A DNA stretch of 64,000 nt, taken from Xylona heveae TC161 (lineage: Eukaryota > Ascomycota > Xylonomycetes > Xylonales > Xylonaceae). The translations under genes and the position numbers were made by a program. Every line of letters begins with the position of its first letter. The stretch's first letter is position 1. The notes under the pieces are model-generated. The model did no database searches, was not told where the DNA came from, and was given only the letters and a program-made list of their open reading frames with translations. The stretch covers positions 313,983 to 377,982 of the forward strand of contig NW_017264204.1 of NCBI RefSeq assembly GCF_001619985.1. Reading direction: 5' to 3'. Shown piece by piece: positions 1-64,000 of the stretch.

Positions 1-3000
1 TCGTTAGCCCTCGTCATTAATTGCGCACATTTCATATATGCTTTGACTTCTATCCTTCCAAGCAGAGTTTGGCCATTCCTTGCTCGAAGTAGGTTGCTTG
101 AGCTCGACGGCAGAGGTGGGCAGCTCGCCGCCCTTGTTGCATCAACTGAAATGGTCACTGGTCGGTATGAGTTTTTGATTTCTTGCATCCGGATCTTTGA
201 TGCGTTGGTGGAAGATGCCGTCATCAACTCTGTTGCGCGGAAGGAGACGACCGAATCTCTCACAAGATTCGCAGCGTCGAATGGTTCAGGCAATGTTCCT
301 GACCGCATTCTTAAGCGAGTTCTTTTGGGATTCCAGAAAATCATAATCGACGTTTTGGAAAGTTCCCCTAACTGGAAATTCGTCAATATGACCGAAAAAC
401 TGGAAATCAATGATATGATTATATCTACGTTCCGAAAGATTCTTTCTTATTCTCACGGCATAGATGACTCGGCAGACGCAGACGCGAAGATAACGGCGGT
501 GTTGGCCTCACCTGCGGCAAACCTCCTCGATATTTTTCTTTCTGCCTCTCCGAACGACCTTCCTATTTCTCCCATTCTCCGCATCTTTTATGATGGTGTC
601 AGCACGCCCAATTCCACACTCTTCCTTGTGCTTTTGCGACGCTGGACATTGCAGGTCCGGTCAGCCCTCCATTTCTGCGTTACTCTTGTCCGGGTAGGCC
701 AATTACTTCAGCTCCCATTTTCGTACCTCGAGAAGCAGCTTTTCAAAGCTGCACCACTTCTAGTGCGCCTGTACGCGGCAGACGAAAGCTACAGGCTTCC
801 TGTTGTTCTTTTGTTTGAAGCAATTGTCACCAGGGCGGCTTTCCATTTCAAAGAACCCCCTTCATTGTTAGGGCATCTGGGCCCGGAGCGCGCCAAGACA
901 TTCCTATCCGTGCTATCAGCTCTTGATAGACCGCTAGACGATATTGAGCTGGAGATTGCCATCTGGAATCTACTCTCGGCTGTCGTGAGCAATAGGCAAC
1001 AATGGTTTGCGATATACCTGCTCACGGGAAGCACTCCTCGCGAGTCGTTGAAGGGGAAAGATACGGGGGCTGCAAGCAAGCCGTCTCGGGATAAGCCTTT
1101 GCTGACCGTCGCATTGGATTCGTTAACCCGGCTTCATGATCTCCCACCACACAAGGCTATCGCGATGTTAGAATTCGTGGCTTTGGCTGAAGATTCATGG
1201 CCTTGGGCAATGGCCGAAATTCAAAGACATTCTGGATTTCTTGGCGCTATCTCAGACTTCGCCGCCGGTTTAGCTCCGTTCAAAGCTTTGAATGACACGA
1301 AGACTACGCTCAATGACTGTAACCAGGTGAAGATGGCTTCATATGTAGCCGAGGTTCTCGCAATGTACCTTCACCATTCGCGACAGCTTGGGGATATCTC
1401 ATTTGGCAAGACTCTAGCTTCGAAGATGAATTTCTTTGCGGAGAATGCTGTACGCAACCCATCTTATAATGCGTCTCTGCATAGCAATCTTCGCAGAAAC
1501 TTTGAGAAGAAATTCCGAAGCTGCAAGCTTCAAAACTTTAAGAGGACATTGTTACAGAAGAGATCGTTCGGCCGCGATTATTTCTATGATTTGGGAATGG
1601 CTTCAAAGATGTTGGATTTTGAACCTTCATGGAAAGGCACGAATCACCAGGGCTTTGCTGGAGAGGTTGCGAGAGCGAATATCAACATGTCTGTCGTGGA
1701 GTCCCAAATAGTAAGTGGAAACAAGCAATACCCAGGATCGTCGCCGTGTGCTCACTGTATTTCTAGGCTCTACTGCACAGTTGGAAATTTCTGGCTGTAG
1801 AACTTAGTAGTATCCTAGCCTATGAGCCCCAGCTACAGGAGACTATGGCCAAAGTCGTCAACCAATGTCTAGTCTCAAATGCTGAGACTCATCTACCGGA
1901 GAATATCTTCGGTCGGCTAGTACAGCTTCGCGCCGAATTTGCCTTTGTTCTGATGCAGCGGCTTGTAGAAGCAAAGGCCAATAGTGCAAGTGTCCGTGCA
2001 GTTTTGCAAAATACCTGGAGAGCAATTCGTTCTTTCTCTACCGACTTTGAACTCGCTCTCGCGGGCCCTGATGCCGATTATTTACGGACACTACTAAAGA
2101 TACTCTTCCTTGCATTAAAAATTCAAGCAGTCAGCCCATTACCCTCTACGGCCTCCGCACCTACACAGGGACTTAGCGGCTCACCAACAAAGCAAGACAA
2201 TGCGAGCGCCTCGCCAGAAATCACAAAGACAATCATTGAAATCTTAGGAACGGCAGTAGCTGGGGGGTTCCGTGCGGTTGCCACAATCCTGCATGACAAC
2301 CCTCAGCGTTCTTCTCCTGCCGATCTGGCTCTGCTCTCTGCCATTCTTCAGACAGCTTTGCGCATCCCTGGTGTAGAAATGATACATCAACAGCTGGTGG
2401 GGCTCTTTTGCGACAGTCGCATAGGAAGATATGCTACGACCCTGTATTCTTGGTCTGATCAGCTTGCAATTGACGGCGATCCTGTCTACGGTGAGCTAAG
2501 CATACTCTTCCTTCTTGAGCTTTCCAGCGTTTCAGCCATGGCCGAGCAGCTCGCCGTCGAAGGTGTGCTCACACATCTCTCGACCGCCAACATTATGAAT
2601 TACTTCAGTCGTCCCAATGGTGTTGGCCCATTTGATGAGCAGCCTCGCCTTTACTCCATTTGGGCGCGAGGCATTCTGCCCTTGTGTCTCAACTTTCTCG
2701 ACGCGGTCGGTGCTGCCGTCGCGGTCGAGGTTGCGCTCTTCCTCAATCAATATCCCAACCAATTGGCCCGCTCGGCAGCCAGCTTTGAAGCAAAGTCTAC
2801 GCTTTCAACCGCAAATCCCTCGACAGCCGGGTGTATCACGCTGAACATGGCATCCGAGGCCCACTCTCTCGCGCTCATCTCTTTCATCCTTGACAATTTC
2901 CGCGCAGCTGGTGCCGCCACCGGCGTCGTAGCTGGCATCGAGATTCCCGAATTGCGCTGGGACAAATCCCAGCTCAAGGAGGACATTGACGCCTGGCTCC

Positions 3001-3173
3001 AAGGCAGGCGCGCCCTCAGAGACAGAATCGTGCCGACCACCGAAAAGGAAATGGAAATGGCCAGACAAAAGCCCCTTTCGGACGCAAGCGGCGCGGAGAG
3101 CAGACTTGAGGAGCGCATCGTCGCGGACCTTGACATGGCCCTGAAATGCCTGAACGGGGGAGGCGTGTCATGA
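1..3173 (+). CDS. Nup188-like nucleoporin, C-terminal part (5' end outside window)
   Basis: Exons 1-1710 and 1767-3173 (intron 1711-1766, GTAAGT...TTCTAG, phase 0). The frame is open back to base 1 with no convincing start, so the gene begins upstream; about 1,024 residues are visible, ending at TGA 3171-3173. The protein is helical and low in motifs, starting around WPFLARSRLLELDGRGGQ and TGRYEFLISC. This resembles the C-terminal half of fungal Nup188, an alpha-solenoid scaffold of the nuclear pore inner ring, which is usually about 1,800 residues long. The identification rests on recognition of this conserved stretch and on overall character, not on a catalytic motif; Nup192 or another solenoid nucleoporin is the main alternative. 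The polar C-terminal tail (about the last 50 residues) looks less conserved. Nothing appears broken. Confidence 0.7.
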
Positions 3174-4082
3174 AGATGATCCCCCACAGTAATAAGTGCT
3201 GCTTGGAGATGTGTCCCCCGTTTATGCTCGACAACGTCAACCTTATCAAAAACCTGGGATATAATTTTAACTTTTTTTTTTCTTTTCTTAACGGCATCGG
3301 TTGTGGAAATAGACAAAGCCTCTTTCCCCCTTCTTGTTGTTTCGGTCCTGTTCGTTTTCATCGTTTGCTCGGAGTTGAGGCGATAAAAGTATTTTGTCCC
3401 AGTTTTAAACTCATATTTATTTATTTTTTTATTCTCTTTTTTTCCTTTTAGCTTTTATTCCTTCCTTTCTTTCTTTTTTTTTAAATTCCTCCGATACTTG
3501 TCTCTGCCTCTTGTCGTTACTTAGATCTCAAACATGGAAACATGGGGTTAAGGTGATTCCCAATATGACTGTGGAGAACCTAGCTCGACACTGAAAGCCT
3601 ACCAACGCCTGATCTGACGTTAGACGTAATAAAGATTAGACTTTTTCCCTTCTTATTCTGATTTTGGGAATAACAAGAGCTGTGTGTGTGTCGAATATGC
3701 ATTTCACGGAAATTTTCATGGTACACCAAATGCGTTACATTTGTGCCAACTGGTAATTATTCGCCACAGATGATATTAATATATCTAGAGTAAGCGACTA
3801 AATAATATATTGAGAAGGGAAAAAGAAAGAGAAAAAGAAGAGAAGAGGGTATTTCTCGGCATCAGTTCATAGCCAGCAAACGGCAACAACGTAACAACTC
3901 ACGCAACAAACGCCTAGAAATTCTTAAAAAAAAGCAACTCAACAGAGACGCTTTTCATTCCCCGCTGTAGTAACAGACACCCGCGAAGCTCATCATGTGC
4001 ATAAAACAAAGCCAGACACAAAGTGCAAAAAATCTTGCAAAAAGGTGGCAAGACGTGGAAGGGTTTGTTAATAAGCAGTGAC
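3174..4082. other. Convergent 3' intergenic region, T-rich
   Basis: Space between the ends of the nucleoporin gene (+) and the permease gene (-). It holds long T-rich tracts around 3260-3290 and 3415-3485 and an AT-rich part near 3770-3800. Short open frames here have no recognisable content. It probably contains both 3' untranslated regions and polyadenylation signals. Confidence 0.6.
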
Positions 4083-6038
4083 TTAGGCAATCCAGAACCA
4101 AATCTTTTCGATGAAATTTCTGGGCACTTGCTCTGGCCACTTGCTGTCCTCTTCATCGAGGATGGCTTTGCCGCTGTAAATGTCGGCCTCTTCGGGCTTG
4201 ACGAACTTTGTGCGCTTGACAATCTTCCAGAAGGCGTAGAGGCCAAGGTAGATGGGGATGCCAATGTAGGCGACGAGGAAGTCGCTGACGTTCCAGTCGC
4301 CGTGGACGAAGACGGCCCAGCCGTTGAAGAGGATGATGACGAGGAAGTAGATGAGCGCGAACCAGGCGGTGTAGGGCTGCCATCTCGACTTGAAGACGAG
4401 AGTGTTGCGGTCGACGCCCTGGGCCTGGAGCGCCTTGTGGAAGCGCAGGTAGGCGATGAGGATCGAGATCCAGGTGAAGAGGTTGGCAATGGTGACGAGG
4501 TTCTGGAACCAGGAGAACACCTTGTTGGCACCGCTGGAGCAGCTCAAGTAGGTCAGGAGCGAGATGGACGCGGTGATTCCAACGCAGTAGTAGGGGACGC
4601 CACTGTATGTGTATGCGTTAGTACATGGTACACTGATGAGAGAGAGAGAGAGAGAGAGAAACTTACGTTCTGGAGCACTTAAGGAGGAAGCGAGGGGCCT
4701 GCTTGTCCTGAGCGAGCGCAAAGAGGTAGCGGCTGCCAGTGTAGAGGAAAGCATTGGCGGAAGATGAGGCCGAAGTGAGGATGACGGCGTTGATGATCGA
4801 AGGGAGAACCTTGATGCCGGAACGGTAGATGGCAATGACCCATGGGGAACGAGCAGCACCAGGAGCACCAGCGGCCTGAGCACCAAGAAGCTTTGCGTCG
4901 TTGTACGGCACCAAAACACCGATGGCGAGGGATCCCAGGACGTAGAAGAAGAGGATACGCCAGAAGACACGTCGGACGGCCTTGGGGATGTTCTTTCTTG
5001 GGTTCTCGGCCTCGCCGGCAGCGACGGCAACCATCTCGACACCACCATAACTGAAAGCCGCGTTGACCAAGGTGGAGAAGAGACCCAAGAAGCGGCCAAG
5101 ATCACCTTTGCTCTTGTATTCCTTCATCGCACCGGGGTGTTTCCAGTAACGGAAGCCCAGACGGTCGTGATTCGGGCCGCCACCGAGGTCGAGGACAAGA
5201 GCAAGGATCAAGAGTCCGACAATGGTGACGATCTTGATACTGGCGAATATGAATTCGGCCTCACCATAGATGGACACAGCAAAAATGTTGAGACAGAGGA
5301 CGACAACAATGATGATTGAGATCCATGCTGCAACATTGATATCGTCGTTCCAAAAGCCGATGACAATGGACGCGGCAGAGATTTCGGCGCAAAGAGTAAT
5401 AGCAGAATTGTACCAGTTCTGTCAAAAGAGCACACGTCAGAATATATTTTTTCTCCCGACTCAATGGATATTGATCGGATAACTTACGTTCCAGCCGACA
5501 GCGAAACCCATAGCATCGTCGACGTAACGGGAGCAGAACTGAGGGATAGCACCGGGAAGAGGAAGCCATGTTGCCATTTCTCCCAAGCATTGCATCTGCA
5601 AACACGATTAGAAATTGTTCGTCGTTCCCTAGCTGCTTCCTGAGCTGAGTCGGGGGTTAACAACATACCATGGCGAAAATGGCAAATCCGGTAAAGGTAT
5701 AACCTAGGAGCACCGAAAGAGGGCCAGCCGTGGTGAAGGCCGATCCAATACCTAAGAAGAGACCGGTTCCAATTGTACCACCCAAGGCAATGAATTGAAT
5801 ATGACGGGACTTGAGTCTGGGGATTGCGGTCAGCTTTCTGGATACTAGATTTGCCTTTTTTTGACTTCGCTGGTAATAATACTCACCCACGGGTAACATA
5901 GCCATAATGCTCAGCAGTTTGGATATCTCCGTAGATTTCGGCAGCTTCTCCAATGTTGCGATCCTTGCGATCCACTGGTGACTCGGCGCTCGCGACATAT
6001 TCAGGGCCTGAAACCTCATACAGCTGTTTTTCGGCCAT
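4083..6038 (-). CDS. Dip5/AgtA-type dicarboxylic amino-acid permease
   Basis: Exons (minus strand) 6038-5887, 5816-5669, 5595-5488, 5418-4667 and 4602-4083; introns of 64-73 nt with consensus ends; 559 residues, TAA at 4083. It is a 12-helix member of the AAT/APC superfamily that imports amino acids with protons across the plasma membrane. The substrate-pocket motif [13 protein letters not shown] follows a hydrophilic N-terminus, and [28 protein letters not shown] and [19 protein letters not shown] are typical of the Dip5 branch (glutamate/aspartate uptake; AgtA in Aspergillus). The C-terminal [20 protein letters not shown] is also characteristic of that branch. The last intron (4603-4666) contains a GA repeat. 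Length and motifs look complete, so it is probably functional. Exact substrate range is inferred from family resemblance. Confidence 0.88.
4639..4660 (+). repeat. (GA)n microsatellite inside a permease intron
   Basis: About 11 GA units on the plus strand (CT on the transcribed strand), lying wholly within the last intron (4603-4666) of the Dip5-like gene, where it makes up part of the polypyrimidine stretch. Confidence 0.85.
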
Positions 6039-6645
6039 CTTTGTAGCGGAAGGAAACGCGGTCCGCGAGCCTGAACAGGAGGGAAGTGAGGGCCTTGGGG
6101 ATCAGATCGGTTCAAGCTCGTGCAATCTCAGAGCACAAATAAGCTTGTCTGAAGCCCGTCTCCACAAATTATAGAAAGGTAGTCTTGAGTAGAGACGATT
6201 CATGGCGCCTTCGCGGGACTTCTTATATGTCTTGAAATTTGAGGATTCGAGGCTCAGCCCGTTCGAAGCTGAGCTGGGGTGCATGCTTTTGCCCTGCGAC
6301 GCCTCCATGGGTAGGTTCGCGATGGCTGCATCGCCCGCGGACCAACCCAAAGAAGTGAAGTCCCTTCTACGACGGTGTCGAGGCGTCAGCCCCCATGGCC
6401 GGCGTGACCGTGAGACGAGGCCGCCCGCAGGATTCTTTCGCGGTCCTGGTTCCAGTCCGATCCAATCAGCGGCCACGCAGGATCAAAGTGCGGCCACCGC
6501 TCGTCCCACGGATGGCAGGCGGAAATGCAAGGGCTGTGCTCTGGTTGGTCATTCTCAAAAGAAAAGGCAGCATTAGTTAAGGGTGGTATTTTTTTCTCCT
6601 GGTCGAACATTGGCAACACCTCCAGAGACAGAATGATTATCTGTC

Positions 6646-6662
6646 GGGGGGGGGGGGGGGGG
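6646..6662 (+). repeat. Homopolymer G17
   Basis: Seventeen consecutive G on the plus strand within intergenic DNA about 610 bp upstream of the Dip5-like permease start. It could form a G-quadruplex or be a sequencing-length artefact. Confidence 0.9.
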
Positions 6663-7823
6663 ACCCTTGTTCCTGACGTGCCGTGGTGTACACGGTTGGT
6701 GTCCTTGGTGTCTGGGTCTGGATTGAGTTTTCGGGCTATTCGAACCAATCTCCTCCCTCTTTCGCTCTTAGTGTCCGGCTGGCTTCCATGTCAGAACCGT
6801 CAGGATTGGCTCCCTTGGGGCCTCGGGATGCCATTTGGCTTTGGCTAGAGCTGTAGCCTAACTAGCGTTGTGAGAGAAGATTCTCCACACCACACGCCCA
6901 TCCCCAGATATTATTCTGCGCAATGATAACGATGGGCCCACTGCCCCGTCTCGACTGGGATCATCCAGAGAACGAACTGATACGGAAAGCTTCTAGAGCC
7001 TTTCGGACTTTGAAGCTGCCAACCACACGGTGGCCGCCGGCGGCATGGCTTTTTGGAAAAATAGACTCTAGTTAGTCACCGGTTGCAGTACGGCTGTGAT
7101 CCTGTGCTCTACCTTATCAATACCTTTGGAGTAGATTCTACTCTGGTCTGTACGAGCAAATAAGCTTCAGTCCAGGGAAGAAAAAAGAAGAATTTTTTTG
7201 TGCACCAGAGCCACTTTCCATGAAATTATGCACTGATGTGCAAAATTATACAAATCTGTAACACATTTTCTCCTTTCCACTCCTACAAATCTCAGACGGG
7301 ACAAAGACAAGTGCTCCAGCCAAAAATAGGTATGTGATCCGATCAGCATCAACTTAGGTACGTAGGGTAGGTTCAGATCTCATAGGTAACTTTAATAAGG
7401 CCATTACATAAAATTGCTCCATGCTTAATTAATCGCAATCTCATACGTTATCTTGGGAGAGCCGAAGAAAGACAGGGTCGAGTACCATTTATTACTCTGT
7501 TAGTACCGGCATCATGGTCAAACGTAGCGGTACGAAAGGGCAGAAGACGGTAAGTTAGCCTAACGCTTGCTTGGGCAGATCTACTATACGGAGTAGCGAT
7601 GAGGATGCTCAAATGAACCCATCGGGTGGCTCGATAGTGAGAAAAAAGACGGTTAAACGCAGGCGAGCCTGGGCTATTGCTTATTAGCATTCCCTTGTCG
7701 CTCGTCCGCCGTCGCAATTCGTCACGGGTGGCTTTTTCGCCCTCCTTGCGAGAAGGCCCGAACTCCCCTTATCCCCCTTGTCCCCAGACCCAATCAATTG
7801 AACCACTTTACCTATAGGGTTCC

Positions 7824-7862
7824 GTTGCTGTCCTGTCGGGTTGCTGTCCTGTCGGATTGCTG
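7824..7862 (+). repeat. Short tandem repeat, 16-bp unit
   Basis: Two exact copies of GTTGCTGTCCTGTCGG (7824-7839 and 7840-7855) followed by a partial, diverged third copy. Intergenic; no neighbouring gene structure depends on it. Confidence 0.85.
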
Positions 7863-8769
7863 CCCACCACCGCGCGGCTGTTAACCCATCGTCTTGGTCT
7901 CCTCGTCCCCCTCGCCCCCAGGAGATTTTGCCGTGGGCTTTCCACGGGTTCTAGAACCTCCTTCCTCTTCTGTCTGCCTGGCTTGTCCCTCATTAATTAA
8001 TCTATTTCTTTGGTGGGGTTTCCAGTACTGCAGAAATAGTCCACCGCGATCAATGCCCCTCAGCTTAGCCAATCAATCCCCGGGTCAAACCAAGTGCCCC
8101 GCTGTGTTCGCTTCAATGGCCATGGTAATCAGATCTCAGTCTGGAATATTTCTCTGTCATATTCATCGCAAAGCTTATCTGCATGGCATGGAGATTGCAC
8201 CAATCACTGTACAGCAAACAATCAGGATCATGAGCTTTTCTTTTCAACCCCTGGTCGGCCATCCCCAGACTACGGTAAATACTCTAACATTCGCTTGATG
8301 TGGTCTGCCCTGTGATCCCTTCTTACAAATTTCCACTACGTAAGGACTTAATTAATCACCAACAGCCAGTTACCTATCAGACGCCATCATTGCCGTCATC
8401 ACCGGATACTAAATGGTAGTGACTTTTCTAAACAATCAAGGAAAATTACTCTTCCACCGTCTTTCATTTGTGCTGACGACAGGAGATGTCCTAGCTTTCC
8501 CTATGAAATCAGGTGATTCAGCTATCTTTTCCTTTCTACAAGGCGTCGTAGCTTCCCGATCCTATCCGAGTTTCAATATCACAACTATGAACATTGGTAA
8601 CATTGGCTCTTAAAGAGCGAGATTCAACTTGGTTATGACTACGTATTGCTAATTCATTGATCTTGAGCACATGACCGAAAGAACAAGCCATAGCTTGGCA
8701 GACAGCATAACGGTGATATATAACCTCCTGCCCGATTGGGATAGGCCTGCCACCCAAAGTCGTATTAAC

Positions 8770-9710
8770 TTACCCCATGGCGGCGCCGCCTCCGATGGTG
8801 ATGATTTGGCCTGTTTCCCCGAGTATTCAGTTGCCATTCATATGATTTCTCTTACGAGAAAAGAAGGATGACGATACTCACCGTTGATCCATTCGGCGCC
8901 CGGTCCACAAAGAAAGGCTACCACGGGAGATACATCCTCAGGGTATCCGACTCGGTTCAATGGAGAAAGGCTTGCAATCGCGTCATCCACCTTTTCGTCA
9001 CTCCAATTCTGTGAGCCTGGTAAATAGCTTCGAGCATGATGTGTATACATGTCGCTTTTCACGCCGCCAGGAGCAATAGCATTGACAGTCACTCCCTTCG
9101 CTCCAAACTCTGCATTGCGATTACAAATTAGCCACTGAAGACGCCTTGGAAGCCATGGTGTTTCATGCAAACCTTTGCAAAGGCCGCGTGCGAATGCTTC
9201 AACGGCGCATTTACTTCCGGCATACACCGAATGGTGTGCAACCCCTCGAAGCTGAGCAGAGATTGACGAGAGAAGAATCAAACGACCTCCACTCTGGAGG
9301 TGGTTGAAAGCTTGTTGCGCGACGAAAAACTGGCCTCTCGTGTTGACGGCAAAGACCCGGTCAAACTCCTCTGGCGTGACGTTTTGTATTGGCGCGAAAT
9401 GTTCAATGCCAGAATTTGACACCACAATGTCCAATTTTCCAAACCGTTCGATAGCCGTCTTGAAGAGCTGGATTATCTCTGGGGGCTTCGAAACATCCGC
9501 CTTCACGGCGACAGCTTCTTGTCCAAAGCTCTTAATGGCAGCAACTACTTCCTGCGCAGCTTCTGCATTGGACGTATAATTGACAATAACGGATGCACCA
9601 CGCCTCGACAGTTCGAGTGCGATCTGGCGTCCAATCCCGCGGCCAGAACCAGTGACTAATGCATGTTTCCCACGAAGCTCGCTGCTGGATTGCTGTTCTT
9701 CTCGCGTCAT
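8770..9710 (-). CDS. Short-chain dehydrogenase/reductase, naphthol-reductase type
   Basis: Exons 9710-9173, 9109-8882 and 8810-8770; 268 residues, ending IITIGGGAAMG-TAA. It is a classical SDR: the cofactor loop GSGRGIGRQIA near residue 20, NSG near residue 100, catalytic Ser in LLSSISAQ and YAGSK (Tyr and Lys of the active site) and a PGG motif after the first intron (TVNAIAPGGVKSDMY). The first intron (9110-9172, 63 nt) has no stop and keeps frame, so unspliced translation would add 21 odd residues. The last exon is only 41 nt and supplies the conserved WINGQ...GGG end. The substrate-loop region (SPLNRVGYPEDV) most resembles fungal tetra/trihydroxynaphthalene or versicolorin reductases, NADPH-dependent reductases of polyketide pathways, but no polyketide synthase is nearby. 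Substrate unknown. Confidence 0.85.
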
Positions 9711-10497
9711 ACTGACGGTAAATATCTAATTACTGCTAATGGATGCGATGATTGATTGAAGGACTTTGAAATGGGTGGAAGATCTGCCTTCAAATACCCA
9801 ACGCTTTTCACTGAGCTGGCTATCATCTCTATTTTTTTCACCGACTTCTGTCTTTCTATCTAGGTGGGGAGACCCCCAAACCTGCACGTCGAGTATCGTT
9901 TCGAAAACTAAAGCTGCGAAGGCGCTCCTCTCAAAAACTTCGACCATATTATTGGTGCTTTCGGTGGATGTGCAGCACTCCTTGCTTTGATAATGTTCCA
10001 GATATCTGGTCGAGTGCCTACAAGCTACCCTCTATACATCAACCTGAGCAAATCGAAGCTCGCCAACTTGCAAGAAAGACTTGATGTATGTAAGTATGTC
10101 TCAGTTGTTTTGACAAATTCGGTCGACGGGTGTAAGAATAACCGAAAGAACTGCACGCCATTACGGACCTAGTTGTAGGAGAGGCATTCTCAAGCAAATC
10201 TTAAGTCTCTAGTGAAACTAATGAAAATACCCCGCTTTTGCCTTTCATCTCGCAATTCATGAATAGCTATTGCAAGAAAATGGACCGTATTCGAAGGTTG
10301 TCGTGTTTTCCGCATCACGTGGACAAAAACATCGGATCACGCTTCCATCCGAGGTCCCCACTGATTGTCCATTGTGGGATTGCGGGGAAGAGGTACAGTG
10401 TTCGCAGCAAGGCACCCCCTTTAGAAATTACCCAAAGAGATCACTTAATGTACATATTTGCAAGGGACTGCTTGGAGAAGATGAATCCCATTAGTAA
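9711..10497. other. Divergent promoter region between reductase and HAD hydrolase
   Basis: 787 bp separating two genes transcribed away from each other. Short open frames only. It must hold both promoters, which permits co-regulation, but I see no clear operator repeat. Confidence 0.5.
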
Positions 10498-11415
10498 ATG
10501 TCGAACACCAATACTTTCTTCTTCGAAATGAATTCAGAATCATTTCGGCGACGTCCAAAAGCTTTCCTATTTGATATCGGCGGAGTCTGCGTAAGTCACC
10601 TTAAAAACCTCTATGCATATATTCAGTGCTGTAATACTAAATCATTATTCCCAAAGGTTGCCTCTCCTTTTCAAGCTATACTCGATTACGAGCGTGCCAA
10701 TGGCATACCAGAAGGATGGATTAATTTTTCGATTTCACGTTCCGCTCCCAACGGAGCATGGCAGCGTCTAGAGCGTGGTGAAATCAAGCTAGACCCCGTC
10801 TTCTTCGCGGAATTTAAAAGTGATCTGCAAAATTCAGGCTTCTGGAAAGAATTTCTGCAAAAGAAATTAAGTAAGCGGGGATTTGAAAACCCCGCCAATA
10901 CGGAACCTCAAATATCAATACAGCAGCCGCCTTCCATAGATGCAGAATGGCTTTTTTGGGAAATGATGAGGATATCGAGAAATGCAGATCCTCACATGTT
11001 CATTGCTTTGCAAAAATTAAAGGCTTCTGGTTTATTCTTACTTGCAGCCCTCAGCAACACTGTCGTCTTTCCAGAGGAGCATCCATATAATAAACCATTC
11101 GAAAGCGACATTCGATCTTATTTTGACGTCTTTGTCAGTAGCGCCCACGTAGGGCTCAGGAAGCCCGATCCTGCAATATACGAGCTTGCGCTGAACGAAA
11201 TGAGAAGGAGTTGGCTGGAAAGAAATAAAGGGTCTCTCTGTGCCGAAGACGTTGTTTTCCTGGATGATATAGGCGAGAACCTTAAAGCAGCAAAAGCTGC
11301 TGGAATGAGAACGATTCGAGTCCAGCTGGGCAGAACTGAAGAGGCAATTGCAGAATTGGAGGATCTGGCCGGAATTTCCCTCCAGAAACCTCAGGATACT
11401 CGGTCAAAATTATAG
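10498..11415 (+). CDS. HAD-superfamily hydrolase (epoxide hydrolase N-domain / ACAD10-like phosphatase)
   Basis: Exons 10498-10590 and 10657-11415 (intron 10591-10656, 66 nt, in frame and stop-free); 283 residues from ATG 10498, or 273 from ATG 10528. All four HAD motifs are readable: motif I FDIGGVC with nucleophilic Asp, motif II in ALSNTVV, motif III Lys in LRKPDPAIYELAL, and motif IV FLDDIGENLKAAKAAGM. The order and the GGV after motif I match the HAD subgroup that includes the N-terminal phosphatase domain of epoxide hydrolases and ACAD10-like proteins; these act on small phosphoesters or haloacids in the cytosol. It sits head-to-head with the SDR gene. Substrate not predictable. Confidence 0.82.
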   Translation: MSNTNTFFFEMNSESFRRRPKAFLFDIGGVCVSHLKNLYAYIQCCNTKSLFPKVASPFQAILDYERANGIPEGWINFSISRSAPNGAWQRLERGEIKLDPVFFAEFKSDLQNSGFWKEFLQKKLSKRGFENPANTEPQISIQQPPSIDAEWLFWEMMRISRNADPHMFIALQKLKASGLFLLAALSNTVVFPEEHPYNKPFESDIRSYFDVFVSSAHVGLRKPDPAIYELALNEMRRSWLERNKGSLCAEDVVFLDDIGENLKAAKAAGMRTIRVQLGRTEEAIAELEDLAGISLQKPQDTRSKL

Positions 11416-11854
11416 ATATTTCTAGAATTGATACTCTAGATGTAGAGTACCACTTGCCGATAATCAGATCTGCACTAGATCATCTGACTGAGGACAAGCG
11501 ACCGCAGTCGCCCCAAAGGTCGAAATGCATATGATACATAAAGTAATGCCAAACGCAACGGAAAACAGAGGACAAATAATTCCATTTTAATGATAAAAGG
11601 AATTAATGTTGAATATGCTCGATACTTGCATGTACCTCTTCTACAAGTATTAGGGTCATCTTACCAGCCATAAGGCAGGACATGAGGGGAGCGAGGAGAG
11701 TCGTCCCCGACCCTCGCTAAAGTGCTGGCTGAATTTGTGACTGCCCCACTCGCACTAAAGATGGAATTTCGCACACAACGCTTTTGTCTTCGGCAACTCA
11801 CGACAATCGACCAAGGCAGCATCAACCTCGCGGCGACGCAGCGAATCGGTCAAG
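11416..11854. other. Upstream region of the uL18 gene
   Basis: 439 bp between the HAD hydrolase stop and the single-codon first exon of RPL5. It must contain the ribosomal-protein promoter and 5' untranslated region. No further gene is visible. Confidence 0.5.
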
Positions 11855-13022
11855 ATGGTGAGTCTTCAAATCACTTGAAATCGTCGGCGATGCGGGAATC
11901 TACTTTTGCATTCCCATTATATGAATTTCATCGCTTTAATGCCATCGACCTGATGGTTTGACGATGGAGAGAGTCCTTGCAAGATGCTTCGGAGGGTCTG
12001 AAGCGCAAATTGCTGACTCGTGGCGGTGTTACAGCCTTTCACCAAGCTCGTCAAGAACAGCGCGTACTACAGGTGAGTCTTTCTCGCAATAATTTGAAGA
12101 TATTTTTCTCCCCAAAACTTTTGAATCCGTCATGAACGTCTCTAACACTTATTTCAGCCGCTACCAGGTTAAGTACAAGCGCCGTCGGGCGGGTAAGACC
12201 GATTACTATGCCCGCAAGCGGCTCATCACCCAGGCCAAGAACAAGTACAATGCTCCCAAGTACCGCCTGGTCGTCCGCTTCACCAACCGCGACATCGTGT
12301 TGCAGATCGTGACCTCCGAGATTGGCGGTGACAAGGTCTTTGTCTCCGCCTATGCTCACGAGCTCAAGCGCTACGGCATCAACCACGGTCTTACCAACTG
12401 GTCTGCTGCCTACGCTACCGGTCTTCTCATTGCCCGCCGTGCCCTCAAGAAGCTCGGCCTTGACGAGCAGTTCCCCGGTGTTGAGGAGCCCACTGGCGAG
12501 TACTCTCTCACCGAGGCCGCTGAGGGTGAGGACGGCGAGGAGCGCCGCCCCTTCAAGTGCTTCCTCGATGTCGGTCTCGTCCGCACCTCTACTGGTGCCC
12601 GTGTTTTCGGTGCCATGAAGGGTGCTTCTGACGGCGGTCTCTACATTCCTCACTCTGAGAGCCGTTTCCCCGGTTACGACATTGAGGGCAAGGAGCTCGA
12701 TGCCGACGTCCTCCGTAACTACATCTTCGGTGGTCACGTTGCCGAGTACATGGAGACTCTCGCCGACGACGACGAGGAGCGCTTCAAGTCTCAATTCCAG
12801 GGCTACGTCGACGACGACATTGAGGCTGATGGTCTCGAGGAGCTCTACACTGAGGCCCACAACGCCATCCGCGAGGACCCCTTCAAGAAGGATGAGGAGG
12901 CCGGCCCCAAGAAGAGCAAGGATGAGTGGAAGCAGGAGTCGCTCAAGCACCGCCAGTCCAAGCTCAGCAAGGAGGAGAAGACTGCTCGCGTGCAGGCCAA
13001 GATTGCCGAGCTCAAGCAGTAA
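11855..13022 (+). CDS. RPL5: 60S ribosomal protein uL18 (L5)
   Basis: Exons 11855-11857 (only the ATG), 12035-12072 and 12158-13022; 301 residues. Splicing ATG to CCTTTCACC gives [31 protein letters not shown] (split here for clarity: [13 protein letters not shown], then [18 protein letters not shown]), the signature start of uL18. The protein binds 5S rRNA and, with uL5 and assembly factors, is loaded into the central protuberance of the large subunit. The lysine-rich C-terminus (from about residue 270) fits the family. Codon use is strongly biased to C/G-ending codons, as expected for a highly expressed gene, and this bias creates long antisense open frames that are not genes. First intron 177 nt, second 85 nt. 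Confidence 0.97.
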
Positions 13023-14345
13023 ATTTCCATTTCAGAGGATTTTGGAGAACATTATGGGCTGGTTTGATTTTCCTTGGCCGGCGTGCCCAGGGTTGCCTAG
13101 CATGGGAGTCTTTCGGAACACTAGCTAGGTAATACAAAAAAAACATTTGGCGCCTTATTTCTTTTCACAATACCATGGAGTTCAGAATACTGGGTGATTT
13201 GCCACAGGCATTTTGTCGTATCCTGTTTAGTTAGGTCTTGATGATCCCTTTGCGAACTTTTCCAAGTTTTCTTTACATCTACAAGAGCTCCCATGTTCAT
13301 ATGAATTGCGAATTGCAATAAGTGAGACGCAAAAGATGAGATATCGACATTGTTCGCCGATAAAGTCGTCCAAAGCAGAAAAGGGTCGGGCTCATTAAGT
13401 ACTAGATCCAACCCTAGAAGCCCATACATTCTGTTTTCTGGTATTTTTGTGGGCGAGAACCCATACTCACTGCCTTAACATATCGCAGACGATATACTCT
13501 TTAATCTCTAGTTTTTGGGTGTCTGGAAGGAGTACGTTTGATGGAGGCTCCGTCGATTTGTGTTCGGAAAATTCGCATGTGGCTCATACAGGAGACGAAG
13601 AGCGACATCCGCGCAAAAACCCGACGTAATTTGAATAGGTTTGATTGGCAAGCTGGGAAAGACGTGGTCTCGATATCCGCTTCCGTTACCTGAACAAGTA
13701 TCGTAATCTTCTCGCCTACTCTGATAGAGTAAGGCCCTCCAATTCGGTGAGCTAAAACTTAAGCTTTGACTCTGGGCAGATTGCTTACTGAACCCCGGGA
13801 TCCTTTATCAAGCAACGAGGGTTTCATGGACTGCTAAGATATTCCTGAATAGGTGATCTCAGCTTCTCTAGAATGGGTGTAGGAGGTTCTGGCGATGACA
13901 AATGATAAGTCAGTCAAGCTATCAATTTGTAAAAGTGCAAGATGAACCTGGTCCAACGCGTACTTTGTAGATACCTGCCTTAGGCAGGTAATGATATGAT
14001 CGCTACCTCGTCACCTCATTACGCCACTTTGGTAGAGCGGCCTAGGCCAATCTTAACCCTATACACACCAAGCAACCTTCATGTGCCGAAGAGGGGTTCC
14101 CGCACTGTAGACCTCTACATCCATCTTTCAAAGTCCATTCCAATCAAGTTCACCTCATGCACTTCATTCAATAGTATTCCGGTCGATTTCCATGACTGAT
14201 GATGGAAAGTGTCCATGGCATTGACGTGAGCTGGCTACATCATTCGCCTAAAGGTGAGAGAAGCACAACCGCGCTTTCAGCCGCTTCAACTTCATCGTTG
14301 CCACAACGCCGGGAATCAGGCATTGAATTCTGATTGATACTTATA
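13023..14345. other. 1.3-kb intergenic region
   Basis: Between RPL5 and the LRR gene. A 102-codon minus-strand frame (13121-13429) and shorter ones lack family features. An imperfectly centred palindrome lies at 13972-13990. The right part must hold the LRR gene promoter. Confidence 0.5.
13972..13990. repeat. 19-bp palindrome (9-bp arms)
   Basis: TACCTGCCT and AGGCAGGTA flank a single T. A related but shorter palindrome-like word, CTACCTAAGGTAG, occurs near 29550. Could be a protein-binding site or a relic of a small inverted-repeat element; nothing proves either. Confidence 0.6.
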
Positions 14346-17300
14346 ATGTTAGACAATGGCGATCTCACCCGCTCGCAATCTTACCCGTCAAGCCCGCCCA
14401 TTCTAAGCTCTCCGCGTCCTGCGCCGGAACAAGAAGACCTATCCGCAGCGACTGCCACGACTTCTGAACCCACGGCGGCTCCGGGATCAAATGGCTCGAC
14501 CCAGAAGGGCTCAGGCGCGCCTGCCAACGGATTGAATGGCCAGTCGCATTCCTCAGCGCCGTCTACGCCGACCGAGGCATCAAAGCCGCATTTGCCATGG
14601 AGATCAACCCTCCTTAGCCGCTCAAATTCTGAGAAGCACTCAACCGCCGCTTCGCCCAGCGAAACGTTGCAGTCTGCCCAAGCCGAACCACAAAAACCGC
14701 TTCAAAGACGGAATTCATGGATCTCATCAATAAGCTCCAAATTCTCCAGTCCGCAGTCCCACAACAGTAACTCCGCAAATGGGACGAATGTCACCAAAAC
14801 TCTACCAGCGGAGAGCCCGAAAGTCTCTACATCGCCCAATAACCCGCCTGATATAAATCCGTTTGGGGCGCCTGTTTCTCCCTCTGCTGCAACGGCAAAA
14901 GGTGAAGACATGACCCCTTATGTTCCCCAGCCTCCCAAAACCGGACATCCATCGTTTCTCACAAATGCGTTGCGTCGATTATCGACTGGTGGACAAACGT
15001 CTGGCTCTTGCAAGGCGCCGTCTAATGGCGGGGTCTGCAAGCGCCGAGTCTTGAACGTGGATGTGAACCGCGACCGATGCAAAATTCAAGAGCTCGAGCC
15101 ATCCAAACTAAGACGGGTTGCATTTTGCGTTGATGTAGAGATCGCGGGCGCATCTCGTTATACCGATGAAAACGACCAGGTAGCCGCGAATCTTGGCTCC
15201 CCAGAACCGGCAACTGACGTCGACAAGGTGGTTGAGGTTAAGAAGAAAAAACAAAAAGATAGGAAGATGAAGGAGAAAAGCGAGGGCGAGGCGCTGAAGC
15301 ATCCGGAAGCAGTTGTAGTGGAAAAGGAGGAGCTGGGTGTCGTAAGAGCAACTGGCGAACCTGTCGGTGAGGAGAATGGCTCCCCTCCAAAATCGAGCGG
15401 CGAACCTGAAAAGCAGCCAGAGCCAAACCGGAAGAAGGAGAAGAAGAAGCGATCCGAAGAGGAGCGCAAGGCAAGACGGGAGCGGAAGAGACGTCAAGCG
15501 GAGGCGAATGGAACTATTCCAGTGGAATTCACAAGGGACGGCAATCGTAGACCCAGTAATCCAAAAGGCTCTGGGTCAAAGATGCAGGACCGGCCAACAA
15601 TTGATCCATTGAGGATATACAGACGGTGTTGTCAACTACGGGAGTCGGGAATCCTGAAGAAGGTTACAGAGCAGCTATCATCACCATCTGCTTGCGCCGC
15701 GGCCACGCCAGGGGTAGTTTCATGCTTGGACCTGTCAGATTGTCATCTGCAGCTCTCGGATATAATTACTCTCGGGGATTGGCTGGCAATCGTTCCTGTG
15801 AAAAAGCTCATGCTTGAGAATTGTGCGCTGGGAGATGAAGCGGTCAGGATTATCTTGGCGGGCCTTCTGGCGGTCAAATCAACGTCTCGTGATCAAACAC
15901 GGCAACCTAGCGGACCAGCAGAATATCAGGACCACAAGCACGAGGAAACCCATGGCATGATCGAAAAAATGTCCCTTAAACACAATGTCAACATCGGTTC
16001 AGAAGGATGGAGACACATTGGCCTTTTTTTGAACATGTCGCGCTCGATAAAGGCCATCGATGTTTCCATGAATCCTTTCCCGCGAATGTGCCAGTCGTGC
16101 GGGTCAGGTCCATTGTTTAAAGGATCTGGGAAGAAAAGTCCACCGGAAGATATGGCCGCCCTCTTCTCGAAAGCCATATCTGAGCGATTAGCTGGCCCCC
16201 AGCTTGAGGAGCTTATCATGGACGAGTGCGGTCTCAATACCGATCAACTAGGCAAAATAGCGGATGCAGTCATCCAAACCGGTATCAGACGGCTTGGTGT
16301 TGCAAGTAATCATCTTACCACTGAAGGTCTGGATCATATTCTCCGCTATGTGCGATCCGGTAAATGCGAAGGCCTGGATCTTGGAGGTAATGATCTCAGC
16401 GAGCAGCTACATTTGCTGTCTGAAGCGTTGGATGATAAGATACCGCTTTACGCCCTCAGTCTCGCTGACTGCAATCTGTCTCCATCGTCATTGTCGGTGG
16501 TCATGCCAGCATTCGTTTCCCTTCCGAATCTCCGCTTCATAGACCTCTCCCATAACCGAAAGCTCTTTGCGACGCAACCAGACGCATTGAGCTTGCTTCG
16601 CAAATATATTCCCAAGTTAAGTCATCTGAAGAGGCTTCATCTAGTTGATGTGTCTCTGACACCAGAGCACGCTATTGCGCTAGTTGAAGTTCTCCCTGAG
16701 AATGGCAGCCTTGCGCACCTCAATATTCTGGAGAATCCAGCGATAACTGCTGTCGCCACCGCCAAAGATGAAGTCGGTCAGGAGGAAGCTTGCGCGCTCT
16801 ATGCCTCTCTTATGGCTGCCACTCGAGTTTCCAAGACAATAATATGCATTGATGTGGACGTACCTGGTCCAGAAACTAGCGAAGTCGTCAAGGCACTGGC
16901 CAAGCAGGTTGTTGCATACTGTCTTCTAAACATGGAACGTGGACCTGTTGCGGAGGCAATCGACACATCATCCGTCGTTTCCCATGAGCATCATGAAAAT
17001 GAAAAGGTTTCACACGTTCCTGAGGTATTACTACAGCTTGTGGGTCACGTGGAAGGGTATTCAGAGAATCACGACGATGATGATGCGGCTCCAGACAATG
17101 ATTACGTTCTCGGTGGCACGGGTCTGGTCAAAGCGCTTGGCGTTTGTTTGGGAAATAAGTCTCTCGACTCTCCACATCTTCAACCGTCCACCCCTAGTGA
17201 ACCGGGTTCCTCTCCACTTGCGGTGATTCATGGTCGGGGAAGGGCCAAGAACATGTCTAAGAATCTGTTGGAGAGCGCACGAAAAATACGGGTTCGACTG

Positions 17301-18076
17301 CAACCGGCGTTGGCTCGCGAAGCAAGAGCTGAAGATGACATGAATTACAGTATGTTTTGGCGGATTTCCTTCAAGTTTCAATCCTTACTAACTTCTATTG
17401 TTTTCCCCTTCCAGAACGTTTACTCTTCCTGGATTCCACTCTCGAACGCATGATTCAACGCTTTGAGGATGAATACCCAGAATGTCGCGTTCGGCAACCG
17501 GGGGCTGCCCCATCCCAGCAGCCGTCTGTTGAGGCAAGCTCCGACACGAACAGCATTGAAGAAGTTTCGCTCAATGGCGGCGATCAACAGACTGCAGATA
17601 GTTCTGCCCTGCTGTCCGAGTCAGGCTTGGTTGGTGACGATGTGGAAGCTGAAGGAGAAGGAGAAGGAGAAGGAGAATACCACGTCGGTCTCCCTCGACG
17701 CGCATCTGACGTGTCTCTCGCATCTCGTGCACTGCTTGAAGAAGAAGGCCGCATGCACCGATTCGGCCAGCAAGTCCGCCGAGACATTCTTCGCCCAGAG
17801 ACCCTGGATCACGCCCACGGCACAACCGGAGAGGAGCAGGAGTCGGACCATCTCAAAGTCTTGCGGCAGAAGCTCGAGGCGCTTGATGGCGAAGAGATTC
17901 GAAACAAGGTTTTTGAAGCAGGCGGCCCTGCCGCCGTCCTTCGCGAGCTTGGCGCCACTGCAGAGCAGTTAAAGACTCTCGAGCACGACGATCCAGAAGC
18001 ATTTCGAAGCTTTCGCGAAGCACAACTGACAGCGCAAGCTAATGTCGAGGCGCTACGATCCGCGCAAACCTCATGA
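14346..18076 (+). CDS. Mhp1-like leucine-rich-repeat protein
   Basis: Exons 14346-17349 and 17415-18076 (intron 65 nt, phase 1); 1,221 residues from the first in-frame ATG. Residues 1 to about 200 are Ser/Pro-rich and disordered; about 200-270 carry a conserved module (SFLTNALRRLSTGGQ, then CKRRVLNVDVNRDRC); about 295-410 are a highly charged Lys/Glu segment; about 430-860 contain irregular leucine-rich repeats of the RNase-inhibitor type (for example LDLSDCHLQLSDI, IDVSMNP, LDLGGNDLSE, IDLSHNRKLF). The C-terminus is acidic with an EGEGEGEGE run. Aspergillus relatives are annotated as cell wall biogenesis protein Mhp1, named after a yeast microtubule-associated protein. The function in this fungus is not established; the name is by recognition of the architecture. 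Confidence 0.7.
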
Positions 18077-18838
18077 GTGGGTGGTCCCTTGTCCTTAGAA
18101 GTTCACTTTCTCCTTCTACTCTCTCGGATTTTTCGTCGTCGGGCGATTTTAGCTGTTACCAGTCACATATATATATCACGATACCCAGCCATGCCTTTGG
18201 AGCAAAACAGAGCGGATAGCATGTTTTAGTTTTTTAGTTTTTTTCCCCACCTTGGGGTGTTGAAGTGTATACTTTTTGTTTTGGTTTTTCTTTCTCTGTT
18301 AAGCTTTCTTGACTTTCCAAAAGGAGTTTGACGGTGTTCAAAGGGAGTTTTTGCAATGGCGACGAGGATATTGTTGACAGCGATGGATTTAATTTTCCTG
18401 TCAAGTTTGGCAATGGGCGCAAAAGGCAACGCACAGACTTCGCAGCGGATTATGGATGATTTCGAAAGCAAGGCGATGGCTACACTGTTCTGGGCATTGT
18501 GTGATTTTCTGTTATGCTTTATTGTTCTGTTAGAGGATATTGGGGGGCTTTTGCATGTACGATATGTCTAAGTTATTATGTCTAGCAACCTTTTACATGT
18601 TTCTACCACCTATAGGTGGAGCGAATTTTTTTCGGGTCGAAGCTGGTGGAAAATATAGCAGATTGCTTTCCCTCATTGCTCATCGGAATATGACCTTTGT
18701 TTCAACGTATACGATCATGACCATGACTAAAGAGAAAAAAATTTGTTATAAATTGATTAAGAAACCAGAGTAATATCGCTCTTAAATGCCAAGGGTTCTA
18801 CTTCCCCTGCGAAGGGGAGAGTGGCAAAAAAAGAAATC
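18077..18838. other. 3' flank of the LRR gene up to the tRNA
   Basis: T-rich 3' flank (18230-18310) and AT-rich DNA with only short frames on either strand. No additional gene seen. Confidence 0.5.
18826..18832 (-). terminator. RNA polymerase III terminator (T7) of tRNA-Arg
   Basis: Seven consecutive T on the minus strand starting seven bases after the tRNA 3' end. Confidence 0.85.
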
Positions 18839-18941
18839 CGACACCGATGGGACTCGAACCCACAATCTTTGCCAAGCGCCTAATCCCTCCCATTGGAAGG
18901 GCACACCGGAAAGCAACGCCTTACCATTAGGCCACGGTGCC
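18839..18941 (-). tRNA. tRNA-Arg (anticodon CCG) with a 31-nt intron
   Basis: Reading the minus strand from 18941: acceptor arm GGCACCG pairs with CGGTGTC (18846-18840), discriminator G at 18839. D arm GCC...GGC, anticodon stem TTGCT with GGCAA (one G-U pair), loop TTCCGG(intron)T, T arm GTGGG-TTCGAGT-CCCAT. The anticodon CCG is at 18909-18907. The intron, 18905-18875, lies between positions 37 and 38, the canonical nuclear site. A-box TGGCCTAATGG and B-box GGTTCGAGTCC are intact. A seven-T terminator follows at 18832-18826. All stems fold without mismatches other than G-U pairs. Confidence 0.95.
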
Positions 18942-19245
18942 TTGGAACTGAAATACTGTTCACTTATTCTATCCCATAATGCATTGAGTTTTGCAAAACT
19001 TCTCTTGCGGAAGAGGTTCCCCCGTACGTAAGCGAACGTCAATAGTATCTGTAAGCTCCGACCTCGTAAGTAGGTTGTGTGCCTGCAACTCAACATCCTC
19101 ATATAGCTTGTTCCGCAACATTTCATCACCATCACCTTAAACACTCCCCTTTTCACACTGCATATTACTGCCTAGAATTTCCGAACACTCTTCTTAACCA
19201 AATCTTTTCAGCCGCACCTATTTCCTCAGAGAAAAACAACCCACC
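18942..19245. promoter_or_regulatory. Upstream region shared by tRNA-Arg (-) and Rpt5 (+)
   Basis: 304 bp between divergent genes, ending in a pyrimidine/CA-rich leader before the Rpt5 ATG. I did not find a clear proteasome-associated control element by eye. Confidence 0.4.
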
Positions 19246-20932
19246 ATGTCTACTCTGGAAGACTTGGAGAATCTGGAGCGCGAAGGCAAGGAGGACAAGA
19301 GAGAAGACGGCGAAGACGGAGACAAGGATGGCAAGAAGAAGCCCGACCAGTCCGGCGATGCGGAGATGAAAGACGAAAATGAAGAGAAGAAGGACGACGA
19401 GATTTTCGATGCCGACGTCCTCAACTCCAGCACACGAGACATTATCAACAGACGGCGATTATTAGAAAACGATGCGCGGATTATGCGGAGCGAGTTCCAG
19501 CGGTTGAGCCACGAGAAGGCAGCCATGAATGAGAAGATCAAGGACAACTTGGATAAGATTGAGAATAATAGGTATGTTGTTGATTCCCCGATGCAAGCGC
19601 TCTCCCGGGGTTCTATCCCGGTGGTTGTTCTTGATGACGGCTGCTCCACTTCTCATCTCCGGATTCATCTCCGGATATTCAACCCATCATGTCTCACTGT
19701 TACTCTACACGTTATTTGGAAGGAAAGAAGGAAAACGCAGTATCTAATGGTTGCTACAATACAGACAATTACCCTACCTTGTCGGCAACGTAGTTGAGCT
19801 ACTTGATCTGGATGTGTCAGAAGAGGCGGCAGAGGAGGGAGCCAACATCGACCTTGACGCCACCAGAGTAGGCAAGTCTGCGGTTATCAAGACGTCGACC
19901 CGGCAAACCATTTTCCTGCCGCTCATCGGTCTTGTGGACCCGAACAACTTAAAACCGGGCGATCTCATTGGTGTCAACAAGGATTCGTACCTGGTGCTCG
20001 ATACTCTGCCCGCCGAATACGACAGCCGTGTCAAGGCGATGGAGGTCGATGAGAAGCCTACGGAGAAATACACGGATGTTGGCGGTCTAGACAAGCAGAT
20101 TGAAGAACTCGTCGAGGCAATCGTATGGCCCATGAAGGAAGCGGATCGGTTCAAGAAGATTGGTATCAAGGCTCCCAAGGGTATGTCCCCTCTCCCTTCC
20201 TCTCTCTCTCCCAGTCTTAAAGTAGACTTCCCTTTTCAAGATTTATCCACTGCTAACGCTTTCAACCCTTTTGCAGGTGCTCTCATGTACGGACCCCCAG
20301 GCACAGGAAAGACACTATTAGCACGAGCCTGCGCCGCCCAAACAGACGCCACATTCTTGAAGCTTGCCGGACCTCAGCTTGTGCAAATGTTCATCGGAGA
20401 CGGTGCGAAGCTGGTACGAGACTGCTTCGCACTCGCCAAGGAGAAGGCACCCGCGATTATCTTCATTGACGAGCTCGACGCCGTTGGCACCAAGCGATTC
20501 GATTCCGAAAAGTCTGGTGACCGTGAAGTTCAGCGAACTATGCTTGAGCTGCTCAACCAGCTCGACGGATTCGCATCCGACGACCGCGTCAAGGTGCTAG
20601 CGGCAACGAACCGTGTCGATGTCCTCGACCCTGCCCTGCTCCGATCCGGCCGTCTCGATCGTAAGATTGAGTTCCCCTTGCCCAACGAAGAGGCCCGGGC
20701 GCAGATTCTGCGCATCCACAGCCGTAAAATGACTGTCGATGACGGCGTCAACTGGCCCGAACTGGCCCGCTCGACGGACGAGTTTGGTGGCGCCCAGCTC
20801 AAGGCCGTCTGTGTCGAGGCTGGCATGATTGCTCTTCGCTCCGGCCAGTCCAAGATCATCCACGAGCATTACGTGGATGCCATTGCAGAAGTCCAGGCCA
20901 AGAAGAAGGATACTGTCAACTTTTATGCTTAG
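19246..20932 (+). CDS. RPT5: 26S proteasome regulatory ATPase subunit Rpt5 (6A)
   Basis: Exons 19246-19571, 19765-20180 and 20277-20932 (introns 193 and 96 nt); 465 residues. It is one of the six AAA ATPases of the 19S base ring that unfold ubiquitinated substrates and open the 20S gate. Visible parts: acidic/Lys N-terminus, coiled coil about residues 60-110, OB domain, Walker A GPPGTGKT near residue 250, Walker [37 protein letters not shown], and the C-terminal NFYA. That ending fits the HbYX rule (hydrophobic-Tyr-X: F-Y-A), which docks into alpha-ring pockets. Introns fall where fungal RPT5 genes commonly have them, the second just before Walker A. Confidence 0.96.
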
Positions 20933-21255
20933 AGTGTATTCTGTTGTGCACGACATGTACTCGTTTTTTCCCCCCGATCGGCTTCATTTCATTTCTTCCT
21001 CTTTTTTTTTTCTCCTCTTATCATCCCATCTAGCTCATTTCCCTCCCACCTTTTTCTTTTTCCCCTCATAAGTTACAAAGACATCTGTAATTTTACCTAC
21101 CATTACTACTACAACTACAACTACATAACGAGAGCAAAGCTAAGCTTTTGATTTCCCTTTTTTTGCTTTATAAGTTTTCCGAGCTGAAAATAAATGAAAT
21201 GTAAACTCGTCAATTAAAGTACAAGTAAATATCCACGCCTTTCACAGGCTGGCGG
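20933..21255. other. Convergent 3' region, pyrimidine-rich
   Basis: Between the stops of RPT5 (+) and the APH-type gene (-). C/T-rich with ACTACA repeats; presumably both 3' untranslated regions. Confidence 0.5.
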
Positions 21256-23195
21256 TCAATCGAGATGTGGCGGAGAGGACACATCTTCATCATCTTTATA
21301 CGGCCAATTCCGCCAACAAATCTCACGCTCATGAACATCACACTGCCGTAGCATCTCCAGCCTCAGTTCTGCGTTCTTCTGGGCCGCCCACTCGAAATTC
21401 TCTGGCTCTGTACCTCCCTCTAGATCAATGCCCAACTCACTTCTCACTCTAGAGAGCAACGCCTCAGACTCATTCCACTCTGAGGACTCGTCCATTGCAG
21501 CTTTCCTTTCTTCTTTCGAGAACGACACTGGACAAGGCAAGGACGAAATGCCAGTACTCCAGATATCTGGGTCTGTAATACCGACCAGTGCTGCTCGGAG
21601 ATTGATCACATCCGCATCCCAAGGGTACGCTGTCTGCTGAATCAAGTACTGGCGCATGCCCAAGTGTGGAATTGTTCGGAGAGCATTCAAATGTTTTTTA
21701 TTGTGTATTCCCGTAGCTGCCGTGTAGTAGAGGTTTGCCTCTTCCAAACGGAAGTTGACCATGGTTTTTATCTGCTCTTGTTCACTCATTCTGTAATATT
21801 CTTCCGGAAGCGTGGGGATTTTTAGACTCTGAGGACGGGATGTGTCATGCTCACAGAAGTCCGGATAGCCTGATTGTATGAATAAAGGAAGGATTGTTGC
21901 ATCCTGCCAATCAATAATGCTGGCGATCTGAGTGGAACCCGGAACAAGTAATATGTTTGCGAGACTCAAGTCAGGATGTCTCAGCGTTGAGTGGTTATGC
22001 TGCTGCTGCAGGTAGGTTTTTTCTGCAGCTGGGACTAAAAAAGGTGCTAGTTGCAGAAATTTTGAAAGAAGCGATGCATGCTCGCGGGGGTCAATGTCAT
22101 AATCAGTTGGTAAGAGAAACGTTTGTCGCGGCTTTGGCTTTGCGTGATGTCGTAGATGAGAAAGTTCGCGGCGTGCAGCAGCCGTCATGGCGTCCTCTGC
22201 TGAAGTCCCTATGATAAAGCAAAAGGGTCAGTCCCGTTCAACAAAAGAGGAACACTTTTGCTTATTGGGTATTAAAAAAATTGTAAATGTACGGAGATAG
22301 GCAAGATAGAGAAATCTCACAAGGGCCCCGATCTACCTCCATCATGCCACGCTCATCATGCCAGAACTGCCGCGTAGCAACAGGCCCAATGCAGAAATCT
22401 TCCACTTGAAGCGAAAGATGATTCTCTTCATCCTCGATATCATGCTTATGATATAGACAGCCATACCCAGGAAACTTATAATCAAACATTTTCTGTTCAA
22501 TCTCCGCTATCTGGGTCATGATATGCTTGACTTCGTCAGTCGAGAGAGTCAGCCATCTTGACGCGAGGCTTTCACCTTGCACGCGCTCCATGATAATATA
22601 CTCGGCTCCAACCGGGTTATTCATGAGCGAGGGGGAATAATCCAAGATCCTGGGGACGGGAATTTGGAGAACATTTCGAAGGAAATTGATCGTGGCGACT
22701 TCACTGGCTGTGGAATAATGAGGTGGACCGGAGATGGGGGTAGGAATACGCGCGACGACTTCACGGCCGTCGTCTGTTTCGAGAAGAAACACTTTGTTGA
22801 AACCTCCCTCTGCAACCTTGTAGATGCGAGAGTTCTCGCAGTAGTCTCGACCCGTTGCTTTGGCCGCTACGTGGCGTAGTGCTGAAGGGTTGAATTCGAC
22901 ATATCTTTCTCGAGACCGTTTGTCTTCATTGAATCTGACAAAAGTGTCGGTTAGTATATAAGTTACTTTTATACTTTGTTTTCATGACTATTCAAGTAAA
23001 CTGGGAGACTTGAGTCACTGACATCCATCGTCTCGATGTATTCTTGAAGAATGAATCATAACATATTGATGAGTGACTGCGCGTGTGCGAGCGGGGTGGT
23101 GAGGCCGCTGCGATTATTACACGCTTGAACGATTTAATTGAAGCATGTTTTAATGGGATACTAATTGTCATCAAGTTATAAGGGAGAAACGTCAT
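21256..23195 (-). CDS. APH-family phosphotransferase, AIM9-like
   Basis: Exons 23195-23023, 22934-22321 and 22208-21256; introns 88 and 112 nt; 579 residues from ATG 23195 (a later ATG at 23171 is possible). The kinase-like aminoglycoside-phosphotransferase fold is shown by EGGFNKVFLL with the following VVARIP, the catalytic loop LRHPDLSLANILL (Asp and Asn), and the metal-binding IIDWQDA. RRW-I-FNEDKRSRERYVEF joins exons 1 and 2 and the phase-1 junction before TSAEDAM gives DRGPWTSAED, both conserved in this fungal family. The N-terminus is basic and Ser/Ala-rich, consistent with mitochondrial import as in Aim9-type proteins; that location is inferred. Substrate unknown; these are expanded in filamentous fungi and most are unstudied. 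Confidence 0.82.
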
Positions 23196-24661
23196 GATTC
23201 TAATCAAACTCCAGCGTAAGAAGAAAATATCCAAGACTATGAAATGATATGCAGTGTCAGGGAGGTTAAATTGTCAAGTCTTCATGTCAAGTATTGCGGC
23301 CGCTGAACCAAGGGGGGAAGTTGGCCATTAAAGCGGCGGGGAAATCGAGAGAAACGGCCGGGCGGAAATGATGCTGGGAATTGCTTCACTAATCGTCATT
23401 TTCAGTGTCAAATTCACAGATGCTCACATTTCATCATTTTAGGTGTAATTAAAGTCTTTACTTTTTATAGCAGTAGAGATTGTGCTGCCAAACTACCAGA
23501 TTCTTTCTTTTATTGGAAGGTAATTATTTTTTTTACAGGGCAAAAAAAAAAAAAAAAAAAGTTAAAAAATTTTTCAGAGGTTACATGTGAATGTCAAAGG
23601 GTGTCGTCATTTGGTTAGTGGGGAGAGCTTGAAAAGCAAGAAGAATTGTCAGAGAACTAGAATGACACCAGAGGGAAAAGTGGTTTAATGGGATTGGGAA
23701 TAACATGATTAAGTAGCCCATATCAGAAGTGGAGGGAGAAGAAACAGCGGCTTGCATGTTTAAAAAAGAGAAAGTAATTAAAAATAGAAAATGGAAACAA
23801 GACGAGCATTGGACAAGGGGGGAATAAGAAGGCAACTAAGTGGAAAAGTACTGACAAGGAATGGTAGAGCCGGCCAAAGGGAAAATGAAATTCGACAGCC
23901 AGGGAAAGATACAATCTGGGAATTTAAAACGCAATGCCGAGAGATTCATCCAGAAAGAAAGAACATAGCTCGTGAAAGGAAAAAAGAAGAAAAAAATCTA
24001 GGCCGATTCGTAGAAGCAAAGAAAAGTAGTGGAAAAATAGAAAGTAGAAAAGGGAAAAAAGGTAGAACGATTTTGCCAGAGATTTTGGAAAATTGTCATC
24101 TTGGCTTTGCCTCTCCATAGGGATTGAGGAACATAGAAACTAAACGTAATCAAATAAACATTGAAAAGGGTAAAAAAGATCAAAGGTAGGTGTATCTAAA
24201 ATCAAGGTGAAAAGGCGATTAGATGTGCTGACCAGATGAAAAGTAGCTGGCAGTAGAAAGAGAACGGAAAAACTTTTGTAAATCGTCGTGAAAAGAAGTA
24301 AGATATGTTCCGATGCTTCGGATTTAGAGAAAAAAAAAAATCGAAGTTCCAGGCTGAGATCTGAATTATGACTCGGATGAAAACTTTTGAGAAGATTCAT
24401 AAGGTAAAGTGCATGCCCTCGACGGTCAAAAAACGTCGATGATTTAATACGGCAAATGCCGGCTTCGATGAAAAAAGGAAATGGCGACGAACAAAGTTTC
24501 TGCGTGGATGTTGAGATATGATTGACTCAGAAGAAGAGTCGTGATGGAGAGAGAGCAGGCGAAAAAAGGATCTTTTTCGAAGACACTTGTGCATCATGCA
24601 GACTAGCATGAGTCAAGGGAGCAGAAAAATCCCTAAAAGCGTTTGGAGCGCGGTCGAAACC
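23196..24661. other. 1.5-kb purine-rich intergenic region with A19 run
   Basis: From the start of the APH gene to the stop of the cyclin gene, both minus. The plus strand is strongly A/G-rich from about 23590 to 24590, with an A19 run at 23542-23560. The resulting open frames (up to 109 codons) are low-complexity and not credible genes. Part is the cyclin 3' untranslated region. Confidence 0.55.
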
Positions 24662-26119
24662 TTAGGCTGCAGCAGTCTGGGCTGCAAAAGATGAGGGCAT
24701 AAAGAAGGGTTCATGCTGCCGTGCGCAGTAAAGGCAGCCACAGCCAAAACCATGCCCACCCCATATGTTCTGGGCAAATGGCTGAACGTATGGAGTGTGA
24801 TGATAAGACGGCGGCTGAGAGGGCAGCTGGCCAGCCTGGACGGACCGAGGAACAGCATGCAAAGAATAAGGTGGTGGAGCCACGCCAAACGACCAAGGCC
24901 CAGGAAGTCCATAGTATTCGGGTGTGGTCGGGCCCGTCTCGGGGGCGGAAGTAGGAGAATGCTCAATCGGAGCGGGGTAGAACCAATGATCAAAATGACC
25001 GGGAGAATGAAACTGTGACTGCTGGCGTTCCACGCCACTTCCGAGCAAAGCCGGGCCGCCAAAATGGGCCGGATACATGGGCGCTGGAGAAAATGGCTTC
25101 TGCAGCAAATTCGAACGCTGAATATTTGTATCCAGCGGCGCCAACTTGACGGACTTGCTCGCACGAGCAACCGCTTCAGCAGTCCAGCTCTCCCAATGAG
25201 CTCTCCAAGACTCAATATGGTGGCTTTCAACATGCAACTTCCAATCAATATCCACGAGCCATTCGGCCTCCAAAGTATTCAGTTCGGAGACGGCGATGCC
25301 GCTCACCTCGGACCAAGACCGGTTCTGGAAGGTGTTGTCATCCAAAAACTTACTCGCCAGCACCAGAGCGACAGTCAACATGCGGTAGACTTGACCGCTC
25401 GAGGACTTGCACTGGCCTTGAGCAGGGAGCATGGTCATCCGGGAGGAGAGATAATAGAGACCCAAGAGGATCGTCGAGCTGGGCAGTCGAGTCGAAGCAA
25501 GAATCTGAGAGACCCACTTGCGAAAGGCGGGGGGAACGGGCGAAGAAGGCTGCACACTGTGCATAATGTCAATATCTGCGAGGCAGATACGAGAAGCATA
25601 GAGGTCATACATTCCCTGTGCCATTTCAGACACAAAATCCGACATCTGTTCCATCTCGTAGTCCAAGTGGGCGGCAACGCCCCCAACGGCCTTGTCTTCC
25701 TTGGGAGGCGGCTTTGAGCGAGCATCTTGCTCGAGCTGAGAACGCGCCTGGTACGAAGACAATTCGGCAGCCAGAGCATCTGGCGCGCGAATCGGCGGGA
25801 GCGCGGGCGCAGCCACCGAGCCATATCCCGACATCAGAGGAGCAGCCGAGCTTGCAGACGTTGCGGCGGCGACACCATTGTAAGAAGGGGGTGGGTGATA
25901 GGCCATCTGGCCAGGAGGGAGAAAGGCAGGCGAAGGACCATAACGCTCCGAAAACTCAAATCTAGCTTTTTCATGCAGGCTACTCATGCCAGGCAGACCC
26001 GAAAAGGGGCCTTGATTGACGTGCATCCCTGCGCAACTCCCGGCATTGTAGCTTGGCACGAAGTCGGGAGGTGTCAGGGGCATCTGCGGCGGCAGAGTCC
26101 GCGGGTAAAAGGACGGCAT
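24662..26119 (-). CDS. Pcl/Clg1-like cyclin
   Basis: Single exon, 485 residues, start ATG 26119 (MPSFYPRTLPPQ), TAG/TAA-type stop at 24662. The N-terminal 150 residues are Pro/Ser/Ala-rich and disordered. A PHO80-type cyclin box spans about 165-320: SDFVSEMAQGMYDLY, the helix-3 segment STILLGLYYLSSRM, then MLTVALVLASKFLDDNTFQ and ELNTLEAEWLVDIDWKLHV. The C-terminal third is Pro/Tyr/Gly-rich. Such cyclins partner Pho85-family kinases; filamentous-fungus relatives are annotated Clg1 or PclA-like, with roles in growth, conidiation or nutrient response. The gene lacks introns in the coding part, unlike most of its neighbours. Which kinase it binds is inference. Confidence 0.8.
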   Translation of the reverse strand: MPSFYPRTLPPQMPLTPPDFVPSYNAGSCAGMHVNQGPFSGLPGMSSLHEKARFEFSERYGPSPAFLPPGQMAYHPPPSYNGVAAATSASSAAPLMSGYGSVAAPALPPIRAPDALAAELSSYQARSQLEQDARSKPPPKEDKAVGGVAAHLDYEMEQMSDFVSEMAQGMYDLYASRICLADIDIMHSVQPSSPVPPAFRKWVSQILASTRLPSSTILLGLYYLSSRMTMLPAQGQCKSSSGQVYRMLTVALVLASKFLDDNTFQNRSWSEVSGIAVSELNTLEAEWLVDIDWKLHVESHHIESWRAHWESWTAEAVARASKSVKLAPLDTNIQRSNLLQKPFSPAPMYPAHFGGPALLGSGVERQQSQFHSPGHFDHWFYPAPIEHSPTSAPETGPTTPEYYGLPGPWSFGVAPPPYSLHAVPRSVQAGQLPSQPPSYHHTPYVQPFAQNIWGGHGFGCGCLYCARQHEPFFMPSSFAAQTAAA

Positions 26120-29100
26120 GATCAAGAAGAAAAGAGTCGTCGAGAGAAGGGAGGAGACGGCACACCAGTACCGTGCTATGCAACAAATCGTCAGCAAATT
26201 ATGGACCAACCCACAAGCTTCTCGGTGCGGAAGCCCAAATTCGGGAGATTACCAACCCTCGCCCGCTTCTCAAGACCGGAGTCTATTAAACTGTACCAAC
26301 GACTGCTCTAGCAGGTTCGCGACATGCACAAAGGTTTGAGACGAGTCCAAGAATTCCGCTGTGGGTAAAGTAACAAGACGACTCGGGGTGGTTGTGAAGC
26401 GAACTTTCTTCACTTGAAAAGTCGGATGGAAGAAGAGTCACCACCAAAAGTGACAACGCCGCGTTAAAATATGATCGGAGAAAACAGATGCTTGAATTGC
26501 AATGCAGATCGCGGTAGTAAATGGTGAAGTAAAACCAAACTGAGAGTCTGTCCAGCCGATTCGTCGAGACTAAGTTAATAGCTCGCCGGAGTGCTCAAGT
26601 CGAGAAGGGGGGTCGAGGAAACGACGTAAATAGCAAGACGACAGCGGTCAAACTTGGAGGACCTTGTCGGAAGTCAACTGGCGGTGGCTGAAACGGTCGT
26701 CCTCTGGGAGGTGAAGCCGAAGTGTGCTTGTCTCAGACGTGTCCTCGTGGCGGAGGCTTCTTTCGATCAAGACAGGGACGAAAGCGCGTCGCTGAGAAGA
26801 CAACGAGCCAAGGGAAAAGCAGCAATGTATCCAGGCGGTTGGAGGAAAGACTTTTATGACCTGTTCGGCTTGAGCAATGATTTCCCAGGTGAGCGAGGAA
26901 TTCACGATCTCGACTGAGTAATCCACGAATGCCGCTCTCACGACTGACCCACAGGCCGACTTGAATAGTCTACCTTAGCGGCAGACCGAACGTCGAAGAC
27001 GCGATCAATGTCAGACAGTGGCGATAGTGAACGAGAGCTGCCCGGGAATGACAATAACAATACGGCAAAGAAAAAGAAAAAGAAAAAGGTAGAGGAGGAT
27101 GGGAGACGTTGAGGTAGAGGGATTTTTTTTTAGAGCGGAAAGAAAGAATTATGGATGACGAGAGTAGAGGAGAGGAAAAGGCGAATATGCAAAAAGGTTT
27201 CGGGAAGGGCAGGTAGGGACACAGGACAGGGCAAGAGAAGAGAGACACGCCCACACGCACGCACACACATACAGAGAGAGAAGGGAAGAGACTGGTTGTG
27301 TGGGCGACGGGGGATGAGAATTTCTAGGAGGGGGAAAGGATAGACCAAAGGGCAGACGAATCAGAATGGGGCCAAGCCAGAATAGGTGGAAGGGCCAGTG
27401 GAGAGGGCAGCAGCAACCTGCCACTTCCATTCGTTTTCTTCTCCCTCTCCCTCCGTCTCTTCCCTCTTCTGCACCCGTGTAAAGAGTAATAGCGTCCTTC
27501 GTAGTGATGGATAGTGTGTGTGAGAAGCGTGGGAGAGGAAGAAAAAGTGTGTGTGGACAGGCTCATAGCGCGTGTCCTGTTATGCATCTGCCTGGCATTG
27601 AAGTACCTCACTGGCCATTCGCTAGTACCGTTTCTCCAAATTATGGAGGTCTTAGAAGTACTCTCTTGCGTTCAGACAAGCCCAAATCATCGCATAAAAT
27701 TAGGGACAGATACTTTCTCCTTGGCACAGATCATTCGGCAGAATACTTGGTTCGGTACCTTTCTGGCCCCAGATTATTTCAAGCTGGCGACGTTGCCTGG
27801 ACCAACCCATTACCAATGAACTACAGCTGTACGAGGCAGGAGCGAGGGAGGGGGTGGGGGCAAAGATCAGGATGGGTCTTCCCCTTCTGGGTTCAGGTAG
27901 AAAGCCACTGCAAATTTCTTCCCTCCTCGTTGGCCTCGATGAGGGCAAGCGCCAAAAGGAGCATCCACATCCTCTGGAGAAATATGCCAATCATCTCCTC
28001 TCTCTGACTCTCTGACACGTCGAAATTACGGAGGAAGTACGGAGTACCTAACCTTAGGAACATCCAGACTACGAGTCACAGACTCTACAGGAATACTCTT
28101 TTACGGCCCTTTTCTTCTCCCGCCCGCCAGGCCTCTCCCAAACAAATTCCTCTCCCCGGCCACCCTTTCCTTTCATTTTACCTACCGACCAAAGCCGCTC
28201 AGCCGAAGGGCAGTGCTCTTTTGAGACGGCATCCTTTACGCGGCGGATGCTTTTTCTGGCTCTCAGACAACATAAGGAGAATTTATTACGGAGGTATATA
28301 TTATAACTCTGTACTTCCCGCATTATTAGTGGATCCTGTTTCTCAAGAGTAGGGCTTGTCATCTTTGTTTGCCCCACAGCCTCATAGCTTCAATTCCGTT
28401 TTCGTGCTCAGTACAGTGAAATGTAAGAATCATACTGTCATGTGAGAATGTGGGAGAGCAACCATCTTCTACTGGGCTCATCCAAACTTAGCATCTGTGA
28501 TGGCAAACATGTGCAATTCCCTCAGCCCTCAAGCGTCACACTCACCTCTTGGGCCGCTCTTTCGATGATGAACACTCGGTGAGAGTGACAAGGGATAAGA
28601 ATGACGGCTCAGTGATCGTCCCACCTACTGACGCACAACTGCAGCGGTCAACCCATTTTGGCCACTCATAAGGGCGCTCAATTTGCAGACCAAGTTATCC
28701 TGTCACCGAAAAGTACTTTCGTAGTGTCGGTTGGATCATTGGTCTCCTGTGCAACGCTTCCTTTTCTTCTGCCATTAGTTTTATTGTCGAATGAAACGGC
28801 CTTTTCTGGGCCCATTTACAGAAGAGTGAAGCACCAAAATGGGCATTCCTCTGCTAACTCATGTGCGGTCCTTCGTACCGTGGGTTGCCCCGTCTACCCG
28901 CGAGATTTTATCCCTGCAACTCAAAAGGCTGCCTACAATACCTGCTTTGTGGTTGGACGTGAAACCGTTGCCTGATTCTCCCATGATAGAGCCTGGCTAA
29001 TCGTCGAAGCTGGTCGGTCTTAGCAAATCCACGTGTCAAAGCAGCGCGCATATATACCATATGCCCGAGTACCTTGGTCAACAACACGCCCAGGAACGTA

Positions 29101-30562
29101 CCTTGCACTGTCCACTTTACGTTAGGCCAAGAATTCGGATTTCTATATTAGGAAGGAATTCCAATCCAAGTGCTCTCTCTCCACGACAAAATATTATTGA
29201 CCAGAAGACCGTTACCATTAGCATGTAGCATAGCCGCCTTTAATGCTGTTTCGCGGCATTTTTCCCTTCCTCTAGTTGAGGAAATCCGGCACCGATCGTG
29301 ATAAGACATTGATACGTGACGACTTGGATGCGGCAGACCAAAACCCCTGTAACAACCAACGAAACTTTCTCGTGCTGCAGTCCTGCCCACGAGAAGCATA
29401 CCCGACTTGTAACGTTCTTCGTGCTACCTGTACGAAGCTTATCACCTTACAGAGGACCTTACTCTCCTCGAGCCCGGCCGCGTTACTGTGATCGACTGAT
29501 AGGACGCGGGCAACAGCGACATGACTTGGCTGCAAGTCCTGGAGAACCCTACCTAAGGTAGCTTCTTCCAATGATCAAGAAGTATTAGGCTGATCTCCGC
29601 TTGTGGTGATTTTGTAATGTCACTTCCGCTTCGGCATTCCCACATCTCTGTAAGAGGAACGAGTAATGCTGTAACACAGACTGACGCGGAGCAGTGATAG
29701 ATGCTCCTGGAAGAAACAAGGCCTACCTCACCTACCTAATGAGAGACGGAGCTTTGACGCGCCTGTACGAATGTACTGCGAAAGGGGAAAGTGCCGCACG
29801 AGCGTATGTCCTGCCTCTTGATTGGTACGAATCCATCTAACGTGGCATTCCTTCCCCTTTAATCTTCTTGTAAAACAGCAATACTTTGGCATCTCAGTAA
29901 CGGAGCAATCAACTACCGCACCTTACTCTGTTTAGCCTCTGGATTGTATACTGTCGAGGCAATTCGATATAGTAATTGGTTTGTAGCTCACGTGGCAATC
30001 AACGACGTAATGGACCACAGAATGGAGAGCGACATTATTTTCTGATTATAAGAAGCTGGTTCGCGATGCTCAGATTATGTGATATTGCAAGAAGTTTGAA
30101 ATATCAGATGATGGCTTCTACCTCCCGCTGCTCCCAAGAGCTTTCCATCGCATTGAATTTCATGAGAGCAGGAAAAGCTAAGCAGGAAAGGACCAGAACG
30201 CAATGACCTTGTACTGAATCATTTATTAACCTTAGAATAGCATATTTGATAACTAGCAATTGAGATATCAGGGAGAGAAACACATGGCAAGGGGCTCCAC
30301 AAGAGCGCCTCCTCATAAGCATTGAAATAGTAATTGAGTGCATCAGCACGAAATAGAGCGACAAAATGTAGATTCCCCCAATCCGTGATGTGCGCCTAAC
30401 CAGCAAGCTTTTCTCGTCTCGCTTGAACGCCATATTTCTGAACCAAAGAATAGTAGGGGAAAGCGAAAAAAAAAAATCAAAGATTAGCATGAGAGGGTCA
30501 TTGACATGGTTGACGAGCGGACACTGTCCCACTTCATTCTCCATCATGGTGCAACTACAATC
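26120..30562. other. 4.4-kb intergenic region; long upstream region of the cyclin gene
   Basis: Between the cyclin start and the Rsc7 stop, both minus strand. About 26400-27500 is A/G-rich on the plus strand, so pyrimidine-rich on the transcribed strand, as in long leaders or promoters of regulatory genes. The rest (27.5-30.5 kb) has many short frames; the longest, 167 codons at 27504-28007 (+), has no recognisable domain, and no chain of exons with splice signals could be built. CGGAGTAC-type words occur at about 28030-28050. It could hide non-coding transcripts; none is demonstrable from sequence alone. Confidence 0.5.
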
Positions 30563-32288
30563 CTAATAATGGATCCGAAGTTTCGATCTTGCGCCATCCT
30601 TGTGCTCAGTGTCCCATGTGGTCTTCCAGTTGAGCTGCTCCTGTCTTGCTTTCATGAAAGCCTCCAGACAGTCGGAGGGAAGTTCACGCCACACATCTTC
30701 GTCCACGTCGAGGAGACTCTTAGGATCAAGGTCGGCGCAATCACCATCGGGGCCGGGAAGTCCTAGACCAGAAATAGGCGGTGATTCAAAGTATGTATCG
30801 GTGATCAGATAGTTGCGGGAATGAACTGGCGACACGGGCGTGAAAATGGAATGTTGGCCAGCCATATGCTTAACAGAGGCCTTTGGAGCCCCAGTACCGT
30901 TCACAAGGTGCTCAGTACCATTGATTTCTTGAGAAAAGTTGTCATGTTCATGGGAGTCGCCATCGGCCAGAGAGGGCGGAATTGGCTCCCAACGGGCATG
31001 AGTAGGCTGCATCATAGCGGGGTAGTGCATCAGATTCGTGTGGGGGTCATAAACACCATCCAAGGTCTGTCGACGACCAGCCAGAAGTGTCGTGTTAAAG
31101 CGGCTATACAATCAAAGTCAGTAACTGCTTATCCTCTTCTTAAGGAGGGCGATAGAATATCATCTTTGCCGTCAAACATACCTAGCTTCCTGAGCATGCT
31201 CAAACATCCAGTTATGCCCAGTAACAATTACTTTCCGTTTCTTGGTGTCTAGGATTTTGCCATTGGTGATCGGGATGCTCGGAACGCCAGTGTGGTAAAC
31301 GCTGCTTGCGCCATGCCAAGCAACATATCTATTACGATCATACTGTTCTCCTGGAGCAGGTAGTTTGTCATTGGGATCAGCGAGTTCCCCTTCTACTTCC
31401 CCATTCGCGCGGGCAGCAGCAGCCTGATAGTCATCGATGACCCGCTTACCGCCGATGATGATGCGGGCTCCAAATTCCCTAAAGACAGAACGAGCGGTGA
31501 CGACACCAATGGCACGGCCTTTGTAGGAATGAGGGATGATTTCTCTTTCGATAAGATCCCGCTTGGCGGCTTCATCGATAATGATTTTATAGAGCTGCTT
31601 GTGTTTCTGGAAAAACAAATAACTGTCCCTGAACCCTATACATCTTGCCGGTTCAGTCGAAAGCATGTAGAGTCGCTCGCCTCGTCCAAGAATAGTGAAA
31701 GTGCGGACACGATATTCTCTCCCTCCAAGTAAGTGACCCATTTTGTCCACCTTTGTCTCTCCTTCAGGATCCTCTGGCAGCGCAACTTCATCGTCGATGA
31801 CGTCCATCATGTTTCCTTCCTTGTCGATGGGGACTTGGGTTACGTGTGAAGGGCCGCCCTTTTGCTTCCACCTGCCTCCGCCGGTTGGGGGGCGGCCGCG
31901 ACGGCGCTTTATTGGTGTTCCTACTTCCGACCCAGGTTCATTGGCAGTCTCGTCGATATTATCCCAGTCAGCAGGTCGATTCTTCGGAGGTCGTCCAGCA
32001 CGTCGTTTCCTAGGTATGATGGGTTGTATTGGCGCGGGTGTGGATGGTTCAGAAACAGGTTCGGAGTTCTGGGCTGGGGTGCCGAGGTCTTCTTCCTCAA
32101 CAGCGGACGAAGCGCCTTCTTCAGGCACATCAACCACTTCTTCATCAGAGGCGTCGGCAATGAGGGGCGTTGGTGTTCCTGGCGAACACTTCTGTCAGAA
32201 AATGCATACAATTTGCAATTGAGTGGTAGAGCAATTTACTAATGGATGCTGCTGCGGCTTGAGCCGCTGCGCGGGGTCTGCGTCCCAT
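30563..32288 (-). CDS. RSC7: Chromatin-remodelling RSC/SWI-SNF subunit Rsc7/Swp82 (Npl6-like)
   Basis: Exons 32288-32240, 32178-31182 and 31103-30563; introns 61 and 78 nt; 528 residues. N-terminus MGRRPRAAAQAAAASI is Ala-rich, followed by an acidic segment and two AT-hook-like basic motifs, RKRRAGRPPKNRP and KRRRGRPPTGG, suited to DNA or nucleosome contact. The central domain (about residues 150-320), with VRTFTILGRGERLYMLSTEPARC and HSYKGRAIGVVTARSVFREFG, is the Rsc7/Swp82 family domain found in subunits of ATP-dependent chromatin remodellers. A conserved tail (SRFNTTLLAGRR, GVYDPHTN) follows in exon 3. Nuclear. The symbol rests on family resemblance; the Swp82 paralogue is the alternative. 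Confidence 0.87.
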
Positions 32289-32652
32289 AGTTTCTGGATT
32301 GTTGTGCGCGGTGCCCAAGCTTTCCTTTGATTTATTTTTGCCCCAGAGTACAAGCCCCAGGGATTGCGCTTTGTCGACGAAGATTCACCGTGCAATAAAT
32401 GATGGCAAGGTATCGCGACGCGAAAGAGGTCAAAAGCTTAGTTTGTCCTCTTTCGGTTACGACTCCGTTCCGGGCCGCATTATTGTTAATCCGCCCATCG
32501 TCATTGTTTGCCGGCCTTCACCTCTGGAATAAATTGGAACAATCTATCATGATCTCTGGATGGATATCAAGTCTTGTCTAAGGCGCGCAAATATGCATAC
32601 AGATATTATATATACAGTAGAAATGGATCTTAAATACACTGCGTGATACGCA
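32289..32652. other. Region between Rsc7 and the DHDPS-like gene
   Basis: 364 bp holding the Rsc7 promoter and the 3' flank of the downstream minus-strand gene. No gene seen. Confidence 0.5.
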
Positions 32653-34379
32653 TCATGCCTCCTCCCTCTCTAGCTCAGCCTCCAACTCTAACGTTTCACG
32701 CAAAGCCGACATAAATAACTCTCCCTCAGACTCCTTAAGCGGTAAAAGAGGCTTACGAGGGGCTATACCATAGCCATGCATCTTATTCAAGGCGAACTCT
32801 ATCAAAGGATTTCCATTAGCTGTGTCAAGAAAAGCGTGGAAAGAAAGCCTTACTCATGCCTCTAATACCCGCCGGGACCGCTGCCACGTCGGAATTTGAA
32901 AGAATCGACTGGATTCTAGCTGCCTCTTTGACCTCCTTTTCAGTTGGAGAGGGATTGGTGCAAAATTTCCATAGCTTCATAGTCGCACGTGGAGCAAAAT
33001 TCGGTATGCCGCTCACGGTTCCGTGGCCTCCACACTGAGCCCAAGGCGTAAGATCGGCGATGAGGCCGTCAAGGAGGATAACTGGGAAAGGGCGACTGTT
33101 GTTCATGGCAGGGTCCTCTTGGATTGCCGCCTTTAGTCGAACAAGCTTTCCTACGCTTCCACCACACCTATGTTTATTGTTAGCAGTCAAAAAAACCATA
33201 CGTGGCCTGTCGATCCGTGAAAGGAACATACGTGAGTTTAACACCGCACAGATTTGGCGCTCTCTTCATTATTTCCGTAATCACCGCTGAAGACATGTCT
33301 TGCCCGCCAGCATTTGCAGGAAAGTTATACAGCAGCAAGGGAATCTGTTCATAGTCCTTAATGAGTGCGATATCACCTTTATAGGGCTGGGGAATTCCTT
33401 ACCGGCGAACCCTCGCAAATATCAATATAGTACTGAATTACCTGACCTTGGTCTGCATTGAGACTGGCTGCATAATAAGCCGGCAGAATTACCATTCCTG
33501 CATCTCTGTAGATATATGGTGTTAGCTAGGTGAATTTGCTTCCTTCAATCCATTTGCTTTCTCTTTCATTCCATTTCAACCACGTTCACTGAATGGTGTA
33601 GAACTTACGCTCCGGCTTCAGCTGCGGCCTTCGCTAGCCCAATTGTCTCTCTAGTGCTCGACCCTCCTACGCCGGCAACAATCGGTGTTGATGTGAGGCC
33701 AGCTTCATCAAGAGTTTTTCTGATGAACCGTATAAGAGTTATACGCTCATCATAGCTCTACTCAAGAAGCAAAATTAGTACTAACTTCGGAACCATCCAA
33801 ATATCCTCACTAACCAAATGTACAGCTTCTCCTAGTGAGCCAGCACAGACGGGCACTATAACGTGAGGTTAATATTGCATTTGGTTTTTCATCTTTGATA
33901 CATAATGCATACCAATGCCCTTGGTTGCTAGATCTAGATTATCGGAGAATGTTAGCCGTCAAATTCTACTCGAATTCCCTTGTTTTCCCTCCAAGCCTTT
34001 TTATCTATCTCTAATTTTAGGTTTCTTTTTTTTTTTTTTTTTTTTTCATGCTTTTTTTCCTTGGTGTAGCTTGTCAAAAACCTAGTCTCATGGAAAGCTT
34101 TCCAGAGCAAAATAGATTTCCCTTTTTTTTTTAAAATATATATATACATATATATATAATAGGAGGTATGATGGGAGAAACAAGTTAAAAAAATCAAGGG
34201 GACAAAAAGGTTGCGGCATGAAAAGGAGTATCGATAAAAATTCGAAATAAAGTAGATTACTCACTCAAAAGATGCTTCTTGTAACTGACAAAGTCTAGCT
34301 CTTGATTGTCATCGAAAAATGTGGGGAGAGGACCGTAAACACCAGGTCCGAGCGGACGTCTCTCACTTGGATTGGCCAT
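32653..34379 (-). CDS. DapA/DHDPS-family aldolase-lyase
   Basis: Eight exons: 34379-34265, 33933-33913, 33855-33815, 33757-33609, 33505-33403, 33344-33232, 33167-32854, 32798-32653; 333 residues. Introns are 55-103 nt except the first (331 nt). TIM-barrel Schiff-base lyase: GSLGEAVHL (the GxxGE pyruvate/keto-acid loop), YNFPANAGG (catalytic Tyr) and GVKLTCGG (Schiff-base Lys) are present. Fungi make lysine by the aminoadipate route, so a biosynthetic DapA role is unlikely; related enzymes cleave or condense keto acids, for example 4-hydroxy-2-oxoglutarate aldolase or sialic-acid lyase. The last acceptor was placed at 32799 because the nearer AG would leave a 34-nt intron, whereas this one restores the conserved GMKFALNKMHGYG. 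It opens the accessory block and points away from the permease. Exon 2 is only 21 nt. Confidence 0.85.
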
Positions 34380-34719
34380 GATGAATAGAAATGATGAACA
34401 AGACTATTTTGGAGAGAAATTGAACTTTGGGATTGAAATATCTTGATCTTCTTGATTGTTTATTTTAATCGTCTCTATGAAATTGTTGCCAGCGGATACG
34501 CAGATTAGACATTCAATCCGTCTATTAACTGTCGGGACTATCGGCGAACGAGCCGCCTGCCACCGAGGGCACCCAACGGCGGGCGGTGGCGGATAAGCGC
34601 TCTTGCTATGACTTTGTCGCGGTAACTCGCCGCATGGTCCGCCCCTCTAACCTCATGTTTCGGGTTCCTGTGTTTCGGGCGGGTCAGTCAGGAGTGTAAG
34701 GGCATCACCACTATCTATG

Positions 34720-34748
34720 AACGCTAAAACGACCGCTAATTTAGCGTT
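34720..34748. repeat. Inverted repeat, 9-bp arms
   Basis: AACGCTAAA (34720-34728) and TTTAGCGTT (34740-34748) with an 11-nt loop; perfect arms. Intergenic. Confidence 0.75.
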
Positions 34749-34850
34749 ATCTACCCCAAACTTCATATCGGTGGCCGCTTACCCAACGGCTCAGAAATCA
34801 ATGAATAACTTTATTGCCCCATGATTGTTCAAGTATATGGATTATGATCG

Positions 34851-34910
34851 CTTTACTTAATCTAAGTATCTATTACAGATTGAGAAAAGCAATACATAGA
34901 TTAAGTAAAG
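34851..34910. repeat. Perfect 14-bp inverted repeat, 60-bp hairpin-like element
   Basis: CTTTACTTAATCTA (34851-34864) and its exact reverse complement (34897-34910) enclose 32 bp. A 14-bp perfect match at this distance is unlikely by chance. Could be a tiny MITE-like relic, a structured RNA hairpin or a dimeric binding site. No target-site duplication was recognised. Confidence 0.8.
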
Positions 34911-35412
34911 AGGTCTCTGATGCAGAAGAATTAGTTAGGGTCTGTCAATTCGTTAAGATGGACAAAGCTTCAGCGTCTGTATAGTGAGACGTACTATTTA
35001 TAAGTGTCAATAAATCTGCATTATTTCATTGAATTCTTCTGGTACGAAATACGTATTTGCTCAAGCGGTCCGAAAGTGATAAGGGTTGAATCTAGGATGA
35101 ATTGGTTCAGGAGCTAATTTAGTTAGGTGCGGTATACATCTCTGTCACCGTCGGGATAGACTCCGTACTTTACCGCCAAGCAACCGCCGATGTTATCCGT
35201 CTCCATTCCCTCCAGATCTTATCGACAAATAGTCGGTTTGAGACCCGCTCCACCGATATGGGTGACGTTAATGATCAATTGAGTATTTGTGCCCTATGGG
35301 GGCAAGCTATAATTCCCGAGGTCCCAGAAATTTGACACCGGCTGCATTTCGTGCATTGGACGAACTGCAAGCTTGCAATTGCCTGTTAGGACCTGCAACA
35401 CATTGTGCTAAA

Positions 35413-38184
35413 ATGGCAGAAGTAGTAAGTCCAACAGCGGCTGAACGCACGTGGAGATTATTTCTAACTCAAAGTCAGCCTTACGACCAGAAGGAGAAGA
35501 CGTTGACGCAGAACGATGCCAATGAGATTTCTGTTGCATATGGTTCGATGGAGGAGAGCGATTCAAGAAAAGATGCTCCTTCAGAAAACGGCCTCCATCG
35601 TTCGCTCAAGGTACGGGCCTAGCACCCATGAATCTCCTTAACTAAACTAACATTTGAGTACAGCCCCGTCACTTGTCAGTAGATTATACGCATAATCAAT
35701 GTAATCTGAAATTTTGAATCTGACTCTGAGTTCTAGGCAGATGATTGCAATCGGAGGTGTCATTGTGAGTAGCTTTGGTTTCTCTTTTTCGACTTCAGAT
35801 ATCTAATATGCTATCAGGGAACGGGTCTCTTCTTGGGAACCGGTGGTGATCTTCAACATGGCGGCCCTGCTGGTTTACTGCTGGGTTATGCCGTAATGGC
35901 ATCTGTACTATTCTCGGTCATGGTAGGCTTGATGGATATCCCGACTATACTACCGCGACTAACATATTCGACCACTAAAAGGTTGCCTTGGGTGAGATGG
36001 TCTCCTGGTTTCCCATTCCAGGTGGCCAGTTCGCTTTGGCTGGCCGGTTTATGTCTCCGGAATTAGGTTTTGCTATGGGAGTTTTGTACTGGTACAAGTA
36101 AGTTTCGAGACCCTCATTTTATTATTTAAATGGCAATACTGACACTTTCAATAGCTATATCAGTATGTTAAGTTCAGCTCGCGTCTCAGTTCCGTTTCAC
36201 TAATCGTTGCAGTTGTCCTTCCTGCTGAAATATCTGCGGCCTCGGTCTTAATTACCTACTGGACCCCCGCTGGAGTTTCTGGCTCGACATGTACCACTGG
36301 CATATGTAACAATGCTATGTGGGTTGGACTCATGCTCATTGTGGTGGTACGTTCTTCTTGTTTTCCTCTAGGGCCTGATCCTGAGCTGACGTTTTAAAGT
36401 GGGCAATCAATCTTGCGGGAACTCGTGTGTTTGGCGAGATGGAATTCTGGTTTGCCTCTATCAAGGTAATATACAGGGCGAAGAATAATTGGGGAACAAC
36501 CATGGAGCTAAAGGGTACTCGCAGGTTATCACTATTATCGGTCTTATCATCGCGGGCATTGTTATCACAGCTGGCGGTGGACCAAACCATGAGAGTATTG
36601 GGTTCAGATACTGGAACGAGACTGGAGGATTTGTACAATATTCGGGAATAGGTAAGGATGCGTCCCTACGGTGATAACCAAACGCGACATGTATCTGACA
36701 AACAACTCTTCTTTAGCCGGTTCAAAGGGACGCTTCTTAGGCTTCTTCAGCAGTACGATTTTACCATCTCTTCATTCCTGTCCCACTTCTAATCCAATTT
36801 CCAGCGTTGGTTAATGCCGCCTTTGCTTTCATTGGCACCGAGATTACTGCTATAAGTGCCGCTGAGACTGCCAACGTAAGCATCCCGGTCACTAGAAAAG
36901 GCGATGTACTTACTTTTTCTACTTACAGCCGCGACTAAATGTCCCACGTGCAATCAAGAGTGTTTGGATCAGACTTATGATATGTAGGTTATTTCTAAGT
37001 GTCCGTCGTTGAGAGGAAATTTGACTAATGAGGGTCTACGTTATAGTCTACGTTTTGAGTGTCTTCGTGGTAAGTCATGACTTGCCCGCTTTGCCTTATA
37101 CACGACTTGAGAGCTGACTTCAATAAATCTTTAGGTTGGCTTGCTGGTCTCGCCTTCTGATCCTTCTCTTGATCTCGGAAAAGCTGCTGCCAAAAGTCCT
37201 TTTGTCATTGCAATCAAGGTCAGTGTTTATATCTCTGTTACCTCTGAATGCAACCTCCGTACTTATTCTTCACAGAATGCCGGAATTCCAGTGCTGCCCT
37301 CCATCATCAATGCCGCTCTTCTCACCAGTGCATGGTCCGCTGGCTGCGCCGATATGTTTGTCTCGTCGCGCACCCTCTATGGTCTCGCTTGCCGTGGCCA
37401 TGGCCCTAAATTCCTTCTGAAGACCAGAAAGTCGGATGGCCTTCCCTGGGTTTGCGTGATGATTTCTATGGCCTTTTCATTACTCTCATTCATGGCGGCA
37501 GATCAGAAGGGCAAGGCTGGCACAGTTTTCGGCTACTGTGAGTCCAATATCCCTTGAGTCGGTCTCTAAATGTCAAACTGACCCTTATGTAATAGTCTCA
37601 AACATGACGGCCATTTGTGGTATGATCTCATGGGCCTGCATCTTGGCGACTAGCATCCGTTTTCAGAAGGCTTTGAAGTTTCACGGCGTTGACCGCAAGA
37701 CTCTTCCTTACACGGCTCCCTTCCAGCCGTACCTCAGTTACTGTAAGCTTCGAAATTAGGCGACTTCAAAGATCTATTTGGTAGACTAACGGCTTGTTTA
37801 ATCCAGATGCAATGGCATTTTGCGTGATAGTCATAATATTTGGTGGCTTCAGTTCTTTCAGTGAGTTATGACCAATGAGTTTTTTTTGTCTTCAGAGCAG
37901 CTGTTCCTGACGAATCACAGTTCATTCCTTTGACACCTCCTCATTTATCACCACTTACTTCCCAATTCCCTTCTTTATCGTTCTATTAGTTGGTTACAAA
38001 TTGTACCACAAGACGAAGGTTATCAAGATTGAGGACTTTGACCTTGTTACTGGTTCTTCTACCGCCATGATCGAAGAGGTACGTTGATTCGAAATTCCTT
38101 ATTGACTGGCAGGTTATGCTGATTGAATACAATGAACAGTCTAAGCCCAAATCCTTTTGGAAGAAGATTTCTGAAAACGTGTAA
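35413..38184 (+). CDS. Amino-acid permease (AAT family), 19 exons
   Basis: Exons: 35413-35610, 35664-35674, 35737-35764, 35818-35922, 35982-36097, 36155-36162, 36213-36346, 36400-36465, 36525-36651, 36717-36752, 36805-36875, 36929-36983, 37047-37069, 37135-37218, 37276-37537, 37596-37742, 37807-37860, 37921-38078, 38140-38184. All 18 introns are 50-65 nt with GT...AG ends, and the joined frame has no stop: 575 residues. It is a 12-helix APC transporter: [19 protein letters not shown], then [56 protein letters not shown] and the C-terminal [19 protein letters not shown]. Related to general amino-acid and proline/GABA permeases; substrate unknown. Exons of 8 and 11 nt are unusual but required by the conserved protein (WYNYIIVLPAE and PRHLQM). 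By context it may import the ureide or amino-acid substrate of the adjacent hydrolase. Confidence 0.88.
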
Positions 38185-39154
38185 AGATTATTGCGGTAAT
38201 ATGTGAGACGGTCACATTTTAGAAACGGTGCTACTTTCAGAATCTTAGAAAGCCTGATTCATGTATTCTTTAGATTTGTTTTTTTATCCTTATCATCCTG
38301 AGAAGTCGAATAAAGGATACCTTGTCTGATTTTTGCAAGATTTGCGGCTCGCATCAAGAATTAAATTCAGATTTAACTGATATGGATATGTGCGTTCAAT
38401 CAAAGCTTTGGCGAAGAGAACAACGAAGCCAGCTGTGCATAAACTCAAACTTAGAATGCCATAACGTTCAATGGTGATGTTCGGCGACAAAATAACCTCG
38501 TGCTCGGCGTTCATCTTGATACTTTCCTTTTCTACAACCAACAATGACCAAATGCTTATCAGGCAGTATCTCGGCCGAATTGTTACAAAAGTTGTGATAT
38601 AATAAAATGCCTAGCGACTTGTGGGGTTAGCCTGTTCCTGAGCTCGTGGCAACCCGACACAAAAGCCGCTAATGATTACGCTAGAAATTGAACCCCATTG
38701 CCCAGGGCTCCTTATCATGGACCTTCTCCTCGCCTGCTCCAAATCCCAGAACCCTACTGCGGAGGCCCCGTAACGACCTTTTCTGATCCGGAGGAAATGC
38801 AAGTCAATCTGCATCCTTGTGGCTTGCGTAGCTTGATTGATCACCCGCTCTTATTTTGACCGTCGCCGTTCGTAGGAGTGATTTCGGTCCTTTGGATTGA
38901 ACCTCGGTTATTCCTGTGGCGAGTGATAACGATACGGTGGGTAAACTAGTGACAAGCGGCATCCAGCCGAAACATCCCTTCCTCGCCCGAAGTACTTCGG
39001 CATAGGCACCGTGTTTTCCGATCTTATCCTAAGATCCAATTACAATACAGGTAGTTGGAACTTCAATTACGACCCTTGCCCATAATGCTGTCAAGAAATC
39101 CCATCGCGGCTCTTGTTACGCAAATTGCGTGTTATACCAAAGCGTATAGTCTTC
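38185..39154. other. Intergenic region between permease and hydantoinase-like gene
   Basis: 970 bp with short frames only (83 and 77 codons on the minus strand, no family features). Contains the 3' end of the permease transcript and the promoter of the next gene. Confidence 0.5.
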
Positions 39155-41506
<2,352 letters not shown>

Positions 41507-42069
41507 GCCTTTTCGAATTGCGGGACATTCTTGGTCATCTATCTGTTTACGAATATTTCTATCAATGGGACCATGCCACTGAAGATGTATGTAGCCATGT
41601 AATTATCATATAGAGTATCATGATACACAGCTGTACATAGGAAGAACCTCACTACTACGTAAAGAAACCCCGAGTTTTACCGAGTGTTCGTACGTATGTA
41701 GTTAAGCCCTGCTCTACATATCCAGTAAAAGAAGCTGTAATAATCGCTTATCAAACCGAACTCTGTAGAACTGGATGTTTGGCCCCTCGGCTAGAACCTT
41801 TACGGTAAAAGTACACAGCTGCTATCAAATAAAGTTGCCCCGTCGTGGCTGATAGTAATGATAACGCATTTGGGGCCATTGAGTTGCTCCTTTCCCCCAG
41901 GAGTCTCAACAATTCAGGACAAGGGGAAAAGCAGCAACAAATAAAGCTAAAACTGTACTGCATCTACCGGCCCGTTTTCAGCGTGTATCACAACAGATGA
42001 CGCCGATTGCTCTGCACCTCTGTGATTGTTTCATATTCCTCGCCCGGAGCTTGAGGTTGACAAGCTTAG
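41507..42069. other. Intergenic region before the Zn2Cys6 regulator
   Basis: 563 bp, short frames only; contains the regulator promoter. An in-frame TAG directly precedes the chosen ATG at 42070. Confidence 0.5.
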
Positions 42070-44891
42070 ATGACTATGATGGAGAAGCGTGCAGAATCTC
42101 CACAGTAAGCAGAATGTATCGCAGCTATGCAAAGCGGCAACAATTGCTCAATGCTGAACTAGTTCCGACATTGACGACCAGCCTACGAAAATACGTCGTA
42201 TTTCTCGTGCTTGTCTGCAGGTATGTTGAGTATTTCCTATCATCCCGGAAAACAACAGCGCAAGTTCGACTAAATCTCCGCACAGTGTCGAGCAAGAAAG
42301 CAGCGCTGTCAGCCATTGTCCAGCACGGCAACTCTGCAAGCGCCATGCAAACGATGCCAACACCATGCTATTACTTGCTCCTTTGAAACAGACCAAATAA
42401 GTCCACCAGATGTCGCGCCCAGTCCATCAAAGATGGCACAGCTTGTCGTCGACCTGCAGCAGCGGTATGTCCCTGCATGTCCAATTAACGATTAAGTATT
42501 GTAATTCTGATTTCGACCCACCTTTTCAGGCTTAATCGACATGAAGCTCGAATTCTAGAACTAGAAAAGCTGCCTCAAGGAGGGAAAGTCAGGCAAACGG
42601 ACGAGGACACGCCCAGTCATGCTAGGGGTGCTATCAGCAAGTAAGACTTTCCAATTTTCGCCTTTCCAGTCGTACAACTCCGCTGATATCAGTGCAGTGC
42701 ACAATCAACTTCCCATCAGACTCCAAGGGAGCTCCCCCTTGAGCGTGAAGATGGCCCGTCTCCGCAGGTATTGACTTGCGAAACTCCAGCTTCGCATACT
42801 TCGACCTTTAGCATGGATGGGATTGGCCTTGGACCGCCGATTGCGACTTTACGGTCCTTGGGCGCTCTTTCCAAAGACGAAGGAAGATTGAGTTCTCATT
42901 CACCAGAATTAAAGTCAAAAGGAACCCCGAATGTTCTCAACCGTTATACGGCCTGTGATCCGGTCGCACGAGGTGTGCTTTCCGTGCATGACGCTCAGCG
43001 GGCGATCCACATGTACGTCAATTGCTCCCTGAGAGCCTTTCTCAATGACGAAGACTGATTTAGTTCTCCAGATTCTTCGAGCATTGCCATCCACTCGCAC
43101 CGGTTCTAAATGAGAGACTTCGCCATTCATGGCTCGACTTGAGGTTCTCTAGTCCGACCCTTTTTCTGGCGATATGTTCTATTGGCGCCCGTTTCTGGGA
43201 CACGGGCCACCAGCTGTAAGTATCATAGCATTTCAGTCCGAAGAATTCTTATCCTGAACATGGAACAACAGTCCAAGGCCCATGCAAGCAGTCCACCCAA
43301 GATTCTCTGACCTGACGGCGCTTCTCGACATGGCTGTCTCGCGACTGTTGCTGCGCCCAACACCCGCCGATGTCACACTCGATTCCATTCGGGTATTGCT
43401 TCTCTACGCACAATGGATGCCGTGCAGTCGTGATGATGAAGACAACGGTGCTTCTAAGGTGCCACTCGATGCACACTACCAACCGAAGAGTCGATACAAC
43501 GAGATAAGCGCTTGGGCCGTGCTGGGACTGGCTGTACGATATGCCCTCTTCCTTGGTCTGGACCGGGCAGCTATCGCGCCTTTTGAAGGACCCATCAAGT
43601 CTGTTTCCGAGGAAGACATCTGCCGCTTGAGAGTTTGGTATAACCTGCTCACATGTGACTTCAACCTCATGTTGACATCCGGCCTTCCCACCTCCCTTGA
43701 TCCGGCACCGTCAGCAAAAGTTGCTCAGCGCTTCAGCTCACATAGGGCGGCACAACAGCCGGGCGATCTTCGCGTATCGGCTCTTGTGGGGCTGGTGGCA
43801 ATTGTGCATCGTGGGATGCGCATATGCAATGATGCTTCAGGCCGCCAGCTGGATACGCTCTGTTTGAGAAAGATCAATGTAGAGTTGGATGAGTGGGAGC
43901 GGTAAGTCTAATCTAGCAGCGTTAACAAACTATTGTGATGACTGACTCTGCGATCTGTCTCTAGTTCATGGTACATTCGACTCCGTAAGCCTTCCAATGA
44001 TCACATATTTGTTGTAACTTGTTATCTGATTGGTTTATAGGGCATACGGAATCACAACATAATCAACTACCCTTCACTTCGGTCAGAGTAAGAATCGGTT
44101 CACACAGTGCTCATTACAGGAAGAAATGCTAACAAGGGCTGATCAGTGGTACCGCCTTGCTCTGAACAGTGCTGCGGTTGGTCCAGTATTGTCCTCAATG
44201 GACCGAACAGCACCTCAACCGCTGCAGGTCTGGCTTCTGCAGTCACTGGGAACCTGTCTTACCGCAGCCTCTCAAATGCTTCTCTCACTGTCTTCCTACG
44301 GCGCAGAGTATATCTGGAAATTGGACTCTCAGAATATGTCAACGTTCCCAGATGGGCCTTTCGAAATTGATAGCGCAGCTGTCAAGCGCCTCTATTATGC
44401 AGTGGATTCAACGTGGATCTCTCACACCTTTGCAGTGACTTTCCTAGTGTTGTGCTATGTCAGAGGGGCAATCGATGGTAAGGCTTCCCATCTCCAAACA
44501 TTTTCAATATATACTAAGTCATTATTCTTTATCTGAAGATGATCTTCGCATTCGCATACTAAATCCTAACGCCTCTTCCAATCCAAGCGTGCTCCCTCCT
44601 CATTCCGGATCCACCATTGCTCGGCTTCTTCGACTTGCGCTAGATGTCTTTGATGGTATCTGCCAAACGACATCATTTCATCCTGCACGCGATTTTCAAG
44701 CCATTGTCCATGATGCCACTTCTCTAGTCTTGGTTCCAGGACAAGAAGACGTGCAGGATGGTCAAGAGATGGATGGCTCGGCTTTACAATCGCTTTTGGA
44801 CATGATGAATGACTCTGGATTCGATTGGCCTGGTAATTTACTCAATTTATCGACAGACTTCCCCCCTGAATGGGAGGTGGATGGATGCTGA
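42070..44891 (+). CDS. Zn2Cys6 transcription factor with fungal-specific middle domain, 11 exons
   Basis: Exons: 42070-42104, 42163-42220, 42286-42464, 42530-42640, 42698-43012, 43072-43215, 43272-43901, 43965-43984, 44041-44087, 44147-44477, 44539-44891; introns 56-65 nt; 740 residues. Joining exons 1-3 creates the binuclear cluster: SRACLQCRARKQRC followed by PCKRCQHHAITC, six Cys that bind two zinc ions and read CGG half-sites. Exon 4 (RLNRHEARILELEKL) continues as a coiled-coil dimerisation helix. The fungal_trans region follows: FFEHCHPLAPVLNERL, then AWAVLGLAVRYALFLGLDR. The cluster is split by an intron between its second and first half, a common arrangement. Next to a hydantoinase, a permease and an aldolase it is the obvious pathway-specific activator; that role is inferred from position. 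Exon 8 is 20 nt. Confidence 0.88.
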
Positions 44892-45103
44892 ATATTTAGA
44901 TTTTGTTGTCCAACAGCGGTTTTGATGTGATTATTGGATTTTTAATTTCGCGCATGCTTTAATGATACCCCTTTTTATTTTAAACATGTCCGCATTTCTA
45001 TAATTTTGCAGAGCGAGCTTTTCTAAAGTTGTTGATTCTATACACATTATAAGCATTCCGAATAATGAATTTTCTCAATATAATGAGATTTCCAGAAAAC
45101 CAC

Positions 45104-45535
45104 TTACGTTTCTTCATCTGCGAGTTCAAACACCACATTCTGAGCTCCCTTCCAGAGCACCAATTCGCCGAGAGCGCGCAAATTCTCTGCGCCCTCTGTA
45201 ATGGTCAAAAAGTGATTTGCCGCCAATGGACCCATTTTGCTAGCAAACGCAACACCTCCGTAGCAAAAGAGGAACTCCGTCTCGGAGATTCCGCCGGGAT
45301 ATAGCAGAATCTGCCCTGCACCTGGATGCGCAGTGTGATTCTCAAACGGCACGCCAAAGTCCGTCTCGCCCAACGGCACCCACATGCCCTCACCACTCCA
45401 GCGAACGTGGATGAGCTGCTGCCGGTAAGGTAGCAGCTTGCGGAACATGGCCACTGTTTTTGGAGCCGCCGATTCGAAGCTCGCTAGAAACTGGTAAGGA
45501 CCGGCGGTGATCAACACGGTATTCGACTCTGACAT
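45104..45535 (-). CDS. DUF3830 family protein (cyclophilin-like fold), intronless
   Basis: Single exon, 143 residues, ATG at 45535, TAA at 45104-45106. LIHVRWSGEGMWVPLG, then ILLYPGGISETEFLFCYGG and FASKMGPLAANHFLTI are the signature of DUF3830, a small beta-barrel family known mainly from bacteria, where (from memory) members often lie beside hydantoinase-like hydrolases, hydantoin/Asp-Glu racemases and transporters. No catalytic activity is established. The gene ends the intron-rich block and points toward the regulator, and its lack of introns contrasts with it. The stop codon lies inside GTAAGT, a perfect splice donor, so a longer spliced form is conceivable, but the protein already ends where the family usually does. 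Confidence 0.8.
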   Translation of the reverse strand: MSESNTVLITAGPYQFLASFESAAPKTVAMFRKLLPYRQQLIHVRWSGEGMWVPLGETDFGVPFENHTAHPGAGQILLYPGGISETEFLFCYGGVAFASKMGPLAANHFLTITEGAENLRALGELVLWKGAQNVVFELADEET

Positions 45536-45680
45536 GGTTGCTGTATTGTTCGTAAGACCAATTGATTTTGTTGTCTTTTTTTGCCTTTATTTTTACTTGA
45601 GTATTTTTGATAGCGTGTGATAGAATGGTTGCTCTTTTTTTGTTGTTGTTGACAGCTCTGATATCTTTCCCTCCGGGGGG

Positions 45681-46575
45681 NNNNNNNNNNNNNNNNNNNN
45701 NNNNNNNNNNNNNNNNNNNNNNNNNNNNNNNNNNNNNNNNNNNNNNNNNNNNNNNNNNNNNNNNNNNNNNNNNNNNNNNNNNNNNNNNNNNNNNNNNNNN
45801 NNNNNNNNNNNNNNNNNNNNNNNNNNNNNNNNNNNNNNNNNNNNNNNNNNNNNNNNNNNNNNNNNNNNNNNNNNNNNNNNNNNNNNNNNNNNNNNNNNNN
45901 NNNNNNNNNNNNNNNNNNNNNNNNNNNNNNNNNNNNNNNNNNNNNNNNNNNNNNNNNNNNNNNNNNNNNNNNNNNNNNNNNNNNNNNNNNNNNNNNNNNN
46001 NNNNNNNNNNNNNNNNNNNNNNNNNNNNNNNNNNNNNNNNNNNNNNNNNNNNNNNNNNNNNNNNNNNNNNNNNNNNNNNNNNNNNNNNNNNNNNNNNNNN
46101 NNNNNNNNNNNNNNNNNNNNNNNNNNNNNNNNNNNNNNNNNNNNNNNNNNNNNNNNNNNNNNNNNNNNNNNNNNNNNNNNNNNNNNNNNNNNNNNNNNNN
46201 NNNNNNNNNNNNNNNNNNNNNNNNNNNNNNNNNNNNNNNNNNNNNNNNNNNNNNNNNNNNNNNNNNNNNNNNNNNNNNNNNNNNNNNNNNNNNNNNNNNN
46301 NNNNNNNNNNNNNNNNNNNNNNNNNNNNNNNNNNNNNNNNNNNNNNNNNNNNNNNNNNNNNNNNNNNNNNNNNNNNNNNNNNNNNNNNNNNNNNNNNNNN
46401 NNNNNNNNNNNNNNNNNNNNNNNNNNNNNNNNNNNNNNNNNNNNNNNNNNNNNNNNNNNNNNNNNNNNNNNNNNNNNNNNNNNNNNNNNNNNNNNNNNNN
46501 NNNNNNNNNNNNNNNNNNNNNNNNNNNNNNNNNNNNNNNNNNNNNNNNNNNNNNNNNNNNNNNNNNNNNNNNNNN
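45681..46575. other. Assembly gap of 895 N
   Basis: Unknown bases. The left flank ends in six G, the right begins with seven C, so the break may have arisen in GC homopolymer. The gap probably hides the 5' end of the TauD-like gene and the DUF3830 promoter. Open frames that run across N are meaningless. Confidence 1.
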
Positions 46576-46697
46576 CCCCCCCTGCGTTGTTCAATATGCC
46601 AATGTTCTGCAATATAAAAATGGACAATCAACGTCATATAATATGCAGAAGGAGGGAAATACAGAATGAATGAAATGAGCTAATGGGATATGTATAG

Positions 46698-47154
46698 CTT
46701 ATTGCACTACAAGACAAATACGCCGTGATTATTTTCCGGAGTACTGGTCTGGATAACGCGCGCCATATTGCGTTTTCTCAACAACTCGGCGAGAAGTTGG
46801 AGATTAATCCCTTTTTTTATGGAATCGAAAAAGATCGTCTCAGGGAGCCGTTCTTGTGGGATGTTGGAAAGTAAGTACACCATCTTCTCCTATCCTCTTT
46901 TTTATTTACCTTGCCTCTGCTGTCTCTGCTGTCGCTGAGGTCTTTCAACTCTATTGATTACTGTTGCTGTTACACTTGTTATTCTTCTTTTGCGCATATT
47001 TGCAACAATCAGTAACTCACGACTGATTCGAATGACCGCAGTATCGAGCTGGACGGATCGCTCGTCAAAAAGGACAGTCGACGATGGCATCACAGTCTGG
47101 GAAATGCCTTGTGGCATACTGTACGTCCATTTCCTCTACGTACAGCCCAAACCT

Positions 47155-47216
<62 letters not shown>

Positions 47217-48260
47217 GTATAATCCCATTTCCCCGTCGCTTTTCAACCTCCTCCTTTCCCGTGTTCCGCAAGGAAAAAAGAAACAAAACAAAGTTTGAAA
47301 TGGAACCAAAGAGTAAAGCTAATCATGTAAACAGGACTCATCATACCACCAACAGCGCTCCAAATACTCCATACTCCTCTCCCACGGCAACCCCTCCAAG
47401 GGCGGCTCGTGGACGCATTTCGCCGATACCCGTCGAGCGTATGCCGACCTGCCACAGGAGAAAAAGGACGAACTTGAGAATCTGATTGTCGAGCATGAGT
47501 GCGTTCCCCCTTGTCTTTCTTTCTTCCCCTTCTGACCTCCAGAGTCTTTCCCTTCTCTCTTTCTCTTTCCCTACCCTTTAGAGGGCGGTCTTACCCTCCA
47601 TTGTTTTCTCAGCCTCAAAACTAAAAGCTAATGTTGGAAATAAAGCCTGTGGCATTCCCGCAAACTCGCCTCGCCTCAAGTCTACGGCAACCCGCTCCCG
47701 CACGAACTCGCCGCGAAACCCCCCGCGCATCATCGTCTCGTGCAAGTCGCCCCCGACGGCCGCAAGACGCTGTATCTCGCTGCTCATGCGAAGCTGATAC
47801 TGGGTCGCTCGCTCGAGGACAGTCAGAAGCTTCTGTGGGAGTTGATTGAGCATTGTACGCAGCCAAAGGTACGTTTACGTTTTCTGAGATTTCTTTTTTG
47901 GGGGGCGGGGGGGTTTGACATTTTACTATTGAACAACTAAAGCTGATGTGTGTGACGACAGTATGTATTCAGCATGGAGTGGCTTTCCGGCGGAGACATG
48001 GTCTGGTGGGATAACCGGTATGTCATTTCGATAAAGTCCAACGAGGCACGCTACAACCATCCTCATCTGGTTACTAATAATATGATATCAACAGGCAATC
48101 AATGCATCGCGCGAATACATACACGGAAAGCATGACGGCGCGAGATGTGCGGCGGACAACCATCATCGACGACGGGCCGTTGGCGTACGGCGTGTCGTTG
48201 GAAGACAAGCTTGCGGCGGGTTGGGTTCCGCCGGAGATTGAGGGCGTAGATGATGCTTAA
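46698..48260 (+). CDS. TauD/TfdA-family Fe(II)/2-oxoglutarate dioxygenase, 5' incomplete
   Basis: Visible exons 46698-46870, 47042-47120, 47335-47498, 47646-47868, 47962-48017, 48095-48260 (286 residues, TAA 48258-48260). The first visible exon starts at a TATAG acceptor, so at least one upstream exon lies in the short flank or the gap. Motifs: YAVIIFRSTGLDNARHIAFS, the metal-binding H-x-D in LWHTDSSYH (made by splicing 47120 to 47335), EHDLWHSRKLASP, and the distal His in RQSMHR with the 2-oxoglutarate-binding Arg nearby (RDVRRTTI). It should hydroxylate a small acid (taurine, phenoxyacetate, or an amino or carbamoyl acid) with release of CO2 and succinate. Introns are longer (77-214 nt) than in the block to the left, so membership of that cluster is uncertain. 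The intron 47121-47334 contains a long CT repeat. Confidence 0.87.
47158..47214 (+). repeat. (CT)n microsatellite in a dioxygenase intron
   Basis: About 27-28 uninterrupted CT/TC units within intron 47121-47334; explains the Leu-Ser and Arg-Glu open frames here. Confidence 0.9.
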
Positions 48261-49034
48261 AGCAGAAGGCGCTTTTGCGTCTCGTCTCGTCTCGTCTCGT
48301 CTCCTTCGAACTAGAAATATAAAAGCTACAATGGGAGTGGAGTCAGAATGGGAGTGACAGGGAGATGTCACACTCAGATACCGCATCATCATCATTAGTA
48401 AAACCAATGCCAGTGTACATATGATTTGCATTTTTTTTTATTTTGTACAAGGCTACGTACTTTGAGAATCCTGTTTAATTTTTAAAAATACGAACTGGTA
48501 CCAAGTTCGAGCCCGGAAAGTTTTCACAGAGACCCCACTGATTTAGAGGGTCAAATCTCTATTGATCACTTAAATGTGATCCTAGGCCTTTCCTCAAGAC
48601 TGATTCGTCCGACAAGCATGCTTCGGAATATCAATGGTCCCAATTATGATATCCGTGTGACTTGAATGGGGAAAAAATGATGCAACAAGGGTAGCGAAAC
48701 AGACCACAAAGCAGAAAGCTGCGCTCGAAACAAATCTACTACCCGGGTTCCAAGAAGGCCATAGCGAGAAATGCTTTAAAACAACATGTACTCTGTCAAC
48801 AACACTTTTTTTTGCTTTGTGAACGTGCCCGTGTCGCCCCATGAGATGAAACATTTCTGGTCAAAACGCCGCTATGCAATTCAAAATTGAAAGTGCCCGA
48901 GTCCTGGCACAAGCGACCATCAAGGCAAGCAGACTAGATCGCTTAACACCTGTGAGAGTACAAAAGTCAGCGAAGAGTTAAATGGGAAAAATTTGACGTC
49001 TAAAAAGGTTAATTGAACAGTATTGGAGGACTTC
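48261..49034. other. Convergent intergenic region
   Basis: Between the dioxygenase (+) and PRMT1 (-) stops. Contains a short CGTCT repeat at about 48278-48301. No gene seen. Confidence 0.5.
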
Positions 49035-50388
<1,354 letters not shown>

Positions 50389-50955
50389 GCTGACTGATAC
50401 GCTGCCGTCAGACAATGGATATGAATTGACGGTCTTTTGGGAAGCTTCAACTGCTTGAAATTCGTTGGAAGCAGATGAAGTGAGTTATCGGAACAATTTA
50501 GCGGGACACGGATTTTTCTGCGACGCGGAGAACCCCAGTCTGGAACCAACACAACTCAATCGATTACGCGAAACTGCCTTGAGCTTTCCCTTCCGCCAGA
50601 ATTATAGCGCTAGCCAATCTAGGACAATGCTTTTCTGCACATGGATTAACCGCTGTACCAGAATAAAGTATGAGAATTCCACGTAACGCTGCCTGAACTT
50701 CAAATGCTGCAATGATTTCTTTTCATTAAAAAGCAGTCAAGTCGTTTAATCAAGAATGAATAAAATCTATAAGAATTTGGGTATTAACGGCACAGTTTGC
50801 CTGTATCTTCCAAACTTTTACTCTCTACGGTATCAAGTCTAACCAACTCTATCATGCTGAGTACTTTGGGGGCTGCGGAGGACATCAGGCTTGTTGGTCT
50901 GATGCAATGCCCGTGTGTGACATTGGTTCCATCGTTCATAGGGTAGGTCCTACTT
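50389..50955. other. Region between PRMT1 start and SidA stop
   Basis: 567 bp, holding the PRMT1 promoter and the SidA 3' flank. No gene seen. Confidence 0.5.
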
Positions 50956-54349
<3,394 letters not shown>

Positions 54350-57300
54350 TTATGCAAGCGCCTGCGCCTTGACCATGGCAGCGTAAACTCCATTGAGGGC
54401 AATAAGCTCTGCATGCTTTCCTTGCTCAACAACTCGGCCATGGTCGAAAACAAAGATCCGGTCGGCATTCTGAATCGAAGCAAGCCGATGTGCCACCACA
54501 ATAGTGGTCCGTTCTGATGCTGCCATGGCAATGGCCTTTTGCATCTCCGCCTCAGAGTGTGAATCTAGCGAGGTTAGACGAGATAGCTTGCGGAAATAGA
54601 CGCCGGGAATTTGCCAACGTACCTAGAGCAGACGTAGCTTCATCTAGCAATAAGATGTCAGGGTCTCGAACGAGTGCACGAGCAATCGCGATTCGCTGTT
54701 TCTGCCCGCCAGACAGCTGCGATCCGTTCAGACCACACTCGCTTTTTCAAAGTCAGCATTTCCATGGACACGAGCATACAAAACAAGGCTATCACTCACG
54801 TATTGTACCCATCTGGCAGTCCCATGACAAAGTCATGAACGCCACACTTTTTGCATGTATCCTCAATCTCCTCCCTTGTAGCCCTTTGACCTGGCCGCAA
54901 TCCGAGACTAATATTGAAGAAAACACTTCCAGTGAAGAGATCCGGCTCTTGTGGTACAAGGGCCAACCTCTTCCGATGATCACTAACTGATTTAGAACGA
55001 ATATCCTCCCCATCAACGAAGATTGACCCTGAAGTTGGATCGAAGAACCTTTCCAAGAGCGAAACAGCTGATGATTTACCAGCTCCAGAAGGACCAACAA
55101 GCGCCACAAACTCACCAGGAGAAAGCCTGAGGTCAACATCTTTAACAGCATATTTACCGCCCCTGTTAGCATACGCCAGAGAGACGTGACGGAACTCCAC
55201 TGCTCCGCGACGCGGCGACATCTGATCAGCTGACATGCTGGCAGATCGACCACTACGAACCGAGACGGCCTTTTCATTGTCCGTTTTGTCAAAAGCTCCA
55301 CCAAGATGTCCATTGTCAATGGAAGGTTTTTGATCGTGCAACGCAAAAACACTTAGTGCTGCAGATCGAGCCCGTGTCAGTTCTGGGGCAAGACTGAAGA
55401 GTTGGCCCGCTCCTTGAGCAGAAAATAACAGAGCAGGCAGAACTATGAAGAAATCCAAAGTGCTATAATCTCCATTTCTGACGTTCCGCGAACCCCACCA
55501 GTAGGCGAGCCTGTTACACCTTTCAGCAACAGTGCATACATCAAATGATTAACGGTGACAACTTACGAGTAAACAAAATACCTAGGCACAGAGACTTAGC
55601 ATTCTAATCTTCAAGCTGGATATTCGTGGCTTACGTTATAGCAAGTGCGAAGGCCAATAAGAGATTTCCAAAGACAATAAATCTAAGACTCTTCTTGTAA
55701 GGTCCCTCAATTGCCTTCTTATAAAGGCGCAATATGTCCTTCTCACGGCCAAGGGCCTGCACAGCTCGCATTCCTTGACACGCTTCAGAAGCCAGGGCGG
55801 CCGCGTCATTGTATGCCGTCTCATGCAGCTCCTCAAACTTTGCAAGTATGCGCAGCCTCATGAAGCCGGATACAATCATGATCGGGACAGCTGCAAGGAG
55901 GACGATGGCGATCTTCCAGGCAACAATGTGCGCAAGAATAATGCCACCAACAATTGAGGTCGTTACCGAAAACACTGTCCCAATAATAACCCCAGAGAGA
56001 CCACTAAGATGACCGGAATCCATATTGAGCGTTGACATGAGAGAGTGTGACGAATGTCCGGGTTCTGAGAACCAAGACATATCCTGGCGTAAGATTGCTC
56101 TCAGAGAAAGATCACGGGTACGACCAACGAGATTCTCCGACACCACGCCAAAGGATGAGCTGCCAACTGAATGCGCAACCAAGGCGATGATGGACAAGAC
56201 AAAGAACATCAGACAATAAAAATCCGCATGATCTTTCACGACGATTGGGTTGGCGTTGTCGTTTAGGGTTTGAACCAGATGTCCAAAAACGAGGGCTAGA
56301 AAGTATTAGAGGCAGCAAGGTGAACGGAGCAGGGGTTTAATAGTTACCTTCTCCGATAATCATGCCGCCACCAACGATAGAGGCTTCAGGAATATGTTAG
56401 TGATGAGGAAAATACACTCATGAAGAGATTAAATTTGGCGAGAATTGACAGATATAAGCCAGCACGTACCACAAATACCAACTCCAATGAAGAAAGCTTC
56501 AGGTTTGCTGAGCTTGAGACACCTCTTGATGATTCCAAAAGCACTCAATGTGTTCTCCTTTTTGGAAGGCGCTTGAGCCACCGGCACTGCATGTTCGTGA
56601 ACAGCCTTTTCAGAAGGAAGCTCTTCTGGGAGCGCTTGAATAAGACCGTCGTCTTCTGGTATGCTGTCAAATTCGACAAGACTTTGAGCATTTACAAGCT
56701 CCTTATAAGAACTATCCCTGGACATCAATTCTTGGTGAGTGCCCTGTTCGACAAGCCTTCCATGATGCATGATCATGATGGTATCAGCGTCTTTGACTGT
56801 TGCAAGCCGGTGTGTAATCATAATGGTAGTTCGGCCGGAGACATGGGCCGCTCTATTCAGCGCATCGAGAACCAATTTTTCGCTAGTAGCATCCAAGGCA
56901 CTAGTCGGTTCGTCCAAGATGAGAAGAGAAGGTTGTCCGATGAGAGCACGAGCAAGGCACAATCTCTGTTTTTGTCCACCAGAAAGCTTCGTGCCACCAG
57001 CCGCACCGACCCGGGTCTGGAAACCTTCCGGTAAATCGTTAATAAATGCATAGGCATTTGCATCGCGTGCTGCCTGGTGACATCGTTCTAAGACCTCTTG
57101 TTCCGACAGACCGTGATCATCTCCTAGGCCTTGAGAGATGTTATCTAAGATGGTCCCAGAAAACACGACAGATTCCTGGTCAACCAGTGCCTGAAGCAAA
57201 CAACGAATCAGCCGAGCATATATGATGGAAGGACAATGGGCGCACATCACTCACAATTTGAGCTCTCAGACTTGGGATATGGAAATTTCGAAGGTCTTCT

Positions 57301-58960
57301 CCACCAATAGTAATTCTCCCAGAGCAGGGGTCATAGAATCGCAATAGAAGCGATGCCACCGTAGACTTTCCGCTTCCGGAAGTCCCAACGATACCAGTCA
57401 TGGCTCCGGGTTTGAAGTTTAAGTTTATCGTCTCCAGAACGCGGGTGGCAGGACGAGCGGGATAAACAAATGTTACATGATCAAAGCTGATTTGTCCTTT
57501 GAATGTACCTGCGTCGGCGCGGATGCCGTCATTGGAGTATACATTGATGTGAGGTTCTGGATGGTCCAAAATCGCAAATGCTTTTGCACCCGAGGAAGCA
57601 GCCAGAGCAAAGGTCTGTAAGAATGGACCAAACGAGCCAATAACAAACGCGGCATCTAGCATCAGGAACACGACAGCGTAGACAGTTCCGGCTCCACCCT
57701 TGGAACTGTTAGAGGCCACCATCTGTGAACCTTCCCAGAAAGCTAGCCCGTTGGCTGCATATCTGTAAGATCAAGAATGTTAGCAAGGCAAATGAACATC
57801 TGCTCTGATCGCACTTACGCTACAAAATAGACACTACCAAGCATCAGAGCTCCACACATTGCTTTTCTGATGCCCGCGCGGATAGACAGACTCAACATAT
57901 CCACATGCTTATTGGAGAGAGTGTCAGATGCATTAAATGCCTGGACTACTTGGACTGCGCGTATTGCCCCCTCGGCGAGAGATGCAGCCTTCTCAGTAAA
58001 AGATGAGGCCTTCTTGGAATATGTCGACACTAGAGTCGTGCCTCCGCAGACAATGATAGCCATAGATGGGATCACTGCGGCAAAGAGAATGCCGGCAAGT
58101 TTGGCATTGAGTATCAGGCCAACAACAAATGCGGCGACAAAATAGCTCGCGGACTGGATGAAAAGTCCTACTTTCTCTGAAGTGCCCAACTGAATTGTCT
58201 GTGTATCTGCCGTGAGGCGATTCGCAATCTGGCTATAGTTAGTATACCCTACATTTAACAAATACATCTCTTTGAGGCGCAATATCATCACAGTCGGAGG
58301 ATCATTGCTTGACTTTCACTTCATTGGTGACGCAAGCCCGACGCTTGTGTGACAGATGGTGGCTCTGGGTCGCACAATCATTTACCCCACTTACATCTGG
58401 ACATTCAACTTCAAAATAAGCCATTTCCATACCCATTGCTCTCTCAACTAATTGCTCACGGATTCGACGAGAAACTCTCTCTCCAACCAGGCCCCAGCAG
58501 ACGGCCCAGCCCCATGTTACCACAAAGTATGCCACCGCTGATCGCCTATCAGTGTCTGGATTGAATCTACAGCATGCCACAGGAAACACGCACCAACGCC
58601 AAGAAGCTGAGAGATGTGTACCCGCAACTCCTCCTCAGAGGGTGGAAAGGAATTAATGAGCTTTCCGAAAATAACTCCAATAATAGGGAGAGGTATTCCG
58701 CCTGCAATTGCTAATAATACGCCGGCGAGAAGTATGAACCGCGACTGCCAGTCAGTCAAGGGCCGGAAAAGCGCGAAATAAGATGTTTTGAAGGGGTTGA
58801 GGCCCAGTAGCTGACGAAAGAGGTTCTTGGGAAGCGATGTGGATTCGACGTGCCATCGATGTGGTGCAGCAGTGCTGAGGGATGCAATATCCACATCGTC
58901 GCGCCATTGATGCCGCTCTTGGGCAGCAAGCTCTCTGCTTGGTGCCTGCCTTCTTGACAT
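54350..58960 (-). CDS. Full-length ABCB-type ABC transporter of the siderophore cluster
   Basis: Eleven exons: 58960-58594, 58537-58395, 58228-57819, 57762-57255, 57190-56470, 56383-56348, 56295-55635, 55582-55568, 55510-54800, 54741-54623, 54564-54350; 1,301 residues. Architecture is (TMD-NBD)x2. NBD1: Walker A GTSGSGKS (about 431), LSGGQKQR (about 540), Walker [16 protein letters not shown]2: Walker [10 protein letters not shown] (about 1,094), LSGGQKQR (about 1,203), Walker [13 protein letters not shown]. Both sites have the usual Glu after Walker B, so both could hydrolyse ATP. Second intron is 166 nt, the others 52-86; exon 8 is 15 nt. Homologues beside sidA and siderophore NRPS genes are thought to move siderophores, their precursors or breakdown products; direction unproven. 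Divergent from the NRPS. Confidence 0.93.
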
Positions 58961-59575
58961 GATCCTCAAAGATATGAGGTAGAATCCAACAAAAGGATGT
59001 CAAGAATTGAAGGGCAAAGAGCAAATATTGGGCCGGCACTGGCAGGAGGACAGGAACATTTTCCTGGACGAGAGTTTCGACATGACGAATTTCTCGCGAG
59101 GCAGCTTCCTTGTGTTTCCCCACTTGTCTCGGCGTTGGAGCAGAGGAGCCCAAGGGATCGACGTTGGTCCACAGCCATGTTAGCTTCCGGGCTTGTTCCT
59201 CTGCATTCTCGGCCCGCCGGTTGGCAAAGGTACTCAAAGTGCGCCACTGTCGTATAATGCCAGGAGAAACAACCAGCCTAAAAATTTTTTCTGTCCCCTC
59301 CTCTGCACGCCATTAGACAAATTTCCGAGGCATGCTTGCTAGAGGCCTTGAAGGATCTTCGCTAGACAAATCCACACAAGGGATTGCACCTTAGCTCCTG
59401 TTTGGAGCTGGTGCATGACGACAAGGGTTGAAGAGCTCGTAAGCTCGAGCTTCTACCGTACCGGACAGGAATCCACAGTGGGTAATAGACATTCAAGCCT
59501 GAGACAGCGGTATGTTTAGCTCGCCAATGTGGACGGGGCAGAGGCCATCAGACCCACCATGATGGGATGTGGGGC

Positions 59576-59584
59576 TTATCAGAT
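59576..59584 (-). promoter_or_regulatory. Candidate iron-repressor GATA site, ATCTGATAA
   Basis: Exact consensus on the minus strand in the ABC-NRPS divergent promoter. A second copy of its surrounding TATCAGATCCTTT rec­urs at 59623-59635, where the core is one base off. Confidence 0.6.
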
Positions 59585-59842
59585 CCTTTTTGACAGAAAG
59601 CCATGCACACTCCGACGTCGGATATCAGATCCTTTCCAAGGTCGGCTAGAAAGCGTTGGAGAGAAAGGTGTGAGTCTTTTAATTGATTAAAACAGCTGGG
59701 ATGTTTTTACGGCAGTCATTAAGGCACAACCCGAGCCCTCCCTAATGAGGAAGACGATCTCCGAGCTGCTTCATTTGGCTTAAAAGATGCGTTTACGCGA
59801 TGACTGACTAGCGTCTCTCTAGCTCGGTAGCCCAAGTTTGAA

Positions 59843-59851
59843 TTATCTGAT
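59843..59851 (-). promoter_or_regulatory. Candidate iron-repressor GATA site, ATCAGATAA
   Basis: Exact consensus, first of two copies 15 bp apart, with a third related word (AATCTGATGA) 14 bp further. Dense clustering favours a real operator. Confidence 0.6.
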
Positions 59852-59857
59852 GAAAAT

Positions 59858-59866
59858 TTATCTGAT
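59858..59866 (-). promoter_or_regulatory. Candidate iron-repressor GATA site, ATCAGATAA
   Basis: Second exact copy in the same cluster, about 700 bp upstream of the NRPS start. Confidence 0.6.
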
Positions 59867-59995
59867 GAGGGATAATCTGATGACGCTTTCCCGTCCTTGG
59901 TCGACACGCGAATCATACTTGCGCTAACTAACAGTCCCCTCGCCCCTAAATTTGTAGGCTTGCTAGAACTTTACCATACCACAGTAGTTGCCTTA

Positions 59996-60020
59996 GCTGC
60001 TGCTGCTGCTGCTGCTGCTG
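59996..60020 (+). repeat. (GCT)n trinucleotide repeat upstream of the NRPS
   Basis: About eight GCT units in non-coding DNA. Confidence 0.9.
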
Positions 60021-60571
60021 TAGAGTGGTCCCCCATCACGTCACACTCGTGAATCACAAGTCAATGTCTCTTGAGGCCACAGTACTCGTCACACATTGTG
60101 TTCTAGTAGAGGCTCCATTTCATCTCGGCACTTTCTACCGAAGGCTTTTTGCTGATCCTGGGCTTTCGTCCACGCGAGAAATAGAAAAATCAAGACCAAA
60201 GAACCTTCCAAAAAATTGGTGTTCCTGTCATCGATGCCGAGGCGTCGCTTTGGAGCACGTCTCCACACCTCTGGCGAATCGCGCTAAAAACTCTATGGTC
60301 AAGGGAGCAGCCAATGCCTTCACACTTGGGCAGACCCAAAGGCCCCTCATACGATACCATGTCTAGAGCAGTCGGAGCGTGTCTGGGGCGGTCAATGCAT
60401 CGATATTATGAGTGGCAGAATGATAATGGAGATTTGAGCACCGTGATCCTTTCTTGACCATAGAACACCTTGTCGCTGCAATTCGTGTTATGATTCTCGA
60501 CAGTTTGTTGAACATTTTTCTGGCCTGATAGACACATCCTACAGCTTGGGGCCTCTCATTGATTGTCTCCA

Positions 60572-63500
60572 ATGGCATATTTGCGCTTCACGCCCTTTCC
60601 TGATCTCTGCTCCTCCCTTCAGCAGAAGGAGCCACAAGTCCGGTCTGAACAGCAATGGCGGACCAGCATTCCAAGCGTAGCACACGATCAACTCGTGGTA
60701 GCCTGGGGACTGCTCTTGCAAGCATATACCGGCGAGGATGAACCTGCTTTTCTCTTGGATAAGGAAGCAGTCACTGTAAATGCAGCTAATCTGGTATATA
60801 TTCGCCGTGATGAAGAGATTCTAGACAATGAATCTACAAGGCATACTGGCCTGTTTTTTAATCTGGTACTCACACTCTTTTTTACTTTATGAGATCGCTG
60901 CTGACTTTCCTCGTCCCTAGTCGCCTGCACCGTGCCACCTTGCGTTGCAATTAGAATATGATGTCGAGCGGTCCACTGGCCGCCTTACGAGCTCTGGTCT
61001 TCTGTCTCCAAATTGTTTGGCACAGGTTGGCCAGCAATTGACGGCAATAATGCGCTCCCTAATTACGAAGGAGAATGATACGACCTACTCTTATCCTACC
61101 GACTGCGGCGAACCACTCTCAATTCTCAATAAACATCCCCGCTTATTTAACGGCCCGAACATGCTTCATCGGTTGCTCGAGAAGCACTCAGAAAAAGAAG
61201 ACTGTGCAATTGACTTCCTGGAGGCGGATGGGTCTCATAGGACTTATTCATATGCCGCTGTGGAAAAACACTCCAATAATATTGCACTTAAGCTTCGCAC
61301 ACTCCTTTTCAGCGGCGATAATGCTTCCAAACAGCATATTATACCGATACTTATTCCTCAGTCCCCCGAGCTTTACATTTCAATCATTGGAATTCTCAAG
61401 GCTGGCGCCGCATTTTGCCCGTTAAACCTTGACGCTCCGCAAGATCGGCTCCAATTCATTTGTAAAGATGTTTGTGCAAAAGTCCTCGTCACAACTCAAG
61501 CGTGTGAGAAACGACTAAGCTGGCCTGGCTGCCCACAAACTGTAAATATTGACTTAATTACGGAACCTGCGTTCGAGGAAAGAGAAGGGGAAAAACGGGT
61601 CGCAGAATGTATCGACTTACACCAGGCTGGCCTGGCATATGTAATGTATACTTCTGGAAGCACAGGGGCTCCTAAAGGTGTTGGGGTCTCCCATGCCGCG
61701 GCGAGTCAAGCGTTATTAGCGCATGATCGTCATATACCGTCATTTAATCGTTTTCTTCAGTTTGCTGCCCCTACGTTCGACGTCTTCGTATTTGAAACAT
61801 TCTTTCCTCTGTATAGAGGTAGTGTCCTAACTACGTGTCGTCGGGATCAGCTTCTAAGGGACCTACCCGACACCATGAGTAGGTTGCAGGTTGATGCGGC
61901 AGAGTTGACGCCGACAGTCGTAAGCGGACTATTGCGGACGAGGGATGCTGTCCCAACACTCAAGGTGCTGCTTACGATTGGCGAAGCTCTGCCACGGGGA
62001 ATAATCGATGAGTTTGGCGGATCTTCAAGCCAGCAATCAATACTATACGCAATGTACGGACCTACTGAGGCCGCCATTCATTGCACCTTGGTACCTCGAA
62101 TGTTATCAAGTAGCAAGGCTGGTACAATTGGCGTTCCGCTGGATACTGTATCTGCTCTTATTATACCACCACACCGTCCAGGGGCTTCCAGCCCGGACGA
62201 TGTTCAGGCCTTGCCTCAAGGTTTCGTCGGTGAGCTTGCCGTTGGTGGAAATCAACTCGCAGACGGTTATCTCAATCGACCAAATAAGACAAAGGAAGCT
62301 TTCATTGATACCAGGCATTACGGTCGGATCTACCGTACCGGGGACAAAGCAAGGTTGCTCGCAGATGGCTGCATTGAGTTCCTTGGAAGGATATCCTCCG
62401 GCCAAATCAAGCTTAGGGGCCAAAGAGTGGAACTAGGGGAGATCGAAGAAGCCGCTACACAGACAATAGGTGTAAGGTTATCCGTTGCCTTAGTGATCCA
62501 CGGAAAACTTGTGGTTTTCTGCGTCGCTGATGACAATCGAGTCACGTCGAATGATGTATTGAGTACTTGTCGAAGCTGGCTTCCAGCATTCATGGTGCCT
62601 GCTGACATCGTCGTGACAAATGAAATTCCAAGGCTAGCATCAGGCAAGGTTGACAGGAAAGCGCTGGAACGCGACTACCAAGAGTCTCAGCCTTCGGGCA
62701 CCCTTCCGGGTGATGAGGAGCTGGATGAGATCGAGCAAAAGATATTGGAAACCGTCCAAGGCATTTTAGGTTCCAGGATTTCGAAATCTGCAAGTCTTGT
62801 CTCAGTTGGACTTGATTCGTTACTTGCAATAAAGTTGGCTTCACAACTTCGTCCTCTAGGATTTGACATCAGTGCTGTTGATCTATTAGCCCTCAATTCC
62901 GTTGAGAGAATTCGCACCCGCTGCAGTCCATCTGAGAAAGATTTTGTGGTCGACAGTAAGCAAAAGAACGCTGAGCATATCTGGCAGGAGCGATGCGCTC
63001 AAACACGGCACGCCATCGAAGATGCTTTAGGCACAACAACTACGATCGCTGATATTGAAGGTACAATGCCTTGTACTCCTTTGCAGGTTGCCATGCTCTC
63101 TGAGACTGCAAGGAACCCCAAAGCATACTGCAATTGGATCGAGCTTCAAGTGCGTTCAGATGTTTCTATTCCACAGATCAAAGAAGCCTTTCAAGCTGTC
63201 GCGAAGAACAATACAATTTTAAGATCCGGATTTATCAGTGCTCCCACTAGTACGGGGCCTTATGTGCAAGTTATTTGGCGAGATCTTTCAGATACGCAAT
63301 TTCGACAGACTGAAAAGTTCAGCTATGGATTTAGCTTAGACGGGATGAACGCCTATCTGCGGCCTTTGCGCGTTCAAATTGGTTTCATTGATGGCGAATT
63401 GCGCATCCTAGCCCACATTCATCATGCTCTTTATGACGGCTGGTCCTGGGAGCACCTTTTGAACGACATAGGAGACCTGATTAAGGGGAAGCCCCTCGTC

Positions 63501-64000
63501 GAACGTCCGCAATTTCAAGAAGTCGTTAAATATAATATGAAGTTCATCGAGGGGCTCTCGTTTTCTGAAAGTAAAGCGTTTTGGCAAGCACGACTTGCTG
63601 ATATTACACCTTCGTTACTACCGAATCTCAGTGGCCGCGAGCCCGCACCTCCCAGCTTTGATATTCAGCACTGGAGAATGGAGACAAGCCCTGCCAAGCT
63701 GGCAAGCTTCTCTAGAAAGCTTGGGGTCGGCCTACAGACTTGTTTCCAAGGTGCCCTGGCTTATATCCTAAGCCGCTACATTGGGACATCGGAAGTCATA
63801 GTAGGCAACGTATTTTCTGGTCGTACCTTGCCTATCACTGGTGTTGAAGAAATCATGGGTCCGTGTATCTCTACCTTGCCGGTGCCAACTTCTGTACTTG
63901 CATCACAAACTATTGCGGAATACTTACAAAATCTCCACCACAAAAATCGGGAAATGCTCGAATTCTCAACATTCCCCCTTGGTGAGATCAAGAAATGCTC
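60572..64000 (+). CDS. Siderophore non-ribosomal peptide synthetase, N-terminal A-T-C (3' cut by window)
   Basis: Exons 60572-60865 and 60921-64000 onward (intron 55 nt, phase 0); 1,124 residues visible, no stop in frame. A short N-terminal piece resembling the end of a condensation-type region (residues 1-180) precedes an adenylation domain with YTSGSTGAPKG (about 340), AAPTFDVFVFETF, MYGPTEAA, YRTGDKARLLADG and SGKVDRKAL. A carrier domain follows with VGLDSLLAIKLAS (about 729; the phosphopantetheine Ser is present), then a condensation domain with HIHHALYDGWSW (about 932; HHxxxDG) and SGRTLPITGVEEIMGPCI. Next to SidA and the ABC transporter this is a hydroxamate siderophore synthetase; an A-T-C start and the C-domain wording look most like the ferricrocin/ferrichrome type (SidC/NPS2), but SidD (fusarinine) cannot be excluded without the rest. 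Confidence 0.9.

What the first reader, a model, noticed from the sequence alone, without database searches (positions are those of the whole stretch)
32653..45535. Candidate undescribed catabolic cluster: hydantoinase/dihydropyrimidinase + permease + DapA-type lyase + Zn2Cys6 factor + DUF3830
Seen: five adjacent genes whose products are a membrane importer, a cyclic-amide hydrolase with all zinc ligands, a Schiff-base keto-acid lyase, a pathway-type regulator and a small protein of a family mostly known from bacteria. Known: dihydropyrimidinase-fold enzymes open dihydropyrimidine or hydantoin rings; DapA-fold lyases act on keto acids; Zn2Cys6 genes often sit within the clusters they control. 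Inferred: uptake and stepwise breakdown of a hydantoin, dihydropyrimidine or other cyclic ureide as a nitrogen source, with DUF3830 as an accessory or isomerase-like partner. I do not know this gene combination from a characterised fungal pathway. An expected N-carbamoyl amidohydrolase is missing and may lie elsewhere.
Basis: partly seen in the sequence, partly recalled or inferred. Interest (0 to 1): 0.78.

Follow-up and report, generated by a model that had tools for sequence, protein, structure and literature searches.

The report
Fungal cyclic-amide breakdown gene cluster
Five neighbouring, apparently intact fungal genes look like a kit for taking up and breaking down a small ring-shaped nitrogen compound, and one of them is a bacterial-type protein of unknown job that in some bacteria sits beside the same kind of ring-opening enzyme.

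Summary
Five adjacent genes (32653-45535) encode a DapA-fold lyase, an amino-acid permease, a dihydropyrimidinase/hydantoinase, a Zn2Cys6 regulator and a DUF3830 protein, all with stop-free models and GT-AG introns. The hydrolase looks like an ordinary fungal dihydropyrimidinase: it groups with yeast PYD2 and keeps its metal ligands. The transporter is an amino-acid permease, not a ureide carrier; the lyase resembles keto-acid aldolases, not lysine-pathway DapA. The unusual part is DUF3830: intronless, 62-69% identical to 28 aligned bacterial proteins, probably acquired from Proteobacteria. Beside bacterial DUF3830 genes HydA is directly adjacent in 10 of 80 genome loci and within 5 kb in at least 13 of the 23 most similar plasmid records (many closely related). 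In 5 of 16 fetched plasmid loci and 1 of 80 genome loci, HydA and DUF3830 also share the locus with a DapA-family lyase, DAO-type flavoenzyme and transporter genes. So the grouping has a bacterial parallel, supporting a cyclic-amide catabolic cluster but no particular substrate. Against it: six HydA genes among those most like the fungal one have no DUF3830 nearby, the fungal lyase is of another lineage, no DAO or N-carbamoylase was found in the window, and no fungal genome could be searched. DUF3830's predicted fold is cyclophilin-like.

The parts
32653..34379 (-). DHDPS/DapA-superfamily lyase, 8 exons, 340 aa; nearest solved relatives 3qfe (putative DHDPS-family protein), YagE keto-deoxy-acid aldolase and 4-hydroxy-2-oxoglutarate aldolase (3s5n/3s5o)
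35413..38184 (+). Amino-acid permease (closest to the 2A0310 model), 19 exons, 575 aa; a later in-frame ATG is another possible start
39155..41506 (+). Dihydropyrimidinase/D-hydantoinase, 14 exons, 534 aa, with HxH, Lys, His, His, Asp metal ligands; groups with yeast PYD2
42070..44891 (+). Zn2Cys6 transcription factor, 11 exons, 749 aa
45104..45535 (-). DUF3830 protein, intronless, 143 aa, predicted cyclophilin-like fold, 62-69% identical to the 28 bacterial relatives aligned in A2
41507..42069 (.). Regulator promoter with 7 GATA-factor-like sites (HGATAR, both strands) against a shuffle mean of 1.9
34380..35412 (.). Shared divergent promoter region of lyase and permease (GATA-like sites 5 against 4.3 in shuffles: unremarkable)

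Best explanation
A fungal catabolic gene cluster for an amino-acid-like compound that carries, or is converted to, a cyclic amide or ureide ring (hydantoin/dihydropyrimidine type). Proposed order, all inferred: the permease imports the compound; the dihydropyrimidinase-type enzyme opens the ring; an N-carbamoylase and an amine oxidase or transaminase encoded elsewhere yield a 2-oxo acid; the DapA-fold lyase splits this to pyruvate and an aldehyde through a lysine Schiff base. The Zn2Cys6 factor is the pathway regulator, possibly itself under GATA-type nitrogen control. DUF3830, probably acquired from Proteobacteria, acts on a reactive or stereochemically wrong intermediate around the ring-opening step. 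Shown: gene families, intact frames, metal ligands, PYD2 kinship, the recurring bacterial HydA-DUF3830 linkage. Not shown: substrate, co-regulation, any activity.
For: Intact five-gene block. Hydrolase over the D-hydantoinase/dihydropyrimidinase cut-off (427.5 against 393.25 bits) and grouped with L. kluyveri PYD2 at 100/99. In bacteria HydA directly adjoins DUF3830 in 10 of 80 genome loci (9 same strand, 1 convergent; HydA anywhere in the fetched stretch in 12 of 80) and lies within 5 kb in at least 13 of the 23 plasmid records most like the fungal DUF3830 (8 examined without HydA, 2 not examined). HydA-type genes are sparse: 44 places in 20 genomes of about 116 Mb together, so direct adjacency by chance should be well under 1% per genome (my arithmetic). 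GntR, amino-acid ABC transporter, DapA-family lyase, DAO-type fusion, HydA and DUF3830 occur together in Azospirillum L001, Agrobacterium L006, Aureimonas L008 and Rhizobium L015, with variants in Paraburkholderia L009 and Arsenicitalea L049. GATA-like sites in the cluster promoters: 18 against 9.8 in shuffles; 19 of 2000 shuffles reach 18.
Against: The counts are not independent: four of the ten adjacent genome loci are Rhodopila relatives, and six of the ten HydA proteins form one clade; the 13 plasmid records include five Azospirillum and five Paraburkholderia. HydA is near DUF3830 in a minority of genome loci (12 of 80; 7 of the 50 with both flanks complete); DUF3830 also sits with M20-type hydrolases (23 of 80), and 31 of 80 loci showed none of my 15 amide-related labels. 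DapA was near DUF3830 in 6 of 80 loci, and only 1 of those had HydA. Six HydA genes among the most similar to the fungal hydrolase have no DUF3830 within about 7 kb (0 of 6). The fungal lyase is only 23-31% identical to the four operon lyases compared. No DAO, M20 hydrolase or racemase match in the window. No fungal comparison was possible. GATA enrichment rests mainly on one promoter.
Confidence: 0.48

Rival explanations
1. The five genes are neighbours without a common pathway: a housekeeping dihydropyrimidinase, a generic amino-acid permease, an aldolase, a regulator and a horizontally acquired DUF3830 gene.
For: Hydrolase is of the PYD2 type; lyase and permease belong to large families; no conserved fungal neighbourhood could be shown; lyase unlike the four operon lyases compared; HydA genes most like the fungal one lack a DUF3830 neighbour in 0 of 6 loci having one.
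Against: HydA-DUF3830 linkage recurs in bacteria and reappears here; a DapA-family lyase, an amino-acid transporter and a regulator are partners in several of those loci.
Confidence: 0.3
2. A dihydropyrimidine salvage/detoxification locus: the hydrolase opens dihydrouracil or dihydrothymine as PYD2 does; the other genes only widen uptake or dispose of products.
For: PYD2 kinship and best solved match 2fty, E 5e-129. [quoted passage not shown]
Against: No beta-alanine synthase or dihydropyrimidine dehydrogenase came up in the window, but I ran no query for the dehydrogenase, and and the 10 proteins do not cover every gene; an aldolase and DUF3830 have no place in that pathway.
Confidence: 0.17
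3. A biosynthetic cluster in which the DUF3830 protein makes or rearranges a cyclic imine, as its Pictet-Spenglerase fold relatives do.
For: Foldseek places KslB and McbB among the best matches to the model.
Against: Sequence identity to those is 14-18%; no synthetase or tailoring gene among the five; the annotated bacterial DUF3830 contexts look mostly catabolic.
Confidence: 0.05

Closest known systems
Lachancea kluyveri dihydropyrimidinase PYD2 (2fty)
   Same: Metal ligands, overall sequence (45.6% over 522 columns with the partial yeast sequence), sister in the tree
   Different: Longer loop after the HxH motif ([14 protein letters not shown]), SPPPPP in place of SPPIRP; gene sits near DUF3830 and a lyase
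Bacterial GntR / amino-acid ABC / DapA-family / DAO / HydA / DUF3830 locus (Azospirillum L001, Agrobacterium L006, Aureimonas L008, Rhizobium L015)
   Same: HydA type, DUF3830 (68, 57 and 58% identical for L001, L006, L008 in A1), a DHDPS-family lyase, amino-acid-type transporter, a regulator
   Different: Fungal lyase of another lineage, no DAO match in the window, single permease instead of ABC transporter, Zn2Cys6 instead of GntR, introns in four of five genes
DUF3830 (PF12903), solved relative 3kop
   Same: Family score 99.5 bits against cut-off 26; cyclophilin-like fold, Foldseek E 1.8e-7; profile match E 7.5e-7
   Different: 3kop only about 20% identical; function unknown in both
YagE / HOGA-type keto-acid aldolases
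   Same: DHDPS fold; Schiff-base Lys in GVKLT aligned with YagE GIKDT; YNFPA motif shared with YagE
   Different: About 29% identical to YagE over 71% of the query; substrate unknown

Membership tests
Dihydropyrimidinase/D-hydantoinase | Score over the curated cut-off (TIGR02033, 393.25) | tested here: met
   427.5 bits
Dihydropyrimidinase/D-hydantoinase | Metal ligands HxH, carboxylatable Lys, His, His, Asp (ligand identities recalled) | tested here: met
   Aligned with 2fty and 10 bacterial HydA
Dihydropyrimidinase/D-hydantoinase | Hydrolysis of dihydrouracil or hydantoin | not testable with these tools
   Needs an enzyme assay
PRK13404 dihydropyrimidinase subfamily (NF009941) | Score over 647 bits | tested here: not met
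   548.7 bits
Allantoinase (TIGR03178) | Score over 357.85 bits | tested here: not met
   199.3 bits
Hydantoin-5-propionate amidohydrolase ErtD (NF058539) | Score over 650 bits | tested here: not met
   178.2 bits
4-hydroxy-tetrahydrodipicolinate synthase DapA (TIGR00674) | Score over 206.15 bits | tested here: not met
   92 bits
DHDPS superfamily (PF00701) | Score over cut-off and Schiff-base lysine | tested here: met
   104.9 bits; Lys in GVKLT aligned with YagE
DUF3830 (PF12903) | Score over cut-off 26 | tested here: met
   99.5 bits
Fungal Zn2Cys6 regulator | Six-cysteine cluster plus Fungal_trans domain | tested here: met
   Spacing CX2CX6CX12CX2CX6C; Fungal_trans 24.7 over 23; Zn_clus 20.5 (under 21) full length, 24.8 for the N-terminal part
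Bacterial DapA-DAO-HydA-DUF3830 locus | HydA and DUF3830 together | tested here: met
   39155-41506 and 45104-45535, with the regulator gene between them
Bacterial DapA-DAO-HydA-DUF3830 locus | Lyase of the same lineage | tested here: not met
   23-31% identity to four such lyases (one nearly full-length, three partial alignments); but L009-type and L001/L006-type lyases are also only 27-31% alike where compared through L102
Bacterial DapA-DAO-HydA-DUF3830 locus | DAO-type flavoenzyme in the cluster | tested here: not met
   No match in the window by tblastn with three DAO-type queries; the 895-base gap cannot be read
Conserved fungal pathway cluster | Same gene set in other fungi | not testable with these tools
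   No fungal collection; no whole genome held for the window

The most novel reading that the evidence does not exclude
DUF3830 is an undescribed small enzyme of cyclic-amide/ureide (or cyclic-imine) catabolism, with a cyclophilin-like fold shared with Pictet-Spenglerases. A fungus acquired it from Proteobacteria and built around its own dihydropyrimidinase and an aldolase the same kind of pathway that bacteria encode in the DapA-DAO-HydA-DUF3830 loci.
Probability: 0.25. Interest if true: 0.72.

Novelty: new variant of a known kind. Interest (0 to 1): 0.5.

Why it matters
DUF3830 has no function in its Pfam name, and none of the held papers contains the term. Its repeated place beside cyclic-amide hydrolases in bacteria, and now in a fungal block with the same type of hydrolase, gives a concrete, testable hypothesis for its role. 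It would also be a case of a bacterial accessory gene joining a fungal nitrogen-catabolic cluster.

Tried and rejected
Viral contigs with A1: no relatives. DUF3830 against solved structures by single sequence: none up to E 1; by profile: 3kop at 7.5e-7, the other three at E 0.96-1.2.

Shared regulator motif: CGG-CCG, CCG-CGG and CGG-CGG pairs with spacers 0-21 were scanned (66 combinations); only direct CGG-N12-CGG occurred in at least 3 of the 4 promoters, which is no evidence after so many trials. Shared k-mers: none of 12 or 14 bases, two 11-mers shared by two promoters each. GATA sites were the only other motif tested.

Hydroxyproline pathway (DAO plus DHDPS-type deaminase, recalled) was considered for the bacterial loci: no proline racemase appeared among the 10 further proteins scanned from such and other DUF3830 loci (instead phosphotriesterase-family and M20 proteins in some), so it was not adopted. 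Diketopiperazine hydrolysis was considered: passages of PMC3852281 leave the responsible enzymes unclear. PMC5333837 (passages) and PMC5545021 (one passage) only list such proteins.

Where the fungal DUF3830 branches among bacteria: unresolved (138 columns for 99 rows, one row archaeal). The rows were chosen for similarity to the query, so direction and age of transfer are not tested.

Literature searches for a fungal counterpart or for the bacterial locus turned up none in their listings, which cover an open-access library only. Besides listings I saw passages of PMC3852281, PMC5169069, PMC6478659, PMC9585004, PMC7024544, PMC5333837 and PMC5545021; in PMC10169691 none of my five terms occurred.

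Full report
What is there. The window is fungal by its gene structures (short GT-AG introns, Zn2Cys6 regulator); the species is not known to me. Spliced models were built by hand and translate without internal stops: a DHDPS-superfamily lyase (-), an amino-acid permease (+), a dihydropyrimidinase-type hydrolase (+), a Zn2Cys6 factor (+) and an intronless DUF3830 gene (-). Pfam confirms four over cut-off and the fifth more weakly. DUF3830 is on the same gap-free stretch as the regulator gene, 212 bases from its end, so it is not an assembly join at that side; an 895-base N run starts 145 bases upstream of it.

The hydrolase. It scores 427.5 bits against TIGR02033 (cut-off 393.25) and 548.7 against NF009941 (cut-off 647, so not a member by that test); allantoinase and ErtD models are far below cut-off. 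Its best solved relative is Lachancea kluyveri dihydropyrimidinase, E 5e-129. In a tree of 38 sequences it pairs with that enzyme (100/99); both are on long branches and the yeast sequence is partial and compositionally odd, so the join deserves caution. Bacterial rows labelled HydA are 32-49% identical to it, the other amidohydrolase rows of that tree 27-30%. The metal ligands are present in the alignment. It is best seen as the fungal dihydropyrimidinase type, not a new enzyme class.

The lyase. It is over the DHDPS-superfamily cut-off but far below the true DapA model (92 against 206 bits). Nearest solved relatives are 3qfe, YagE and 4-hydroxy-2-oxoglutarate aldolase. The Schiff-base lysine aligns, and the YNFPA motif resembles YagE. 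A 2-oxo-acid aldolase is the likeliest kind; its substrate is unknown.

The permease and regulator. The permease belongs with amino-acid permeases (AA_permease 417 bits; the 2A0310 model gives 505 of the 579 bits needed). That favours an amino-acid-like substrate. The promoters of the block hold 18 GATA-like sites against a shuffle mean of 9.8 (19 of 2000 shuffles reach 18). The regulator promoter has 7 against 1.9 (1 of 1000 shuffles reaches it) and the 145 readable bases before DUF3830 have 2 against 0.35 (47 of 1000), while the lyase/permease and hydrolase promoters are unremarkable. Other stretches that I took for non-coding hold 35 sites in 15.4 kb (2.3 per kb against 6.6). This is weak evidence for nitrogen control.

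DUF3830. The fungal protein is 62-69% identical to the 28 bacterial proteins of alignment A2. In a 99-row tree the fungal sequence joins an unresolved base among proteobacterial rows on a fairly long branch. With no intron and such identity, transfer from bacteria is likely, though no other eukaryote sequence was available. GC3 is 0.62 against 0.43-0.52 for the four neighbours, but a ribosomal protein gene in the window has 0.75, so composition does not decide. The AlphaFold2 model (mean pLDDT 88) matches 3kop (E 1.8e-7), the Pictet-Spenglerase KslB (1.4e-6), TM1367 (8.5e-6), McbB (1.2e-4) and then cyclophilins. That shows a shared fold, not a shared reaction.

Bacterial neighbourhoods, genomes. 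Among the 80 genome loci (50 with both 10-kb flanks complete), HydA was labelled in 12 (7 of the 50); in 10 it directly adjoins DUF3830 (L020, L021, L025, L028, L032, L034, L039, L074, L082 on the same strand, L049 convergent), while in L042 and L052 it lies some 5-6 kb away. These are not independent: four are Rhodopila and six of the HydA proteins form one clade. M20-type hydrolases were labelled in 23, allantoinase-like or ring-opening amidohydrolases in 7, DHO-like in 4, formamidase in 3, and any of 15 labels (amidases and Asp/Glu racemases included) in 49; 31 had none. Labels are best BLAST hits to 39 reference proteins, so distant families are missed. DapA was found in 6 of 80 (L031, L043, L048, L049, L063, L072), each with a DAO-type fusion, and HydA in only 1 of these 6. 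As a density check, 20 of the 80 genomes, chosen by me and including seven with adjacent HydA, hold 44 HydA-type places and 21 DUF3830 places.

Bacterial neighbourhoods, plasmids. DUF3830 matched 38 plasmid records. Of the 23 most similar (55-68% identity), 13 have HydA within 5 kb (H1-H4, H7, H11, H15, H16, H19-H23; coordinates, annotation), 8 that were fetched showed none, and H10 and H17 were not examined. Five of the 13 are Azospirillum and five Paraburkholderia. I fetched 16 of the 38 (L001-L016): 7 have DapA, and 5 of those (L001, L006, L008, L009, L015) have HydA too. An Acidisoma plasmid has HydA, amino-acid ABC transporter, DAO, iron-sulphur subunits and a DHDPS-family gene with no DUF3830 in the stretch. 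Against my reading, six HydA genes among the best of 163 plasmid records that match the fungal hydrolase (H39, H40, H42, H43, H46, H54) have no DUF3830 within about 7 kb (0 of 6, tblastn), and only one of the six has DapA. So the hydrolases most like the fungal one are not the DUF3830-linked ones.

Lyase lineages. The fungal lyase is 23-31% identical to four bacterial lyases from such loci. The bacterial loci themselves use at least two lineages: the Acidisoma lyase is 57% identical to that of L009 but only 27-31% to those of L001 and L006. A lyase from another lineage therefore weighs less against a common kind of pathway than it first seems, but it does exclude simple transfer of these operons.

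Reading. The bacterial data make it unlikely, though not excluded, that the HydA-DUF3830 combination in the fungus is accidental; a DHDPS-family lyase with an amino-acid transporter is a companion in some of those loci. They do not show that the fungus imported an operon: its hydrolase groups with yeast PYD2, and no DAO, M20 hydrolase or racemase matched in the window. The likeliest account is a fungal catabolic cluster for an amino-acid-like compound with a cyclic amide ring, into which a bacterial accessory gene was recruited. Chance neighbourhood remains a serious rival.

Literature. No held paper contains 'DUF3830'. Listings for a fungal hydantoin or dihydropyrimidinase cluster showed none; most subscription papers and all preprints are outside the library. 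[quoted passage not shown]

Noticed in passing
45681-46575: 895-base run of N flanked by short G and C runs, just upstream of the DUF3830 gene; could hide a promoter or small gene.
   Followed up: no
51043-59312: L-ornithine/L-lysine monooxygenase gene (Lys_Orn_oxgnase in 51693-52802) near frames that match an ABC ATPase: possibly siderophore-related.
   Followed up: partly
4083-6127: A second amino-acid permease gene on the minus strand (AA_permease in the part 4663-5421 scanned).
   Followed up: partly
L014, L016, L031, L043, L048, L063, L072: Bacterial loci with DapA-family lyase, DAO-type fusion and DUF3830 but no HydA label; phosphotriesterase-family proteins in L048 and L072 (also L049, with HydA) and M20 proteins in L043 and L048.
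   Followed up: partly
L010, L062, L064, L073, L078, L079, L093: DUF3830 in loci with both allantoinase-like and ring-opening-amidohydrolase-like genes (labels).
   Followed up: no
L102:7001-15386: Acidisoma plasmid (source given as lichen) with HydA, amino-acid ABC, iron-sulphur subunits, DAO and DHDPS-family genes in one block without DUF3830.
   Followed up: partly
45101-45110: The DUF3830 stop codon overlaps a GTAAGT sequence that could be a splice donor; a short further exon cannot be excluded, though bacterial relatives end at about the same place.
   Followed up: no
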